The notes under the pieces were generated by a model. That model was not told the DNA's origin and did no database searches. It saw nothing but the letters and a program-made list of their open reading frames with translations. A DNA stretch of 64,000 nt from Pseudomonadota bacterium (lineage in GTDB: Bacteria > Pseudomonadota > Alphaproteobacteria > SHVZ01). A program made the translations under genes and the position numbers. Location of the stretch: the NCBI GenBank assembly GCA_016195085.1, contig JACQAG010000042.1:1-64000 (forward strand). Reading direction: 5' to 3'. Positions 1 through 64,000 of the stretch are shown piece by piece. Position 1 is the first letter of the stretch. Each line of letters starts with the position of its first letter.

Positions 1-51
1 CAAACCCAGCGCCGCGCCTTCGATCTGCTCGCCCTCCAACCGACGCTGTAG
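1..51 (+). CDS. 3' end of an unidentified CDS (partial)
   Basis: Frame 1 is open from the window edge to a TAG at 49-51 and encodes 16 residues ending ALQPTL. The composition is that of ordinary coding sequence and the next gene lies far downstream, so this is probably the C-terminus of a gene that begins outside the window. Too little remains to assign a family. Confidence 0.4.
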   Translation, partial: QTQRRAFDLLALQPTL

Positions 52-127
52 TCAGGACCCGCAACCAAATGCGAGTCACATCAGCGCCTTGCTCGAAAAA
101 TGGGTAAAGTTCGGCCTAGAGGAGCAA

Positions 128-243
128 GACCCTCACCCCAGCCCTCTCCCGCGGTGCGGGAGAGGGAGCAGGATATCGGGTTCGTGGCCCCTCGCCCGCA
201 CCGCGGGAGAGGGTGCCGAGCGATAGCGAGGCGGGTGAGGGTC
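128..243. repeat. G+C-rich palindromic intergenic repeat, copy 1
   Basis: The element is bounded by the inverted ends GACCCTCACCC and GGGTGAGGGTC and contains internal hairpins built on CTCTCCCGC/GCGGGAGAG. It belongs to the same family as copies near 7.1, 8.6, 13.7, 16.6, 31.4, 43.5, 46.5 and 50.3 kb. It occupies the space between the partial first gene and the small minus-strand ORF. Confidence 0.8.
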
Positions 244-247
244 GCTA

Positions 248-430
248 TCAGACCCTAAAGCCAGACGGGAACGGATTCAGCTTTTCATCGGTGCCTTCCA
301 GGGCCTGCTTCGCGGTCTTGACCGGGCCCGGCCGGTCGACCGGATGCGGCAGCCTTCCGGCTAAGGACAGCCAGCCGCCGATCTCCTGCACACGGCGCTG
401 ATGCGTGAGCGTCCCGTCTTCGCCGTCCAT
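248..430 (-). CDS. small hypothetical protein (60 aa)
   Basis: This 60-residue frame starts at an ATG preceded by GAGGAG about 6 nt upstream, a good ribosome-binding site for a short ORF. It runs divergently from the solute-binding protein gene at 574. The product is polar, with a Pro/Gly-rich middle (LPHPVDRPGPVK) and no membrane segment or signal peptide. I do not recognise the family. An upstream in-frame extension to 592 exists but has no Shine-Dalgarno sequence and would overlap the next gene's start. It could still be a chance ORF. Confidence 0.4.
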   Translation of the reverse strand: MDGEDGTLTHQRRVQEIGGWLSLAGRLPHPVDRPGPVKTAKQALEGTDEKLNPFPSGFRV

Positions 431-573
431 CGCGCGCTCCTCGATCGCGGTTGCTGAATGCAACCCTAGGGGCAAGCTCTTAACAGGAAGTAAAACTCGG
501 GATTTATGGCAAAGGCCGGCATCGTCGGCCGGCGGGGCAGCTGATAGCATGGCGAAATAAGACAAAAGGGAGG

Positions 574-2148
574 ATGGCAATGCGACTGGCACCCCAGCTC
601 TTCGGCGCCGTGCTCATGCTTGCCGGCGGCCTCGTCCCGGCCCAGGCCCTGGACCAGAAGACCCTCAAGGTCGTGCCCTACGCCGATCTCCGCAACATCG
701 ATCCGATTTGGACGACGGCGACCATCACCACCACGCACGCCTTCATGATCTACGACACGCTCTTGGCGATGGATGACGGCTTTCATCCGCAGCCGCAGAT
801 GCTGGAATCCTATCAGGTGAGCCCCGACGGCTTGCGCTACAGCTTGACCTTGCGGCCCGGCTTGAAATGGCATGACGGTCCCTCGGTCACCGCGCGCGAT
901 GTCGTGGCCTCGCTCCGGCGCTGGGCGCAGCGCGACGATGAAGGCCGCATCGCCTTCAGCCTCACCGCCTCGCTCGAGGCCGAAGGCGATCGCAGCATCG
1001 TCTGGCAGCTGAAGGAGCCCTACGGGCAGCTCATCGACAATCTCGCCAAGATCGGCGCCGCCGTGCCCTTCATCATGCCCGAGCGGGTGGCGAAGACCGA
1101 CGGCTTCACCCAGATCACCGAGAACATCGGCTCCGGCCCCTACAAGTTCGCGAGCAAGGATTGGTCGCCCGGCCATCTCGTCGCCTATGAGCGCAACCTT
1201 GACTACGTGCCCAGGCGGGAGCCGGCCAGCATGCTGGCCGGCGGCAAGCTTGCCCGCGTCGATCGGGTCGAGTGGCGCTACATCCCCGATGCGGCGACCG
1301 CGGTGGCGGCCCTCAATGCCGGCGAAGTCGATCTCATGGAGGTGCCGCCCCTGGACCTGGTGCCGATCCTCGCCCGGAATCCGGAGGTCGTGGTCCAGGT
1401 CATCACCAAATTGGGCTCGATGATCGTGCTCCGGCCCAATCACCTGCAGCCGCCCTTCGACAAGCTCCAGGCACGCCAGGCGCTCGTCTACACCATCGAC
1501 CAGAACGCCTATATGGGTGCGATGGGCTCGAACGAGGATTTCTGGAAGAACTGCACCTCGTTCTTCTATTGCGGCAGCCCCTATGAATCGCACGCGGGCG
1601 ATCCGCCCTTGGGCAAGCCCGACTTGGCCAAGGCGAAGGCGCTCTTGGCGGAGGCCGGCTACAAGGGCGAGCCGGTGGTGGTGATGCATCCGACCGACCA
1701 TCCGACCGCAGGGGCCGCGCTGCTGACTGCCGAGAACCTGAAGAAGGCGGGGTTCACCGTGCGCATCGAGGCGATGGATTGGGCCACACTCACCTCCAAG
1801 CGCACCTCGAAGAACGATCCGGCCAATGGCGGCTGGTCGATCTTCCATACCCGCTGGGAAGGGCTCTTGAGCAACCCCATCCAGTTCACGCCGATGAGCG
1901 GCGCCTGCGACAAGGCGTGGTTCGGCTGGTTCTGCGATCAGGAGATGGAGCGCATGCGCCTGGCGTGGTCCAGGGAGCCGGATGCGGGAAAGCAGCGCCT
2001 GCTCATCGAGGCCATGCACAAGCGCCTGGCGGAGACCGTGCCCTACGTCAATGTCGGCCAAGCCTCGGCCCCGGCCGCTTGGCGCAAGAGCCTGGACGGC
2101 GTGCTCTCAACGCCGACTTTGGTGCTGTGGAACATCGCCAAGAAGTGA
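574..2148 (+). CDS. ABC transporter substrate-binding protein, family 5 (DppA/OppA type)
   Basis: The 524-residue product is a periplasmic binding protein for peptides or similar solutes, of the SBP_bac_5 family. The first ~25 residues form a signal peptide ending in VPAQA. The mature part shows family landmarks: an early NIDP segment, SYQVSPDGLRYSLTLRPG, and a C-terminal stretch on binding-site closure. Length is normal for the family. The start is supported by GGGAGGA just upstream. A second binding protein gene follows after 86 nt, but no permease or ATPase is adjacent, so the import partners must be elsewhere. The ligand cannot be read from the sequence. Confidence 0.9.
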   Translation: MAMRLAPQLFGAVLMLAGGLVPAQALDQKTLKVVPYADLRNIDPIWTTATITTTHAFMIYDTLLAMDDGFHPQPQMLESYQVSPDGLRYSLTLRPGLKWHDGPSVTARDVVASLRRWAQRDDEGRIAFSLTASLEAEGDRSIVWQLKEPYGQLIDNLAKIGAAVPFIMPERVAKTDGFTQITENIGSGPYKFASKDWSPGHLVAYERNLDYVPRREPASMLAGGKLARVDRVEWRYIPDAATAVAALNAGEVDLMEVPPLDLVPILARNPEVVVQVITKLGSMIVLRPNHLQPPFDKLQARQALVYTIDQNAYMGAMGSNEDFWKNCTSFFYCGSPYESHAGDPPLGKPDLAKAKALLAEAGYKGEPVVVMHPTDHPTAGAALLTAENLKKAGFTVRIEAMDWATLTSKRTSKNDPANGGWSIFHTRWEGLLSNPIQFTPMSGACDKAWFGWFCDQEMERMRLAWSREPDAGKQRLLIEAMHKRLAETVPYVNVGQASAPAAWRKSLDGVLSTPTLVLWNIAKK

Positions 2149-2234
2149 AGGGCGCCATCGGCGGGTCCAGACTAGCCTCTCTGGCCGCCCCCTCGCTCGT
2201 GTTGAGGAGGGGCAATCGCCGCAGGAGACAGCGC

Positions 2235-3743
2235 ATGCGCTCAATCGTTTTTGCACTAGCCGCCCTGCTGACGCTTGCCGCGGGATCCTTGGGTACCGCC
2301 GAGGCGAAGACGCTCCGCTTCGGCCTGGCCGAGGATCCCGACATCCTCGATCCCACCCTTGGGCGCACCTATGTCGGGCGCATGGTGTTCGCAGCGCTCT
2401 GCGACAAGCTCTTGGAGATCGATCCCGATCTCAACTTCGTGCCCCAGCTCGCCACCAGCTACGAATGGGCGCCGGAGAACCGCGCCGTCACCTTCCATCT
2501 CAGGAAGGGTGTGAGCTTCCATGACGGCACCCCCTTCAACGCCGAGGCGGTCAAGTTCAACATCGAGCGCAACCTGACCTTCCCCGGCTCCAACCGCAAA
2601 GGCGAGATCGCCGCGGTCGAGGGGGCGACCGTCATCGATGCGCTGACGGTGCGTCTCGATTTGAAGACCCCGTTCGTGCCGCTCCTGGGCGCGCTCAGCG
2701 ACCGCGGCATGATGGTCTCACCGACGGCGGCCAAGGCGGCCGGACCCGAATTCGGCAATCGCCCGGTCTGCGCCGGCCCGTTCAAATTCGTCGAGCGGGT
2801 GCAGCAGGACCGCATCGTCGTCGACAAGTTCGACGGCTACTGGGACAAGGACCGGGTGCATCTGGATCGCATCGTCTTCCGGCCGATCGCCGATGCCGCG
2901 GTCAGGCTCGCCAATCTCAGGTCGGGCGACCTCGATTTCGTCGAGCGCATCCAGCCGACCGACATCCAGCAGGTCAAAAGCGATCCCAAGCTGCGCCTGG
3001 CCGAGATCACCTCCATCGGCTACCAGGGGATCACCATCAATTTGAACAATGGCGAGCGGGCGAAGAGCGCCATCGGCAGCGACCCCAAGGTGCGCGAGGC
3101 CTTCGAGCTCTCCCTCGACCGCAATGCCATTAACCAGGTGGTGTTCAACGGCGAATTCACGCCGGGCAATCAATGGGTCCCGCCGGGCAACAAGTATCAC
3201 GCCGATTGGCCGATGCCGGCGCGCAATGTCGAGCGCGCCAAGGCGCTCTTGAAGGAAGCCGGCAAGCCCAACCCCGTGGTCAATCTGATGGTCCCCAACG
3301 GCACCGAGGCGCAGCAGGTGGGCCAGGTCATCCAGCAATTGGCGCGGGAGGCGGGCTTCGACGTCAGGCTCGAGGTGATGGAGTTCGCCAGCGCGCTTGC
3401 CCGCTCGTCCAAAGGCGACTTCGAAGCCTTCCTCATCGGCTGGAGCGGCGCGTCGGACGTCGACCGCAACATCTACGCCATGGTCCACTGCACCGGCTCG
3501 CTCAACGACTCGAAATACTGCAACCCCGAGGTCGACCGGCTCCTCGATCAGGAACGCATGACCGCCGATCTCAAGGGCCGGGTGGCGGCCCTGGGCAAGA
3601 TCGCCCAGCTCACCACCGGCCGCGACCGGCCGCTCATCTACCTCTATCACCAGAAATGGTTCTACGGGATGAGCCAGCGCCTCTCCGGCTATGTCCCCTA
3701 TCCCGACGGCGTGGCACGCGTCAGCTTCACCGATCTCAATTGA
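2235..3743 (+). CDS. ABC transporter substrate-binding protein, family 5
   Basis: This 502-residue periplasmic solute-binding protein is a second SBP_bac_5 member in tandem with the gene at 574. The start at 2235 is chosen because CAGGAGA lies 6 nt upstream and the N-terminus is then a clear signal peptide (hydrophobic run FALAALLTLAAG, cleavage near TAEA). The open frame extends far upstream, but that part overlaps the previous gene. Landmarks include ILDPTLGRTYVGRM and YEWAPENRAVTFHLRKGV. It is quite different from its neighbour, so the pair probably recognises different ligands. No permease is adjacent. Confidence 0.9.
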   Translation: MRSIVFALAALLTLAAGSLGTAEAKTLRFGLAEDPDILDPTLGRTYVGRMVFAALCDKLLEIDPDLNFVPQLATSYEWAPENRAVTFHLRKGVSFHDGTPFNAEAVKFNIERNLTFPGSNRKGEIAAVEGATVIDALTVRLDLKTPFVPLLGALSDRGMMVSPTAAKAAGPEFGNRPVCAGPFKFVERVQQDRIVVDKFDGYWDKDRVHLDRIVFRPIADAAVRLANLRSGDLDFVERIQPTDIQQVKSDPKLRLAEITSIGYQGITINLNNGERAKSAIGSDPKVREAFELSLDRNAINQVVFNGEFTPGNQWVPPGNKYHADWPMPARNVERAKALLKEAGKPNPVVNLMVPNGTEAQQVGQVIQQLAREAGFDVRLEVMEFASALARSSKGDFEAFLIGWSGASDVDRNIYAMVHCTGSLNDSKYCNPEVDRLLDQERMTADLKGRVAALGKIAQLTTGRDRPLIYLYHQKWFYGMSQRLSGYVPYPDGVARVSFTDLN

Positions 3744-3763
3744 GTTAGGCGCGATTGAGATCG
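3731..3763 (+). terminator. possible hairpin at end of the binding-protein pair
   Basis: CGATCTCAAT at 3731-3740 and ATTGAGATCG at 3754-3763 are exact inverted repeats around a 13-nt loop that spans the stop codon of the second binding protein. There is no U-rich tract, so this is a candidate stem only. Confidence 0.3.
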
Positions 3764-3779
3764 AGTTGAGGCAGCGGCA

Positions 3780-4022
3780 ATGGCATCAGAAAGGCGACGG
3801 GCGCGAGGGCGAACGCGGCAAGCATCCCGTGACAAGGCCCGCGCGCATCGCGAATCGCTGCGGGCGCAGGGGCTGCGCCCAGTCCAATTTTGGGTTCTGG
3901 ACACGAGGTCTCCGAAATTCGCGGCCGAGGCTCGGCGCCAGTGCCGACTGATCGCGAAGAGCCCGCACTCAGCCGCAGATCAAGCATTCGTCGATGCGAT
4001 CTCACAAATCAGATTTGAATGA
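3780..4022 (+). CDS. orphan MazE-like antitoxin (DUF3018 family)
   Basis: The 80-residue product carries the hallmark block of the DUF3018/antitoxin-MazE family: LRAQGLRPVQFWVLDTRSP followed by FAAEARRQCRLIAKSPHSA and DQAFVDAIS. Family members normally act as the antitoxin of a MazF-type ribonuclease whose gene overlaps the antitoxin stop codon. Here the last residues (QIRFE) differ from the usual acidic end. The next gene begins 6 nt later on the opposite strand, leaving no room for mazF. The antitoxin is therefore probably a remnant, or acts on a toxin encoded elsewhere. Confidence is high for the family and lower for function. Confidence 0.75.
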   Translation: MASERRRARGRTRQASRDKARAHRESLRAQGLRPVQFWVLDTRSPKFAAEARRQCRLIAKSPHSAADQAFVDAISQIRFE

Positions 4023-4028
4023 TCCGCA

Positions 4029-4415
4029 TCACCCGAACAGAAGCAGATAGAGAAAGCGACCGGGCACCAGCACCGCGGCGGTGCCGGCGCCGATGAGGCC
4101 GATATAAGGCCCGATCATCCAGAAGCGATGCGCCCGCTGCCTGCCCCTGCGGATGGCGTGGATTCCCATGGCGAGCGAGAAGAGGGTGAATGCGGAAAGC
4201 CCATGAGTCGGACTGAAGCCGTGGAAATTTGGGATCTTATTGGGCGAGCTCAGCCAAAACGAGCTGACGGCGACGACCACCATCAGCGCCGCCCAAGCGC
4301 GGCCACGCAACCGGTGCGGCGCGGTGCCTTTGACGCTCGCGAGCTGCCAGGCGCCGAGACCCAAAGCCGTGAGCGTGGCCGCGAGGTGGATGGTGAGAAC
4401 GAAGGGGTTCACCAC
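4029..4415 (-). CDS. DUF2306-like four-helix membrane protein
   Basis: This 128-residue inner-membrane protein has about four transmembrane helices: FVLTIHLAATLTALGLGAWQ, WAALMVVVAVSSFWL, LSAFTLFSLAMGIHAI, and a last one near IGLIGAGTAAVLV. Histidines in the first helix (IHLAA), in HGFSPTHGLSAF and in RAHRFWM fit the DUF2306 pattern, whose molecular role is unknown. It converges with the MazE-like gene. Its start lies inside the left arm of a CACGGAG repeat, which suggests that the repeat inserted at the promoter side of the gene. Confidence 0.7.
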   Translation of the reverse strand: MVNPFVLTIHLAATLTALGLGAWQLASVKGTAPHRLRGRAWAALMVVVAVSSFWLSSPNKIPNFHGFSPTHGLSAFTLFSLAMGIHAIRRGRQRAHRFWMIGPYIGLIGAGTAAVLVPGRFLYLLLFG

Positions 4416-4511
4416 GGAGACACGGAGATCACGGAGACGAAATGAACCGTTCCGCGCGTAGCGCGGTAAAGCGTCTTCTCATCTCCGTGCACTCCGTGCC
4501 TCCGTGGTGAA
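4408..4511. repeat. CACGGAG-type inverted repeat, copy A
   Basis: TTCACCACGGAG at the left end and CTCCGTGGTGAA at the right end are exact inverted repeats. Both flanks carry reiterated CACGGAG or CTCCGTG units, and the centre is unrelated. A second copy lies at 19891-19993. It sits between the DUF2306 gene start and the MlrC-like gene end, so it could supply a stem-loop for either transcript. Confidence 0.8.
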
Positions 4512-4529
4512 TCCTTTCGATCATCATCC

Positions 4530-6032
4530 TCACCCCCAAGGTTTGGCGTCGAGGGGCCAGATCGGCCGGCGCACATTCTTGTAGGGCAGCCGCCGGTAGT
4601 GGACGTCGATGCAGCCGGGAGCGGCCGCATAGACGATGCCGCGGGCAATCGGCGCGAAGCCGGCGCGGAAATGGTTCATCGATTTGACCGACACCACCTG
4701 CTTTGCCATGACGTCGATGCCGAAGCGGCTAAAGACCGCCGGCGTGAAGACCTGGCAGCGGGTGGTGTTGGCAACCAGGTCGATCTCGGTGCCCTCGATG
4801 CGGAAGGCGGCGGCGCGGCCGAGCGCGATGCTGGCGCCGCTCAGAGTGTCGCGGAGATCGTTCGTGACCCCGATCACCCTGACCTGGAGATCGATGGGAT
4901 CGCCTGAAACCGGTCCGATCTTGCCGCCGAGCCGGATCGCGAGCCGACCGCCGGCCCCGAGCTGCTCGGCCGCCTCGACCACGCTCGCATCCCAGAAGCA
5001 GCCGACGGCGGCCGAGGCGATGCCGCGGGCGAGGAGCCCGCGCAGCACCGGAGTCGAGTCCGAGGGGGCACCACCGCCGGCATTGTCGGCGACATCGGCC
5101 ACCACCACCGGACCGTTGTGGCTGCCCTTGCCCAAGGTGGTGTCCTTCTCCGTGCCCGCCAGCAAGGCGGCCATGCGGTCCAAGGCGGGCCCCAGCTCCA
5201 GCCAGGGCGGCTCGATCGCTTCGCGCATGGCGTAGAGCTCGCGGCCTAATTGTTCGGCAAGACGCGCGGCCTCCTCCTCGCGCCCGTCGGTCACCACCAG
5301 CACCTTGCTGCCGACCTCGCGCACATCGGCCCAGGGAAAGCCGTGGCCGACCGAGACCGACAGCACGCCGTTCCGGCCTTCCAGCGCCGAGAAGCGCTGG
5401 ACGAAGCTCTGCATCGGCTCGACCGTGGTTGGATAGAGGCCGATCGTGCGGCAGTCGAACAGCGCTTGGCTGGGCCTGGTGCGGCCCTCCAGCGCATCCA
5501 GGATGATGCGAAAGAGATCGTCGGCGCGCTCGCCGATATCGGTGTGCGGGTATTCCTTGTAGATCACCATCGCGGTCGAGGCGGCCACCATCTCATCCGT
5601 CAGGTGGCAATGCAGATCGAGCTCGACGCCGATCGGCACCGTGCGCCCGACGATGGCGCGAATATGCGTCAGGAGATCGCCTTCGCAATCCTCATAGCCT
5701 TCGGCGACCATGGCGCCATGCAGGTTCAGGAGCACCACGTCGACCGGCATGGCGCGGCGCAAATCCTCCAGCACCTCGTCGCGGAAATCCTCGTAGACAA
5801 TCCGTTGCGTGGCCGCCGCCGGCTGGGCGAAGGTGGCGAGGCTCTCGACCACCTGCCATCCCAATTTGCGCGCATGGTCGCGAAAGCGCACCAGCGGCAG
5901 CGCGAACAGCTCGTAGGGCTCGAGATGCCTGCCGCCGCGCACGAGATAACACTCCTCGTAGAGCTTGAGGCCGGCCGGCAGCGGCGAGAAGGTGTTGGTC
6001 TCGGTTGCGATCATGGCGGTAAAGAGGCGCAT
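4530..6032 (-). CDS. M81 family metallopeptidase (MlrC-like)
   Basis: The ~500-residue product matches the M81 (MlrC) family, zinc enzymes best known for cleaving linearised microcystin peptides. The N-terminus MRLFTAMIATETNTFSP is typical. Candidate metal/active-site segments are LNLHGAMVAEGYEDCEGD, ELDLHCHLTDEM and KEYPHTD, and a family motif VADVADNAGGGAPSDST appears near residue 300. The start at 6032 gives the usual family length. A longer in-frame ORF reaches 6362 but would overlap the divergent cyclase gene and has no family similarity. M81 genes often lie near peptide ABC transporters, as here with the two binding proteins upstream. The true substrate is unknown. Confidence 0.88.
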   Translation of the reverse strand: MRLFTAMIATETNTFSPLPAGLKLYEECYLVRGGRHLEPYELFALPLVRFRDHARKLGWQVVESLATFAQPAAATQRIVYEDFRDEVLEDLRRAMPVDVVLLNLHGAMVAEGYEDCEGDLLTHIRAIVGRTVPIGVELDLHCHLTDEMVAASTAMVIYKEYPHTDIGERADDLFRIILDALEGRTRPSQALFDCRTIGLYPTTVEPMQSFVQRFSALEGRNGVLSVSVGHGFPWADVREVGSKVLVVTDGREEEAARLAEQLGRELYAMREAIEPPWLELGPALDRMAALLAGTEKDTTLGKGSHNGPVVVADVADNAGGGAPSDSTPVLRGLLARGIASAAVGCFWDASVVEAAEQLGAGGRLAIRLGGKIGPVSGDPIDLQVRVIGVTNDLRDTLSGASIALGRAAAFRIEGTEIDLVANTTRCQVFTPAVFSRFGIDVMAKQVVSVKSMNHFRAGFAPIARGIVYAAAPGCIDVHYRRLPYKNVRRPIWPLDAKPWG

Positions 6033-6120
6033 GCAAACCTCGCAAGAGTAGCGGCTCGAGCATAGCGCGGATCCGGACCCGCCAGTATGGTTGGGCGCCG
6101 GATGCGGCGGGAGACGGATT

Positions 6121-7128
6121 TTGCGTGCGATCACCAGGCAGCGCTGGGGCATCGTCCTCAGGTCGATCGGCCTCGGCGCGCTCGTGGGCATCGCCATGAC
6201 GCGGAGCGCCGGCGGCGCGGGCGTTGGCGATGACGGGGTCGGCGCGGCGATCGGTGGCCTGATCGGCTTCGGGATCTCGAGCCTCGAAGCATTCATCCTC
6301 ACCGCTCCGGCCGGCGAGGCTCTCCGCCGTCTCTCCCTCGGCGTGGCCCTCTTGGCGCGCATCGCGCTCTACACCGCCATCATCCTGCCGGTGCTGATCC
6401 TCGTGCCATTGGCCGCACCCGGTGCTACCGGCATGCGGCTGCCAATCTTGAACAGCATGGTATTCGCGCTCGCCGTCTCGGTTCTGTTCAACTTCGCCTT
6501 CACCATCCGCAGCCTCATCGGCGGCTGGACCCTGGTGGCACTCCTGACCGGGCGCTACCGCCATCCGCGCACCGAGGAGCGGGTCGTGCTGATGCTGGAC
6601 ATCGTCGGCTCGACCGCGATCGCCGAGCGCATCGGGCCCGAGCGTTTCCTCCTCATGCTCGACCGCTTCGTCGCGGCCGCCACCGAGCCGATCCTGGCGG
6701 CCAAGGGCGAGATCTATCGCTATGTCGGCGACGAGATCATCGTCACCTGGCCATTCGAGCGCGGCATCGCCGAGGGCCGCTCGATCGCCACCATCTTCGC
6801 CGTCGAAGCGGCGGTCCTCGCCCGCCGTGGCACCTGGGAGCGCGACTTCGGCACGCTGCCGCGGTTCAGAGCCGCCCTCCATGCCGGCCCGCTGGTCGTC
6901 GGCGAGCTGGGTGCCGTCAAGCGCGAGATCACCATGCTGGGCGACACCATGAACACGACCGCCCGCATCGAGGATGCATGCCGCGCCCTCGACCGCCCCT
7001 ATCTCGCCTCGGCCGCCGTGGTCGAGCGGGCGCCCATGCCTGCCGGACTCTCGGTCGAGCCCCTTGGACCGGTACCGCTTCGCGGCAAGTCCGACGCGAT
7101 CACGCTCTACGCCCTGTTGCGGACGTAG
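6121..7128 (+). CDS. membrane-bound class III adenylate/guanylate cyclase
   Basis: This ~335-residue protein has several hydrophobic helices in its first 150 residues, including IALYTAIILPVLILVPLAA and NSMVFALAVSVLFNFAF. A C-terminal class III cyclase domain follows. Visible motifs are VLMLDIVGSTAIAER (first metal aspartate), YVGDEIIVTW (second metal aspartate) and MLGDTMNTTARIEDACR. It would make cAMP or cGMP at the inner membrane. A TTG start at 6121 is preferred because GGGAG lies ~8 nt upstream; an upstream TTG at 6091 adds ten residues without an obvious site. The gene is divergent from the MlrC-like gene, with an intergenic space of about 90 nt. Confidence 0.85.
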   Translation: MRAITRQRWGIVLRSIGLGALVGIAMTRSAGGAGVGDDGVGAAIGGLIGFGISSLEAFILTAPAGEALRRLSLGVALLARIALYTAIILPVLILVPLAAPGATGMRLPILNSMVFALAVSVLFNFAFTIRSLIGGWTLVALLTGRYRHPRTEERVVLMLDIVGSTAIAERIGPERFLLMLDRFVAAATEPILAAKGEIYRYVGDEIIVTWPFERGIAEGRSIATIFAVEAAVLARRGTWERDFGTLPRFRAALHAGPLVVGELGAVKREITMLGDTMNTTARIEDACRALDRPYLASAAVVERAPMPAGLSVEPLGPVPLRGKSDAITLYALLRT

Positions 7129-7146
7129 AAGGCATTCGGTACCGAC

Positions 7147-7242
7147 GCCCCCACCCCGACCCTCCCCCACATTCGTGGGGGAGGGAGTGACGATGTCGTG
7201 CTCCCTCCCTCGCCGCAGGCGGGGGAGGGCTGGGGTGGGGGC
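7147..7242. repeat. G+C-rich palindromic intergenic repeat, copy 2
   Basis: Ends GCCCCCACCCC and GGGGTGGGGGC are inverted repeats. Internal stems CCTCCCCCAC/GTGGGGGAGG and a second CTCCCTC/GGGGGAG hairpin are present. It lies between the convergent cyclase and MFS genes, where it may act as a bidirectional terminator. Confidence 0.8.
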
Positions 7243-7263
7243 AATCGACGGTCTGAGCGCGGT

Positions 7264-8529
7264 CTAAATTCCCGCACGCCTGGGCGGCGTGACCGTGGTC
7301 AGCATCAGGAAGCCGACGGCGAAGAAGACGAGGATGGTCGCCATGCCCCAGCGTTGGCTGTCGGTCCAATAGGTGACCCAGCCCAGCACCGCGGGGCCGG
7401 TGAAGGCCGTCGCCTTGCCGGAGAGCGCAAAGAGCCCGAACATCTCCGCGCGCTTCTCCTGGGGTGCCAGTGCCGCCATCAAGCTGCGGCTCGCCGCCTG
7501 GGCCGGGCCGACGAAGGTGCCGAGCAAGAGGCTCCAGGCCCAGAACCAGGCGACGCTGTGGACCAGCAGTACCCCAGCACCGCTCGCCATCAGGCCGGCG
7601 AGCGCGATCATGACCGTGGGCTTGGCGCCGATCCGATCGTCGATGAAGGCGAAGAGGGCGGCACCGAGTGCGGCAGTGACGTTGAGCGCGATGCCGAAGC
7701 GGATGACCTCGGCCAAGCTGAAGCCGAACGTGCCCGAGGCGTAGATGCCGCCGAAGGCGAAGAGCGTGGTGAGCCCGTCGATATAGAGCATGTTGGCGAT
7801 GAGGAAGCGGAGCGTGTTGGGCTGGGCGCGGGCCTGGCGAAGGGTGCCGGCAAGCTCGGCTAAGCCCAGCCGCAAGGCTGCCGCCGCGGCAAGCCCGGTC
7901 CGTGGCACGTCCGGCGTCAGCAGGAAGAGCGGGACGGCGAAGAGGAGAAACCACAGCGCCACCAACGGTCCGACGATGCGAACCTGTTCGGCTGTCGCCT
8001 TGTCGAGGCCGAGGGCCGGCACGTCGGGCTGGATGAACAGGGTCAAGGCGAGGCCGAGGCAGACTATGCCGCCGACATAGCCGGTCCCCCACCCCAATCC
8101 GGAAAGCCGGCCCAGGCGCTCAGGCCTGACCAAGGTCGGCAGCAGCGCGTTGTAGAAGACATGGGCGAACTCGGTCGAGACGGTGCCCAGCACGACGAGC
8201 CCGAGCGCGAGGGGCACATAGGCCGGATCGGGCCTGACGAACCACAGCGCAAGGCTGGCAAGGGCGGCCAGCGGGATGAAGAGGCCGATCCAGGGCTTGC
8301 GGCGCCCGCCTTGATCGGCGATGGCACCCAGAGCCGGCGCCGATAGCGCCACCACGAGCCCGGCGGCGCTGGAGGCCTGGCCCCAGAGTGCCGTTCCCAA
8401 GGTCGCCTCGGCCGCCACCGCCTGGGTGAAATAGGCGCCGAAGACGAAGGTCACGATCACGGCGAAATAGCCCGCGGTGGCGCAGTCGAACAGGCACCAG
8501 GCGATGAGGGCGGAGAGGCGGGCCGTCAC
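7264..8529 (-). CDS. MFS transporter, UMF1/Atg22-like
   Basis: The ~421-residue product is a 12-helix major facilitator protein of the Atg22-like (UMF1) group, recognised by the N-terminal LIAWCLFDCATAGYFAVIV and by GAIADQGGRRKPWIG in the first cytoplasmic loop. Later landmarks are FLIANMLYIDGLTTLFAFGG and LLGTFVGPAQAASRSLMA. Relatives export amino acids from vacuoles in fungi, but bacterial substrates are undefined. A GTG start at 8529 gives a normal N-terminus. The open frame runs upstream through a G+C-rich repeat and is not counted. The gene stands alone between two repeat copies. Confidence 0.85.
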   Translation of the reverse strand: MTARLSALIAWCLFDCATAGYFAVIVTFVFGAYFTQAVAAEATLGTALWGQASSAAGLVVALSAPALGAIADQGGRRKPWIGLFIPLAALASLALWFVRPDPAYVPLALGLVVLGTVSTEFAHVFYNALLPTLVRPERLGRLSGLGWGTGYVGGIVCLGLALTLFIQPDVPALGLDKATAEQVRIVGPLVALWFLLFAVPLFLLTPDVPRTGLAAAAALRLGLAELAGTLRQARAQPNTLRFLIANMLYIDGLTTLFAFGGIYASGTFGFSLAEVIRFGIALNVTAALGAALFAFIDDRIGAKPTVMIALAGLMASGAGVLLVHSVAWFWAWSLLLGTFVGPAQAASRSLMAALAPQEKRAEMFGLFALSGKATAFTGPAVLGWVTYWTDSQRWGMATILVFFAVGFLMLTTVTPPRRAGI

Positions 8530-8554
8530 GGGCGAATGCAATTGATGCGCGCAA

Positions 8555-8656
8555 TGCCCCCACCCCAGCCCTCCCCCAACAAGTTGGGGGAGGGAGCAGC
8601 AAGCGCGCGTTCTGCTCCCTCCCCCGCGAATGCGGGGGAGGGTTGGGGTGGGGGCA
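8555..8656. repeat. G+C-rich palindromic intergenic repeat, copy 3
   Basis: TGCCCCCACCCCAGCCCTCC at the left is mirrored by GGGTTGGGGTGGGGGCA at the right, with internal hairpins CCCCCAACAAGTTGGGGG and CCCCCGCGAATGCGGGGG. It separates the MFS transporter start from the glutamate dehydrogenase end. Confidence 0.85.
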
Positions 8657-8710
8657 TCGGCGTTATGCGCGCGAGCGAGGCATTGGCGAATACAGTGCGG
8701 AAACCCGTCG

Positions 8711-11700
8711 TTACGCGTGCACCAGATCCTGCAAGCGGCGGCTGGCGACGGCGAGCATGGCGAGATCGACGCCGGGGGCGGCCTTGATCTCCGAGAGGAG
8801 CCGGTCGGCGCGCTCCACCGCCGGCTTGTGCTGGTCGACCCAGACATCGAGGGATTTCGAGTTCTTCGAGCCGTTGCCCAGCACCTGGCGGGTCAGCGCC
8901 GTTTGGTGGCCGAAGAGATCGTCGGTCACCGCCGAGATCGCCTGGCGCGCCCAGGCGCCGGCGGCCGGCAAGGTCGATGCCGCATGCCGGAGCCAATCCA
9001 AGCCGAAGCGCTGGCCGACGGCGTAGTAGATGCGCGCCACCTCGATCACATCGCCCTCCAGGCGCACGATGTCGGGAGCGGCCGCGAGCCAATCGAGGCC
9101 GGCCACGCGCCAGGCCAGGTCCTTGACAACGCCCACGCCCGCGGCCGCCGCCGCGCGGGCTTCGAGCTCGATCCGCTCCGCCTCCGGCAGCACCTTTGCC
9201 AGCGCGTCGCCAAGGGCGGCCACCGCCGGCTGGAGCGAGCCGATCTCGCGCTCGACCGCGATGGGCGGGCTGCGGTGGCTCAACAGCCAGACCGTCACCC
9301 GCTCGACCAGCTGGTTCACCTCGCGGAAGAGCTTGAGCTGGATCTGGCTCGGCACCTTGGGGTCGAGCTCAATGAGATCTTGCCAGAGCCGGTCCAGGCC
9401 GAAAGCGCCCCGCGCCACCAGATAGGCCCTGGCGATCTCGGGCGCACCCGAGCCGGTCTTCTCCTGCATGGAGTTGACGAAGGTCGGCCCGAGCCGGTTC
9501 ACCATGCTGTTGGCGATCACGGTGGCGACGATCTCGCGGCTGAGGCGGTGCCGGCCGATCTCGGCGGGGAAGCGCTCGCGCAAGGCGTGGGGGAAGTACG
9601 CCGCGAGATCGACCGCCAGCAGCTTATCATCGGGCTGATCGGAGGCGAGCAGCGTGTTGTAGAGCGACATCTTGGAATAGGCCAGCAGCACCGCCAGCTC
9701 CGGCCGCGCCAAGCCTTGGCGCTGGGCCATGAGCTCGGCGATCGCCTCTTCGCTGGGCAAGCCTTCGAGCGCGCGGTCGAGGAGCCCGCTCCGCTCGAGG
9801 GCGCGGATGAGGCGGGCCTGATCCTCGAGACCGTCCACGCCTTCGGCCTGGGTCACCGAGATCGACAGGTTCTGGCCGATATTGTCCTGCAGCACGAGGT
9901 GACCGACTTCCTCGGTCATCTCCGCCAGGAGCTTGTCGCGCTGCTTCAAGGTGAGGTCGCCGGCGGCGACCGCCTCGTTCAACAGGATCTTGATGTTGAC
10001 CTCGTGGTCGGAGCAGTCGACGCCGGCGGAATTGTCGATGGCATCGGTGTTGAGCCGGCCGCCGGTACGCCCGTATTGGATGCGCGCCTGCTGGGTCATG
10101 CCGAGATTGGCGCCCTCGCCGATGATCGTGGCCTTGACCTCGTCGGCATTGACCCGGACCGCGTCATTGGCGCGGTCGCCCACTTCGACGTGGCGCTCGG
10201 CGCTCGCCTTGATGAAGGTGCCGATGCCGCCGAACCAGATGAGGTCGACCTGGCGGCGCAAGAGAACCTGCACCACCTCGTTCGGCGTCGCCTGCTCGCG
10301 CTCGAGGCCGAGCAAGGTCTTCGTCTCCGCCGAGAGCTTGATCGACTTCGCCTTCCGCTCGAACACGCCGCCGCCCTTGGAGATGAGGCTCGCGTCATAG
10401 TCGGACCAGGTCGAGCGCGGCAGGTTGAAGAGGCGCTGGCGCTCGGCGAGGCTCTTGGCCGGATCCGGATCGGGATCGAGGAAGATGTGCTGGTGGTTGA
10501 AGGCGCCCACCAGCTTCATCTTGTCCGAGCGCAGCATGCCGTTGCCGAACACGTCGCCCGCCATGTCGCCGATGCCGATGGCGATGAAGGGCTGGTTGGC
10601 GATGTCGATTCCGGCCTCGCGCGCATGGCGCTTGACGCTCTCCCAGGCGCCGCGCGCGGTGATCGCCATCTTCTTGTGGTCGTAGCCGGCCGAGCCGCCC
10701 GAGGCGAAGCCGTCCCCGAGCCAGAAGCCGTATTCCAAGGAGACGCCGTTGGCGATGTCGGAGAAGGTGGCCGTGCCCTTGTCGGCGGCGACCACGAGGT
10801 AGGGATCGTCCTCGTCGTGGCGCACCACGTCGGCGGGCGGCTTCACCTTGCCGGCGACGAAATTGTCGGTGATGTCGAGCATGCCGCGCATCATCGTCTG
10901 ATAGCAGCGCACCACCTCGGCCATGACCGCATCGCGGCCGCCTTCGGTGGCCGGACGCTTGACGAAGAAGCCGCCCTTGGAGCCGACCGGCACGATGACG
11001 GCGTTCTTCACCATCTGCGCCTTCATCAGGCCCAGCACCTCGGTGCGGAAATCCTCGCGCCGGTCGGACCAGCGGATGCCGCCGCGGGCGACCTTGCCGC
11101 CCCGGAGATGCACCGCCTCCACCCGTGGCGAGTAGACCCAGATCTCGACCAAGGGCCTGGGCAGCGGCAGCTCCTCCACCTTGTGGCTGTCGAGCTTGAA
11201 GGAGACGTAGGCCTTGGGTCCGCCGCCGGCGGCCGATTGGTAGTAGTTGGTGCGCAAGGTCGAGCGGATGAGATTGACGAAGCGCCGGAGGATGCGGTCC
11301 TGGTCGAGATTGGTCACCGCGTCCAGCGCATGCTCGATCTCGACGGTCAAGCCGGCGACCTCGGAAACGGCGTCCTTGCGCGCCTCGATGTCGAAGCGCG
11401 CTTCGAACAGCTTGACCAGGAGCTGGGCGATGCCCGGATTCTCGGTGAGCGCGTCCTCGATATAGGGCTGGCTGAAGGTGAAGCCGGTCTGCTTCAGATA
11501 TTTGGCATAGGCGCGCAGCACCACGACCTCACGCCAGGCGAGACCGGCGCCCAGCACCAGCCGGTTGAAGCGGTCGTCCTCGATCTCGCCGGACCACACC
11601 CGCTCGAAGGTGTCGTGAAAGCGCTGGCGCACCTTGGCGATGTCGACCTCGCCGGCGCCCCGCTGCCGCATGGCGAAGTCGTGGATCCACACATGCTTGT

Positions 11701-13537
11701 CGGTACCGCCGGGCTTGACCTCGAACGGCACCTCGCTGATCACCTTGAGCCCCATGTTCTCCAACATCGGAAGCACGTCGGAGAGCGGCACCGGGTCGCC
11801 CAGATTGAAGATCTTGAAGCGCAGCTCGCCGGGTTCCGCCTCGAGCGGGCTGTAGAGGTTCATGGCGAGCCGGCCGGTCTTCAAGACCTCATCGACGTGC
11901 TCGAGGTCGGGCAGCACCGACTGGCCGGGGAAGCGCTCGACATAGGCGGCCGGGAAGGCGTCGCAGAACCGGTGGAACAGCTCGAGCCCGCGCTCCTCGC
12001 CCTTGGCCTCGAGCAGGGCCTGCCTCAGCCGGTCGCGCCAGGAGCGCGCCGCTTCCACCAGCCGCTGCTCGACCGATTTGATGTCGATTTCGGGGATGGC
12101 GCCCGGCGTCGTCTTGACGATCACATGCAGGCGGGCCAGCACCGATTCGGTCAGCTGGGTGTAGAAACTGGTGACCGTGCCGTTGAACACCTGCTCGAGG
12201 ATGGCCTGGAATTTGAGCCTGAGGTCGGTGTTGTAGGAGTCCCGCGGCACGAACACGAGGCAGGAGACGAAGCGCTGGAAGTCGTCCTTGCGCACGAACA
12301 AGGCGATGCGCTGGCGCTCCTGCAGATTGAGGATGCCGACGCTGATCTCGTAGAGATCGTCGAGCCCCATCTGCAGGAGCTCGTCGCGCGGCAGGCTTTC
12401 GAGGATGGTGATGAGGTTCTTGCCGCTGTGGCTGTTGGGGGCGAAGCCGGAGCGCGCGATGGTCTCGTTGATCTTGCGCCTGAGGAGCGGGATGTCGCGG
12501 GGACTCTGGTTGTAGGCGACCGAGGTAAAGAGGCCGACGACCTGGGTCTGGCCGACGACGTTGCCGTCCTTGTCGAATTTCTTGACCGCGATCGAGTCGA
12601 GCGGCACCGAGCGATGCACGGTCGCCAGCCGATTGCCCTTGGCGATGACCAGCATCGCCGGCTTCTCCATGAGCCGGCGCAGCTCGTCGGGCAAGGTGCC
12701 GCGGTTCCGGAGGCCTTCGAAGACGTGGTAGGCGGAATCGCGCAGGATGCCGAGGCCGGACTCGGCCACCACCGCCATCTTCGCCTTGTCGCCCTTGCCC
12801 TCATAGAGATGCTCGCGGGCGCCCAAGAAGGTGAAGTGATCGGCTTCGAGCCAGCGCAGGAACTCGATCCCCTCCTTCACCTCTTCCGCCGGCAAGGGCG
12901 GCGGCGAGGCCTCGACCGCCTTGATCACGTCCACCACGCGCCCCCGCATCTGGCGCCAATCCTCGACCGCGGCGCGCACATCCTTGAGCACGCCCACGAT
13001 CGAGGCCTGGATGCGGGCGAGCACGTCGGGCGAGGTGCGCTCATCGACGCGCACCTGAATCACCGATTCCTTGCGGGCATCGTCGGCCTGCTTGGTCGGC
13101 GGCAGCAGCTCGAGGAGATGCCCCTTGGCGTCGCGCCTGGCGGCGATCACCGGATGGATCACCAGATGCACGTTCAGATCCTGGCGATTCAATTCGCCGG
13201 TGACCGAGTCGACGAGGAACGGCATGTCGTCGTTGACGACCTCGATGACCGTGTGGGTCGAGTGCCAGCCCACCTCCTCGAAGCGCGGATTGTAGACGCG
13301 GACCTTGGCTTCGCCCTTTTGATGGGTTTCGGCAAAGCGCCAGAGCGCGATGGCGGCACCGAAGAGCTCGAGCGGGTCGGCGCCGAGCACGTCGTCGGGC
13401 GGCACATTCTGATAGAAGCGCCGGATGAAGGCTTCGCCTTCCTGGCTCTTCGCCGCGGGCAGACGCTCGCGGGCAAGCCCGGCGACCTGATCGATAAGCG
13501 CGGCCTTGAGATCCTCGGGTTTCTGGCGCGTGGCCAT
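8711..13537 (-). CDS. NAD-specific glutamate dehydrogenase, large (180-kDa) class
   Basis: The 1608-residue enzyme converts glutamate to 2-oxoglutarate and ammonium with NAD+, feeding amino-acid carbon into the TCA cycle. Its length is typical of the GDH-180 class. The N-terminal half holds ACT-like regulatory regions. The central catalytic part shows KVARGGIRWSDRREDFRTEV, GSKGGFFVKRP with the active-site lysine region, and AIGIGDMAGDVFGNGML in the dinucleotide-binding domain. A helical C-terminal domain follows. The start is supported by GGGGAGA 8 nt upstream. A long ORF on the opposite strand of the same region is a codon-bias shadow. The gene is monocistronic and well placed to process amino acids released by the neighbouring peptidases. 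Confidence 0.97.
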   Translation of the reverse strand: MATRQKPEDLKAALIDQVAGLARERLPAAKSQEGEAFIRRFYQNVPPDDVLGADPLELFGAAIALWRFAETHQKGEAKVRVYNPRFEEVGWHSTHTVIEVVNDDMPFLVDSVTGELNRQDLNVHLVIHPVIAARRDAKGHLLELLPPTKQADDARKESVIQVRVDERTSPDVLARIQASIVGVLKDVRAAVEDWRQMRGRVVDVIKAVEASPPPLPAEEVKEGIEFLRWLEADHFTFLGAREHLYEGKGDKAKMAVVAESGLGILRDSAYHVFEGLRNRGTLPDELRRLMEKPAMLVIAKGNRLATVHRSVPLDSIAVKKFDKDGNVVGQTQVVGLFTSVAYNQSPRDIPLLRRKINETIARSGFAPNSHSGKNLITILESLPRDELLQMGLDDLYEISVGILNLQERQRIALFVRKDDFQRFVSCLVFVPRDSYNTDLRLKFQAILEQVFNGTVTSFYTQLTESVLARLHVIVKTTPGAIPEIDIKSVEQRLVEAARSWRDRLRQALLEAKGEERGLELFHRFCDAFPAAYVERFPGQSVLPDLEHVDEVLKTGRLAMNLYSPLEAEPGELRFKIFNLGDPVPLSDVLPMLENMGLKVISEVPFEVKPGGTDKHVWIHDFAMRQRGAGEVDIAKVRQRFHDTFERVWSGEIEDDRFNRLVLGAGLAWREVVVLRAYAKYLKQTGFTFSQPYIEDALTENPGIAQLLVKLFEARFDIEARKDAVSEVAGLTVEIEHALDAVTNLDQDRILRRFVNLIRSTLRTNYYQSAAGGGPKAYVSFKLDSHKVEELPLPRPLVEIWVYSPRVEAVHLRGGKVARGGIRWSDRREDFRTEVLGLMKAQMVKNAVIVPVGSKGGFFVKRPATEGGRDAVMAEVVRCYQTMMRGMLDITDNFVAGKVKPPADVVRHDEDDPYLVVAADKGTATFSDIANGVSLEYGFWLGDGFASGGSAGYDHKKMAITARGAWESVKRHAREAGIDIANQPFIAIGIGDMAGDVFGNGMLRSDKMKLVGAFNHQHIFLDPDPDPAKSLAERQRLFNLPRSTWSDYDASLISKGGGVFERKAKSIKLSAETKTLLGLEREQATPNEVVQVLLRRQVDLIWFGGIGTFIKASAERHVEVGDRANDAVRVNADEVKATIIGEGANLGMTQQARIQYGRTGGRLNTDAIDNSAGVDCSDHEVNIKILLNEAVAAGDLTLKQRDKLLAEMTEEVGHLVLQDNIGQNLSISVTQAEGVDGLEDQARLIRALERSGLLDRALEGLPSEEAIAELMAQRQGLARPELAVLLAYSKMSLYNTLLASDQPDDKLLAVDLAAYFPHALRERFPAEIGRHRLSREIVATVIANSMVNRLGPTFVNSMQEKTGSGAPEIARAYLVARGAFGLDRLWQDLIELDPKVPSQIQLKLFREVNQLVERVTVWLLSHRSPPIAVEREIGSLQPAVAALGDALAKVLPEAERIELEARAAAAAGVGVVKDLAWRVAGLDWLAAAPDIVRLEGDVIEVARIYYAVGQRFGLDWLRHAASTLPAAGAWARQAISAVTDDLFGHQTALTRQVLGNGSKNSKSLDVWVDQHKPAVERADRLLSEIKAAPGVDLAMLAVASRRLQDLVHA

Positions 13538-13661
13538 CGGCGTTCTCCCCCAACCGCAACGGGTCGGTTACCCCGCCCTTGTCGCGTGCGACTCCCTTAA
13601 CCTAGCCCATTGCCGGGCAAGGGACAAAGCCGCCGGCATTAGTGGCGAATTGCGTCAACCG

Positions 13662-13837
13662 TTGCCCCCACCCGTCGGGGACGGCCGCGCCGGATCCTCC
13701 CGGCGCGGCGTTGGGGACGGGAGGACCCGTCCGCAACCGTCCCGACCCTCCCCCAAGCAAGTTGGGGGAGGGAGTCGGAGGCGCACGTTCTAACTCCCTC
13801 CCCCAGCTCCGCTGGGGGAGGGCTGGGGTGGGGGCAA
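13662..13837. repeat. G+C-rich palindromic intergenic repeat, copy 4 (compound)
   Basis: This long copy has outer ends TTGCCCCCACCC and GGGTGGGGGCAA and at least three internal hairpins (GGGGACGG/CCGTCCC, CCCCCAAGCAAGTTGGGGG, CCCCCAGCTCCGCTGGGGG). It contains a GTCGGGGACGGCCGCGCCGG segment also seen in the copy near 43.5 kb. It sits just upstream of the glutamate dehydrogenase start and downstream of the cupin gene. Confidence 0.85.
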
Positions 13838-13842
13838 TCCGC

Positions 13843-14313
13843 TCAGCCCGCCTTGTGGATGCTGTCGACCCAAGCCACCGCTTCGGGCGGCTCGGCCGCG
13901 GCAATGTCGAGGTTGACCACCACCGGCTCCTGGCCGGAGCGCACCAGCACGCATTCGAGCGCTTCGTCTGCGAGCGCGTTGATCTCCTGGTGGGGCACAT
14001 AGGGGGGCACATAGATGAAGTCCCCCGGGCCGGCCTCGGCCATGAATTCCAGCCGCTCGCCCCAGCGCATGCGGGCGCGGCCCTTGACCACGTAGATGAC
14101 GCTTTCGAGGTCGCCATGGTGGTGGGCGCCGGTCTTGGCGTTGGGATGGATGGTGACCGTGCCGGCCCACAGCTTCTCCGCCCCGGCGCGGGCCCGGGTG
14201 ATGGCGGCGGCGCGATTCATCCCCGGGGTCTGGGCGGTGTTGGTGTCGAGCTGGTCGCCGGGAATGACTTTCACACCTTCCTCGCGCCAGTTCGGTGCAT
14301 GGTCATGAGCCAT
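13843..14313 (-). CDS. single-domain cupin protein
   Basis: This 156-residue soluble protein has one conserved beta-barrel cupin domain. Motif 1 is seen as GAHHHGDLESVIYVVKG, giving two metal-ligand histidines and a glutamate. Motif 2 is GDFIYVPPYVPHQEIN, giving the third histidine. The rest is short helices at both ends. Such proteins bind a divalent metal and may act as dioxygenases, isomerases or small-molecule sensors; the reaction cannot be told here. A short gap separates it from the small membrane protein gene upstream (start at 14548), and the two may be co-transcribed. Confidence 0.85.
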   Translation of the reverse strand: MAHDHAPNWREEGVKVIPGDQLDTNTAQTPGMNRAAAITRARAGAEKLWAGTVTIHPNAKTGAHHHGDLESVIYVVKGRARMRWGERLEFMAEAGPGDFIYVPPYVPHQEINALADEALECVLVRSGQEPVVVNLDIAAAEPPEAVAWVDSIHKAG

Positions 14314-14326
14314 CGCTTACCCCCGT

Positions 14327-14548
14327 TCAGCGTAGGATTCGTTGCAGGATGATCGCGCCGATGATGAAGGCGGCGATGCCCACCGAAAGCGCCAGCCCGA
14401 AGGCAAAGACGATGAGCGCCAGGCCGAGCGCCACGGCGCCGATGATGGCGGCGCCGATCATGAAGGCCAGGCGCTGCCAGAGGCTGGGCTCCAGCGGCGG
14501 GCGGCCCCGGTCGTCCCGGAGCGGCGGCAGGATTTCTTGCTGTGGCAT
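14327..14548 (-). CDS. small two-helix membrane protein (73 aa)
   Basis: The 73-residue product has a polar proline-rich N-terminus (PPLRDDRGRPPLEP) followed by two closely spaced hydrophobic segments (FMIGAAIIGAVALGLALIV and GLALSVGIAAFIIGAIIL). It is a probable inner-membrane hairpin with the N-terminus in the cytoplasm. No family is recognised with confidence. It lies 13 nt upstream of the cupin gene in the same direction. Confidence 0.65.
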   Translation of the reverse strand: MPQQEILPPLRDDRGRPPLEPSLWQRLAFMIGAAIIGAVALGLALIVFAFGLALSVGIAAFIIGAIILQRILR

Positions 14549-14765
14549 CGGTGTGGATGATCTCCTCGGGGCCGCCTCGGAGCCGGACGCGGCAAAGCCC
14601 AGGATATGGGGATCCGGGCGGCCCAGGGAAATGCCCAGGGAGGGTATGGGAGGGGATGATCCTCACCCCCAGGGAGGGGAATGCCAGGGGGGAAAAGCCG
14701 GTCCGGGGAGGCAGTTCAGTAATAATTAACTAAAATGCTCTTAGAATCCGCTCCAGGAGGACGCC

Positions 14766-14870
14766 ATGACCCTGGAAGAGGACGATGTCATCGCTGAGCG
14801 GCGCCAGAGCCGGGGGCGTGCGGGCCGCCTGATCGCGGCGGCACTGGTCCTTTCTGCATTTTCTGGATAG
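14766..14870 (+). CDS. possible 34-aa small protein or gene remnant
   Basis: An ATG 6 nt after CAGGAGG, the strongest Shine-Dalgarno sequence in this area, opens a 34-codon frame. It encodes an acidic start (MTLEEDDVIAERRQSRGRAG) and a hydrophobic end (LIAAALVLSAFSG). The pattern of charged N-terminus then start of a membrane helix suggests the truncated head of a small membrane protein. An AT-rich stretch upstream (14718-14745) could be its promoter. It is either a true small protein or the remains of a longer one. Confidence 0.4.
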   Translation: MTLEEDDVIAERRQSRGRAGRLIAAALVLSAFSG

Positions 14871-15026
14871 TTACCGTTAATTCACTACGAATTTGTTGCA
14901 ATTTTCACTGATAGGGGTACACAGAGGCCTCGCATGGTAGACTCCGCGACCCAGGGGGGAGGGGATGCGCGTCGCCACCGGACTCTCTTTTTGCGCCTCA
15001 ACCGCACGCATCGGCGTTGCCGCGCC

Positions 15027-15704
15027 ATGTCCGACGTCCCGGTAAAGCCGCTGGCGCCGCCGCCGGCGGACGATCGGCTGCCGCTGTGGGACATCGCCCG
15101 GCGCTGGGCCGGGGGCGACGAGGTCAGGGCAAAGCAGCTCTATGCGCGGCTCTGGGTCGGCTATTGGCGGGGCGAGTTCCTGGCCGAAGCCTTCCAATTC
15201 TGGGTTCGCGCCGCCCCCGACAAGGGCACCTTCGTCGCCATGCCGCCGACCGGACCGGGGGGCCTGTTTGGCCTCGCCGACGGCGAGGAGTCCCTTGGCC
15301 GGTTCGTTTCCGGCGTGGCCGAGCCGGGGTCCGCCGGCATCGTCGCCCTCGTCCATTGGAAGAAGGACGATTACGACCGCATCCGCTCGCGCCTGCTCCG
15401 GGTCTATATCGACGGCGCCCATATCACCCGGGCGGGGTTCCGCGCCTGGTGCGAGCGCACCGGCACGACGCCGCCGGATTTCTGGCCGGACGGGAGCGTC
15501 CTCCGGGATTTGCTGCAGGCCTGCCGGGTCTGGCTTGCCACCCGCAAATCGCTGCGCGGGGACGAGTCCCGCAAGATTCTGCAGGAGGCCGCCCAGAAGG
15601 AGCTGCCGGGCCTGAGCGACATGGATTTCCGTCAGGCCTTCCGCGATGTCTATGGCCGGAAGCCGCCGGAAACCGACCGGAACGCCACCCCCGCGATCGA
15701 CTAA
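15027..15704 (+). CDS. hypothetical protein of unknown family (~225 aa)
   Basis: The frame from 15027 encodes about 225 residues with ordinary amino-acid composition, no signal peptide and no membrane helix. Features are a Trp/Tyr-rich segment (LWVGYWRGEFLAEAFQFWVR), a middle WKKDDYDRIRSRLLRVYIDG that looks helical, and a C-terminal DMDFRQAFRDVYGRKPPET. I do not recognise a family. An in-frame ATG at 14934 would add 31 basic residues but lies in sequence unlike the rest, so the later ATG is preferred. It lies between two AT-rich stretches and could be acquired. Confidence 0.6.
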   Translation: MSDVPVKPLAPPPADDRLPLWDIARRWAGGDEVRAKQLYARLWVGYWRGEFLAEAFQFWVRAAPDKGTFVAMPPTGPGGLFGLADGEESLGRFVSGVAEPGSAGIVALVHWKKDDYDRIRSRLLRVYIDGAHITRAGFRAWCERTGTTPPDFWPDGSVLRDLLQACRVWLATRKSLRGDESRKILQEAAQKELPGLSDMDFRQAFRDVYGRKPPETDRNATPAID

Positions 15705-16020
15705 GGGCGCCTCGCCGGTCGCCCGCGGACATCGGGTGGCCCCATCTCTACACCGTTGATCCACAATCAATATTAGGCAGATATATCGGAATGATATATA
15801 CTGTTAACGTTTATTGACAGATATTCGAATCGTTATATCAGTACCTATTTTGTTCTGTGGATAACTGAAATGATTTGGGGATACATTTTCTCTCGGCGCT
15901 TTGGTTTTCCTGCACCACTATTGCTAATACAAAGGCTTAGAAAGTCCGGTCAGAGTAATAAAATTTCGACCCCTATCGCTTGCCGCGCTGGGTCATCCGC
16001 CAATAAACGGAGCAGCCGCC
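15705..16020. other. AT-rich island with a DnaA-box match
   Basis: About 250 bases here are strongly AT-rich against the G+C-rich surroundings, and no gene is visible. TGTGGATAA at 15856-15864 is an exact DnaA box (TTATCCACA on the minus strand). TGATCCACA at 15757-15765 differs from the consensus by one base. Between them are reiterated GATAT/ATATC words, a TTAAC, and one GANTC site. It may be a DnaA titration or regulatory site, a decayed replicon origin, or simply the promoter region of the next gene. Confidence 0.45.
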
Positions 16021-16556
16021 ATGCCAGCGACCGTCACCTGCGCCGTCGTCGACGGCATCGCCACCGTCACCCTCAACCGGCCCGAGCGCCTTAATGCGAT
16101 CAACCCGAGACTGCTCGAGGATCTGCTGGCGGCGCTGACGGCGTGCGGCGCGGACAAGGCGACCAAGGCGATCATCTTGACCGGCGCCGGCCGCGCCTTT
16201 TGCGCCGGTGACGATCTGAAGGAGTTCGGCGAACAGTCCCGCGACGAGAAGACCGTCCGCGCCTATGTCGAGCAGATCCAAGACGTGACCCGTGCCTTTC
16301 TCGGCGGCGGCAAGATGGTGATCGGCGCCATCTGGTGCCCGACGGCGAGGTCATGGCCACCGCGATGGCCACCGCACGGCGAATCGCCGCCTTGCCGCAA
16401 GGCGCAGTCGCCGATCTGCGCCAGGTCCTGCTCCATGCCCAAGACAGCGATCTGGCAGCGACCTTGGCGCTGGAGACGGCGGCCACGGTCCGTGGCTTCC
16501 TCGATCCCGAAAGCGCCGAACGGGCGCGGGCGGCGATCGCGGGCGGGCGGCGGTAA
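16021..16556 (+). pseudogene. enoyl-CoA hydratase/isomerase with internal deletion and frameshift
   Basis: The first ~104 residues match a crotonase-fold enoyl-CoA hydratase: IATVTLNRPERLNAINPRLL and AIILTGAGRAFCAGDDLKEF, an oxyanion-hole segment. After GGGKMVIGAI near 16330 the frame changes. From about 16331 the next frame gives VPDGEVMATAMATARRIAALP and continues to a TAA at 16554, which is the normal C-terminal third. The middle ~80-90 residues, including the second oxyanion-hole glycine and the catalytic glutamates, are missing. The original frame reads on into repeat sequence. The enzyme is almost certainly inactive. Confidence 0.85.
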
Positions 16557-16560
16557 CGAT

Positions 16561-16716
16561 TGCCCCCACCCTGACCCTCCCCCGCCGATGACAGCGAGGG
16601 AGGGGACAAGAGCGCCTCTCGTGCTCCCTCCCCCGCGGATGCCCGGGGAGGGTTGGGGAGGGGGGGCGCCGCACCCCCTCCCGAAGTCCACCCCCCGGAG
16701 GGTCAGGGTGGGGGCA
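16561..16716. repeat. G+C-rich palindromic intergenic repeat, copy 5
   Basis: TGCCCCCACCCTGACCCTCC and GGAGGGTCAGGGTGGGGGCA are exact 20-nt inverted ends. The centre holds further CCTCCCCCGC/GGGGAGG hairpins and a CACCCCCTCCCGAAGTCCAC segment that recurs in similar form near 50.3 kb. It lies between the broken hydratase and the S9 peptidase 3' end. Confidence 0.9.
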
Positions 16717-16729
16717 TCGTGCCGCCCGT

Positions 16730-19087
16730 CTAACTCCCCGGCCCCTTGAGGTTGTATTCCCCCGGCGGCTCGGCGCCGACCAGATGGCGGAGGAAGAAGT
16801 CCATCTTGCGGCGGATGAAATAGGGGTGCGAGGAGACGCCGGGGTGGTTGGCGTTGGGCAGCACCACCAGCTCGAAATCCTTATTCGCCTTGATGAGAGC
16901 GTCGGCGAGCTGGAGGGTGAGCGCCCCGTGGACGTTGTCGTCCATGTCGCCATAGGCGAGCATCAGCTTGCCTTGCAGCCTTTCGGCCAGCCTGAGGTTC
17001 ACCTGGCTGTCGTAGTTCGAGGTGCCGTCGGGCCGGCGCACCACGGGCCCGATGTATTTCTCGCCCCAGACGAAGGAGTAGCCCTGCTGGTCGTGGTTGC
17101 CCGAGGAGGCGACCGCCACCTTGTAGAAATCCGGATGCGCCAGCATGGCTCTGACCGAAGCGAAGCCGCCGCCGGAATGCCCGGTGATGCCGACCCGCTC
17201 CAGGTCCATATAGGGCCGCCGCTTCGCCAGCGCCTGCAAGCCGGCGATGTGGTCGCCGAGATTGCCGGGATCGTGCTGGGTTTGGTAGGCGACGTCGTGG
17301 AATTCCTTGGAGCGATAGGGCGTGCCGCGTCCGTCGATCGCCACCACGACGATGCCGAGCTCGGCGAACACCTGCGGCATGCAGTATTGCGTGAGCTCGT
17401 CGGCGGCGAAGGAACGCTTTGGCGTCTGCGTGCGCTGCGGCCCGGGATAGATCAGGTCGAGGACGGGATAGCGGCGGGCCGGATCGAAATGGCTCGGCAG
17501 CCAGATGGCACCATAGAGGTCGGTCACGCCGTCGGCGGCCTTGACGGTAAAGGGCTCGGGCCAACGCCAGCCCTGGCCCAAGGCCTCGCCCACATCGGCC
17601 GTCTCCAGGGTTGCGACCAGGGTGCCGTCGGCTCGGCTGAGGCTGGTGACCGACGGCACATCGATGCGGGACGCCGTGGCAACGAAGAACCGGCCGCTGG
17701 GTGCCACGCCGGTCGGCTGCGGCAGCACCTTGTCCGGCGTGAAGTCGCGGGGTGCCACCGGTGCTTGCTGGAAGACCGTGTGGTCGGCGTCGTCTGGGGT
17801 GAGACACTCGAGGCGGGAGCCGTCGAGGGAGGCGCGATAGACCTTCCGCCAATAGGGATCGATGCCTCGGTCGCGACCGCCGGCGGTGAAATAGATCTCT
17901 CGCTGCGCCGGATCGACATGCAGGACCGAGCGCACCAGAAATGACCCTTCAGTGATGCGGTTCTTGAGCTCCCCGGTCCGGCCATCATGCAGATAGAGAT
18001 GGCCCCAGCCATCCTTCTGGGAAAACCAAATCACCTCGGCGCCGCCGCCGATGACCCGCACATTCGGCCGTCCGCCGGGACCGTGGCGAAGCTCGACGAA
18101 GGTCTCCGCCCTTTCCTCGATGACCGTGCGCACGCCGCCGCCGGCGGCATCGAGGGCGAGCAGGCGCACGGACTTCTCGGCCCGGGCGAAATCGAGGATG
18201 TAGACGGTGGCGCCGTCACCCCACCAGACATGGCCGCGTTCGATGCTGCTGCCTTGTCCGGCAAGCTGCGGCGCGGTCAGCGCCTCGACGATCCGGCCGC
18301 TCGCGACCTCGATCACCAGATGCTGGAGGAGGGGCACATGGGCCTCGCCGGGCATCGCGATCCGCTGGATGTGCAAGACCGGCCGCGCCGATCCCGACGG
18401 CACCGATTGCAAGAGATGCAGCGTCGCCACCGCGCGCTCATCCAAGCGGTGGGTGACGAGGTGGCGCGAATCCGGCGACCACAGGACCGCCGGCGGCAAG
18501 GCGATGCCGGCGAGACGGTGGGAAATGGCCGAGAGATTGGAATCCGGCGACTTGGCGTAGGCGTAGGCCTCGATGCCGTCCTGGGTCAGCCGCCGCTCGG
18601 CGCCGCTCGCCACCTTGCGGAGCCAGAGATTGTGCTCGCGGGCAAACGCCACCCACACGCCGTCGGGCGAGGCACTCTCGCTGGGGCTCGCCGGCGGCGG
18701 CCGCACCTTCCGGCAGGTCGCGGTTTTGGCGTCGAAGAACCAGCGTCCGCCCAGCGCGGCAAAGCCGATGCCCGCATTCTCGGGCTCGATGAAATCGAAG
18801 GGCAGCCGCATCGGCCGCACCGACTGACCAGTCGCCTCAGCCAGGCTTTTCGCCAAGGCCGCATGGTCGAAGGCCGGACCACGCTCGCCGCTCGCAGCCT
18901 CGACCAAAACAAATTCATGCCCGTCCACGCGTTCGCGGCGATACCAGAAGCGGTCGCTGTCGCCGATCCAGTAGGGCCGGATCTCGGCGTTCCGCACGCG
19001 CTTCTTCATGTTCCACGGCAGGAACGCTTCGGCGCGGGCGTAGTCCGCTGCCGTCAGGCGCGGTGGCAGGCTTGCTTGCTGATCCAT
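16730..19087 (-). CDS. S9 family prolyl oligopeptidase, dipeptidyl-peptidase IV type
   Basis: The 785-residue enzyme has an N-terminal DPP-IV beta-propeller (about residues 90-500) and a C-terminal alpha/beta-hydrolase domain. The nucleophile is the serine of GITGHSGGGF near residue 638. The aspartate lies in YGDMDDNVHG near 716 and the histidine in NANHPG near 745, in the correct order and spacing for peptidase S9. No signal peptide is evident, so it may be cytoplasmic and cleave Xaa-Pro or Xaa-Ala dipeptides from imported peptides. GAGAGAG precedes the ATG. It is divergent from the MarR-type gene. Confidence 0.92.
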   Translation of the reverse strand: MDQQASLPPRLTAADYARAEAFLPWNMKKRVRNAEIRPYWIGDSDRFWYRRERVDGHEFVLVEAASGERGPAFDHAALAKSLAEATGQSVRPMRLPFDFIEPENAGIGFAALGGRWFFDAKTATCRKVRPPPASPSESASPDGVWVAFAREHNLWLRKVASGAERRLTQDGIEAYAYAKSPDSNLSAISHRLAGIALPPAVLWSPDSRHLVTHRLDERAVATLHLLQSVPSGSARPVLHIQRIAMPGEAHVPLLQHLVIEVASGRIVEALTAPQLAGQGSSIERGHVWWGDGATVYILDFARAEKSVRLLALDAAGGGVRTVIEERAETFVELRHGPGGRPNVRVIGGGAEVIWFSQKDGWGHLYLHDGRTGELKNRITEGSFLVRSVLHVDPAQREIYFTAGGRDRGIDPYWRKVYRASLDGSRLECLTPDDADHTVFQQAPVAPRDFTPDKVLPQPTGVAPSGRFFVATASRIDVPSVTSLSRADGTLVATLETADVGEALGQGWRWPEPFTVKAADGVTDLYGAIWLPSHFDPARRYPVLDLIYPGPQRTQTPKRSFAADELTQYCMPQVFAELGIVVVAIDGRGTPYRSKEFHDVAYQTQHDPGNLGDHIAGLQALAKRRPYMDLERVGITGHSGGGFASVRAMLAHPDFYKVAVASSGNHDQQGYSFVWGEKYIGPVVRRPDGTSNYDSQVNLRLAERLQGKLMLAYGDMDDNVHGALTLQLADALIKANKDFELVVLPNANHPGVSSHPYFIRRKMDFFLRHLVGAEPPGEYNLKGPGS

Positions 19088-19300
19088 GAGGGGGCTCTCT
19101 CGTCGCTCAGCTCTTCACCGCGCTCGCATAGGTGAAGCGGTTGCGGTGAACTTGATGTCCACAGGAGAGCTTAGCCCGGAGCAAGCCGCCGTCACCATGG
19201 GGCCGTCGCCATGGCGTCGCCGCCCGCATGGACGCAGAGCCGGTCGCCGGCGTAACGTTTTCCCCGCGCACCCTTTTTCATCGGCTGTCGAGGACGTGCC

Positions 19301-19849
19301 ATGGCGAAGCCAAGCAAGCCTGCCCAGCCCGGGGCCAAGCGCCGCTCCGCCGGCTCCGGCACCAGCCAGGATCTGAGCGAGTTCGAGTTCGGTTTGATCG
19401 TCACCGGCAATGGCTTCATGCGCTGGGTCGAGCGCTGCATGGCGGCGGCCGGCGAGAACGGGCTCAACTACCAGGACGCGCTGGTGCTGCATGCGGTGAA
19501 CCACCGCGCCCGCGGCAAGCGGCTGTCGGAAATCTGCATGGTGATGAATCTGGAAGATCCGCACATCGTCGCGTACGCCTTGAAGAAGCTGGTCGCCCGC
19601 GGCCTGGTGCAGATCCAGCGCCAGGGCCGCGAGAAGCACTACGCCAGCACGCGCCCGGGCGATGCGCTCTGCCAGCGCTATCGCCGCGTGCGCGAGCTGC
19701 ATCTGGTGAAGAGCCTGGCGTGGATCGGCGGCGGCCACAACGCCATCCTCGATGCCGCGAGCTTCTTGCGCGCCATGTCGGCGCTCTACGAGCAAGCCGC
19801 GCGGCTTGCCACCGTCGCCAACGCCCCGGTGCCCGCCGCGCCGGAGTGA
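19301..19849 (+). CDS. MarR-type winged-helix transcriptional regulator
   Basis: The 182-residue protein has a basic, disordered N-terminus (~25 residues) and then a winged-helix domain. Visible parts are LNYQDALVLHAVNHRARGKRL, the recognition-helix region MNLEDPHIVAYALKKLVARGL and the wing VQIQRQGREKHYASTRPGD. It fits the MarR group that includes the LdtR-like alphaproteobacterial regulators, which bind as dimers and respond to small ligands. It lies divergent from the S9 peptidase and upstream of the aldolase/hyu operon, either of which it could control. No operator was identified. Confidence 0.8.
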   Translation: MAKPSKPAQPGAKRRSAGSGTSQDLSEFEFGLIVTGNGFMRWVERCMAAAGENGLNYQDALVLHAVNHRARGKRLSEICMVMNLEDPHIVAYALKKLVARGLVQIQRQGREKHYASTRPGDALCQRYRRVRELHLVKSLAWIGGGHNAILDAASFLRAMSALYEQAARLATVANAPVPAAPE

Positions 19850-19890
19850 GGTGCTCTCACTCGCCGCCGCGGTTGAGAAGGAAGACGATG

Positions 19891-19993
19891 CACCACGGAG
19901 GCACGGAGGACACGGAGAAGAGAGAAGAATCTCACGCGCAAGCGCTGCGCATAGACTTCCTTTCTTCTCCGTGTCCTCCGTGTCTCCGTGGTG
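19891..19993. repeat. CACGGAG-type inverted repeat, copy B
   Basis: CACCACGGAGGCACGGAGGA at the left and TCCTCCGTGTCTCCGTGGTG at the right pair as a long imperfect hairpin, with unrelated sequence between. It is the same element type as 4408-4511. It follows the MarR-type gene and precedes the aldolase operon. Confidence 0.85.
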
Positions 19994-20096
19994 AACTCCT
20001 CTTTGTCGGCGACCGCGAAATCGCTGACGATTTATCGAGATAATCTCGGCATCGTCTTTTATTGACTGGGTGGCGTCGCCGGCCTTCGAATAGCGC

Positions 20097-21161
20097 ATGG
20101 CCGTCCTCGTCGATCTCCGCAGCGATCTTCTGTCGCCGCCCACACCTTCCATGATCCGCGCGATGTCGGCGGCGATGCGACGTCCTCAGGTCTTCGGGCT
20201 GCGCGAGGACAAGCAGCAACGGGCGCTCGAAGAGCGGGTCGCCGATCTTACGGCCATGGAGGATGCCCTCCTGTTTCCCACCTGCACCATGGCGAACCAG
20301 GCGGCGATCCAGACCCTCTGCCGTCCCGGTAGAACCGTGCTGCTCGATGCGACGTCCCATATCGCCACCTCGGAAGCGGGCGGACCCGCGGCACTGGCCG
20401 GGCTCACGCTGCAGCCGGTGCCGGCGGAGCGGGGGCGCATGGATCCAGCGGCTCTCGCCGCGGCGTTGGCGGCACCCGCCGATGCGCTGAGAGCGCGGCC
20501 GGGCTTGATCGTGCTGGAGAACACCCACAACCGCTCCGGCGGCGGCGTGCTGCCGCCCTCCTACCATCGGCGCGTTCGCCGTCTCGCCGCCGGCGCCGGC
20601 ATCCCGATCCATCTCGACGGCGCACGCCTGTTCAATGCCGCGGTGGCCGCCGGCCGCCCGGTCCGGGACTTCACCCGTCCCATGACCTCGGTGGCGCTCA
20701 GCCTCAACAAAGGCCTGTGCGCGCCCTTGGGAGCCATGCTCGCCGGGCCGAAAGGCTTCATCGCCGAAGCCCTCGCCGTGCGCCAGCGACTGGGCGGCGG
20801 CATCAGGCCGACGGGAGCGGTCGCGGCCGCCGGCCTCATCGCGATCGAGACGATGATCGACCGCCTCGGCCAGGATCACGCCAATGCCAAGCGTCTCGCC
20901 CGCGCTCTGGCCGAGATCGGCGTCGCCTGCGAAGACGTGGAAACCAATCTCGTCGTCGTCCTGACCGAAGCCTTCGGCATCGAGGCGGCCGCCTCGGTCC
21001 GGCGCTTGGCCGATGCCGGCCTGTTGGCGCTTGCCTTCGGTCCGGGGCGGATTCGCTTGGCGGTCCATCGCGGCATCGGGCGACGGGAGATCGAGCGCAC
21101 GGTCCGCGCCTTCGCCTCCGTGGCGCGGCCGGTGCGCGGCGGCAAGGGTCGAGGCCGATGA
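20097..21161 (+). CDS. threonine aldolase/beta-eliminating lyase family PLP enzyme
   Basis: The 354-residue enzyme is a fold-type I PLP protein of the low-specificity threonine aldolase family. Landmarks are VDLRSDLLSPPTPSM at the N-terminus, ALLFPTCTMANQAAI, IVLENTHNRSGG, PIHLDGARLFNAAV with the PLP aspartate, and VALSLNKGLCAPLGAM with the Schiff-base lysine. It would cleave beta-hydroxy-amino acids to glycine and an aldehyde, or eliminate side chains. It is the first gene of a seven-gene operon: its TGA overlaps the hyuA ATG by 4 nt, which suggests translational coupling. A role in releasing or recycling an amino acid from a hydantoin-like substrate is inference. Confidence 0.85.
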   Translation: MAVLVDLRSDLLSPPTPSMIRAMSAAMRRPQVFGLREDKQQRALEERVADLTAMEDALLFPTCTMANQAAIQTLCRPGRTVLLDATSHIATSEAGGPAALAGLTLQPVPAERGRMDPAALAAALAAPADALRARPGLIVLENTHNRSGGGVLPPSYHRRVRRLAAGAGIPIHLDGARLFNAAVAAGRPVRDFTRPMTSVALSLNKGLCAPLGAMLAGPKGFIAEALAVRQRLGGGIRPTGAVAAAGLIAIETMIDRLGQDHANAKRLARALAEIGVACEDVETNLVVVLTEAFGIEAAASVRRLADAGLLALAFGPGRIRLAVHRGIGRREIERTVRAFASVARPVRGGKGRGR

Positions 21162-23245
21162 GCCACCGCATCGGCATCGACATCGGCGGCACCTTCACCG
21201 ACTTCGCGCTCTTGGACGAAGCCTCCCGGCACGTGGCCACGCACAAGCAGCTGACCACACCTGCCGATCCGTCCCTGGCGGTGCTGGACGGCATCTCCGT
21301 GCTCATCGCCAAGGCCGGCCTCAAGCTGTCCCGGATCGATTCCGTCGTGCACGGCACCACGCTGGTCACCAACGCCATCATCGAGCGCAAGGGCGCCTCC
21401 ACCGCGATGATCGTGACCCAGGGCTTCCGCGACGTGCTCGATATCGGCTTCGAGCGCCGCTACGACCTGTTCGACTTGCGGCTGGTGTTTCCGCTACCCG
21501 TGGTCCCGCGCCGGCAGCGGCTCGAGCTCGCCGAGCGCATCGGTTATGACGGCAAGATCCGCCAACCTCTCGACCTGGCCACCCTGGAGACGGACCTGGC
21601 GCGCCTCAAACGCGCGGGCGCCATCGAGTCCGTCGCCGTCTGCCTGCTGCACTCCTATGCCAACCCCGTCCATGAGCAGGCGATCGGCGCCTGGCTCGCC
21701 GAGCGTCATCCCGAGCTCAGGGTTTCGCTCTCCTCCGCGGTCTTCCCGCTGATGCGGGAATACGAGCGCTGGACCACCACCTGCCTCAACGCCTATGTAC
21801 AGCCCATCGTCGAGCGCTATCTCGACCGGCTGGAATCCGGGCTGGCGCGCCAGGGCTTCCGCGGCCGGATCTATGTCATGGCGTCCAATGGCGGCACCTT
21901 GACCGCTGCGGTGGCCCGCCGCTTTCCGATCCGCATGCTGGAATCCGGCCCCGCCGCCGGCGCCTTGATGTCGGCCCGCCACGGCAGCGCCTTGCGGGAG
22001 AGCCAGGTGCTCGCCTTCGACATGGGCGGCACCACCGCCAAGGGCTGCGTCATCCGCGACGGCGCCCCGTTGAAGAAATACGACTTCGAAGTGGCGCGCG
22101 CGCACGAGTTCAAGCGCGGCTCCGGCTTGCCGGTGAAGATCCCGGTCATCGACATGATCGAGATCGGCACCGGCGGCGGCAGCCTCGCCCAGGTGGACCC
22201 GCGCGGCGTGCTTCGGGTCGGACCGGAGAGTGCGGGCGCCGATCCCGGTCCCGCCTGCTACGGCCGCGGCGGCCAGCGCGCCACCTTGACCGATGCCAGC
22301 CTGGTGCTGGGCTATCTCGATGCCGGTTCCTTCTTGGGCGGCCGCATGGCGATCGACCGGAGCGCCGCCGTGCGGGCGATCTCCCGCGACGTGGCCGAAC
22401 CGCTCGGCGTCGATCTCGCCCGCGCCGCCTGGGGCATCCAGGAAGTGATCAACGAGGACGTGGCCCGCGCCTTCCGCGTGCACGCGGCCGAGCGCGGCGT
22501 CGACTACCGGCGCTGCGCCATGATCGCCTTCGGCGGGTCGGGGCCGGTGCATGCCTTGCGCATCGCCCGCAAGCTCAAGATCGCCCGTGTCATCTGCCCG
22601 GCCGGCGCCGGGGTCATGTCCGCCTTCGGTCTCCTGGTGAGCCCGCTCTCCTTCGAAACCTTCCGCTCGCACCGGGTCGGGCTCGAGCGCCTGACGCCGG
22701 ACTCCTTCGCCCAGATCTTCGCGGCGCTCGAACGGTCGGCCGCGCTGCCGCTCGCCGAGGCGGGCATCGAGGGACGCCAGATCCGCATGATCCGGCGCCT
22801 CGATATGCGCTATGTCGGCCAGGGCTACGAGATCGAGGTGCTGCTGCCCGAGGCCGAGCCGGCGCGGCTGCCGGCGCGCCTGGCGGCGTTGTTCGCTGCA
22901 GCCTATGAGCGGGTCTTCCGCTCCAGCTTTGCCGAGCGCCCGATCGAGATCGTCAATTGGAAGGTGGAGGCGATCGGACCGGATCCAGCTGCCGCCGACT
23001 TCCGGCTCGAGGGCGGCGAGGCGGCCAAGGCCGCCCAAAAGGGCGTTCGCCCGGCCTATGTGCCCGAGGCGGGCGGCTACCGCGACTGTCCGGTCTATGA
23101 CCGCTACGCGCTTGTGCCCGGCGCGGTGGTGATCGGCCCGGCCTTGATCGAGGAGCGGGAATCCACCTGCGTCTTGGGTGGTGGCGACCGCATCGAAGTC
23201 GACGCGCGGCTCAATCTCGTGGCCGAGATGGGGATCGCGGCATGA
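21158..23245 (+). CDS. hyuA: hydantoinase/oxoprolinase subunit A
   Basis: The 695-residue protein is the ATP-binding subunit of a hydantoinase/5-oxoprolinase-type enzyme that opens cyclic amides at the cost of ATP. The N-terminal phosphate motif HRIGIDIGGTFTDFALLD is intact. The later VLAFDMGGTTAKGCVI is the second actin-fold phosphate motif, and MIEIGTGGGSLAQVDPRGVL plus GPESAGADPGPACYGRGG are family signatures. Length is normal. The start overlaps the previous stop as ATGA and the end overlaps hyuB in the same way, consistent with stoichiometric synthesis of A and B subunits. The substrate (hydantoin, N-methylhydantoin, oxoproline or another lactam) cannot be decided. Confidence 0.95.
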   Translation: MSHRIGIDIGGTFTDFALLDEASRHVATHKQLTTPADPSLAVLDGISVLIAKAGLKLSRIDSVVHGTTLVTNAIIERKGASTAMIVTQGFRDVLDIGFERRYDLFDLRLVFPLPVVPRRQRLELAERIGYDGKIRQPLDLATLETDLARLKRAGAIESVAVCLLHSYANPVHEQAIGAWLAERHPELRVSLSSAVFPLMREYERWTTTCLNAYVQPIVERYLDRLESGLARQGFRGRIYVMASNGGTLTAAVARRFPIRMLESGPAAGALMSARHGSALRESQVLAFDMGGTTAKGCVIRDGAPLKKYDFEVARAHEFKRGSGLPVKIPVIDMIEIGTGGGSLAQVDPRGVLRVGPESAGADPGPACYGRGGQRATLTDASLVLGYLDAGSFLGGRMAIDRSAAVRAISRDVAEPLGVDLARAAWGIQEVINEDVARAFRVHAAERGVDYRRCAMIAFGGSGPVHALRIARKLKIARVICPAGAGVMSAFGLLVSPLSFETFRSHRVGLERLTPDSFAQIFAALERSAALPLAEAGIEGRQIRMIRRLDMRYVGQGYEIEVLLPEAEPARLPARLAALFAAAYERVFRSSFAERPIEIVNWKVEAIGPDPAAADFRLEGGEAAKAAQKGVRPAYVPEAGGYRDCPVYDRYALVPGAVVIGPALIEERESTCVLGGGDRIEVDARLNLVAEMGIAA

Positions 23246-24891
23246 GCGGCTACGATCCCATCGCGCTCGGCATCCATTGGGACCGGCTGATCTCGATCGC
23301 CGATGAGATCGTGACCGCGCTGGTGCGCACCTCGTTTTCGACCAATGTCAGGGAAAGCTACGACCTCTCCTGCATCCTCTTCGACGCCAAGGGCCGTGCG
23401 CTCGCCCAGGGCGCCTACAGCGTGCCGTCCTTCACCGGCACCGCCCCCTTGACCATGCGCCATATGCTCGAGCGCTTCCCGCCCGACACGCTGGCGGAGG
23501 GCGACATCATCGCCACCAACGATCCCTGGCTCGGCACCGGGCATCTCTTCGACATCAATGTCATGCGCCCGGTGTTCAAGTCCGGCCGGCTCGTCGGCTA
23601 CACCATGAGCATCACGCACCTGCCGGATATCGGCGGCGGCGGCTTCTCGGCCGCGGCGAGCGAGGTCTATGAGGAGGGCCTCCGGCTGCCGGTCTGCCGG
23701 CTGGCGAAGGCCGGGCGGCTGAATGAAGAGCTCATGGAGATCATCCGCACCAATGTGCGCGTCCCGGAGCAGACCCTGGGCGACATCATGGCCAATGTCG
23801 CCTGCAACGAGGTGGGCGGCCGCATGCTGACCGAGTTCATGGAGGAGTACGCGATCGCCGACCTGGCGCCGCTGGCGGACGCGATCATCGGCTTCTCGGA
23901 GGAAGCGATCCGCGCCGAGCTTCGCCGCGTGCCGGCCGGCGTCTACCGCAATCGCATCGAGGTCGAGGGCGATCAGGCGCCCTTGACCTTGGCGGCGTCG
24001 GTGGCGATCGCCGATGGCGAGGCCAGCATCGATTTTGCCGGCTCGAGCCCCGCAGTTCGCGCTGCCATCAACGTGCCCTATTGCTACACGCGCGCTATTG
24101 CCGCCTATGCGATCAAGTGCCTGACCACGCCGAAGATCCCCAACAATGAAGGCTCGGTCAGGCCGATCCTGGTGGCGGCGCCGGAGGGCTCGGTCTTGAA
24201 CGCGCTGCCGCCCTCGCCGACCGGCGGTCGGCACATCATCGGGCATTTCATCAATCCGTTGATCTTCGGCGCGCTGGCCCCGGCGCTGCCCGATCGCGTG
24301 CAAGCCGATTCCGGCATGCTGAACCTGATCAACGTGCAGGGAACCCATCCCGATGGCGGCGGCGTCTCCAGCATCTTCTTCGCCTCGGGCGGCTTCGGCG
24401 CGCTCGCCGGCATGGATGGCTGGGCCACCACGCCGTCCCCCTCGAACATGACCGGGACGCCGATCGAAGCCTGGGAGAACCTGACCGGCATGACCATCGA
24501 GCGGAAGGCGCTGCTCGTCGATTCCGGCGGGGTCGGGCGATACCGGGGCGGGCTCGGTCAGGAGATCGTGCTCCGGAACGATTCCGGCGGGACGATGACC
24601 GTGTCCATCCTCGCCGGCCGCACCGAGTTCCCGCCCATGGGCCTCAATGGCGGTGGGCCGGGTCGGCGGCGCGAGATCCAGATCAACGGCAAGACGGTGC
24701 ACCCCAAGGGCCGCTATCGGCTCGAGCCAGGCGACGTGATCGCCACCTTCGAGGCCGGCGGCGGCGGCTACGGCCCGCCCGAGCGGCGGGCCCAAGACGC
24801 GATCCTGCGCGACCTCGCCGAGGGCACGGTCAGCGAGGAAGCGGCACGGCGCGACTATGGCCATCGGCCGAAGAAGGCGAGGAGGGCATGA
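23242..24891 (+). CDS. hyuB: hydantoinase/oxoprolinase subunit B
   Basis: This 549-residue partner of HyuA belongs to the hydantoinase B/oxoprolinase family. Signatures include VRTSFSTNVRESYDLSCILF, NDPWLGTGHLFDINVMRPVF, HLPDIGGGGFSAAASEVYEEG and a glycine-rich C-terminus (FEAGGGGYGPPERRA). Length is typical for a separate B subunit. It starts on an ATGA overlap with hyuA and ends 4 nt before the CocE-type hydrolase gene, deep within the operon. Together A and B would form the cytoplasmic ring-opening enzyme for a substrate presumably imported by the solute-binding protein and permeases encoded downstream. Confidence 0.95.
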   Translation: MSGYDPIALGIHWDRLISIADEIVTALVRTSFSTNVRESYDLSCILFDAKGRALAQGAYSVPSFTGTAPLTMRHMLERFPPDTLAEGDIIATNDPWLGTGHLFDINVMRPVFKSGRLVGYTMSITHLPDIGGGGFSAAASEVYEEGLRLPVCRLAKAGRLNEELMEIIRTNVRVPEQTLGDIMANVACNEVGGRMLTEFMEEYAIADLAPLADAIIGFSEEAIRAELRRVPAGVYRNRIEVEGDQAPLTLAASVAIADGEASIDFAGSSPAVRAAINVPYCYTRAIAAYAIKCLTTPKIPNNEGSVRPILVAAPEGSVLNALPPSPTGGRHIIGHFINPLIFGALAPALPDRVQADSGMLNLINVQGTHPDGGGVSSIFFASGGFGALAGMDGWATTPSPSNMTGTPIEAWENLTGMTIERKALLVDSGGVGRYRGGLGQEIVLRNDSGGTMTVSILAGRTEFPPMGLNGGGPGRRREIQINGKTVHPKGRYRLEPGDVIATFEAGGGGYGPPERRAQDAILRDLAEGTVSEEAARRDYGHRPKKARRA

Positions 24892-24895
24892 AGCG

Positions 24896-26791
24896 ATGAG
24901 CCCAGTCGTCGTCGCCCACGACGTGATGATGAAGATGCGCGACGGCGTGCGCCTTGCCGCCGACCTCTATCGCCCGGCCACGCCAGCGGGCGAGCCGGTT
25001 GAAGGCCGTTTGCCGACGATCCTGACGCGCACCTCCTACGACAAGGCGAACCCGGTGATGCAGGTGGAGCCGGTCGGCATGTTCTTCGCGCGCCACGGCT
25101 ATGCCGTGGTGATCCAGGATCTGCGCGGCCGCGGCCATTCAGAAGGGGTCGGCGACTATCACCACCGCGCCAATCCCAAGGAAGGTCCCGACGGCTACGA
25201 TACCATCGAGTGGATCGCCGCCCAGGCCTGGTCGGACGGCAAGATCGGCATGGTCGGCAGCTCCCATAGCGGCTGCGTGCAGAATGTGGCAGCCATCCAC
25301 CGGCCGCCGCATCTCGAGGCGCTCTGGGTCGACGCAGCACCCATTACCGGCAATGGCTGGGAGTCCCGCCAGGGTGGGGCCATGCGTCTCCACATGGTGC
25401 CGGCCTTGTTCGTGCACGCCCATGACGCGCCGGAGATCCGCGACGATCCAGCCGCCCGCAAGCGGATCGAGGACGGCGCCATGAACATCCGCCGCTTGAT
25501 CGAGACCATGCCGTTCAAGGTGGGGCACACCCCGCTCACCGCCGTGCCCAATCTCGAGCGGGTGCTGATGCGCTACCAGGAAAACGGTGTGAGCGACGCC
25601 TGGTGGACCCAGGAGGTGATGGACCAGAAGTCGCGCCTCGAACGCTACGCCGACGTGCCGACGGTGTTCTCCACCGGCTGGTATGATTGCTTCGTCGCCG
25701 AAGTGACCGACCAGTTCCGGCGTCTCGCGCGCCAAAACAAGTCGAAGCTGCGCCTGGTCGTCGGGCCCTGGAACCACACCGCCATGCGCAGCGGCAGCTC
25801 GGTCGTGGGCGAGGTCGAGTTCGGCAAGGCGGCCTCCTGGGGCTACCGCGTCTACAACGCCGAGCGGCTGCGCTGGTTCGATCGCTGGCTGAAGGGCCGC
25901 AAGAACGGCGTCGACGGCGAGGCGGCGGTCCGGCTTTTCATCATGGGCGGCGGCAGGGGGGCGAAGACCGCGCGTGGCCATCTCCACCATGGCGGTGCCT
26001 GGCGCCAGGAGAAGACCTGGCCGCCGAAGCGCGCGGTGCCGACACAATTCTATCTGCGCGCGGGCGGCGCCCTCACCACCGAAGCGCCGAGCGAGAAGGC
26101 CTCCTCACTCACCTGGACCCATGATCCGAGCCACCCGGTCCCCACCGTGGGGGCAGCGATCGCGCCGTTTTTTGAATGGATGCCGGTGCCTTCCGGCATG
26201 GACGGGGCCTATCTGCCGCCCCGCGCACGCATGCGCTCGGTGGTACCGGACGGACCGATGCATCAGCGCGAACGCCAGGACCTCATCGGCTGCCGTGCCC
26301 CCTATCCACTCATGTCCGAGCGCCACGACGTGATCGTGTTCCAGAGCGAGCCCTTGGCCCGCGCCATCGAGGTGACCGGGCCGATCCACGTGCACCTGTT
26401 CGTCGCTTCCAGCGCCCCCGACACGGATTTCACCGCGAAGCTCCTCGATGTGTATCCGCCGTCTCCGGACTATCCCGAGGGCTTCCACATGAACCTCGCC
26501 GATTCGATCCTGCGCATGCGCTTCCGCTCCGGCCTCGAGCGCGAAGAGATGATGAAGCCGGGCCGGGTCTACGAGATCTCGATCGAGCTGCCGCCGATCG
26601 CCAATCTGTTCGAGGCCGGCCACCGCCTTCGTCTCGACATCGCGTCCAGCAATTTTCCGCATTTCGACGTCAATCCCAACACCGGCGAGCCCTTGGGCCG
26701 CCATACCAAGCTCACGCGCGCCCAGAACACGCTCCATCTCGGCGCCAGGCGTCCGTCTTATGTGCTGCTGTCGATCATGCCAAGGCGCTGA
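24896..26791 (+). CDS. CocE/NonD family hydrolase (peptidase S15 type)
   Basis: The 631-residue alpha/beta-hydrolase belongs to the CocE/X-Pro dipeptidyl-peptidase family. MRDGVRLAADLYRPA opens the catalytic domain, and YAVVIQDLRGRGHSEG is a strong family signature. GMVGSSHSGCVQ holds the nucleophilic serine in a GxSxxG context. GWYDCF is a family segment on the way to the catalytic acid, and GPWNHT carries the probable histidine. A C-terminal jelly-roll ends the protein. It may hydrolyse an ester or amide made or imported by this pathway. The start at 24896 leaves a 4-nt gap to hyuB; an upstream in-frame codon at 24857 would overlap hyuB and is not preferred. Confidence 0.9.
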   Translation: MSPVVVAHDVMMKMRDGVRLAADLYRPATPAGEPVEGRLPTILTRTSYDKANPVMQVEPVGMFFARHGYAVVIQDLRGRGHSEGVGDYHHRANPKEGPDGYDTIEWIAAQAWSDGKIGMVGSSHSGCVQNVAAIHRPPHLEALWVDAAPITGNGWESRQGGAMRLHMVPALFVHAHDAPEIRDDPAARKRIEDGAMNIRRLIETMPFKVGHTPLTAVPNLERVLMRYQENGVSDAWWTQEVMDQKSRLERYADVPTVFSTGWYDCFVAEVTDQFRRLARQNKSKLRLVVGPWNHTAMRSGSSVVGEVEFGKAASWGYRVYNAERLRWFDRWLKGRKNGVDGEAAVRLFIMGGGRGAKTARGHLHHGGAWRQEKTWPPKRAVPTQFYLRAGGALTTEAPSEKASSLTWTHDPSHPVPTVGAAIAPFFEWMPVPSGMDGAYLPPRARMRSVVPDGPMHQRERQDLIGCRAPYPLMSERHDVIVFQSEPLARAIEVTGPIHVHLFVASSAPDTDFTAKLLDVYPPSPDYPEGFHMNLADSILRMRFRSGLEREEMMKPGRVYEISIELPPIANLFEAGHRLRLDIASSNFPHFDVNPNTGEPLGRHTKLTRAQNTLHLGARRPSYVLLSIMPRR

Positions 26792-26826
26792 ACTCTCATC
26801 TGCAACCACAAACCAGGAGGCGAACC

Positions 26827-28374
26827 ATGCTGTCCTATCGATCGAGCCGCCTTTGGAGCCTGAGCCTCTTCCTGGCACTGGCGCTCGCCATGCCGGCTGA
26901 GGCGCAGAAGCGGGGCGGCGATTTCATCGCCATGGTCTATGGCAACGCCAACAGCATCGACCCGAACTTCCAGGCCTCGCACATCTCCCGCAGCATGCTT
27001 TTGGGCACCTACGAGACCCTGCTGGCGGTCGACGACAACAGCACGGCCACGCCGATGCTGGCGAGCGGCGTGGAGGCCTCGCCGGACGGCCTCACCTATC
27101 GCTTCCAGCTTCGCCGCGGCGTCAAGTTCCACAACGGCAAGGAGATGACGTCCGCCGACGTCAAGGCCTCGCTCGAGCGCTTCGCCCGGGTGAGCCCGGA
27201 TCGCATCACCATGGCGCCGGTGGTGGGGATCGACGCGCCCGATCCTTACTCCCTCGTCATTCGCCTGAAGCAGGTGAGCGCCTCCTTCCTGGATCGCCTG
27301 GCCTCGGCGACCACGCCGGTTGCGGTCATCCCGGCCGAAGAGGCGGGGAAGGATCTCAACAAGACGAATGCCATCGGCACCGGCCCGTTCCAATTCGTCG
27401 AATGGGTCCCCGACAGCCACATCAAGCTGAAGCGCTTCGATGACTATCAGCCGAACACCGCCTACGCCGCCCCGAGCGGCTTCGGCGGCAAGAAGACGGT
27501 CTATCTCGACACGGCGACCTTCCGCGTCACCACCGAGGCGAGCGCCAGGGTGGCGGCACTCGAATCCGGCCAGGTGCATCTCGCCCAGGACATTCCGGTC
27601 CCGGCCGCCAAGCGGTTGGCCGACAATGCCAAGCTCAAGATCCACCAGCTCAAGACCTTCAACATGCCGGTCTTGTTCCTCAACCACGCGCAGGCACCGA
27701 CCGACAACCTCAAATTCCGGCAAGCGATCCAGGCGGGCGTCGACAATGGCGAGGCGATGGCGGCGGCGACCGACGGCGTCTTCGAGCTGGATGCGTCGTG
27801 GCTGTGGCCGGGCAACGCCTTCTCCAGCGACGCCGGCAAGGACAAGTACAACCAGAACAACCTCGCCCGCGCCAAGCAGCTCCTGGCCGAGTCCGGCTAC
27901 AAGGGCGAGCCGATGATCCTCGCGATCAACAATATCGGTTTCCACGTGAAGATCGGCAGCGTGATCTTGGAGAATCTGAAGGCGATCGGCATCAACGTGC
28001 AGGTCGAGCGCATGGAATGGCCGGTCATGGTCGATCTCGCAAGCAAGGACAAGGGCTGGAACGTCGCCACCGCCGGTTTCAGCTCGCAGCCGCTGTTGGG
28101 CGCTTATGCCTATCAGCCGCTGTTCACCGGCCCGACCAATTGGCCGCATATCAAATCCGATCCGCCGATGGAGGAGGCCTGGGCCGTCTTCAACACCTCG
28201 CTCAACCTGGCCGAGCGCAAATCCGCCTGGGCGAAGGTGCAGCAGCGCACCTATGATCAGGTCTATATTGTGAAGCTCGGCAATCAGCCGTTCCTGATCG
28301 GCGTCTCTGCCAAGGTCGGCGGCTACCGGCCCTATATCGGCGCCGAGCGGCTCTGGGACGTGTGGCTCGAATAG
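26827..28374 (+). CDS. ABC transporter substrate-binding protein, family 5
   Basis: The 515-residue periplasmic binding protein has a clear signal peptide (LWSLSLFLALALAMPAEAQ) and the family landmarks NANSIDPNFQ, GVEASPDGLTYRFQLRRGVK and a conserved NAIGTGPFQFVEW. AGGAGGCG sits 6 nt before the ATG. It is encoded directly before two permease genes and after the catabolic genes, so it likely captures the substrate of the hydantoinase/hydrolase pathway. It is a different subfamily from the binding proteins at 574 and 2235. Confidence 0.93.
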   Translation: MLSYRSSRLWSLSLFLALALAMPAEAQKRGGDFIAMVYGNANSIDPNFQASHISRSMLLGTYETLLAVDDNSTATPMLASGVEASPDGLTYRFQLRRGVKFHNGKEMTSADVKASLERFARVSPDRITMAPVVGIDAPDPYSLVIRLKQVSASFLDRLASATTPVAVIPAEEAGKDLNKTNAIGTGPFQFVEWVPDSHIKLKRFDDYQPNTAYAAPSGFGGKKTVYLDTATFRVTTEASARVAALESGQVHLAQDIPVPAAKRLADNAKLKIHQLKTFNMPVLFLNHAQAPTDNLKFRQAIQAGVDNGEAMAAATDGVFELDASWLWPGNAFSSDAGKDKYNQNNLARAKQLLAESGYKGEPMILAINNIGFHVKIGSVILENLKAIGINVQVERMEWPVMVDLASKDKGWNVATAGFSSQPLLGAYAYQPLFTGPTNWPHIKSDPPMEEAWAVFNTSLNLAERKSAWAKVQQRTYDQVYIVKLGNQPFLIGVSAKVGGYRPYIGAERLWDVWLE

Positions 28375-28408
28375 GCTCGGGGACAAAGAGGGCGCCGGGG
28401 GAGGAGTG

Positions 28409-29345
<937 letters not shown>

Positions 29346-29353
<8 letters not shown>

Positions 29354-30242
29354 CGACGCGCTCGCCGCGGCCCAGAGGATCGGCCTGGCGCGGCCCCGGC
29401 GCCGGGGCTGGCAGGCGACGCTGCGGCGCTTTTCCCGACACCGGCTGTTCATGGTCGGTTTCGTGCTCTGCGCGATCGTGCTCTTTTGCGCGCTCTTCGC
29501 CGACGTGATCGCCACCCACGATCCCGTGCGCATCCGCATGCGCGAAGCCTTTCAGACGACATCGGCGGCGCATCTCTTCGGCACCGACAGCCTGGGGCGC
29601 GACATCTTCAGCCGGGTCGTCTACGGCGCCCGCGTGTCGCTCGCCATCGGCTTGAGCACGGTCGTGCTCTCCGGCGCGTTCGGCGTGCTCTTTGGCGTGC
29701 TCGCCGGCTATTTCATGGCGTGGGACGACGCGATCATGCGCTTCATGGACGCGCTCATGTCGTTCCCGCCGGTCTTGCTGGCGCTCGCCATCGCGGCCGC
29801 CCTCGGGCCGTCCGCCACTAATGTCGTGCTGGCGATCTTCGTCCCCTACGTGCCGCGCACGGCGCGCCTTGTCCGCGCCTCGGCATTGACCGTGCGCGAG
29901 CTCGACTTCGTCAGCGCTGCCCGCGCGATCGGCGCCGGCGATGTCCGCATCGTCTTCCGCCACATCTTGCCGAACTGCCTCGCCCCCTTGATCGTGCAGC
30001 TCACCTTCGTCTTCGCCATCGCGGTCTTGTCCGAGGCGGCCTTGAGCTTTCTCGGATTGGGCCCGCCGCCGCCGACGCCGAGCTGGGGCAACATCATCGC
30101 CGACGGCCGCGACTATCTGCGCGAGGCCTGGTGGATCTGCCTGTTTCCGGGCATCGCGATTTCGCTGACGGTGCTGGGCTTGAACCTGCTGGGCGACGGG
30201 CTGAGAGACCTCATCGATCCCAGGCTCAAGGTCGAGCAGTAG
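29346..30242 (+). CDS. ABC transporter permease, DppC type
   Basis: The 298-residue inner-membrane permease is the heteromeric partner of the DppB-type protein. It has an N-terminal cytoplasmic stretch, a first helix LFMVGFVLCAIVLFCALFAD, the conserved HLFGTDSLGRDIFSRVVYGAR, and the EAA-type loop ELDFVSAARAIGAGDVRIVFRHILPN, ending in the family's DPRLK. It is the last gene of the operon and its end overlaps the convergent LysR gene by 17 nt. With no ATPase genes here, the complex must borrow nucleotide-binding subunits, possibly those encoded at 35-38 kb. Confidence 0.94.
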
Positions 30243-31149
30243 CGCCCGCACCCCGGCCGGCGGACGGGGCCAAGGCGCCGATCGCCCGCACCAGCTCGCC
30301 GAGCCCGCGATCCACATGCTTGTCCCGGCGGAGCACCAGGGCCAGCCGGCGATAGACCCTGGGCCGGAGCGGGCGGATCGCCATGCCCTCGGTCAGGCTC
30401 GGATCGGCGACCGCAAGCCGCGGCAGGACCGCGGCGCCGAGCCCGGCCTCCACCAGCTTCTTGATCGCTTCCACGCTGCCCAGCTCCATGATCGGGCGGC
30501 ACCGGCGGCCGCCCGCTTTGAACCATCGGTCGATCACGCCGCGGGCATGGCCGCCGGCCTCGTAGAGGATGACCGGCCGCTCCGCCAGCATGGCGGCGGT
30601 GACGCTGGCCCGCATCGGCGCCTCGGCCATGGGGAAGACCGCGACCAGCTCGTCGTTCAACACCGGGGTTGCCCGTAGGCTGCGGCCGGGGACGGGCATG
30701 GTAACGAGGGCGGCGTCGATGCGGTTCTCTTCCAGCGCCTTCAGGATCTCCGGCGAGTTCCCGGTGCTGACCACGATCTCCAGCCCGGGATAGGCGCGAC
30801 GCAGCTCCTTCAGGATCGGCGGCAGCACATAGATGCAAACCGTGGCACCGGTGCCGAGGCTGACCCGGCCGCTGATGCCGGAGCGGTGCTCGGCCACCGA
30901 TTCCAGCGCGTCCGCCACCGCCTCGTCGATGCGCTTGGCGCGTTCGATCAGCACCAGCCCCGCCGCCGTCGCGCGCACGCGCTTGCCGCCGCGCTCGACC
31001 AGACGAATGCCGAGGCGCTCTTCCAATTGCCTGACCTGCAGGCTGACGGCCGGCTGGGTCAAGCCGCGCCGCTCGGCGGCAGCCGAGAAGCTGCCGAGCT
31101 GGACCACATCATTCAGCGCCTGCAGCTGGTCGAGGTTGAGACGACGCAT
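30226..31149 (-). CDS. LysR family transcriptional regulator
   Basis: The 307-residue regulator has an N-terminal winged helix (LDQLQALNDVVQLGSFSAAA then RRGLTQPAVSLQVRQLEERL) and a periplasmic-binding-like effector domain. The effector domain starts around RVSLGTGATVCIYVLPPIL. It is a dimer/tetramer-forming activator or repressor responding to a small ligand. Start at 31149 aligns the HTH normally; the frame runs further upstream but through non-coding repeat sequence. It is convergent with the peptide/hydantoin operon and divergent from the MFS gene at 31488, which is the more usual LysR target. A ligand cannot be inferred. Confidence 0.93.
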   Translation of the reverse strand: MRRLNLDQLQALNDVVQLGSFSAAAERRGLTQPAVSLQVRQLEERLGIRLVERGGKRVRATAAGLVLIERAKRIDEAVADALESVAEHRSGISGRVSLGTGATVCIYVLPPILKELRRAYPGLEIVVSTGNSPEILKALEENRIDAALVTMPVPGRSLRATPVLNDELVAVFPMAEAPMRASVTAAMLAERPVILYEAGGHARGVIDRWFKAGGRRCRPIMELGSVEAIKKLVEAGLGAAVLPRLAVADPSLTEGMAIRPLRPRVYRRLALVLRRDKHVDRGLGELVRAIGALAPSAGRGAGATARP

Positions 31150-31334
31150 GCCAAAGTTTCGCTTATATCGGAGATAGAACAAATGAATTTCCCTTTGGCA
31201 GGGGCGGATGGGATGCTGCGGCGAGGCATGGGGAAGCAAATCGGTGTCGAGCAGACTGGCAATGGCTGCGGCGAATGAGCGCGCGCTGGGTTTCGGCGGC
31301 GGTGCGCCGCCGGATTTTAAACAGCGATGACAAT

Positions 31335-31451
31335 GCCCCCACCCCGGCCCTCCCCCACCTGTCGGCGGGGGAGGGTGATGACCTGCCATAATTCCCTCCC
31401 TCGCCGAAGGGCGGGGGAGGGAGGGGCCCGCGCGAGCGGGAGGGTGGGGGC
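31335..31451. repeat. G+C-rich palindromic intergenic repeat, copy 6
   Basis: GCCCCCACCCCGGCCCTCCC is mirrored by GGGAGGGTGGGGGC, with inner hairpins CCCCCACCTGTCGGCGGGGG and CTCCCTCGCCGAAGGGCGGGGGAG. It fills most of the gap between the LysR and MFS genes and therefore lies in their shared promoter region. Confidence 0.8.
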
Positions 31452-31487
31452 TGTCGGCGCCGGCCGCATGTCTTGGTGCCGCAGATA

Positions 31488-32750
31488 ATGGCCTTCGTCC
31501 ACCGCACCGCCTTCAAGCACTCTCTCGGCCGATTTTTCTCGCTCTTCGCCTTGCCGCCGGCGATCGGCGGCAGCGTGCATGCCCTCGGCATCACCCAGAT
31601 CGTCTGCTGGGGCACCACCTTCTATGCGCCGGCGGTGATATCCGATCCGATCATCGCCGAGATGGGCTGGTCGCGCACCGAGGTGTTCGGCGCCTTTTCC
31701 TTGAGTCTCATCCTGGGCGCGCTCGTCTCCCGGCCGGCCGGCCGCGCCCTCGACCGCCATGGCGGACGGACTCTGATGGCGATGGGATCGGCGGTGTGTG
31801 CGCTGGGCCTCTTGGTGCTGAGCCTCGCCCCCTCGCTCCCGGTCTATCTCGCGGGCTGGCTGGTGCTGGGCGTGGGCATGCGGCTCAGCCTCTATGAAGC
31901 GGCCTTCGCCACCTTGACCGAGATCGCCGGCACCGAGGCGCGCCGCGCCATCTCGGCGCTGACATTCTATGGCGGCTTTGCCTCCAGCGTGTTCTGGCCC
32001 TTGGGCTGGGCCTTGGCGAGCTGGGTCGGCTGGCGCGGCGCGCTCGTCATCTTCGCGGCTCTCAACCTCATGGTTTGCCTGCCGCTCCATCTCTGGTGCT
32101 TGCCGGCGCGAAAGCCGAGGGCGACCAAGGCCGCCTCTCCCGGCAGCACCAACGGCGATAGCGGTCGCCTCGAAGGGACGCTGCGCCGCCTGGCGATGGT
32201 CGCCTTCACGCTCGCCTTCGCGCTCATGACCTACGTCAACTCGGCCCTCTCCGCGCACATCATCGACACGCTGGTAGCGATGGGCTTGAGCGGCAAGGAA
32301 GCAGTGTCGGTCGCCTCGCTGCGCGGCTTCGGGCAGGTGGGTGCCCGGGTGAGCGAGTTCCTCTTTGCCGCCGGGCTCGATCCGGTTTGGCTCGCCATCA
32401 TCGCCGTCGGGCTGACGCCGCTCGCCCTCGTCGTCCTCTTCCTCGGCGGCGGCTTCGTCATCGCCACCGTCTTCTCCCTCGGCCAAGGGGCCTCCAACGG
32501 CCTCGTCACCATCGCCCGGGGGGCCGCACCCTTGGTCGTTTTCGGGGCGGAAGGCTATGGCCAGCTCCTCGGCACCATGGCAGGCCCGGCGCTCATCGCT
32601 TCGGCGGTGGCCCCGCTCGTCCATGCCGCGGTGATCGACCGCTGGGGCCATGGTGCGGCCTTGTGGTCGATGCTGCTGGTGGCGCTGGCGGCCTTGTCGG
32701 CTCTCGCCGTGCTGGCGGCGGCGCTCCGCGGGGCGAGGCGGGGACGCTGA
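31488..32750 (+). CDS. MFS transporter
   Basis: The ~420-residue major facilitator protein has about 12 transmembrane helices. ALGITQIVCWGTTFYAPAV forms helix 1, the MFS loop motif appears as GRALDRHGGRTLMAMGSAV, and a long hydrophilic loop near residues 200-215 divides the two halves. Both the first helix and the repeated GxxxDRxG-type loops suit small anionic metabolite transporters, but the substrate cannot be stated. The start is uncertain: ATG at 31488 is used, with a GTG at 31473 possible; neither has a good ribosome-binding site. It is divergent from the LysR gene, which may control it. Confidence 0.85.
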   Translation: MAFVHRTAFKHSLGRFFSLFALPPAIGGSVHALGITQIVCWGTTFYAPAVISDPIIAEMGWSRTEVFGAFSLSLILGALVSRPAGRALDRHGGRTLMAMGSAVCALGLLVLSLAPSLPVYLAGWLVLGVGMRLSLYEAAFATLTEIAGTEARRAISALTFYGGFASSVFWPLGWALASWVGWRGALVIFAALNLMVCLPLHLWCLPARKPRATKAASPGSTNGDSGRLEGTLRRLAMVAFTLAFALMTYVNSALSAHIIDTLVAMGLSGKEAVSVASLRGFGQVGARVSEFLFAAGLDPVWLAIIAVGLTPLALVVLFLGGGFVIATVFSLGQGASNGLVTIARGAAPLVVFGAEGYGQLLGTMAGPALIASAVAPLVHAAVIDRWGHGAALWSMLLVALAALSALAVLAAALRGARRGR

Positions 32751-32925
32751 GATCCGATTGCTTCCCAGCGGCTTAGAAGCGGCCCGGGGCCGGCACCTCT
32801 CGGCTGGGCGCCGTGTCGATTTAGTTCTGCATACCGTCCCCTCGATTCAGTCCATATAGTCTCGCTAGTGCCTGCCAGGGCGATCCTCGCTCAGGCCAAG
32901 AAGGCGCATTGCGGAGGCGAAGCCA

Positions 32926-34443
32926 ATGACGATCACCCGAAGGACCCTCATCCAGGCCGGTGTCGCTCTTCCCATCCTTTCCGTCACCGCGCGGGCGCAA
33001 TCGACGACGGGCATTCTCCGGTTCGGCCTGTCGGCCTCGCCGCCGAATCTGCAGCCTTGGGTCAGCACCGGCGCATCGGCCGGCACCGTCAAGCTTCTCA
33101 TCCATCGCAGCCTCGTCGCCTATGACAGCAAGGGCGAGCTGCGCGGCGAGCTGGCCGAATCCTGGTCGATCGACGGCGACGGCGCCTGGGTGTTCAAGCT
33201 GCGGCAGGGCGCGGTTTTCCACAATGGCGAGCCGGTGACGGCGGACGACGTCAAATGGTCGATCGATCAGATGGCCGCCGAGACCTCGACCGCCTATATG
33301 AAGGGCCAGTTCCAGGCGATCGCCCGGGTCGAGATCGCCGATCCACGCACGGTGCGCGTCGTGACCAGGGAGCCCGTGGCGACGCTGCCGAGCTGGTTCG
33401 CCAACTACAACACCTTCATCATCTGGCGGAAATCGCAGGCAAACGAGCCGATCGGCGCCGGTCCGTTCCGGCTGGTCGGCCAGGAGCGCGGCACCTCGCT
33501 CGAGCTGGCGCCCTTCGACAAGTTCTACAAGCAGGGATATCCGAAGCTGAAAGGCATCAAATTCATCGTCTATGCCGACGAGAATCTGCGCAACGCGGCG
33601 CTCATGTCGGGCGATGTGGACATGATCGAATACGTGCCCTGGCAGTCGATGGACGCGGTCGAGAAGGATCCGCGGCTCAAGCTCGATTCCGTCGAAGGGC
33701 CGTTCATGGACATTCTGTTCAACGGCTCGAAGCCGCCCTTCTCCGACCCGCGCGTCCGGCGCGCGGTCGCGCATGCGGTGAAGCGCGACGACATCGTCAA
33801 GGTGGCCTTCTTCGGCCGCGGCAAGCCGCTCGAGGGCGTGCCGGTCGTCGAGGGCACGCCCTGGTACGACAAGGAGCTGGCGCGCGGCTGGAACTATGAT
33901 CCGGCCCGTGCCAAGGCGCTGCTTAGCGAGGCGGGTTACGCGAACGGATTCCAGACGACGATGCTGTCGACCGCGCAGTTCGGCATGCACAAGGATACCG
34001 CCGAGGTGGTGCAGCAATACCTGGCCGCGATCGGCATCCAAAGCGAGCTCAAGCTGCCGGACTGGTCGACGCGCGTCACGCTCGGAGGGCGCGGTCAATA
34101 TGACATCGCGATCCATGGCGTCAGCGCCGACAACAACGATCCCGACGGGCTGACGGTGGTGCTCGATACCTCGCTGCCGACGACCTACAGCCGATCCTTC
34201 CAGCTCGCGGCGCCGCGCACGGCGGCGGCGCTGGCGCGCGGCCGGGGCGAATTCGATCAAGCCAAGCGCGTCCAGATCTACAAGGACATGCAGCGCGCTG
34301 CCTTGGAGGAGGTGCCGCTCGTCGGCCTCGCTTGGCGCAGCCAGGGCTACGGGATGGATCGCCGGGTCAAGGGCTTCACCAATCTGCCCGGCGCGCTCAC
34401 CAACTCATCCGGCGGCATGCTCGAGGAGACCTATTTCGGATGA
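32926..34443 (+). CDS. ABC transporter substrate-binding protein, family 5 (possible Tat signal)
   Basis: The 505-residue periplasmic binding protein is the first gene of a complete peptide-type ABC operon. Its signal MTITRRTLIQAGVALPILSV has a twin arginine and resembles a Tat leader. Family landmarks are LAESWSIDGDGAWVFKLRQG, the EPVTADDVKWSID segment and NEPIGAGPFRLVG. GGAGG lies about 12 nt before the start. The stop overlaps the permease ATG (ATGA). Its association with a creatininase-family enzyme at the operon end suggests a small amide or guanidino compound rather than a long peptide, but that is inference. Confidence 0.93.
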   Translation: MTITRRTLIQAGVALPILSVTARAQSTTGILRFGLSASPPNLQPWVSTGASAGTVKLLIHRSLVAYDSKGELRGELAESWSIDGDGAWVFKLRQGAVFHNGEPVTADDVKWSIDQMAAETSTAYMKGQFQAIARVEIADPRTVRVVTREPVATLPSWFANYNTFIIWRKSQANEPIGAGPFRLVGQERGTSLELAPFDKFYKQGYPKLKGIKFIVYADENLRNAALMSGDVDMIEYVPWQSMDAVEKDPRLKLDSVEGPFMDILFNGSKPPFSDPRVRRAVAHAVKRDDIVKVAFFGRGKPLEGVPVVEGTPWYDKELARGWNYDPARAKALLSEAGYANGFQTTMLSTAQFGMHKDTAEVVQQYLAAIGIQSELKLPDWSTRVTLGGRGQYDIAIHGVSADNNDPDGLTVVLDTSLPTTYSRSFQLAAPRTAAALARGRGEFDQAKRVQIYKDMQRAALEEVPLVGLAWRSQGYGMDRRVKGFTNLPGALTNSSGGMLEETYFG

Positions 34444-35393
34444 CGCAGTGGCTGCTGCGGCGGGTCGCCGTCTCGGTGGCGCTCGCCTGGGTCGTGGCCA
34501 CCATCGTCTTTCTGGCGCTCCATCTGGTTCCCGGCGATCCGGCCGAGCTGCTCTTGGCGACCGGGGGTGCGGCACCCGATCCGACGATCGTGGCGGAGCT
34601 GCGCCAGCGGCTGGGACTGGAGCGGCCGCTGATCGAGCAATATGCGGCGTTCCTCGGCGGCGTGCTCGAGGGCGATCTCGGCAAGTCGCTGGTCGACGAC
34701 TATCCGGTTTCTAGCGAGATCGCCCTTCGCCTGCCGCGGACCCTCGAGCTCATCTTAGCGGGTTCCCTCATCGCGATCGCGCTTGGCATTCCCGGCGGCG
34801 CCTATGCCGGGTTGCGCCAGGGCGGGACCTTCGACCGCATCGCCTCGGCGACGGCGGGTCTGCTGCTGGCGGTTCCGGTGTTCGTGCTGGGCACGCTGCT
34901 CGTCCTCTTGCTGGCGCAGACGCTCCGCCTGACGCCGGCCGGCGGCTACACGCCGATTGCGCAAAATCCGGCGCAGCATTTCACCTTGCTGGCGCTGCCG
35001 GCAGTTGCCATCGCCAAGGGCCTTGCCGCCATTATCTTCCGCATGACCCGCGCCTCGGTCCTTGACGCGCTCTCGCGCGACTTCGTGCGCACGGCACGCG
35101 GCAAGGGCCTGTCGCCGCGGCGCGTGCTGGTCCGCCACGTGCTCCGCAACGCGTTGACGCCGGTCTTGACTGTGCTCGGCCTGCAGATGGGCACTCTTCT
35201 GGGAGGCACGGTGCTGGTCGAATATGTGTTCAACTGGCCGGGTCTCTCGACGCCGCTCCTGCGCGCGGTCGAAGCCCGCGACTATCCGATGGTGGTCGGC
35301 ATCGTGCTGACGATTTCCGTATTGTTCCTGCTCATCAACCTCATCATGGATATCCTCTACGCCGTGCTCGATCCCCGTGTTCGCGCTGCATGA
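34440..35393 (+). CDS. ABC transporter permease, DppB type
   Basis: The 317-residue inner-membrane permease begins TQWLLRRVAVSVALAWVV and carries the conserved HLVPGDPAELLL after the first helix. The EAA-type loop is DFVRTARGKGLSPRRVLVRH. About six transmembrane helices are visible. It is translationally coupled at both ends by ATGA overlaps, to the binding protein upstream and the fused permease-ATPase downstream. It forms the channel together with the permease half of the next protein. Confidence 0.94.
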   Translation: MTQWLLRRVAVSVALAWVVATIVFLALHLVPGDPAELLLATGGAAPDPTIVAELRQRLGLERPLIEQYAAFLGGVLEGDLGKSLVDDYPVSSEIALRLPRTLELILAGSLIAIALGIPGGAYAGLRQGGTFDRIASATAGLLLAVPVFVLGTLLVLLLAQTLRLTPAGGYTPIAQNPAQHFTLLALPAVAIAKGLAAIIFRMTRASVLDALSRDFVRTARGKGLSPRRVLVRHVLRNALTPVLTVLGLQMGTLLGGTVLVEYVFNWPGLSTPLLRAVEARDYPMVVGIVLTISVLFLLINLIMDILYAVLDPRVRAA

Positions 35394-37300
35394 GGGGTAC
35401 GCGTCGCATGAAGCGGCTGTGGGTGCCGGGCGCATGCGTCGGGTTCATCGTCTTCATCGCCCTTGCGGCTCCGCTCTTGGGCCTGCCGGATCCGGTTCGC
35501 CAGGACGTTCCGCAGAGGCTGTCCGGCACCGCGCCGGGGTCATGGCTGGGGCGGGACGAATTCGGGCGCGACGTGCTGTCGCGGCTGATCTGGGGTGCCC
35601 GCACTAGCCTCGCCGTCGCCTTCGCCTCGGCGCTTCTGGCATGCCTCCTCGGCACCGCGCTCGGTCTGATCGGCGGCTGGCTCAGGGGTGTGGGCGAGCT
35701 CTTGGCACTGCGCAGCGCCGACGTCATCCTCTGCTTTCCGCCGATCCTGCTGGCGCTCCTCGTCGTAACCCTGCTCGGGCCCGGTGCGGCCACGCTGATC
35801 CTGGTCGTGTCGGTGCTCTATCTGCCGGGTTTCGTCAGGGTCGCCTATGGCGAGGTCCTGTCGGCGAAGAGCCACGATTATGTCGAAGCGGTGCGCGCGC
35901 TGGGCGCGCCCACGGGACGCATCCTCATGCGCACGCTGTTGCCGAACATCGCCGGGCCCGTCCTGGTGCAGCTCTCGCTCGCGGTGGCGGCCGCGGTCGT
36001 GCTGGAGAGCGGACTGTCCTTCCTCGGTCTCGGCGTGGTGCCGCCGGCGCCGTCCTGGGGGCTGATGATTCGCGGCGCCCGTGCCACGATGGAGCAGGCG
36101 CCGTTGCTGCTCCTCTGGCCTTGCGCGGCGCTGACCTTGACCATCCTTGCGATGAATCGCCTCTGCGATGCGCTGCGCGACACGGTCGACCCGCGTACGC
36201 CCTCGGCGCGGCCGAGGCTACGCCTGGTCGACCACCTGCTGCCGGGACTGGCGCCACCGCTGTCGCAGGCGGCCGAGGCGACACTTGCCGTCAGCGACCT
36301 GACGATCGAGCTGGACCTGCCCCACGGACGCTTGCGCCCGGTCGAGGATGTCAGCCTCTCGGTCAAGGCCGGCGAGATGCTGGCGATCGTCGGCGAAAGC
36401 GGCTCCGGCAAGTCGCTGACGGCGCTGGCGGTCATGGGGCTGCTGCCGCCGGTCGCCAGGCCGGTGGCGGGATCCGCCTGGTTCGGGGGCAAGGACCTGC
36501 TCCGGCTGGACGAGCCGGCGCTGCGCCGGTTGCGCGGCGGCGCCATCGCGATGATCTACCAGGACCCGATGAGCAGCCTCAATCCGGTGCTTCGGGTCGG
36601 CGATCAGGTCACCGAAGCGATCCGCGCCCATCGCGCGCTCTCGATGGAAGCGGCACGCGCCGAAGCCTTGATGCTGTTCCGCCGCGTCGGCATCGCCGAT
36701 CCGGAGCTGCGGCTCGCCGCATATCCGCACGAGATGTCGGGCGGCATGCGCCAACGCGTCATGATCGCGATGGCGCTGGCCAACCGGCCCCGGCTGCTCA
36801 TCGCCGATGAGCCGACCACGGCGGTCGACGTCACGGTGCAGGCGCAGATTCTCGATCTCCTGATGGAGCTAAAGCGCGAGTCCGGCACCGCGCTCATTTT
36901 CATCACGCACAGCCTCAGCGTCGTCGCCGAAGTCGCCGATCGGGTGACGGTGATGTATGCGGGCCAGGTGGTCGAGGACGGTCTGGTCGAGGAGGTGTTT
37001 CAGGAACCGCTGCATCCCTATACGAGCGCCTTGCTCGCGGCATTGCCGGAAGGCGACGAGACGCCGACGGGAATTCCGGGGGTCGTGCCGCTGCCGAACG
37101 CGTTTCCCCCGGGCTGCCGCTTTGCTCCCAGGTGCGCCCATGCCGCATCGCGTTGCACGCAGGCGCCGATCCCGCTCCTGGAGGCGCGAGCCCGTCGCCG
37201 CACGCGCTGCATCCGCTGGGCGGAGCTGAGCTTAGGAGCCTGTCTGAGTGATGGACGCGGCAGCGTCGCGGCCGCGTCCATCACTCAGACAGGCTCCTGA
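35390..37300 (+). CDS. fused ABC permease (DppC type) and ATPase (DppD type)
   Basis: This 636-residue protein joins a DppC-like permease (about residues 1-275; [20 protein letters not shown] and the EAA-like loop near [18 protein letters not shown]) to a complete ABC ATPase (about residues 300-600). ATPase motifs are Walker A GESGSGKS near 334, signature MSGGMRQRV near 449, Walker B LLIADEPT near 469 and the oligopeptide-family C-terminal cysteine cluster [14 protein letters not shown]. The last ~20 codons are supplied by a 65-bp palindrome (37234-37298) rather than by family sequence. The natural end would be near RCIRWAELS. An alternative start is ATG at 35408. Confidence 0.93.
37234..37298. 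repeat. 65-bp perfect palindrome (28-bp arms) at end of the fused ATPase gene
   Basis: The left arm at 37234-37261 (beginning AGGAGCCTGTCTGAGTGATG) is the exact reverse complement of the right arm at 37271-37298, with a 9-nt loop AGCGTCGCG. It lies in frame inside the 3' end of the permease-ATPase gene and just before the next ATPase gene. It could be a tiny inserted element or an intra-operon mRNA stem-loop; there is no T-tract for a terminator. Confidence 0.9.
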
Positions 37301-37316
37301 GGCGGGAGAAGGTGGC

Positions 37317-38303
37317 ATGAGCGAGACCGCCGCCGCGACGCCGCTGGTCGAAGCGAGGGTCGTATCGAAGACCTTCCTCGCCGGCGGGCTCTTTCGCCGC
37401 GGCCGCCCGGTGCAGGCGGTGCGCGCCGTCGACGCCTGGGTGGCGCGCGGCGAGACCGTCGGCTTGGTCGGCGAATCCGGTTCCGGCAAGAGCACGCTCG
37501 GCCGGCTGCTGCTCGGCCTGCTCGCCGCCACCGAAGGCTCCGTCCGCTTCGACGGCAAGCCGCTGGAGGCCATGACGCGGACCGCTCTGCGCCGGCAGCG
37601 GCGGCGCATGCAGATCGTCTTCCAGGATCCCTTCGGCAGCCTCGATCCGCGCCGTCGCGTCGGCGCGCAGATCGGGGACGGGCTGGCGATTCATCGCATC
37701 GTTCCGCCGGGCGAGCGCCGGGCGCGGGTGGCCGATCTCCTGGTCAAGGTCGGACTCGACCCTGAGCACGCCGAGCGCTTTCCCCATGAGTTCTCCGGCG
37801 GCCAGCGGCAGCGGATCGGCATCGCGCGCGCCTTGTCCACCGGGCCCGACTTTCTCGTCGCCGATGAGCCGGTGAGTTCCCTCGACGTCTCGATCCAGGC
37901 GCAGATCGTCCGGCTGTTGGCCGATCTGCGCCTGGAGCTCGGGCTGGCCATGCTGTTTATCAGCCACGATCTGTCGGTCGTGCGGCATCTCTGCCGCCGC
38001 GTCATGGTGATGTATCTTGGCCGCGTGGTGGAGGAAGGTGCCGCGGCGACGATCTTCTCGGCACCGGCGCATCCCTACACAAGGGCGCTGCTTTCGGCGA
38101 CGCCGCGCCTGCATCGCGCCCAGCGCCGAACGCGCATTCTTCTCGCGGGTGATCCGCCGAGCCCGTCGAATCCGCCGTCGGGCTGCGTCTTTCGCACGCG
38201 CTGCGCCCATGCGGTCCCGCGCTGCGCGGAAACCGTGCCGGAGCTCAGTCCCTTCGGCGAGGCGCGCCGCGTCGCCTGCCTCCGCGCCGACGAGATCGCC
38301 TGA
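37317..38303 (+). CDS. ABC transporter ATP-binding protein, DppF type
   Basis: The 328-residue ATPase pairs with the ATPase half of the fused protein. Motifs are Walker [10 protein letters not shown] near residue 51, Q-loop IVFQDPFGSLDPR, signature FSGGQRQRIGIARAL, Walker B FLVADEPVSSLD and H-loop FISHDLSVV. The C-terminal oligopeptide extension has the cysteine pattern CVFRTRCAHAVPRC, which in some relatives binds an iron-sulfur cluster. GGGAGAAGG precedes the ATG. It is the fourth gene of the operon and follows the palindrome by 19 nt, so it could be expressed at a different level from the upstream genes. Confidence 0.95.
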   Translation: MSETAAATPLVEARVVSKTFLAGGLFRRGRPVQAVRAVDAWVARGETVGLVGESGSGKSTLGRLLLGLLAATEGSVRFDGKPLEAMTRTALRRQRRRMQIVFQDPFGSLDPRRRVGAQIGDGLAIHRIVPPGERRARVADLLVKVGLDPEHAERFPHEFSGGQRQRIGIARALSTGPDFLVADEPVSSLDVSIQAQIVRLLADLRLELGLAMLFISHDLSVVRHLCRRVMVMYLGRVVEEGAAATIFSAPAHPYTRALLSATPRLHRAQRRTRILLAGDPPSPSNPPSGCVFRTRCAHAVPRCAETVPELSPFGEARRVACLRADEIA

Positions 38304-38348
38304 TTCAGGCCGGCAGCACCATCAACATTCTCTCAAAGGAGCACATAG

Positions 38349-39173
38349 GTGGTTTCTCACACGACTCCCAAGGTCCATATGGGAACCCTCACCGGCGGCG
38401 AGGGACGCGAGCTCTATCAACGAAACCCCATCGTTCTGCTGCCGATGGGCAGCCAGGAGGATCAGGGGCCGCACGCGCCCATGGGCGACTATCTCTTGGC
38501 GGAGAAGATCGCCGAGCTGGCGGCTCTGCGCGCCTGCGAACGCGGGGTGCGCACGGTGGTCGCCCCGGTGCTGCCGTTCGGCGGCGCCGACTGGTTCGGA
38601 GCGATGCCCGGCGGCATCGCCATCTCCCAGGCGACCCTGACGATCTTCATCGACGAGATGATCGAGAACCTGCGCCGCCACGGGCTCACCCGGCTCATCG
38701 TCATCAACGGCCATGGCGGCAATGTCGGCCCGATCGCGGAAGTGGCGCGCGAAAACTATCGTCGCGACGGCCTCGTCATACCGAGCCTCTATCTCTGGCG
38801 GATCGGCTACGCGCTCTTGCCGAAGATCGTCGGCGCCGAGAAATCCGCCAAGGTCTCCGGCCACGGCGCCGATCCGGTGACCAGCACCGCCATGCATCTC
38901 TTCCCCGAGCTGATGCGCCCGGATCTCATTCCGGAAGGAAAGCCGCTGAAGCGCGACAAGACCCTCGACCTGCCGTTCACCGCACTGGGCTCCGCCAGCT
39001 TCGAAGGTGCGGAAGTCGGCATGCCGAACGAATATGACGAGGTCTACTGGACCGGCGTCGGCAAGGGCGATCCGCGCCTCTGCTCGGCCGACACGGGGGC
39101 CCAGATGACCGAGCAGCTCACGGAAATCTGTGCCCGCTTCATCAGCCACTTTGCCGGGAAGGTCGCAGCCTGA
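38349..39173 (+). CDS. creatininase family amidohydrolase
   Basis: The 274-residue enzyme belongs to the creatininase family of binuclear metal hydrolases that act on small cyclic or linear amides. Candidate metal ligands are E37, H42 and D47 in MGSQEDQGPHAPMGDYL and H122 in INGHGGN. The usual HAGE segment appears as GHGADPVTS, with aspartate where creatininase has glutamate. The GTG start is supported by AAAGGAG 7 nt upstream. It is the last gene of the ABC operon. The enzyme likely hydrolyses the imported compound, but creatinine itself is not implied. Confidence 0.88.
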   Translation: MVSHTTPKVHMGTLTGGEGRELYQRNPIVLLPMGSQEDQGPHAPMGDYLLAEKIAELAALRACERGVRTVVAPVLPFGGADWFGAMPGGIAISQATLTIFIDEMIENLRRHGLTRLIVINGHGGNVGPIAEVARENYRRDGLVIPSLYLWRIGYALLPKIVGAEKSAKVSGHGADPVTSTAMHLFPELMRPDLIPEGKPLKRDKTLDLPFTALGSASFEGAEVGMPNEYDEVYWTGVGKGDPRLCSADTGAQMTEQLTEICARFISHFAGKVAA

Positions 39174-39225
39174 GGCCGATGGGCGGCCACGGCTCGGCTC
39201 TCGCCCTGAGCCAACGTTACGCGTA

Positions 39226-39267
39226 TCAGGGTGCGATTAGGGTCTCCTCGACGAGGACGGGTGTCAT
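39226..39267 (-). pseudogene. fossil 5' end of a vapC-type toxin gene
   Basis: An ATG overlapping the stop of the AbrB-type antitoxin gene (as ATGA) opens a frame reading MTPVLVEETLIAP before a TGA. Coupled ATGA starts and an N-terminus of the type MTPVLVD are typical of VapC PIN-domain toxins. The match ends after six residues and no PIN-domain aspartates follow, so only the head of the toxin gene remains. Confidence 0.5.
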
Positions 39268-39497
39268 TTACCCCGCGTAAGCGCCATGATCTCATCGGTC
39301 GACATGCGCACGGTCGCGCTTCCCCAGAGGCGGCGTACCACATTCTCACCGCGGCTCTCGTGTTTTTGCGTCCTGGCGCGGACGATCCGCACCGACCGGC
39401 CATCAAGGATGAAGTCCACCTCGGTATGCGGCCGTAGTCCAGCACGCTCGCGGATATGAGCGGGGATCGTCACTTGGCCTTTCGAGGTGATTCGCAT
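39264..39497 (-). CDS. AbrB/SpoVT-domain antitoxin, VapB type
   Basis: The 77-residue protein starts MRITSKGQVTIPAHIRERAG, the classic swapped-hairpin AbrB DNA-binding domain. It ends in a polar tail (TVRMSTDEIMALTRG) of the kind that wraps a VapC toxin. AGGAG precedes the ATG at 39497 with good spacing; an upstream extension to 39560 has no family similarity. The adjacent vapC is reduced to 13 codons, so this antitoxin is orphaned unless a toxin in trans is neutralised. It may retain autoregulatory DNA binding. Confidence 0.85.
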   Translation of the reverse strand: MRITSKGQVTIPAHIRERAGLRPHTEVDFILDGRSVRIVRARTQKHESRGENVVRRLWGSATVRMSTDEIMALTRGK

Positions 39498-39627
39498 GCC
39501 GGTTCTCCTACTCTGACAGGCAAGAGCAATCAAACAGTCGCAAGACGTATGGGATGGCACCGAGCAAAATCCGGCCAGATCCGTCTAGAGCGATCTGGCG
39601 CATAAACTCGAAGAATGAATAGCGTGC

Positions 39628-40368
39628 CTACACGGCGCGCTTAGCGATCTCGGGCTCTGCTCGCGAGAATGCGACCGTGCGCGCGCCCATTTCCAGCAGC
39701 TTCAAATCTGACGACTGCCACGAAAGGCTATCGTCATAGATGATCAACTGATCAAGCAATGGATTATGCGCCAACTTCACATCGAGGTTCGCCACCAATC
39801 GAGCATTCACTGAAGACGCTTCACTGACCACAGGATCAATCAGCAATTTCCGGTCGCCGCTCAGATAGACTACGTGAACGAATTTGTGCAACTTCGCGCT
39901 GGCTCCGATGATCGGCGCGTCCCTCTTAAGGTTGTCGTGAAAATACCTGCCGAGAAGAGCGGCCAAGTCCTCTCGGAAGTTACGAGGCGTACGAAAACGA
40001 AGGTTCTTTAGCGCCCAATCCGCAACTTCCTTCGATGCATTCGCAACCAGCATGATCGCCGCGGGAATTGCATCGATTGGGATTGCCGGGGAAACGATCG
40101 ATCCGGCGCTTACGCCTAAGCCATAATACTTGATCCTTGTGCGGATTGTGCTGTCCGATACCTCGGCCTTTAGCCCAGAACCGATCATTTCTGCAATTGC
40201 GCCACCTTCATCCGACACAATGAACTCGTCTTCACCGCCGCGGACCACAACAGAGACCGCGCCGTTCGACGGATATAGGACGTGCGTAGACACGCGCACG
40301 CCATCGTCGAGCTGGATCGCCTCGACGGTGCGAGATAGCATTTCGATGATGGCCCGCGGTGTGATCAC
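39628..40368 (-). CDS. DUF1828-like protein of an unknown two-gene module
   Basis: The 246-residue protein has an N-terminal region resembling DUF1828: VSVVVRGGEDEFIVSDEGGA, a beta-rich block with the conserved serine-aspartate-glycine-type turn. A middle helical region (VADWALKNLRFRTPRNFRED) and a C-terminal half with HKFVHVVYLSGDRKLLIDPV and a final LIIYDDSLSW follow. No catalytic motif is evident. Its ATG overlaps the stop of the upstream gene (40365-40868) by 4 nt, so the two are coupled. The region is clearly less G+C-rich than its surroundings, which suggests transfer. DUF1828 genes occur in phage and defence contexts; a defence or toxin-antitoxin-like role is inference only. Confidence 0.65.
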   Translation of the reverse strand: MITPRAIIEMLSRTVEAIQLDDGVRVSTHVLYPSNGAVSVVVRGGEDEFIVSDEGGAIAEMIGSGLKAEVSDSTIRTRIKYYGLGVSAGSIVSPAIPIDAIPAAIMLVANASKEVADWALKNLRFRTPRNFREDLAALLGRYFHDNLKRDAPIIGASAKLHKFVHVVYLSGDRKLLIDPVVSEASSVNARLVANLDVKLAHNPLLDQLIIYDDSLSWQSSDLKLLEMGARTVAFSRAEPEIAKRAV

Positions 40369-40868
40369 AAGAGCCTCGTCCTTGGCGGAAGAACAATTAA
40401 GCCCTTCGCCGGTTGCTCAATATTTGTATCTCCGCAAAACCAACGGAGGGAGCTGTCAAATGAGCGCACCCCCTCTGGCATTATCCTAGCATTCTTTAGC
40501 TGCTCTGGCAATACCGACCTAGTACTAAATCGTCGATTGTCAGCCCAGGAATGGTAATGCGGCTGCATGAACGAATGTTCCAAAATATCTGATGGACGAT
40601 CGAAGGAATTAACGTGCAGTTCATCGGTTGTATGATCTATTTTCCATACGCATTTCGGCGCACAGATCATAATTCTAAACTTTCCGTGACCGACTAACGG
40701 ATACGCAGTTACTAGAAATTCTGCCCCAGTGCTCACGCCATCGATATGCAATGGCATCACCAATCGATGTTCATCGGGGTGGGGGCCTTCTCGCCATCCT
40801 GGAATGCCGACCAACTCCTTGCGCGCGGCGAGGAGATCATCAATCAGCTCGGCAATGGACTTGGTCAT
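40365..40868 (-). CDS. unknown protein, first gene of the two-gene module
   Basis: The 167-residue protein starts with a helical segment (SIAELIDDLLAARKELVGIPG). A beta-rich body follows, with GPHPDEHRLVMPLHIDG, RIMICAPKCVWKIDH and a His/Tyr-rich stretch HSFMQPHYHSWADNRRFSTR. I do not recognise the family with confidence; it has the look of the small proteins paired with DUF1828 partners. The downstream gene starts on its stop codon as ATGA. Lower G+C and unusual codon use match the partner. It could be an antitoxin, an inhibitor or a substrate-recognition subunit. The start at 40868 has no strong ribosome-binding site. Confidence 0.6.
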   Translation of the reverse strand: MTKSIAELIDDLLAARKELVGIPGWREGPHPDEHRLVMPLHIDGVSTGAEFLVTAYPLVGHGKFRIMICAPKCVWKIDHTTDELHVNSFDRPSDILEHSFMQPHYHSWADNRRFSTRSVLPEQLKNARIMPEGVRSFDSSLRWFCGDTNIEQPAKGLIVLPPRTRLL

Positions 40869-40964
40869 GCGCGCCGCAGGGTGGCCCGATCACCTCGATC
40901 ATGCAACCACGGCGGGGAATACTCATCTGGCGTAGTACACGATCGGCGCGTTGGAGAAACGCGC

Positions 40965-41408
40965 ATGCCCGCCAGCAAGAGCCCGATTACCGACGCCGAA
41001 CGGTCCCGCCGCTTCATCAAGAAAGCATGCGAGCTGGAGTGCGATGACGACGAGCGGGTGCTTGAGGCGAAGCTGAAGAAGATCGCCAAGGCGAAGCCGA
41101 TCCATGATCGGAACACGCGGAGGAGACATCACCATGCTCCAAGCCAGCCCGGAAAAGCCGCTCGCCGGCGGCTGCCAATGTGGCCGGGTTCGCTACGCGA
41201 TCACGGCGTCGCCGACCGAGCTCTGCGTCTGCCATTGCCTGGAATGCCGCAAGCAGTCATCCTCCGCCTTCGGCATCTCGCTCTTCGTTCCGCGCGCCGG
41301 GTTCCGGGTGACCCGCGGCACCTTCAAGACCTGGACCAGGGCGACCGACAGCGGCCGCACGCTCGCGTGCGCCTTCTGCCCGGATTGCGGCTCGCGGCTT
41401 TGGCATGA
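40965..41408 (+). CDS. small conserved hypothetical protein with runaway 3' end
   Basis: An ATG 6 nt after GGAGAA opens a frame whose first ~45 residues (TDAERSRRFIKKACELECDD and ERVLEAKLKKIAKAKP) look like a common alphaproteobacterial small protein of about 50-65 residues. Beyond that point the frame reads arginine-rich sequence antisense in character and overlaps the GFA gene for nearly 280 nt. The normal stop has probably been lost by a small frameshift or deletion near 41100, so only 40965 to about 41105 is likely to be genuine coding sequence. Confidence 0.5.
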   Translation: MPASKSPITDAERSRRFIKKACELECDDDERVLEAKLKKIAKAKPIHDRNTRRRHHHAPSQPGKAARRRLPMWPGSLRDHGVADRALRLPLPGMPQAVILRLRHLALRSARRVPGDPRHLQDLDQGDRQRPHARVRLLPGLRLAALA

Positions 41409-41571
41409 GAGGGTTGGCGAGAAGGAGCCGAGCCCGATCATCAGCGTCAAGGCCGGCTCGCTGGACGAGCCCGTGGATCTGCGCGAAGCGGCGCACTACT
41501 GGACCAAGCGCAAGCTCGAGGGCGTGAACATTCCCAAGGGCGCCGAGCAACACGCCGATGAGGCGGATTAA
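41134..41571 (+). CDS. GFA family zinc protein (glutathione-dependent formaldehyde-activating type)
   Basis: The 145-residue protein has the GFA/CENP-V zinc fold with three cysteine motifs: GGCQCGRVRY, CVCHCLECRKQSSSAFG and AFCPDCGSRLWHE. In S-(hydroxymethyl)glutathione synthase these bind two zinc ions, but most family members have no proven activity, so formaldehyde metabolism is only a possibility. GGAGGAG lies 7 nt upstream of ATG 41134; the longer frame from 41104 is less likely. The next acetyltransferase gene starts 22 nt downstream, and the two may be co-transcribed. Confidence 0.9.
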   Translation: MLQASPEKPLAGGCQCGRVRYAITASPTELCVCHCLECRKQSSSAFGISLFVPRAGFRVTRGTFKTWTRATDSGRTLACAFCPDCGSRLWHERVGEKEPSPIISVKAGSLDEPVDLREAAHYWTKRKLEGVNIPKGAEQHADEAD

Positions 41572-41593
41572 GCTCTCCACCCGAGGGGCGATC

Positions 41594-42109
41594 ATGGCGG
41601 ATGTCGATCTGAGAGTCGCCTCGGCGGAAGAGAGGGGCGCCTTGGAGAATCTCATTCAGCTCTACACCCACGACTTCTCCGAGCAGTGGTCGGGAACGCC
41701 GAAGGGCGAGCTCGACGAGGATGGCCGCTTTTCGCCCTATGTCCTCGATCCCTATTGGCAGGACAAGGATCACATTCCGCTGCTTCTCAGGGTGGAGGGG
41801 CGCCTCGCCGGCTTCGCGCTCCTGAACAGAACCTCCCATCTCGGCGATCCCGTCGATCGCAACATGGCCGAGTTCTTCGTGGCACGAAAGCACCGCCGGG
41901 CCGGGTTGGGGAAGGCTGCGGTGGGCGCGCTCTTCAGCCGCTACCCCGGCTTGTGGGAGATCGCCGTGGCGCGTCGGAATGTGGGCGCTCTCGCCTTTTG
42001 GCGGCGCACGATCTTGCAGCATCCGCAAATCCGCGATCCGGAAGAAACCGACGTTCGATCCACGGCATGGAACGGGCCGGTTCTGCGGTTTCGGGTCGCC
42101 TCGGTGTGA
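41594..42109 (+). CDS. GNAT family N-acetyltransferase
   Basis: The 171-residue protein is a GNAT acetyltransferase. The beta4-beta5 region AEFFVARKHRRAGLGKAAVGALF contains the acetyl-CoA pyrophosphate loop in the form RKHRRAGLGKAA. ALLNRTSHL and the N-terminal ASAEERGALENLIQLYTHDF fit the fold. The acceptor (amine, peptide or antibiotic) is unknown. The start at 41594 has a GAGGGG site; the longer frame from 41558 overlaps the GFA gene and is less likely. Confidence 0.85.
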   Translation: MADVDLRVASAEERGALENLIQLYTHDFSEQWSGTPKGELDEDGRFSPYVLDPYWQDKDHIPLLLRVEGRLAGFALLNRTSHLGDPVDRNMAEFFVARKHRRAGLGKAAVGALFSRYPGLWEIAVARRNVGALAFWRRTILQHPQIRDPEETDVRSTAWNGPVLRFRVASV

Positions 42110-42421
42110 GTAGGAGCGATCCCGACACCGGATCCCCGCTCTCGGCGCCACGCGGCGCGGAGGAGGTCGCTTCCGGCGCGGATTCTGGGATGCGAGAGCC
42201 GCTGTAGGGATCCGCGATCCGATTAGGACAACTCAAAAACTTTTTGGAGCCATAGGACGTCCTCATTGAGCGCTTCGGGACAAGCGTGACCCGATGCCTG
42301 GCGCTTGAAAGCAGACGCGTTCCGAAGTCGCCGGATGCGCCTGCCGATTATTACCCGCCGCGTAATTGCGAACCCCCAGGGGCCGAGGCAAACCACCTCT
42401 CCCGAATGCGAGAGGGCGGGT
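42110..42421. other. intergenic region without a recognisable gene
   Basis: No convincing ORF, RNA or repeat is visible. A run CAAAAACTTTTTGG near 42233 is self-complementary and may form a short stem after the acetyltransferase gene. The promoter of the DMT exporter is presumably here. Confidence 0.4.
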
Positions 42422-43423
42422 ATGGGAGAGCGGATCGGCATTCTGATGGCGATGCTGTCGAGCGCCCTCGGCGGCGGGGCAACCGCCTTGATCCGGTTCA
42501 TGATCCGATCGACCGATCCGGTGATGCTTGCCGCGCTTCGCTTCGGATCGGGCTTCGTCCTGCTCCTCCCCGTTGCGCTCTGGCTGCGCAGCCCCTGGCC
42601 CAGAGGCCGCGACTGGGCCGGCGTCCTCGGACTCGGAATCCTGTTCTTCGGGTTGTGCTTCGCCTTGTTCAATTGGGCGCTCAGCTTCACCACGGCCGGG
42701 CGCGGCGCCTTAGCGATGTCGACCCTGCCGCTGCTGACCATGCTCGCCGGCGCCCTGCTCGGCGTCGAGCGGCTCACTCTCCGCAAATCGCTCGGCGTCT
42801 TCGTGGCGATCGCCGGAACCTCGCTCGCGCTGGTGACCGGTCTCGCCGCGGCCCCTTCGGGTGCCTGGCGCGGCGATCTCATCATGCTCGCCGCCGCGCT
42901 TTGCATGGCGCTCTACAATGTCTGGTCGCGGCCCTTCATCAAGCGGTCGGACGCGCTGGCGTTTGTCACCGCGACGATGGGCGCCGGCGCCTCGTGTCTC
43001 GCCGCCATCGCCTGGATCGATGGCGGTTTTGCCGCCCTCGGCGAATACGGCATGCCCCAATGGCTGGCGCTCCTCTATCTGGGTGCGATCGCCAGCTCGC
43101 TGTCGTTCTTTCTTTGGGTCTCCGCTCTCGAACGCACGACGCCGACCCGGGTGGCGAGCACGCTCACCCTCAACCCGGTCACCGCCTCGGCGCTCGCCGC
43201 CTTCATTCTGGGCGAGCCGATCGGCCTTAATCTCATCATCGGCATGGCCGCGGTTCTGACCGGCATCTGGATTGCATCGACCGACGGAGGCCGCCGTCTA
43301 GGCACCGCCGGCGACGGTTTTGCCGGTAGGGACGCCGAGTATTGGACCGGTCATCACGCCGAGTATTGGTATGGATGGCGCCCCGGATACCGCACTCGGC
43401 GAGATGACGACCATGGAACTTAA
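42422..43423 (+). CDS. DMT superfamily (EamA) exporter
   Basis: The 333-residue protein has ten predicted transmembrane helices in two EamA repeats. The first repeat runs from ERIGILMAMLSSALGGGATA, and the second starts near RGDLIMLAAALCMALYNVWS. A conserved TPTRVASTLTLNPVTASALAA precedes the last helices. Relatives export amino acids or other small metabolites. GAGAGGGCGGG precedes ATG 42422, and the upstream in-frame extension to 42305 is polar and unlikely. After the last helix is an unusual ~30-residue tail containing the direct repeat DAEYW/HAEYW, encoded by two copies of CGCCGAGTATTGG at about 43339 and 43361. Confidence 0.88.
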   Translation: MGERIGILMAMLSSALGGGATALIRFMIRSTDPVMLAALRFGSGFVLLLPVALWLRSPWPRGRDWAGVLGLGILFFGLCFALFNWALSFTTAGRGALAMSTLPLLTMLAGALLGVERLTLRKSLGVFVAIAGTSLALVTGLAAAPSGAWRGDLIMLAAALCMALYNVWSRPFIKRSDALAFVTATMGAGASCLAAIAWIDGGFAALGEYGMPQWLALLYLGAIASSLSFFLWVSALERTTPTRVASTLTLNPVTASALAAFILGEPIGLNLIIGMAAVLTGIWIASTDGGRRLGTAGDGFAGRDAEYWTGHHAEYWYGWRPGYRTRRDDDHGT

Positions 43424-43486
43424 AGATCGACGCGCTGCAGGTCGGACTGGATCTTCGCGCTAGAGGGCGTTCCGTTGAGGTAGAAT

Positions 43487-43616
43487 CCCCCTCACCCGTC
43501 GGGGACGTCCGCGCCGGATCCTTCCCCAACCGTCCCGACCGGGTAAGGCGTGGCTAGCGCCACGCCAACCCTTCGCAACCCTCTCCCCCAGTGGGGGAGA
43601 GGGTAGGGTGAGGGGG
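43487..43616. repeat. G+C-rich palindromic intergenic repeat, copy 7
   Basis: CCCCCTCACCC at the left is mirrored by GGGTGAGGGGG at the right, with an inner CTCTCCCCCAGTGGGGGAGAG hairpin and a GTCGGGGACGTCCGCGCCGG segment related to copy 4. A second inner stem, GGCGTGGCTAGCGCCACGCC, is a perfect palindrome. It lies between the DMT exporter and the convergent XRE regulator. Confidence 0.8.
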
Positions 43617-43721
43617 TTATGCCATCGCATCGGAGTACTCACAAAGACCCTCAGATCAAAGCGCCATTGATGATTGAGCGAAGCATCATCGCCCGAGCAA
43701 AGTCGATGGTGCGGAGCCATC

Positions 43722-44597
43722 TCACGACGCGCCGGGTCCCGATACCACCCTTCTCTGGGACCCGCCGTTATCGCGAAAGAATTGCTCCGTTTCCCTGTCC
43801 GCTGGAAAGAAACATTCGATGCGGATCTCCTGAAGCGTCACATCCTGCGGAGTGCCGAGCGTGGTAATGGTCGTGAACAGTCTGAGCGAGGTCTCGCCTT
43901 TCCGGAAATGGATGTTGAGGACCGGGCCGGCCGGCTCTTCCAGCCACGGCACCTCAGCGAGCGAGGGAACCGCCGGATAGATGCTGAGGCGCTGCAGCAG
44001 CTCTGCCGTTTCCTTGGTCCCGTCGACGATGGCGTCGGCCTGAACGCTGCGCAGGAACTGCAGCGCAACCTCCTCCCAGTTGACGATAAACGGACGCAAG
44101 CCGTCCGGAGAGACCAGCGCGTCGGCGAGATTGACAGCCTCCGCCGCCGCCTCGGTCGGCTGAGCGCCGGTGAGAAACCGGGTCAGCCGCGCCGCACCCT
44201 TGTTCGCGCATATCAGGTTCCAGCGGCGATCGACCACGAAGACGGGAAACGGCTCCTGCTGCGCCAACATGAAATCGAGCGCGCGATTGATTTGAGCAAG
44301 CTCGAGGGCCGCGAGCGGGCTCTCATGCCAGTAAGGCGCGAACCCGGCTGCGAGCAGCAGGGCATTCTGCTGACGGAGCGGCAGATCGAGCGCGGCCGCG
44401 AGCCGCAGCACCATCTCTTGGCTGGGGATCGTGCGATCGGACTCGAGAAAGCTCAGATGGCGTTGGGATATGCCGGCAATGCCGGCGAGATCGAGCTGCG
44501 ACAGTCCACGCCGCGCGCGCCACCACCTGAGGCGCGTGCCGAAGCGCTTCGGCTGCGAGGAATGGCGCGTGACCACTGCCTGTATCGGATGACGCAT
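43722..44597 (-). CDS. XRE-type regulator with MmyB-like ligand domain
   Basis: The 291-residue regulator has an N-terminal helix-turn-helix (LRWWRARRGLSQLDLAGIAG then ISQRHLSFLESDRTIPS). A large C-terminal domain of the MmyB type follows, with PVFVVDRRWNLICANKGAAR, VNWEEVALQFLRSVQADA and SLRLFTTITTLGTPQDVTLQ. In Streptomyces relatives this domain resembles PAS folds and binds a fatty-acid-like ligand. It likely represses a nearby or own promoter. The region upstream (44598-44933) is shared with the divergent PYROXD2-like gene, its most probable target. The start codon ATG at 44597 has no strong ribosome site. Confidence 0.92.
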   Translation of the reverse strand: MRHPIQAVVTRHSSQPKRFGTRLRWWRARRGLSQLDLAGIAGISQRHLSFLESDRTIPSQEMVLRLAAALDLPLRQQNALLLAAGFAPYWHESPLAALELAQINRALDFMLAQQEPFPVFVVDRRWNLICANKGAARLTRFLTGAQPTEAAAEAVNLADALVSPDGLRPFIVNWEEVALQFLRSVQADAIVDGTKETAELLQRLSIYPAVPSLAEVPWLEEPAGPVLNIHFRKGETSLRLFTTITTLGTPQDVTLQEIRIECFFPADRETEQFFRDNGGSQRRVVSGPGAS

Positions 44598-44933
44598 AAT
44601 GCCCTGCCGCTCCGCTCAAATCCGCGGAATCGCTTGCCGTAGGGTCGAGGACGAGACTCCGGCGACCGTGGTCAGCTCGTCGCCGACGGCTGCGACGAGA
44701 AAGCCGAGCAAGAAGCCTCGGAACGGCGGGTCGCGGGGAAGGGCGGTGTGGGGACTCGGCATCCGCCCGAGGATAAGGACCCTATCCTGACACGTCATGT
44801 CAGGTATGGCTGCCCGTTGCTCGCTGAACGTCGCTGAATCGACGTACCGGACCCGACCCATTCCCGAGAGCGCGGTGCAATACGCCGGCGAGTCCGATTA
44901 GACTGCGTCAGAAAGACGCTGGCGCGGGGGCGC
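44598..44933. other. divergent intergenic region, regulator/flavoprotein
   Basis: This ~335-nt gap separates the XRE/MmyB regulator from the flavoprotein. Small minus-strand frames exist, but none has a ribosome site and family similarity together. A short inverted motif CCTATCCTGACACGTCATGTCAGG near 44786-44810 (TGACA-cgtca-TGTCA core) is a plausible operator. I see no RNA gene. Confidence 0.4.
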
Positions 44934-46517
44934 ATGGCTGAGAGATACGACGCGGTCATCATCGGTGCCGGCCATAACGGCCTCACCTGCGGGGCTTATC
45001 TCGCCAAGGCCGGGCTGAGGACGCTGGTCCTCGAGCGCCGCCATCTGATCGGCGGGGCCGCGGTCACCGAAGAGGTGGTGTCGGGCTTTCGCTGGTCGGT
45101 CGCCTCCTATGTCATGAGCTTGCTCAGCCCGCGCATCATCCGCGAGCTGGAATTGCCCCGCTTCGGCCTCTCCGTGCTGCCGGCGAATGATCTCTTTTGT
45201 CCCTTGGAGGATGGCGGCCACATCTTCTTCCACGACGACGTCAAGAAGACGCAAGCCGAGTTCGCCCGCTTCTCGCGCCACGACGCCGAGATCTATCCTG
45301 CCTTCAACGCTTATTTGCTCGAATCGACCCGCATCGTTCGGCGCCTGCTCTATGAGACGCCGATCGATCCGACCCGCCGCGACTGGAAGACGTTCCGCGA
45401 CCTGGCGCAGCTGCTGTGGCGCTACCGCGACGTGCACGGAAAGCTCTATCGCATCGTCGATCTCATGACCCAGAGCGTCTACGACTATCTCTCGCGCTGG
45501 TTCGAGAGCGACGTGACCAAGGCGGTGCTGGCCTACTACGCCTCGATCGGCACCTTCGCCGGTCCGAAATCGCCGGGTACGGCCTATGTGCTGATGCACC
45601 ACCTCATGGGCGAGCATGAAGGGGCGGGGGGCTGGGGCTTCGTCAAGGGCGGCATGGGGGCGATCTCCAATGCCATCGCCGACTCCGGCCGGCGCTTCGG
45701 GCTCGAAGTCCGCACCGAGGCGCCGGTGGCCCAAGTCCGTGTCCGAGAGGGCCGCGCCACCGGCGTCGTGCTCGCATCGGGCGAAGAGATCGAAGCCGGA
45801 ATCGTCGCCTCCAATGCCCATTGCAAGCTGTTGTTCCTGAAGCTGGTCGACCGAAGCCTGCTGCCGGCCGAGTTCGTGGCGGAGATCGAAAGCTTCCGCA
45901 CCTTCTCCACCGCCTTCAAGATCAATGTCGCCTGCGAGCGCCCGCCCAACTACCGGGCCTTCGATCGGGCCAAGGCCGGCTTCGACTATCCCACTTATGT
46001 GCATCTCGGGCCCAGCATCGACTATCTCGAGAAGGCCTATGACGATGCCAAGTACGGTTGGTACTCGGAGCGGCCCTTCGTCACCCCGGTGGTGCCGACC
46101 ATCGTCGATGACTCGCTCGCCCCGCCGGGCAAGCATGTGGTCAATCTCTTCGGCGGGCACGCGCCTTACAGCCTGTCGGGCGGCGATTGGGGCAATGAGC
46201 GCGGCCGCTTCGTCGACAAGGTCATGGGCGTGATCGACGGCTTCGCGCCTGGCTTCTCCAGCGGCATCATCGACATGCAGGTGCTGCTGCCGCCCGATCT
46301 GGAAGAGCTGTTGGCGCTGCCGCAGGGCCATATCTTCCACGGCGAGCTGTCGGCCGATCAGCTCTTCTTCCAGCGGCCGGTGCCGCACTACGCCGATTAT
46401 CGCAGCCCGATCGCCGGGCTCTACCAGTGCGGCTCCTCCACCCATCCCGGCGGCGGCGTCTCCGGCATCCCCGGCTACAACGCCGCGCGCGAGATCCTCA
46501 TCGATCTGAAGCGCTGA
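44934..46517 (+). CDS. FAD-dependent oxidoreductase, PYROXD2/phytoene desaturase-like
   Basis: The 527-residue flavoprotein resembles PYROXD2 and carotenoid-desaturase type amine oxidases. The FAD-binding Rossmann motif is AVIIGAGHNGLTCGAYLAKAG at the N-terminus, followed by LVLERRHLIGGAA. The C-terminal flavin-contact segment appears as GLYQCGSSTHPGGGVSGIPG. A long helical middle holds MHHLMGEHEG and WGFVKGGMGAISNAIADSG. It probably oxidises a C-C or C-N bond of an unknown metabolite. No carotenoid genes are nearby, so pigment synthesis is not indicated. It is divergent from the XRE/MmyB regulator. Confidence 0.88.
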   Translation: MAERYDAVIIGAGHNGLTCGAYLAKAGLRTLVLERRHLIGGAAVTEEVVSGFRWSVASYVMSLLSPRIIRELELPRFGLSVLPANDLFCPLEDGGHIFFHDDVKKTQAEFARFSRHDAEIYPAFNAYLLESTRIVRRLLYETPIDPTRRDWKTFRDLAQLLWRYRDVHGKLYRIVDLMTQSVYDYLSRWFESDVTKAVLAYYASIGTFAGPKSPGTAYVLMHHLMGEHEGAGGWGFVKGGMGAISNAIADSGRRFGLEVRTEAPVAQVRVREGRATGVVLASGEEIEAGIVASNAHCKLLFLKLVDRSLLPAEFVAEIESFRTFSTAFKINVACERPPNYRAFDRAKAGFDYPTYVHLGPSIDYLEKAYDDAKYGWYSERPFVTPVVPTIVDDSLAPPGKHVVNLFGGHAPYSLSGGDWGNERGRFVDKVMGVIDGFAPGFSSGIIDMQVLLPPDLEELLALPQGHIFHGELSADQLFFQRPVPHYADYRSPIAGLYQCGSSTHPGGGVSGIPGYNAAREILIDLKR

Positions 46518-46528
46518 GGCTGGATTAA

Positions 46529-46607
46529 GACCCTCACCCTCCCGCGCTTTGCGCGGGTCCCTCCCTCTCCCGCCCTGGGAGGGCAGGGGAGGGACGGGGT
46601 GAGGGTC
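46529..46607. repeat. G+C-rich palindromic intergenic repeat, copy 8
   Basis: GACCCTCACCC and GGGTGAGGGTC are exact inverted ends around inner stems CCCGCGCTTTGCGCGGG and CTCCCGCCCTGGGAG. It lies between the flavoprotein gene and the convergent phosphoesterase gene and has the form of a bidirectional stem-loop. Confidence 0.85.
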
Positions 46608-46621
46608 GATTGCGCGGCTCG

Positions 46622-49594
46622 CTACTCGCAACCCTCTTGCCGGCGCCACGCGGCGAGGAGGAGATCGCGGCCGACGCTAAGATCGGCATTCGAGCGGCCG
46701 GGCTCGGGGCCGGACTTGAGACCGCGCCAGAGCGCGGCATTGAACCTTGCCGTGTCCAGGCGATCCTCCTCGCGGAAATCCTGGCCCGCCATCGCCTCCT
46801 CCCACCAGGCGGCACTGCGCCGCGGCGTGGCGAAGCAGGTGCCGCCGGTCTCCGCCAGCTCGGCCTGGGTGGCGGGTCCCAGCGGCAGCTTCGTGGTGCG
46901 CAGAATCCGCGGCAGCAAAGCCGCATAGGTCCAGCGCTCGAGCTTGGGGTCGAACACCTCGGTCATCGGCTCGGCCAAGCCGTCGTTCAAGCCCAAGGGC
47001 GGCAGCCCTAAGACATCCTCCATGGTGCGCAGCATGTTGACGGTGTTGTAGGACCTGGAGACGAGCGCACCCTGCTTCACATAGGGACCGACGATGAAGG
47101 CGATGCTGCGATGGGCGTCGACATGGTCGGCGCCGTTCTGGGCATCGTCCTCGACGATGAAGATGAGGGTATCGGCGGCAAACGGGCTGGCGGCGATGGT
47201 TTCGACCACACGGCCGACGGCGTAGTCATTGTCGGCCATCTGGGTCTCGACCGTATTCACGCCATCGATGGCCGTACCGAATTGGCCGAAATGGTCGTTG
47301 GCGAGCCTGAGCAAGGTCAGCCTCGGCATCGCCTTCTTGGCGACCTGTAGGGCGAACTCCCTTTGCCATTCCCGGACCCGGTAGAAGTCGGGATAGGCCA
47401 GATCATAGCCGCGGTAGTGGATGTCGGTGTGCGGGATGAGCGAGGCCTTGGTGGCGAAGAAGACTTGCTTCGACTCCGTGAACGGCTCGCGGATCGGCGG
47501 GATCACGGTCGCGTCCTTGGCGAAATAGCGGCTGAGATCGCCGTAGAAGCCGTAGTTGCGCAGGCTCAAGCCGGCGCGCAGCGCCGCATCCCAGAGATAG
47601 CCGGTGCCGGCGGCGCCGCCGCTTTCGCTTGCGGGATCGGGTGCGGCGACATCCGCCGTTCCGGCGACAAGGTCGGGATCGGCCGGCGTCGCCGGGTTGG
47701 CGTTTTGCCTCGCCGAAGGCGTCGCCAGTCCGACATTGATGTTCCGGTTGTCGCCTTCCTGGTCGTATTGCAGGCCGCGACCGGCATAGTTTACCGGTCC
47801 TGCCTTCTCGGTGTAGTCGGTGGTGCGCGCCGCCGTCGTCCACAGCCAGCCGGTGTTGCTGGTCTCGCCCGAGTCGAGGAAGTTGTCGAGGGTGACGAAG
47901 CGCCGCGCCAGCGCGTGGTGGTTGGGCGTGATCGGCTCGGGGAAGAGGGTCAGCGACGGGTCGCCATTGCCGATCTCGAGATCGCCCAGCACCTGGTCGT
48001 AGGTGCGGTTCTCCTTGACGATGTAGACGACGTGACGAATGCGTTGGCGCAGAAAGCTCATCATCTCGTCGTTCCGCCGGCGCTGAGCCACCGGCAGGTA
48101 ATTGTCGTTGGCCGCGACCTGCAGGGTGAGGCGCGCGAGCTCGGCCGGCTTCGGCAGGGGCAGCGACAGAAGCCCGGCCTTCGACAGCTGCCAGACATAT
48201 TCGTTTTGCGAGCGGCAAGGATTGAGGGCGTCCGGAGCGGTCGAGAGCACGTCGCGACAACCCTGAGGATTGGGGCCGGCATTCGACTTGCCGTTGACCA
48301 CATAGAGGTTGCTTCCGCCGCGGACGAGCGCCACCGCGTTCGGATACCATCCCGTGGGAATGAGGCCGATGACCCGGCTCTTCGCCGGTAGACGCTTGTC
48401 GTCGTCATCATCGGCGGCACCCCCATTGGCGCCAACCGGGGCGCCGTCGTCGCCATCGCCCGCCACCACATCGCGGCCGAGCTGGATGACGGCAACGGCA
48501 TTGAGCCCGCCATTGGTGGCGAAGAGCGTGCGCTCGTCCGGCGAGAGCGCCAAGCTATTCGGGCTGGCGCCCTTGAGCCCGCCCGGATTGGCGAAGACCG
48601 AAGGCGGCGCTGCCGTGGGTATCTCCGCCAGGATGTCGCCGTCATTGGCGTCGATTGCCACCACCGTGTCGCTGTTGTCGGCGGCGACGAAGAGGCGCCT
48701 GCGATCCTTGCTGAGGATCATCTTGGTCGGCTGGCCTGCGAGCTTGATGCGCTTGACGACCTCGATGCCGTCGAGGCCGACCGCCAGCAGCAAGAGCTCG
48801 CGGTCGCGCTGGCTGGAGACATAGGCAAGCCGATCGGAGGCCCAGGCGACGGCGACGGGATAGGTGCCGCCGGGCTCGCCCGCCTTGGCCGGGTCGATCT
48901 TGCCAGGACGCAGATCCCGCTCGGCCACCACCCGGCCGCCGATGAGGTCGATGAGGCTCACCGAGTCGTTCTGGAAATTGGCGACGATGAGGCGTCGGCC
49001 CGCCGGATCGACGGCCAGCCCCGCCACCATCGGCTGCACTGCGATGCCGTTGCCCGACTTGTGCCCGAGCGGGATCGGCGGGCCGTCGGCGCGGAAGCCG
49101 GCGCCGTCGCGCTTGAAGACGTGAACGACGTCGTCGACGCCGCCGGAGACGAAGAAACCGGCTCCGTCGGGACGCCAGGCGAGGCCGCTATAGCTGTTGG
49201 GCACCGGCAGCACCTGGCGCTTCACCGGCTCCTTGCCGGCGATGTCGTAGACGAAGACATATTCGTTCGACAGCGCGCGCCGCGGCTTGGCGTCCGGACC
49301 GTAGATGACATTGTAGCCGCTGGTGAGCACCAGCATGGTCGAGCCGTCGGGGCTGACCTGGAGCTCGACCGCTTGGCCGGCGGTGTAGTCCGGCAGCTCG
49401 GCCAGGTTCGGATTGAGGCTGCGGAAGACGGCGCCTGCCGCCGCGGTCGGCGTGATGCGCTGGCCCGTCGGCAGCAGCTCGCCGGTAATGAAGCCGTCGA
49501 AGGCAAGGGCGGAGGTGCGGCGGTCCGGCTCGGGGGACGCGCAGGAGGCGGCCATCAGGCATAAGGCGATGGCGAGGCTGCGCGGTGCGACCAT
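46622..49594 (-). CDS. lipoprotein with beta-propeller and phosphoesterase domains
   Basis: The 990-residue protein begins with a lipoprotein signal (ALCLMAASCASPE, lipobox MAASC). A seven-bladed YVTN-like propeller occupies about residues 70-450, with repeated PDG, IDL and VIATD-like blades such as RRLFVAADNSDTVVAIDAND. The C-terminal part is a phosphoesterase (alkaline-phosphatase superfamily, phospholipase C-like) starting at VVYIVKENRTYDQVLGDLE. It has TPNHHALARRFVTLDNFLDS, DNDYAVGR and the metal-binding end IFIVEDDAQNGADHVDAHRS. It is likely anchored in the outer or inner membrane facing the periplasm and cleaves phosphate esters. The actual substrate is unknown. Confidence 0.9.
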   Translation of the reverse strand: MVAPRSLAIALCLMAASCASPEPDRRTSALAFDGFITGELLPTGQRITPTAAAGAVFRSLNPNLAELPDYTAGQAVELQVSPDGSTMLVLTSGYNVIYGPDAKPRRALSNEYVFVYDIAGKEPVKRQVLPVPNSYSGLAWRPDGAGFFVSGGVDDVVHVFKRDGAGFRADGPPIPLGHKSGNGIAVQPMVAGLAVDPAGRRLIVANFQNDSVSLIDLIGGRVVAERDLRPGKIDPAKAGEPGGTYPVAVAWASDRLAYVSSQRDRELLLLAVGLDGIEVVKRIKLAGQPTKMILSKDRRRLFVAADNSDTVVAIDANDGDILAEIPTAAPPSVFANPGGLKGASPNSLALSPDERTLFATNGGLNAVAVIQLGRDVVAGDGDDGAPVGANGGAADDDDDKRLPAKSRVIGLIPTGWYPNAVALVRGGSNLYVVNGKSNAGPNPQGCRDVLSTAPDALNPCRSQNEYVWQLSKAGLLSLPLPKPAELARLTLQVAANDNYLPVAQRRRNDEMMSFLRQRIRHVVYIVKENRTYDQVLGDLEIGNGDPSLTLFPEPITPNHHALARRFVTLDNFLDSGETSNTGWLWTTAARTTDYTEKAGPVNYAGRGLQYDQEGDNRNINVGLATPSARQNANPATPADPDLVAGTADVAAPDPASESGGAAGTGYLWDAALRAGLSLRNYGFYGDLSRYFAKDATVIPPIREPFTESKQVFFATKASLIPHTDIHYRGYDLAYPDFYRVREWQREFALQVAKKAMPRLTLLRLANDHFGQFGTAIDGVNTVETQMADNDYAVGRVVETIAASPFAADTLIFIVEDDAQNGADHVDAHRSIAFIVGPYVKQGALVSRSYNTVNMLRTMEDVLGLPPLGLNDGLAEPMTEVFDPKLERWTYAALLPRILRTTKLPLGPATQAELAETGGTCFATPRRSAAWWEEAMAGQDFREEDRLDTARFNAALWRGLKSGPEPGRSNADLSVGRDLLLAAWRRQEGCE

Positions 49595-49693
49595 GATCTT
49601 CCGACTCCGGTTGCCGTGTCTTGAAGATTAGATCAGGAGATGGTGACGGCGCTATGAAGGCCGAGCGGCACCTCTGAAGCAGCGAGGATAACC

Positions 49694-50245
49694 ATGACGA
49701 GACTGGCGCCCTTGAGCGAGGCGGCAATGACCGAGGGGCAGCGTCGCCTCGCCGAGGAGATCGCCGCCGGTCCGCGTGGGCGGTTGACCTTGCCGTTCCA
49801 GAGTCTGATCCGCAGCCCCGAAATGGCGACCCATGTGCATCGCTTCGGCGAGGAAGTCCGCTACCGCATTTCGATCCCGGAGCGGCTGCGCGAGCTGGCG
49901 ATCCTGGTGACCGCCCGGAGCTGGACCGCGCAGTACGAGTGGTTTGCCCATCGGGCGCTGGCCCTCAAGGCCGGCCTGTCTGAACCGGTGATCGAGGCCG
50001 TGGCGGCGCGCCAGCGCCCGAACTTTACCGACGACGACGAGCGGCTGGTGCACGATTTCGCGCTTGCCGTGCATGAGCGCCACGCCGTCGAGGATGGGCT
50101 CTACCGCCAAGCCGTCGAACGCTTCGGCGAGGCGGGAGTGGTCGAGCTTGTCGGGCTCCTCGGCTACTATTCGCTCATCTCCATGGTCCTCAATGTCTTC
50201 GAAGTAGCGATCGCCGGCAATGTCCCGCCGCCGCTGAAGGATTGA
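49694..50245 (+). CDS. carboxymuconolactone decarboxylase family protein
   Basis: The 183-residue protein is all-helical and matches the CMD/AhpD-like family: FQSLIRSPEMATHVHRFGEE, RLRELAILVTARSWTAQYEW and FAHRALALKAGLSEPVIEAV. The AhpD CxxC pair is absent; the RSWTAQYEWFAH segment instead has the Glu/His of the gamma-carboxymuconolactone decarboxylase branch. It may be a decarboxylase or a stress-response protein. It is divergent from the phosphoesterase lipoprotein gene and its own start follows AGCGAGGATAACC. Confidence 0.85.
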   Translation: MTRLAPLSEAAMTEGQRRLAEEIAAGPRGRLTLPFQSLIRSPEMATHVHRFGEEVRYRISIPERLRELAILVTARSWTAQYEWFAHRALALKAGLSEPVIEAVAARQRPNFTDDDERLVHDFALAVHERHAVEDGLYRQAVERFGEAGVVELVGLLGYYSLISMVLNVFEVAIAGNVPPPLKD

Positions 50246-50280
50246 TGCGTTTAGGCCAAATTCCGTTTAGACCGACGACA

Positions 50281-50381
50281 CCCCCCTCCCTAACCCTCCG
50301 GGGGGTGGACTTTGGGAGGGGGTACGGCGCACCCCCTCCCCGACCCTCCCCAGGCAAGGGGGGAGGGATGGGGTGGGGGTG
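50281..50381. repeat. G+C-rich palindromic intergenic repeat, copy 9
   Basis: The element starts CCCCCCTCCCTAACCCTCCG and ends GGGATGGGGTGGGGG. It contains CTCCGGGGGGTGGACTTTGG and GCACCCCCTCCCCGACCCTC, the former being the reverse complement of a segment in copy 5. It separates the CMD-family gene from the acetyltransferase gene. Confidence 0.75.
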
Positions 50382-50421
50382 ATTCCAACCGCACAACGCG
50401 CGCTCTAGTATCGAATGCGCC

Positions 50422-50937
50422 ATGGCACTTCATGCTGCCGAATTCGAGAGCGAGCGGCTGCGGCTGCGCTGGCCGCGCCTGGCGGACGCCGCGGCTCTCT
50501 TCGCCTTCATGGGCGATGCCGATTCCATGCGTTTGACCCAACGGCTTCGGGATCTCCGGGAATGCCGGCGCTATCTCGCCGCCCATGCCTGCCAGCGGCG
50601 GAAATTGGGATACGGGCCCTGGGTGGTTCTGGACAAGAGCGACGGCAGGATCGTCGGCTTCGGCGGACTCTATGACGACCCGTTCGAGCCAGGATGGGGC
50701 ATCGAGGTGAGCTATCGCTTTGCTCCCGCGGCATGGGGCAAGGGCTATGCCAGCGAGCTAACGAAATTCTGTCTCACGCTTGCAAGCGAACAGCTCGGTC
50801 TTGGCGAGGTCAAAGCCTTCGCCCTTCCCGACAATACCGCCTCCCGACGGGTCTTGGAGAAGAACGGATTCAAGCAAGTGCGCTTCCTGCCCGCCATGAA
50901 CCGATGTCTCTATGTCTGGCGCCCCGGCCCACGCTAG
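50422..50937 (+). CDS. RimJ/RimL-type GNAT acetyltransferase
   Basis: The 171-residue protein matches the RimJ/RimL branch of GNAT enzymes: FESERLRLRWPRLADAAALF at the N-terminus, GIEVSYRFAPAAWGKGYASE with the acetyl-CoA loop (WGKGYASE), and AFALPDNTASRRVLEKNGF near the end. These enzymes acetylate N-termini of proteins or small amines. It is convergent with the MazG-like gene, their stops being only 4 nt apart. Confidence 0.92.
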   Translation: MALHAAEFESERLRLRWPRLADAAALFAFMGDADSMRLTQRLRDLRECRRYLAAHACQRRKLGYGPWVVLDKSDGRIVGFGGLYDDPFEPGWGIEVSYRFAPAAWGKGYASELTKFCLTLASEQLGLGEVKAFALPDNTASRRVLEKNGFKQVRFLPAMNRCLYVWRPGPR

Positions 50938-50941
50938 CGGG

Positions 50942-51241
50942 TCAGTTTGAGGTGGCAGAGATTCTGCCGGCAATTTTACGCTGACTCTCGGCGAGCAGTT
51001 CCGACGGCCGCCGACCTGAAGCGATGCAGAGGCACGCCCAATAATAGGCAACGTCACCAAGCTCCCCAGCCAGCCCATCCTTGTCCAATGTCCCATCACG
51101 CAACAGCTTCTTTATTCGTTCCGCCACCTCGCCGGACTCTCCCGCTAAGCCAAGGCCGAGATATGAAAGCTTTTCATTGCTGGGTGAGGCGGAAACCTGA
51201 GCGACCCGAGCCGCCCATTCGGCGTATTCATCAATAGTCAT
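50942..51241 (-). CDS. MazG-like nucleotide pyrophosphohydrolase
   Basis: The 99-residue protein has the all-alpha MazG fold. GLAGESGEVAERIKKLLRDG supplies the first acidic helix and LAGELGDVAYYWACLCIASG the second, giving the ExxE...ExxD magnesium sites. It would hydrolyse non-canonical or alarmone nucleoside triphosphates to monophosphate and pyrophosphate. The C-terminal tail is short. An overlapping upstream frame (51238-51348) shares an ATGA with its start, so it may be translationally coupled to a small upstream ORF. MazG-like genes of this size are common on phages and mobile DNA as well as chromosomes. Confidence 0.85.
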   Translation of the reverse strand: MTIDEYAEWAARVAQVSASPSNEKLSYLGLGLAGESGEVAERIKKLLRDGTLDKDGLAGELGDVAYYWACLCIASGRRPSELLAESQRKIAGRISATSN

Positions 51242-51348
51242 CGTGCCGCCTCCCGGTCACCGACCACGCGAACACCATCTTCCAGCAACCACACCTTAGC
51301 CATACGATCACGCCTTGATCCAACCCGGTATCTTTCAAGCTGCCCCAT
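51238..51348 (-). CDS. small ORF (36 aa) coupled to mazG-like gene
   Basis: An ATG at 51348 opens a 36-codon frame whose TGA overlaps the MazG-like start as ATGA. The sequence (MGQLERYRVGSRRDRMAKVW then LLEDGVRVVGDREAA) has amino-acid composition more like a real protein than the random frames around it. No ribosome site is strong, and a stop upstream bounds the frame. It may be a true small protein, a translational coupler, or the last part of a longer lost gene. Confidence 0.35.
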   Translation of the reverse strand: MGQLERYRVGSRRDRMAKVWLLEDGVRVVGDREAAR

Positions 51349-51403
51349 AAGCCGATGCACGGGCCGGTTGACGCCCCCGGCGCTTTACCCTAAATCTTCG
51401 GCC

Positions 51404-51439
51404 ATGGCTTTCCGACTTACGGCGCTTCGACTTAGCTGA
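51404..51439 (+). promoter_or_regulatory. possible leucine leader peptide for leuA attenuation
   Basis: A short frame encodes MAFRLTALRLS and a TGA. Three of its eleven codons are leucine and all are CTT. The stop overlaps the base of a stem: GACGCCGCC at 438-446 (numbering within 51 kb) pairs with GGCGG and CGTC up to 51465. Leader peptides with leucine codons before leuA are known in proteobacteria. There is no strong Shine-Dalgarno sequence, so this is a candidate only. Confidence 0.35.
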
Positions 51440-51656
51440 CGCCGCCTGAAAAGGGCGGAGCCGTCGTCTCGCGCGCCCTGATCGAAAGCCTCTCCCCCCG
51501 TGATCGTCCACCCATCCCGTCTACCCATCGCCGTTTGGGCTCCGTCCAGCATCGTCCTGGGCCGACTCCGGACACGACTTAGTCGCGGCCGCTGATCGCC
51601 TTCTGCCGTTCAGCGGCCGGATTTGACGTCATGTCCCAACGCCGAGGAGCAGCCCA

Positions 51657-53330
51657 ATGACCGCCATGCCCGTCCACAAATACCGCGCCTTCCCGCCCAT
51701 CAATCTGCCGGATCGAAGCTGGCCGTCGCGCAGCATCGAGGCGGCGCCGATCTGGTGCAGCGTCGATCTCCGCGACGGCAACCAGGCTCTGGTCGAGCCG
51801 ATGGGGCCGGAGCGCAAGCGCCGGATGTTCCAGCTCCTCCTCGATACCGGTTTCAAAGAGATCGAGGTCGGCTTTCCGTCCGCCTCGGAGACGGATTTCG
51901 CCTTCGTGCGCGCGCTCATCGAGGAGAACCTGGTTCCCGCCGACGTCACCATCCAGGTGCTGACCCAGGCGCGCCCAGAGCTCATCCGCCGCACCTTCGA
52001 GGCGATCAAAGGGGCGAGGCGCGCGATCGTGCATCTCTACAACTCGACCTCGACCCTGCAGCGGCGCGTGGTCTTCGGCCTCGACCGTCCGGGCATCGTC
52101 GCCATCGCGGTCAATGGCGCCACGCTCATCCGCAGGCTCGCCGATGCCGTGCCGGAGACCGACATCGTGCTGCAATACTCGCCCGAAAGCTTCACCGGCA
52201 CCGAGCTCGACTTCGCCAAGGAGATCGTCGAGAGGGTGGCGGCGATCTGGCAGCCGACGCCAGCGGCCAAAATGATCGTCAACCTGCCGGCCACCGTGGA
52301 GATGGCCACGCCCAATGTGTTCGCCGATCAGATCGAATGGTTCCACCGCACCGTCGCCGGCCGCGAGAGGGTCGTGCTCAGCGTGCATCCCCACAACGAC
52401 CGGGGTACCGCGGTCGCCGCCGCCGAGCTCGCGGTGATGGCCGGGGCCGAGCGCATCGAAGGGACGCTTTTCGGCAATGGCGAGCGCACCGGCAATGTCG
52501 ATCTGGTGACCTTGGCCTTGAACCTGGTGACCCAGGGCGTCGACCCCGGCCTCGACTTCTCCGACATCCAGAAGGCAGTGGAGACCGCCCAGCATTGCAA
52601 CCGGCTGCCGCTGCACCCCCGCCACCCCTATGCCGGCGAGCTGGTGTTCACCGCTTTCTCCGGCTCCCATCAAGATGCGATCAAGAAGGGTTTCGCCGCC
52701 ATGGAGGGAAGCAATAGCGGGCTTTGGGAGGTGCCCTATCTCCCCATCGATCCCAAGGATGTGGGCCGCAGCTACGAGGCGGTGATCCGGGTCAACAGCC
52801 AATCGGGCAAGGGCGGTGTCGCTTATGTGCTGCTCGCCGATTACGGCATCGATCTGCCCCGTCGCCTGCAGATCGAATTCGCGCACCTGATCCAGCGCTT
52901 GGCCGACAGCACCGAGAAGGAGATCGCCTCAGCGGCGATCTGGACGGAGTTCGAGCGGGAGTATCTCAAGCCGGGACGCACCGTCTATCTCGGCCATGAG
53001 ACTTGGCCGTCGCCGGAGCGCCCGGGCCAGGTCCGCATCGAAGCCCGCATCCGCCTTGCCGGGGCCGAGCGCAAAGTCGCCGGCAGCGGCAACGGGCCGA
53101 TCGCCGCCTTCGTCGAGGCCTTGCGCCAGGCAAGCGGGCAGGCGCTGGCACTGGTCGACTACCGCGAGCACGCGGTCACCGGCGGCGCCGATGCGACTGC
53201 GGTCGCCTTCGTCGAAATGACCGTGGGAAGCCGCACGCTCTTTGGCGTCGGCATGGACGCCAATATCGTGACGGCGTCCTTGCAGGCAGTGGCGAGCGCG
53301 GTCGGGCGTGAACAGGCGGTCTCCGTCTAA
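51657..53330 (+). CDS. leuA: 2-isopropylmalate synthase (LeuA, type 2)
   Basis: The 557-residue enzyme condenses acetyl-CoA with 2-oxoisovalerate, the first committed step of leucine synthesis. The TIM-barrel catalytic domain has IWCSVDLRDGNQALVEPM with the metal aspartate and general-base arginine, VHLYNSTST, and VVLSVHPHNDRGTAVAAAEL with the metal-binding HxH. FGNGERTGNVDL is the family signature. A C-terminal LeuA regulatory domain (about residues 420-557) closes with TVGSRTLFGVGMDANIVTAS and normally gives feedback inhibition by leucine. Length fits the actinobacterial/alphaproteobacterial type. The gene is monocistronic. GAGGAG lies ~9 nt upstream of the ATG, and a 400-nt leader region precedes it. 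Confidence 0.97.
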   Translation: MTAMPVHKYRAFPPINLPDRSWPSRSIEAAPIWCSVDLRDGNQALVEPMGPERKRRMFQLLLDTGFKEIEVGFPSASETDFAFVRALIEENLVPADVTIQVLTQARPELIRRTFEAIKGARRAIVHLYNSTSTLQRRVVFGLDRPGIVAIAVNGATLIRRLADAVPETDIVLQYSPESFTGTELDFAKEIVERVAAIWQPTPAAKMIVNLPATVEMATPNVFADQIEWFHRTVAGRERVVLSVHPHNDRGTAVAAAELAVMAGAERIEGTLFGNGERTGNVDLVTLALNLVTQGVDPGLDFSDIQKAVETAQHCNRLPLHPRHPYAGELVFTAFSGSHQDAIKKGFAAMEGSNSGLWEVPYLPIDPKDVGRSYEAVIRVNSQSGKGGVAYVLLADYGIDLPRRLQIEFAHLIQRLADSTEKEIASAAIWTEFEREYLKPGRTVYLGHETWPSPERPGQVRIEARIRLAGAERKVAGSGNGPIAAFVEALRQASGQALALVDYREHAVTGGADATAVAFVEMTVGSRTLFGVGMDANIVTASLQAVASAVGREQAVSV

Positions 53331-53811
53331 GCCAGGTCGTTCCCCGGATGGGCGACTTGGCTCGCCCATCCGGGCCGGCGGTCCTGCTGCACCCGCTCAA
53401 AAACCATATCGCGCGTGGGGAGATAAGTCGGGATTCGCGCCCGAAAATCGGGCAATTGCAGCTATGCGGTGGCATCGTCGTGCCCATGCGTCGGCTCAGC
53501 CGGACTTTACTTGACGGCGGCGCCGGCAAGGGCTCTAAAGAGGGCCGCATTATGGGCGGAGAAGGCCCGGAATCGGGCCACTAGGGGACATGCGCGTATG
53601 ACGGATGCTGGAGCGCCGGGATCGAGCGATCCCGAGTCTCTGTCCGGGAGGCCCGTCGAGCCGAGATGGGCGAGGAGCTGGGGGTTCCGTCCTCCTCTTG
53701 AGCGCGTCGAAGAATGGAGCGCCTCGGGTCCGTTCTGAGCCCTTGCCCCCATGACCCCTTCCCGCATCTCGTCATAACCGGGCTTCAAGCCTTCGACAGG
53801 AGAGCGCCGCT
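53331..53811. other. intergenic region upstream of the oxidoreductase operon
   Basis: No convincing gene is present in these 480 nt; several frames are open but none has a ribosome site plus recognisable sequence. A small hairpin GGGCGACTTGGCTCGCCC at about 53349-53366 directly follows leuA and may be its terminator. The operon promoter is presumably in the second half. I see no clear operator. Confidence 0.4.
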
Positions 53812-55599
53812 TTGCTGCCCACCGACATCGCCAATCCTGACTATTTCCACAAGGTCGTGGATTGTCAGTGGGCATGCCCCGCGCACACGCCGGTTCCCGA
53901 ATACATCCGTCTGATCGCCGCCGGGCGCTACGGCGACGCCTACATGGTCAACTGGGCCTCCAACGTGTTCCCGGGAATCCTCGGGCGCACCTGCGACCGG
54001 CCTTGCGAGCCGGCGTGCCGGCGCGGCCGGGTGGAGAAGGAGCCGGTGGCGATCTGCCGCCTGAAGCGCGTGGCCGCCGACTACAAGGGCGACATCAAGG
54101 CGCGCCTGCCGAAGCCGGCGGCCCAGAGGAACGGCAAGCGCGTCGCCTTGGTCGGCGCCGGGCCGGCCTCGCTCACGGTCGCCCGCGATCTCCTGCCCTT
54201 GGGCTACCACGTGGTCGCCTTCGACTCCGATCCGCATGTGGGCGGCATGATCAGGAGCCAGATCCCGAAATTCCGCCTGCCCGAGAGCGTCATCGACGAG
54301 GAGGTCGGCTACATCCTCGACATGGGCCTGGAGATGCGGGCGGGCAAACGCATCGACAGCCTGAAGGCGCTGCTGGCCGAGAACTATGACGCGGTCTTTG
54401 TCGGCTGTGGTGCCCCCCGCGGCCGCGATCTCGACGTTCCCGGCCGCAAGGAGGCGGCCGCCAACATCCATATCGGCATCGACTGGCTCTCCAGCGTCTC
54501 CTTCGGCCATGTTACCCGCATCGGCAAGCGGGTGATCGTGCTGGGCGGCGGCAACACCGCCATGGATTGCTGCCGCTCCTCCAAGCGCTTGGGCGGCGAG
54601 GACGTGCGGGTGGTGGTGCGCTCCGGCTTCGAGGAGATGAAGGCGTCTCCCTGGGAGAAGGAAGACGCCATGCATGAAGGCATCCCGATCATCAATTTCC
54701 ACGTGCCGAAGGCCTTCACCCACGCGAAGGGCAAGCTCACCGGCGTCACCTTCGAAAAGGTGGAAGCCAAATACGACGAGAAGGGAAGGCGCAACCTGGC
54801 GCCCACCGGCGAGCCGGATGTGCACATGGAATGCGACGACGTGCTGGTCGCCGTCGGCCAGGAGAACTCCTTTCCCTGGATCGAGCGCGACGCCGGCATC
54901 GCCTTCGACAAATGGGGCATGCCGCTCGTCGACAAGGCGACTATGCAGTCGAGCCTCGCCAAGGTCTTCTTCGGCGGCGATGCGGCCTTCGGCCCGAAGA
55001 ACATCATCTGGGCGGTGGCCCATGGACATGATGCCGCCATCTCCATCGACAAGTTCTGTAATGGCGAGGACGTAAAGCAGCGCCCGCCGCCCTTGGTCCA
55101 GGCGTCGAGCCAGAAGATGGGCATCCATGAGTGGAGCTACGACAACGACATCTCCAACGATCTCCGCTACCGGGTGCCCCTGAAGGACCAGGCCGTCGCG
55201 CTCAAGGACATCAAGGTCGAGGTCGAGCTCGGCTTCGACGACAAGCTCGCCTTTGCCGAGGCGCAGCGCTGCCTCAACTGCGACATCCAGACGGTGTTCG
55301 CCACCTCGCTTTGCATCGAGTGCGATGCCTGCGTCGACATCTGCCCCTTGGACTGCATCACCTTCACCGAGAACGGCGAGGAGAACGAGCTGCGCCAGCG
55401 CCTGAGCGCGCCGGCTCTCAACCTGACCCAGGACCTCTACGTCTCCAACGCGCTGAAGACCGGCCGCATCATGACCAAGGACGAGGATCTGTGCCTGCAT
55501 TGCGGGCTGTGCGCGGAGCGCTGTCCGACCGGCGCCTGGGACATGCAAAAGTTCCTTCTCGACATGGCGCAAGCGAGCCACGCATGTCACAGCCGATAA
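53812..55599 (+). CDS. iron-sulfur flavoprotein, GltD-like with C-terminal ferredoxin domains
   Basis: The 595-residue protein is an NAD(P)-linked oxidoreductase. The N-terminal cysteines (C18, C22, C61, C65, C69, C82) form the cluster region seen in glutamate synthase small subunits and dihydropyrimidine dehydrogenase. The FAD motif is VALVGAGPAS near 111-120 and the NAD(P) motif is VIVLGGGNTAMDCC near 241-254. The C-terminus has two [4Fe-4S] ferredoxin motifs: CIECDACVDICPLDC and CLHCGLCAERCPTG. It likely carries electrons between NAD(P)H and the 2-oxoacid oxidoreductase encoded by the next two genes. TTG at 53812 has AGGAGAG upstream. It overlaps the next gene by 16 nt. Confidence 0.92.
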   Translation: MLPTDIANPDYFHKVVDCQWACPAHTPVPEYIRLIAAGRYGDAYMVNWASNVFPGILGRTCDRPCEPACRRGRVEKEPVAICRLKRVAADYKGDIKARLPKPAAQRNGKRVALVGAGPASLTVARDLLPLGYHVVAFDSDPHVGGMIRSQIPKFRLPESVIDEEVGYILDMGLEMRAGKRIDSLKALLAENYDAVFVGCGAPRGRDLDVPGRKEAAANIHIGIDWLSSVSFGHVTRIGKRVIVLGGGNTAMDCCRSSKRLGGEDVRVVVRSGFEEMKASPWEKEDAMHEGIPIINFHVPKAFTHAKGKLTGVTFEKVEAKYDEKGRRNLAPTGEPDVHMECDDVLVAVGQENSFPWIERDAGIAFDKWGMPLVDKATMQSSLAKVFFGGDAAFGPKNIIWAVAHGHDAAISIDKFCNGEDVKQRPPPLVQASSQKMGIHEWSYDNDISNDLRYRVPLKDQAVALKDIKVEVELGFDDKLAFAEAQRCLNCDIQTVFATSLCIECDACVDICPLDCITFTENGEENELRQRLSAPALNLTQDLYVSNALKTGRIMTKDEDLCLHCGLCAERCPTGAWDMQKFLLDMAQASHACHSR

Positions 55600-57425
55600 G
55601 CCGCACCAACGATTTCGTCATCAAGTTCGCCAACGTCAACGGCTCCGGCTCGGCGAGCGCCAACCAGCTCTTCGCCAAGTCGATCCTGCGCATGGGCGTG
55701 CCGGTCACGCCGCGCAACATCTTCCCCTCCAACATCCAGGGCTTGCCCACCTGGTACGAGATGCGCATCTCCGAGGAGGGCCATCTCGGCGCCCGCGGCG
55801 GCGTCGACATGGTGGTGGCGATGAATCCCCAGACCTGGGACAAGGACGTGGCGGAGATCGAGCCCGGCGGCTACCTCTTCTACGATTCCTCCAAGCCCCT
55901 GCCGCAGTCGAAGTTCCGCGAGGACATCAACCTCCTCGGCATGCCGTTGACCGAGATCTGCAACCGCGAATACTCCGACCCGCGCCAGCGCCAGCTCTTC
56001 AAGAACATCATCTATGTCGGCGCGCTGGCGGCCCTTCTCGACATCGATATCAAGGTGGTGGAAGCGCTGATCAGCGAGCAGTTCAAGGGCAAGGACACGC
56101 TGATCCAGCCGAACGTCAAGGCCCTCCACATGGGCCGCGAGCACGCCCTTGAGGCGTTCAGCTGCCCGATCGGACTCAAGGTGAGGCGCGCCGACAAGGT
56201 CGGCGACCGTATCTTCATCGACGGCAACAATGCCGCCGCGCTCGGCTCGGTCTATGGCGGGGCCACGGTCGCCGCCTGGTATCCGATCACGCCGTCATCC
56301 TCGCTGGCCGAGGCCTTCTCCGCCCATTGCCGGCGCTACCGGGTCGACCGCGAGACCAGGAAGAACAACTACGCGATCATCCAGGCCGAGGACGAGCTCG
56401 CCTCCATCGGCATCGTCATTGGTGCCGCCTGGAACGGCGCGCGGGCCTTCACCGCGACCTCGGGCCCCGGCATCTCGCTCATGCAGGAATTCATCGGGCT
56501 CGCCTATTTTGCCGAAATCCCGGCGGTCATCTTCGATGTGCAGCGGGGCGGGCCGTCCACCGGCATGCCGACCCGCACCCAGCAGGCCGACTTGCTCTCC
56601 TGCGCCTACGCCTCCCATGGCGATACCAAGCATGTGCTGCTCTTCCCCGAAGACCCGCATGAATGCTTCACCATGGGTGCCGATGCCTTCGATCTGGCCG
56701 ACCGCCTGCAGACGCCGATCTTCGTCATGCTCGATCTCGACATCGGCATGAATGAGCGCCTCTGCCAGCCCTTCCAGTGGGATGACGCGCGCAAGCTCGA
56801 CCGCGGCAAGGTGATGACGGCAGACGAGCTGGAGGCGGGCAAGAATTTCGGCCGCTACCTCGACGTCGACGGCGACGGCATTCCCTATCGGACCCTCCCC
56901 GGCGTCCATCCCTCCCGCGGCGCCTTCTTCACCCGCGGCACCTCCAAGGACCGCTACGCCAAATACAGCGAGGAAGGCCCGGACTACGCCGACAACATGC
57001 GCCGCCTGCTGAAGAAGTTCGAGACCGCGAAATCGCTGGTGCCGCATCCGATCATCAGGCCGGCGGCCGCGCCCACAAGGGTCGGCGCGCTCTATTACGG
57101 CTCCACCAGCCCGGCCATGGAGGAGGTGCTGCAGATCCTGGAGCGCCAGGGCGTGCATCTGGATACCTGCCGGGTGCGCGGCTTCCCGTTCCATGACGAC
57201 ATCGTCGACTTCATCGCCGCCCATGAGCGCGTCTTCGTGGTCGAACAGAACCGCGACGGCCAGCTGCGCACCCTCGTCGTCAACGAATGCGGCGTCGATC
57301 CGGCGAAGCTGACGCCGATCCTGCATTTCGACGGCACGCCGATCACCGCGCGCTTCATCTCCGCCGAGATCGCCCAGCGCCTGGGCGCCCTCAACCTCAC
57401 GCCCTTGCTCAAGGTTGTGTCATGA
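55584..57425 (+). CDS. 2-oxoacid:acceptor oxidoreductase, fused gamma-alpha subunit
   Basis: The 613-residue protein has an N-terminal gamma domain (about residues 1-190; FANVNGSGSASANQLFAKSI and EEGHLGARGGVDMVVAMN) and a C-terminal alpha pyrimidine-binding domain (from about 210; YPITPSSSLAEAF and AFTATSGPGISLMQEFIGLA). This is the KorA/PorA layout, where the subunit binds the 2-oxoacid-TPP intermediate and CoA. A C-terminal domain shows GALYYGSTSPAMEEVLQILE and VFVVEQNRDGQL. The substrate could be 2-oxoglutarate, a branched-chain 2-oxoacid or indolepyruvate. It is coupled to neighbours by overlaps of 16 nt and 4 nt. Confidence 0.93.
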   Translation: MSQPISRTNDFVIKFANVNGSGSASANQLFAKSILRMGVPVTPRNIFPSNIQGLPTWYEMRISEEGHLGARGGVDMVVAMNPQTWDKDVAEIEPGGYLFYDSSKPLPQSKFREDINLLGMPLTEICNREYSDPRQRQLFKNIIYVGALAALLDIDIKVVEALISEQFKGKDTLIQPNVKALHMGREHALEAFSCPIGLKVRRADKVGDRIFIDGNNAAALGSVYGGATVAAWYPITPSSSLAEAFSAHCRRYRVDRETRKNNYAIIQAEDELASIGIVIGAAWNGARAFTATSGPGISLMQEFIGLAYFAEIPAVIFDVQRGGPSTGMPTRTQQADLLSCAYASHGDTKHVLLFPEDPHECFTMGADAFDLADRLQTPIFVMLDLDIGMNERLCQPFQWDDARKLDRGKVMTADELEAGKNFGRYLDVDGDGIPYRTLPGVHPSRGAFFTRGTSKDRYAKYSEEGPDYADNMRRLLKKFETAKSLVPHPIIRPAAAPTRVGALYYGSTSPAMEEVLQILERQGVHLDTCRVRGFPFHDDIVDFIAAHERVFVVEQNRDGQLRTLVVNECGVDPAKLTPILHFDGTPITARFISAEIAQRLGALNLTPLLKVVS

Positions 57426-58477
57426 CCTACATCGCCAAGCCCAAGCTGCACCACCCGAAGCTGCCGACCAACAAGCTGGGGTTCACCAAGCGCGACTACG
57501 AGGGCGCGGTCTCGACGCTCTGCGCCGGCTGCGGGCACGACTCGATCAGTGCGGCCATCGTGCAGGCCTGCTTCCAGCTGGAGCTGCCGCCGCATCGGAT
57601 CGCCAAGCTGTCGGGCATCGGCTGCTCCTCCAAAACACCGACCTACTTCCTGCGCCACTCCCACGGCTTCAACAGCGTGCATGGGCGCATGCCCTCGGTC
57701 CTGACCGGGGCCAACCTCGCCAACCGCGATCTCATTTATCTCGGCGTGTCGGGCGACGGCGACTCCGCCTCGATCGGCCTCGGCCAATTCGCCCATTCGA
57801 TCCGCCGCGGCGTCAACATGGTCTATATCGTGGAGAACAACGGCGTCTACGGCCTGACCAAGGGGCAGTTCTCCGCCACCTCGGACCGCGGCTCGAAGAG
57901 CAAGCGCGGCGTCGTTAATTCCGACTCCGCCATCGATCTCATCAGCATGGCCCTCCAGCTCGGCGCCACCTTCGTCGCCCGCAGCTTCTCCGGCGACAAG
58001 GTGCAGCTCGTCCCCTTGATCGAGGCCGCCCTCCTGCACCAGGGAGCAGCCTTCATCGACTGCATCAGCCCTTGCGTCGCCTTCAACAATCATCTGGGCT
58101 CGACCAAGAGCTTCGACTATGTGCGCGAGCACAACATCGCGGTCAACAGCCTCGATGTGATGACGCCCAGGGCGCCGATCACCGTCGACTATCAGCCGGG
58201 CACGGTCGAGACCGTCGAGCAGCACGATGGCTCGACCTTGCGCTTGAGGAAGCTCGACGCCGACTACGACCCGCATGACCGCATCCAGGCGATGAACTAC
58301 CTGATGCAGCGCCAGGCCGCGGGCGAGGTGGTGACCGGGCTCCTCTACGTCGATCCCGAGCCGATGGATCTCCACGCCCATCTCAACACGGTGGCGAAGC
58401 CCTTCAACGAGCTCTCCGAGCGCGAGCTGGTGCCGGGCAAGGCCTTGCTGGACAGGCTGAACGCCGCGCTCAGGTAA
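57422..58477 (+). CDS. 2-oxoacid:acceptor oxidoreductase, beta (TPP) subunit
   Basis: The 351-residue subunit binds thiamine diphosphate: VSGDGDSASIGLGQFAHS and VYIVENNGVYGLTKGQFSAT form the TPP/magnesium site. Four candidate cluster cysteines are C34 and C37 (LCAGCGHDS), C68 (GIGCSS) and one of C214/C218 (DCISPC), as in ferredoxin-dependent oxidoreductases. With the alpha-gamma subunit it decarboxylates a 2-oxoacid to an acyl-CoA and passes electrons to the iron-sulfur flavoprotein. It is the last gene of the operon; its ATG overlaps the previous stop. Confidence 0.94.
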   Translation: MTYIAKPKLHHPKLPTNKLGFTKRDYEGAVSTLCAGCGHDSISAAIVQACFQLELPPHRIAKLSGIGCSSKTPTYFLRHSHGFNSVHGRMPSVLTGANLANRDLIYLGVSGDGDSASIGLGQFAHSIRRGVNMVYIVENNGVYGLTKGQFSATSDRGSKSKRGVVNSDSAIDLISMALQLGATFVARSFSGDKVQLVPLIEAALLHQGAAFIDCISPCVAFNNHLGSTKSFDYVREHNIAVNSLDVMTPRAPITVDYQPGTVETVEQHDGSTLRLRKLDADYDPHDRIQAMNYLMQRQAAGEVVTGLLYVDPEPMDLHAHLNTVAKPFNELSERELVPGKALLDRLNAALR

Positions 58478-58513
58478 GGCCGGAGCCGGTCGGCTCTCAC
58501 ATTCTCCTTCGTC

Positions 58514-58586
58514 ATGCCCGGGGAGGTCCAAGGAGGGGGTGATCCTCACCCCCTCCTAAAGGCCACCCCCAGCTTGATCCGGGCAT
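58514..58586. repeat. palindromic repeat interrupted by a second hairpin element
   Basis: ATGCCCGG at the left and CCGGGCAT at the right match the ends of a widespread alphaproteobacterial repeat of the form GTCATGCCCGGG-CTTGATCCGGGCATCC. Here about 48 nt are inserted between GGG and CTTGATC. The insert contains AGGAGGGGGTGA (58531-58542) and its exact complement TCACCCCCTCCT (58546-58557) around a 3-nt loop. It lies just after the oxidoreductase operon and may end transcription. Confidence 0.75.
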
Positions 58587-58659
58587 CCACGCCTTCCTTC
58601 GACGGACGGCGACAGACCGCGCTTGGAGGGCGACCGCCGCGATCTCAGTTCTTGACTGC

Positions 58660-58688
58660 TTGACGTTAAACGTCAAACAGTCTATATG
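58660..58688 (+). promoter_or_regulatory. higBA promoter with overlapping palindromic operator
   Basis: TTGACG (58660-58665) and TATATG (58683-58688) form a -35/-10 pair with a 17-nt spacer. The -35 box lies inside the perfect palindrome TTGACGTTAAACGTCAA at 58660-58676, a good candidate HigA operator for autorepression. The expected transcription start falls at about 58695, the GTG of higB. Confidence 0.7.
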
Positions 58689-58694
58689 TCATGC

Positions 58695-58973
58695 GTGATC
58701 AAGTCTTGGGGCACCCGCGCGACCCAACGATTTGCCGAAGAGGCCAAGAGCAAGTTTTCCGGGCTCAACAAGGTGCTGGCTCTGCGGCGGCTCAAAATGC
58801 TCGATGAAGCGGAGACTCTCGGCGACCTCGTTGGCCTTGCTTCAATTGGCTTGCATAAGCTCTCCGGTGATCGCAAGGGACAATGGGCGATCTCGGCTGG
58901 CGGACGATGGCGGATCATCTTCGAGTTCCACGACGGTCACGCTTGGAACGTTGAAATCGTCGATTATCATTGA
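58695..58973 (+). CDS. higB: HigB-type toxin (RelE/ParE superfamily mRNA endonuclease)
   Basis: The 92-residue protein begins MIKSWGTRATQRFAEEAKSK if the GTG at 58695 is used, the usual start for this family. A frame from ATG 58686 overlaps the -10 box and is less likely. Further signatures are LRRLKMLDEAETLGDLVGLA, LHKLSGDRKGQWAISAGGRW and the end RIIFEFHDGHAWNVEIVDYH. These match HigB (plasmid maintenance toxin) proteins, which cleave ribosome-bound mRNA. Length is normal and the C-terminal catalytic residues look complete. No ribosome-binding site is seen, which fits a leaderless mRNA. higA follows after 9 nt. Confidence 0.92.
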   Translation: MIKSWGTRATQRFAEEAKSKFSGLNKVLALRRLKMLDEAETLGDLVGLASIGLHKLSGDRKGQWAISAGGRWRIIFEFHDGHAWNVEIVDYH

Positions 58974-58982
58974 GAGACGACA

Positions 58983-59294
58983 ATGCCCATTTCTCGCACG
59001 AAGCGTTTGGTCGGTGCTGCAGTCCATCCGGGCGATGCGATCCGTGACGAGCTCGATGCCCGCGGAATGTCGGCGCACGCGCTTTCGATCGCGCTTCGGT
59101 TGCCGGCGAGCCGGATCGGCGAGATCGTTCGCGGCCGCCGGGCGGTGACGCCGGAAACGGCGCTCCGCCTCGCCCGCTACTTCGGCAACAATGCCAGCTT
59201 CTGGCTGCGCCTACAGGCCGCTTACGACTTGTCGACCGCCGAGGCCGAGCACGGAGAGCGAATAGCAGCCGAGATTCAGCCGGTGACGAGCTGA
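58983..59294 (+). CDS. higA: HigA-type antitoxin
   Basis: The 103-residue antitoxin has the HigA helix-turn-helix: VHPGDAIRDELDARGMSAHA, then SIALRLPASRIGEIVRGRRA and VTPETALRLARYFGNNASFW. It binds HigB and, as a dimer, the palindromic operator at 58660-58676. The polar C-terminus is short. Toxin-first order and the 9-nt gap are characteristic of hig loci. GAGAGACGA lies before the ATG. A second higA-like gene follows 9 nt downstream. Confidence 0.93.
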   Translation: MPISRTKRLVGAAVHPGDAIRDELDARGMSAHALSIALRLPASRIGEIVRGRRAVTPETALRLARYFGNNASFWLRLQAAYDLSTAEAEHGERIAAEIQPVTS

Positions 59295-59303
59295 AGGAAG
59301 CCA

Positions 59304-59618
59304 ATGGCGGGTCCGAGCCATAGCATGTTCGTTCGGATTCCCACTCACCCCGGTGCGATCCTGCGCGAGGATGTCATTCCGGCGCTCCGCATGAGCGTGT
59401 CGGCGGTCGCCGGCGCGCTCGGCGTATCGCGTCAGACACTGCATAAGATTCTCGCGGAGCAGGGGCCGGTAACGCCCGAAATGGCGGTACGGCTCGGTAA
59501 ATTCTGCGGCGACGGCCCCGGCATCTGGATCAGGATGCAAGCCGCGCACGACGTCGCCAAGGCCAGCATCGCGATGGCCGAAGAGGTCAAGCGCATCCCA
59601 AGGGCGCGCGCGGCGTAG
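59304..59618 (+). CDS. second HigA-like antitoxin in the same operon
   Basis: The 104-residue protein is another HigA-family HTH: IPTHPGAILREDVIPALRMS, VSAVAGALGVSRQTLHKILA and VTPEMAVRLGKFCGDGPGIW. It shares the family layout with the preceding HigA but has clearly different helices, so it is not a recent duplicate. It may be an extra regulator or antitoxin for the same HigB, or the survivor of a neighbouring hig locus that lost its toxin. AAGGAAG lies 8 nt before ATG 59304. Confidence 0.9.
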   Translation: MAGPSHSMFVRIPTHPGAILREDVIPALRMSVSAVAGALGVSRQTLHKILAEQGPVTPEMAVRLGKFCGDGPGIWIRMQAAHDVAKASIAMAEEVKRIPRARAA

Positions 59619-59632
59619 ATCGTGACGTAATT

Positions 59633-59694
59633 CGATCTGTACTCGGAGCGGCCGCCCATCCTTGCCGAGCTCGACCGGCTTGCAGTACAGATCG
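59633..59694 (+). terminator. inverted repeat after the hig operon
   Basis: CGATCTGTACT (59633-59643) and AGTACAGATCG (59684-59694) are exact 11-nt inverted repeats with about 40 nt between that can form further weaker pairs. No T-tract follows except AAAAG on the other side. It could end the hig transcript or be a recombination footprint. Confidence 0.4.
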
Positions 59695-59723
59695 CAAAAG
59701 CTTCCTTCCGAGGGCACCATCGC

Positions 59724-60149
59724 ATGGAGCATTTCACGCCCGCCTCCGCCGCCATTGGCGGCGTCCTGATCGGCCTGTCGGCGACCATGCTCTGGCTTGG
59801 CATCGGTCGGATCGCCGGGATCAGCGGCATCCTCGGAGGCCTGCTGACACTGCACGCCGGAGACCTCGCCTGGCGCGCGGCCTTTCTTGCCGGTCTCATC
59901 TCGGCTCCGCTTCTCTACGGCATTGCCGGCGGCTCTCTGCCGGAGATCGTTCTCCCAGGCTCATTGGCGTTCGTCACCGCCGGCGGGCTGCTCGTTGGTT
60001 TCGGCACCCGCCTCGGCGGCGGTTGCACAAGCGGGCACGGTGTCTGCGGTCTTGCGCGCCTTTCGCCTCGCTCCCTTGGCGCCACTCTTCTCTTCATGGC
60101 GAGCGGCTTCGCCACGGTTTGGCTCGCCCGCCATCTCTTCGGAGCTTGA
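59724..60149 (+). CDS. YeeE/YedE family transporter, N-terminal half
   Basis: The 141-residue membrane protein corresponds to one half of a YeeE/YedE-type thiosulfate/sulfur-compound transporter. It has four hydrophobic segments and the signature cysteine motif GGGCTSGHGVCGLARLSPRS. Family cysteines line the permeation path and carry sulfur relays. The other half is encoded by the next gene, 5 nt downstream, an arrangement common in alphaproteobacteria. The ATG follows CGAGGGCACCATCGC weakly. Confidence 0.9.
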   Translation: MEHFTPASAAIGGVLIGLSATMLWLGIGRIAGISGILGGLLTLHAGDLAWRAAFLAGLISAPLLYGIAGGSLPEIVLPGSLAFVTAGGLLVGFGTRLGGGCTSGHGVCGLARLSPRSLGATLLFMASGFATVWLARHLFGA

Positions 60150-60154
60150 TCGCC

Positions 60155-60592
60155 ATGGCACGCATCCTCGTTGCGCTCGTCGCCGGCCTCCTCTTCGGTC
60201 TCGGCCTCGTCGTGTCGCAGATGGTCAATCCCGGCAAAGTTCTGGGATTTCTCGATCTGCTTGGCGATTGGGATCCGAGTCTCGCCTTCGTCATGGCGGG
60301 GGCCATTCCTGTAGCGGCGATCGGATATCGCCTCGCGCGTGCCTCGGCCGCGCCTTTCTGCGCCCCGGCTTACGCGGCGCCGACCCAGGGCAGGATCGAT
60401 GGCAGCCTCGTTGGCGGCGCCATCCTATTCGGCATCGGCTGGGGACTGGTCGGCTACTGCCCCGGCCCAGCCCTTGCCGGCCTGGGGCTCGGAAACTCGG
60501 GGACGCATCTCTTTCTGGCGGCAATGCTCGCCGGCATGGCGGGCTTCAGCGCGCTTCAAGCGCTCGCAGCGCGCCGGCTAGGGCGAGCCTGA
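60155..60592 (+). CDS. YeeE/YedE family transporter, C-terminal half (DUF6691)
   Basis: The 145-residue partner starts MARILVALVAGLLFGLGLVV and carries VSQMVNPGKVLGFLDLLGDW and the cysteine motif GWGLVGYCPGPALAGLG, matching the DUF6691/YedE C-terminal half. Four transmembrane helices are visible. With the previous protein it forms the full two-domain transporter. The start is fixed by the family N-terminus at 60155; the frame runs further upstream in the overlap with the first half and is not used. Confidence 0.9.
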   Translation: MARILVALVAGLLFGLGLVVSQMVNPGKVLGFLDLLGDWDPSLAFVMAGAIPVAAIGYRLARASAAPFCAPAYAAPTQGRIDGSLVGGAILFGIGWGLVGYCPGPALAGLGLGNSGTHLFLAAMLAGMAGFSALQALAARRLGRA

Positions 60593-60738
60593 GCGTGCCG
60601 ATGGTCTCGGCGCTCGGTGACGGCGATCCGGCACCTTGCTCGCAGAAACGATTCGACAGCCTCGAAAAGTCTTCCGGCGCATGGCGGTTAGCGCTCTGAC
60701 ATTTCTGAACAATTCCATCGCGCGCGGCTGGTCGTCGT

Positions 60739-60752
60739 TTGACGTAGATCAA
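60739..60752 (+). promoter_or_regulatory. FNR/FixK-type box upstream of the DUF2933 module
   Basis: TTGACGTAGATCAA fits the FNR/FixK consensus TTGA-N6-TCAA with both half sites intact. A possible -10 TAAGGAT lies about 22 nt further on (60774-60780), which would place the box near -41.5 as in class II activation. The target would be the genes starting at 60982, with a long leader. Oxygen- or nitric-oxide-linked control is inferred. Confidence 0.65.
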
Positions 60753-60846
60753 CGCATGTTTCGACGCACCGCGTAAGGATGCCCTCAAGGGGACATTGAC
60801 CGGTGGGCATGCTCCGGATCCGGCTAAAGTCGAGGAGTTGGAAATC

Positions 60847-60927
60847 ATGAATTCTCGCTCGCCGATTTGGTCGCTCACTCTCATTTTGGCGGCGACCATG
60901 AGCAAGAGAAGCTTGCCGACGAATTGA
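60847..60927 (+). CDS. possible short or broken secreted-protein gene (26 aa)
   Basis: GAGGAG about 9 nt before ATG 60847 opens a 26-codon frame, MNSRSPIWSLTLILAATMSK to SLPTN, resembling a signal peptide. The stop follows at once after the hydrophobic stretch. It may be the remnant of a periplasmic protein gene that once headed the metal module, or a leader. The remaining gap from 60593 holds only the FNR-type box and no other gene. Confidence 0.25.
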   Translation: MNSRSPIWSLTLILAATMSKRSLPTN

Positions 60928-60981
60928 AGTTCAGCCCGACGGGCATGATGCGACCGGCATCGGATCGAAGGAACCCAACGA

Positions 60982-61233
60982 ATGGACGAGCAAGCCCAAA
61001 CGCCCTGGTGGCGCACCCCGTACGGGATCGTGCTCTGCGGCTTCCTCGGCGTCGCGGCGTTTTTCCTCATTACAGAGCATACGGCGCATGTCTTCGGTGC
61101 TCTGCCGTATCTGCTCTTAGCGGCATGCCCGCTGATGCATTTATTCATGCACCACGGACACGGTCACCACAGCCGTCATGGGGCCGGGCACGAACATGAC
61201 AAGCGAGACCCATCCTCAGGAGATGCGCGATGA
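60982..61233 (+). CDS. DUF2933 small membrane protein with His-rich tail
   Basis: The 83-residue protein has two hydrophobic helices (GIVLCGFLGVAAFFLITEHT and VFGALPYLLLAACPLMHLFM) and a histidine-rich end HHGHGHHSRHGAGHEHD, matching DUF2933. Histidines and methionines suggest binding of copper or another metal. GAAGGAACC precedes the ATG. Its TGA overlaps the methyltransferase ATG (ATGA), so they are coupled. DUF2933 genes commonly accompany heavy-metal resistance genes. Confidence 0.9.
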   Translation: MDEQAQTPWWRTPYGIVLCGFLGVAAFFLITEHTAHVFGALPYLLLAACPLMHLFMHHGHGHHSRHGAGHEHDKRDPSSGDAR

Positions 61234-61895
61234 CCGACGCTATGCCGGCCTATGGGCTGTGGACGCTTGTCGTCATCAATTCCGCCGCTTTCATCATCTT
61301 CGCCTATAGCTTCGCCAAACCACAATCGACCCGCGACTGGCGTTCCTTTGGGGCGTTCAGCGCATTCATCGTCGCCCTGTTCACGGAGATGTACGGGATC
61401 CCGCTGACGATCTACCTGCTCTCGGGATGGCTGCAAGGTCGATATCCTGGCCTCGATCCGCTCTCGCACGACGCCGGACATCTCTGGTGGACGGTTTTCG
61501 GGATGCAGGGCAACCCGCACTTCGGCGTTCTGCACATCCTGAGCAACGTGATGATAGCCGCGGGCTTCATCCTGCTGTCGGCCGCCTGGCGTGCGCTCTA
61601 CCGGGCTCAGAAGCAGCACCGTCTCGCCGTCACCGGTCCTTATGCCTATGTGCGTCATCCGCAGTACATTGGCTTCATCGCCATCATGCTTGGCTTCCTC
61701 TTGCAGTGGCCGACGATCCTGACCGTCGTGATGTTCCCGTTGTTGGTGGCGATGTATGTGCGGTTGGCGCTCTCAGAAGAGAACGATGCCAGACGCGCAT
61801 TCGGTGAGGCTTACGACCGATATGCCGCAACGACGGCGCGGTGGGTGCCGCGGTTGATCGGGCGAAGCGCGGCGGATGCGCATGGCAAGGTTTAA
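61230..61895 (+). CDS. ICMT/PEMT-like membrane methyltransferase
   Basis: The 221-residue integral membrane protein resembles isoprenylcysteine carboxyl methyltransferase and phospholipid methyltransferases. The C-terminal SAM-binding region has LAVTGPYAYVRHPQYIGFIA and, further on, ALSEENDARRAFGEAYDRYA, giving the conserved RHPxY and EE pair. About five hydrophobic segments precede and surround them. In bacteria such proteins often sit in metal-resistance clusters, where the methylated substrate is unknown. It is coupled to DUF2933 by an ATGA overlap. Confidence 0.88.
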   Translation: MTDAMPAYGLWTLVVINSAAFIIFAYSFAKPQSTRDWRSFGAFSAFIVALFTEMYGIPLTIYLLSGWLQGRYPGLDPLSHDAGHLWWTVFGMQGNPHFGVLHILSNVMIAAGFILLSAAWRALYRAQKQHRLAVTGPYAYVRHPQYIGFIAIMLGFLLQWPTILTVVMFPLLVAMYVRLALSEENDARRAFGEAYDRYAATTARWVPRLIGRSAADAHGKV

Positions 61896-61970
61896 GGACC
61901 AGGTGACCGAGTCCATTCGCGCGCCACATAGTCTCTCGCTGACCTCGGATTTCCACGAATGGAGGATGCC

Positions 61971-62288
61971 ATGGCGCAGGCAAGCACATCTCATATCGAT
62001 CTCGAGCAAGGTGAGACCAGCGATCGCCGGCGCATCCCGGTTTTCGCGCTCGGGATGGGTCTAAGCTCATTTCTGGCGATTTCTTATGTCTTGTGCGTGC
62101 TCGGCTATCTATTGTTCCCGGGCCTACCCATCGAGCACTCAGCGCTCGCCATCTTCCTTCCCGGCTTTGCGCTCCTGAGTTTGCAGAGCTTCTTGCTCGG
62201 CCTCATCGAAAGCTTCGCTTGGGGCTGGTACGTCGCCCTCGTGTTCGCCCCCATCTACAACTACTTCGCGGCGCGAGCCGCACGATAA
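61971..62288 (+). CDS. DUF5676 family membrane protein
   Basis: The 105-residue protein has two long hydrophobic helices: IPVFALGMGLSSFLAISYVL and a second half with FLPGFALLSLQSFLLGLIES followed by WGWYVALVFAPIYNYFAAR. These match DUF5676. GGAGG lies 5 nt before ATG 61971; an ATG at 61959 overlaps the ribosome site and is less likely. The role is unknown. The family is usually found with copper/heavy-metal genes such as those here. Confidence 0.85.
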   Translation: MAQASTSHIDLEQGETSDRRRIPVFALGMGLSSFLAISYVLCVLGYLLFPGLPIEHSALAIFLPGFALLSLQSFLLGLIESFAWGWYVALVFAPIYNYFAARAAR

Positions 62289-62333
62289 CTCGGACCGCGC
62301 TGAGCAGCGCAGCTGGGCGGTGTGGCACCCGTC

Positions 62334-64000
62334 TCAGCTCTCGACCTCGATCACCATGGTGAGCCCGCCGCCGCCCTGCTCCTCGACGTTGTAGTTCGTG
62401 GTGTGATGGGGGATGTGGCAGTGGATCAGCCACTTGCCCGGCAGGCGCGCCTTCCAGATGACGTCGTAGCGCTGGCCGGGCCCGACATTGACCGTGTCGG
62501 CCAGATAGCGGGCGGCCGGCTTTAGGATCTCGCCGTCGCGCGCCACCACCTCGAACGGCCCGCCATGCACATGCATGGGGTGGATGAAGTTGTTGTTGGT
62601 GCCGATGAAGCGCAGCTTCACGGTCTGACCGATTTTCATTTTGATCGTGTCGGTCGCCGGGTAGGCCTTGCCGTTGATGGTGAAGTAGTTGGGCAGGCCC
62701 CCCTCCATCAGCATCGCCGGATAGGTGAGCCAGTCGCGCTTCAGCCATTCCTGGATCTGAACGGTGTATTCGAGATCGGCCTTGGGCTCGCCGCCGTCCT
62801 TGGCGGCGACGATGAGCGCGCCGTAGAGGCCGAAGGCCTGCTGCCGATCGGAATGGTCGTGGGTGTGGTAGAAATAGGTGCCGGACTGGCGCACGGTGAA
62901 TTCGTAGGTGAAGCTGCCGCCCGGCGGCACCGGCTTCTGGGTGATCTTGGCGGGGCCGTCCATCCCGTTCGGGATGATCAGCCCGTGCCAATGCACCGTG
63001 GTCGATTCCGGCAGGTTGTTGCGGAGATTGATCCTGACGCGGTCGCCTTGGACCACCTGCAGGCGCGGCCCCGGGATCTGGTGATTGAAGGCGTAGGCAT
63101 CGACGGTGACGCCGGGCAGGATGTTCCAGCGGATCACCGCGGCCTCGAGGTCGAAGACCTTCACCCCGCTCTCGAGCCGCGGCGGCAGGATCTGGTCGCC
63201 CTGCGCGTCGGCCGGGGCCTGGTAGGAAACCAGGCGCGGGTGAATGGCGCTCATGTCACGCATGGCGCCCGCGGGCGTATCGAAGCCCATGACCATGCCC
63301 GACGGCATGATCGCGCCGCCAACATCGCTGAGGTTCAATGACAGGTTCACATAGAATCCCGGCACGATCAGCCCGGCCAGCAGCATGAGCGTGGTAACCC
63401 CGGCGACGGCAGCGATCTGCGGCAACGTCGCATCGCTCCCCATGTGATGGCCGGAACCGGGCATGGCCATGGCCATTTGCTTACGGCCGGGATTGTGCCC
63501 CTGGTGCTGAGCGGCGGCTGCCCGTTTTGGGGCGGCCTTATGGCCTCGGTGCCGAGCGGGCTTGGGCGCGGCTGCGGTCAAATCGAACGGCGAGCCGGGC
63601 GCCCGCTCGGTCATGAGCCCGTGCTTCAGCCCGCGCTTCACCATCCAGACATTGACCGGGAAAGCGGTGGCGAAGCCGATGGCGACGCCGAACGACATGA
63701 CGCCCCAGAACACGAGCTCGGTCGGATCCATGGCGCGCATATCGCGGCCCATCATCAGGAGGCTCATGATCGGCGCCATTCCGGCCATCATGGCATTCAT
63801 GCTGATGAGCTCCGGCAGGAAGGTCCGGCGCACATTCTCCCAATAAGAGCCGCCCATCATCTCCTTCATGAACAAGGACTGGAAGATGAAGATGCCGAAG
63901 GCGAAGCCGGCGAGGTATTCGACGATGAGGTCGAGCCACATGGGGAGGCCGAGTGCGGCGGTGACGACCGCGGCCAAGATGATGCCGGTGGCATCGCCGG
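62334..64000 (-). CDS. DUF4396-multicopper oxidase fusion (5' end outside window)
   Basis: At least 555 residues are present and the frame is open to the window edge, so the true start lies beyond 64000. The N-terminal ~130 residues form a DUF4396-like membrane domain (YLAGFAFGIFIFQSLFMKEM, ISMNAMMAGMAPIMSLLMMG). A His/Met-rich linker (RHRGHKAAPKRAAAAQHQGH) and another helix follow, then a periplasmic multicopper oxidase. Copper motifs are TTVHWHGL, TYFYHTHDHSD, FIHPMHVHGGPF and WLIHCHIPHHTTN, so both the trinuclear and type 1 sites look complete. It would oxidise Cu(I) or another metal. It is convergent with the DUF5676 gene. Confidence 0.93.
   Translation of the reverse strand, partial: GDATGIILAAVVTAALGLPMWLDLIVEYLAGFAFGIFIFQSLFMKEMMGGSYWENVRRTFLPELISMNAMMAGMAPIMSLLMMGRDMRAMDPTELVFWGVMSFGVAIGFATAFPVNVWMVKRGLKHGLMTERAPGSPFDLTAAAPKPARHRGHKAAPKRAAAAQHQGHNPGRKQMAMAMPGSGHHMGSDATLPQIAAVAGVTTLMLLAGLIVPGFYVNLSLNLSDVGGAIMPSGMVMGFDTPAGAMRDMSAIHPRLVSYQAPADAQGDQILPPRLESGVKVFDLEAAVIRWNILPGVTVDAYAFNHQIPGPRLQVVQGDRVRINLRNNLPESTTVHWHGLIIPNGMDGPAKITQKPVPPGGSFTYEFTVRQSGTYFYHTHDHSDRQQAFGLYGALIVAAKDGGEPKADLEYTVQIQEWLKRDWLTYPAMLMEGGLPNYFTINGKAYPATDTIKMKIGQTVKLRFIGTNNNFIHPMHVHGGPFEVVARDGEILKPAARYLADTVNVGPGQRYDVIWKARLPGKWLIHCHIPHHTTNYNVEEQGGGGLTMVIEVES

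Follow-up and report, generated by a model that had tools for sequence, protein, structure and literature searches.

What are the two overlapping genes that sit at the G+C minimum of this 64,000-nucleotide stretch of DNA (hereafter, the window), how did they arrive there, and what might they do? An earlier, sequence-only reading described two minus-strand genes of lower G+C than their surroundings, coupled by ATGA, and took them for a horizontally acquired unit, possibly a defence or toxin-antitoxin-like pair. Both open reading frames were present. Gene A (40365-40868, minus strand) encodes a protein of 167 aa, a remote relative of DUF6978 and PDC-M24A. Gene B (39628-40368, minus strand) encodes a PDC-M24B relative of 246 aa, with a DUF1828-like N-terminal half and a DUF1829-like C-terminal half. 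The coupling needed correction: gene A ends in TTG TGA and the start codon of gene B is a GTG inside that end, so that the actual overlap is GTGA. The small overlapping two-gene operon found in type II toxin-antitoxin systems is present in this form. The low G+C was borne out: the pair as a whole has 52.9% (49.6% in A and 55.2% in B), whereas 1241-bp stretches of the whole window have a mean of 66.2% (sd 2.8%), with 0.4% of them as low as the pair.

Searches of Pfam, NCBIfam and PHROGs gave nothing firm for the window A or B. Protein B matched the PADLOC model PDC-M24B (PDLC04540) with an E value of 1.2e-6 across residues 6-237 of 246, and nine of eleven B relatives matched the same model (best 5e-13). 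DUF1828 and DUF1829 were each matched weakly by two of the eleven B homologues; the window B showed no match to either at E<=1 and did not reach the Pfam gathering score. The DUF1828-like N-terminal block previously proposed for B was thus upheld through its relatives and PADLOC, while the window protein itself lies under the Pfam reporting level. The window A had no PADLOC match at E<=1, PDC-M24A included, and two of nine A homologues matched DUF6978 (4.3e-5) and one matched PDC-M24A (0.0013). The statement that A has no known domain consequently holds for direct family matches of the window protein, but not for the remote kinship with DUF6978/PDC-M24A that is seen through its relatives. In a profile comparison with the canonical pair (L039), the window B aligned with the canonical B at an hhalign probability of 92% (6.5e-7), and the window A with the canonical A at only 20%, with the alignment centred on the HxN...HxH region. 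A PDB sequence search with the A and B profiles returned nothing convincing, and B had no match in phage genomes. By these profile matches, the window pair is classed as a divergent member or variant of PDC-M24, a candidate phage-defence system in PADLOC. No paper was found in a literature search for PDC-M24.

Gene A was found directly upstream of gene B, on the same strand, in the window and in 18 further non-redundant loci (L002, L003, L012, L013, L014, L015, L017, L018, L029, L031, L043-L048, L066 and L068). When genomes were picked by A alone, B lay directly downstream in 8/8. The arrangement is kept across about 20 loci and is therefore more than chance; A and B are a genuine gene pair. 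The pair is rare: A was found in 8/398 and B in 13/385 of the sampled genomes, with the pair missing from about 97-98% of them. Pairs were also identified on a Sulfitobacter plasmid, a phage-like Caenibius plasmid and IMG/VR contigs. In one viral contig (L031 7863-8707), B was split by a frame break, through either sequencing error or decay. Four remote B-like hits (L060, L061, L062 and L063), beside which no A was detectable with profile A2, were left out of the pair count. Unpaired core chromosomal genes, which the sequence-only reading had held would contradict it, were not what was observed; in the counted loci, A was always next to B.

The surroundings of the pair bear on its arrival. In three family genomes, homology to the window extends across the peptide-ABC operon and the creatininase gene and stops at 39144-39156, which places a left synteny break (39144-39173) at that gene's 3' end. 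Only this left break could be demonstrated, because the sequences on the two sides of the pair are not adjacent in the family genomes; a clean empty site was looked for in relatives and was not found. There were no tRNA attachment sites within the window. The A/B pair was absent from the six other genomes of the window's order that were examined. Between the break and the pair, and outside the pair itself, lies an orphan VapB/AbrB-type antitoxin gene (39264-39503, minus strand; MazE/AbrB family match 4e-8 / 3e-9). Beside it is a putative vapC remnant (39225-39266, minus strand), with a start codon and 12 further codons followed by a stop (ATGACACCCGTCCTCGTC...). As this stop falls after 13 codons, the toxin gene of vapBC is gone, and we take the stub to be its probable remnant; the decayed vapBC locus described earlier is accordingly an intact antitoxin frame with a 13-codon toxin stub. 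On the other side of the pair, a small plus-strand ORF (40966-41120; MPASKSPITDAERSRRF...) has no stop before the following GFA-family gene, and its 3' end is possibly damaged.

Relatives of the pair provided a view of how it moves. Seven of them are passengers inside IS1595-family transposons (L003, L012, L043, L045, L046, L066/L067 and L068). In the first five of these, an IS1595-family transposase adjoins the pair, and the longest inverted repeat, of 23-38 nt with 87-95% complementarity, bounds exactly the transposase and the pair. The alignment scores of these repeats were 17-32, compared with shuffled maxima of 13-16; at all the other loci compared, including the window, the scores were at shuffled background. 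IS1595 insertion gives 8-bp target duplications. An exact duplication of this length was present at L046 (TAAAGATT), and one matching at 7/8 positions at L043. Further searching brought in L068 as well as a genome (G379) carrying two copies, L066 and L067, which are identical over 2436 bp and lie in opposite orientation at two different places, each with a separate, exact 8-bp duplication (TTTCTCGA and TAACTCTA, the latter reading TAGAGTTA on the other strand). These identical copies, each with its own duplication, are direct evidence that the transposase and the pair move as one unit. The tree of B requires that IS carriage changed three times or more, and the IS-borne L003 falls inside the window's own clade. 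At L047 (2529-4754), a gene for an HTH regulator and an A/B pair lie between IS1595-like ends that are borderline relative to background, with the transposase absent; this may be a non-autonomous relic.

Transposon remnants were also sought at the window locus, where neither a transposase nor an end-like motif was found and no inverted repeat scored higher than the shuffled sequences. Horizontal acquisition of the pair, as proposed by the sequence-only reading, is nonetheless well supported because of the low G+C, the synteny break, the absence from six genomes of the order, the patchy distribution and the transposon-borne relatives.

The genome that holds the window has a complete IS1595-family element of its own (L072 1416-3601, at about 115245-117430 of contig C6), with an exact 8-bp target duplication (AATTCATT). 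Its passenger encodes a protein of 307 aa whose HEPN-like motif, RNHVMH (RX4H), suggests that it may be another defence-like cargo. As this element holds a different, HEPN-like gene, the cargo habit of IS1595 may be general. We consider it nearly as probable as its opposite that IS1595-family elements repeatedly act as carriers for compact defence modules, and that PDC-M24-like pairs were acquired more than once and moved as one-piece "defence transposons" of about 2.4-2.9 kb. No report of IS1595 with anti-phage cargo was found in the literature searched, and the carriage of PDC-M24-like pairs by IS1595-family elements is newly documented here. The candidate defence class PDC-M24 and two domains of unknown function are now tied to a specific means of movement, transposition by IS1595 with duplication of the target site. 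Defence genes are difficult to detect when they lie outside defence islands, and the passengers of small insertion sequences could be searched for them systematically.

The genes next to the pair in relatives were surveyed for defence genes, as the earlier reading had suggested. At the canonical DUF6978 locus (L039), a PDC-M24A (3e-56) and PDC-M24B (3e-103) pair lies directly behind the type I specificity subunit gene hsdS, and the canonical pair lies in a type I restriction operon with an abortive-infection-like gene (L042 4617-12955). On our reading of the surrounding ORFs, the canonical pair would be preceded by an N6-methylase and followed by a large restriction subunit and the abortive-infection-like gene. 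In a viral, prophage-like contig (L029 4270-7413), a type ISP restriction-modification enzyme lies directly downstream of the A/B pair. The survey thus yielded restriction genes at two loci (L039 and L029) and not generally. A defence-island setting as a general rule was rejected, as the neighbours were mostly ordinary genes at most loci.

Structure prediction, also suggested earlier, was informative for part of one protein. The AlphaFold2 analysis of B (six sequences) gave mostly ~84-94 pLDDT for residues 129-246 (39631-39984, minus strand), which were modelled as a PD-(D/E)XK nuclease fold with an alpha-beta-beta-beta-alpha-beta core; the N-terminal half of B was poor. The modelled region matched PspGI (Z 9.8; 3.1 A over 116 residues) and BstEII, Can2 and Cdn1 (Z 9.7 each). 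With the B model, the best Foldseek E value was 8e-4, and the best viral structure match was a protein named DUF1828 (6e-11). In the alignment of B, D53 was present in 21/22 sequences, and G155 and D196 in 22/22. The core fold is present in the model and the catalytic D...(D/E)xK residues are absent: in the window protein D178 is kept, and V164 and V180 replace the catalytic D and K.

This fold raises an alternative that we consider unlikely, in which B would be the effector, an unorthodox PD-(D/E)XK nuclease attacking invading DNA, and A a regulator or specificity factor. The best matches of B are indeed restriction enzymes with a restriction-endonuclease fold and CRISPR ancillary nucleases, the second acidic position (D178 in the window) is D or E in 17/22 sequences, and position 190 carries a basic K or R in 12/22. 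However, the position of the catalytic lysine (V180 in the window) is V, I, M or F in 22/22 aligned sequences and never K, the first acidic position (V164 in the window) is D in just 11/22, or 12/22 counting E, and the canonical DUF1829 protein has an R at position 178. As the catalytic lysine is missing in 22/22, B probably does not cut DNA, and the modelled C-terminal half is probably a dead, nucleic-acid-binding domain.

The model of A (pLDDT 57, best structural match Z 3.8) was too poor for use. Across an alignment of 20 A sequences, W25, N87, H104 and H106 were invariant and N111 was present in 18/20. The invariant N...HxH signature is likely to be an active or metal site on the basis of this conservation, and A is a probable effector or enzyme.

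We tentatively favour, at somewhat under an even chance, the view that the pair is a horizontally acquired, mobile module of the PDC-M24 kind, most likely acting in phage defence in a toxin-antitoxin-like or abortive-infection manner. In this scheme, A, with its invariant N...HxH site, would be the effector; B would bind to A, to nucleic acid or to both; it would restrain A and let it go on sensing phage DNA or a change brought about by phage. The restraint of A by B and the role of phage as the trigger are our suppositions, as is the existence of one toxic gene, and the choice of A for that part is a guess. The assignment of B as a restraining, nucleic-acid-binding partner and of A as effector is made by analogy with DS-6/HipAD, whose protection against phage has been demonstrated and whose second protein contains DUF1829 (PMC13092281). 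In the model of its authors, that protein is a DNA-binding, toxin-antitoxin-like partner of a kinase toxin (PMC13092281). The defence or toxin-antitoxin idea of the sequence-only reading has gained from the PADLOC candidate status, the pair in a type I operon, the type ISP neighbour and the DUF1829 in DS-6, and it is still an inference. Support for a defence role of the pair is moderate and rests mainly on family membership, because the association with restriction genes was seen at two loci and is not general.

The same mobility could be read differently, with A and B as a selfish pair serving addiction or stability, which would retain transposons and accessory segments and have no anti-phage role. 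The presence of such pairs on IS1595 elements, on plasmids and on a phage-like plasmid, the lone chromosomal position in many genomes and the compact overlapping layout are all consistent with such a pair, but its location within a type I restriction operon in the canonical case and beside a type ISP enzyme in another, its PADLOC candidate status, and the occurrence of DUF1829 in a validated defence system argue against it, and we regard this explanation as improbable. A housekeeping or regulatory operon outside defence or addiction, for example one controlling transposition or a metabolite, is very improbable, since, although IS-borne copies might regulate the transposase, the pair is absent from nearly all of the sampled genomes, occurs with or without a transposase, has gained or lost its IS repeatedly on the tree, and is found in restriction operons. 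The favoured phage-defence reading offers a testable molecular picture, a partner with a dead nuclease fold together with a small protein carrying an invariant N...HxH site.

Compared with known systems, the pair resembles DS-6/HipAD as a two-gene system whose second protein has DUF1829; the partner in DS-6/HipAD is a HipA-like kinase, however, and its DUF1829 protein also has DUF3037, neither of which is in the window pair. Residues 129-246 of B share their modelled PD-(D/E)XK fold (Z 9.7-9.8) with the CRISPR ancillary nucleases Can2 and Cdn1 and the restriction enzymes PspGI and BstEII, from which B differs in having neither the catalytic lysine nor a CARF domain. Insertion sequence families able to carry passenger genes are known as tIS (PMC7986276). 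The seven relatives described above are such passengers of IS1595-family elements, whereas the window copy lacks a transposase or ends. The proteins of Pfam DUF1828 and DUF1829 (PF08861 and PF08862) share domain order and conserved motifs with the window B, which differs in scoring under the Pfam reporting level. With PDC-M24, the window pair has in common the gene order and size, a full-length PDC-M24B match and, by an alignment of low probability, the HxN...HxH region of A. It is very divergent from PDC-M24, with an A that has no direct match to the PDC-M24A model, and pairs of the window type are mostly lone or transposon-borne rather than placed within restriction operons.
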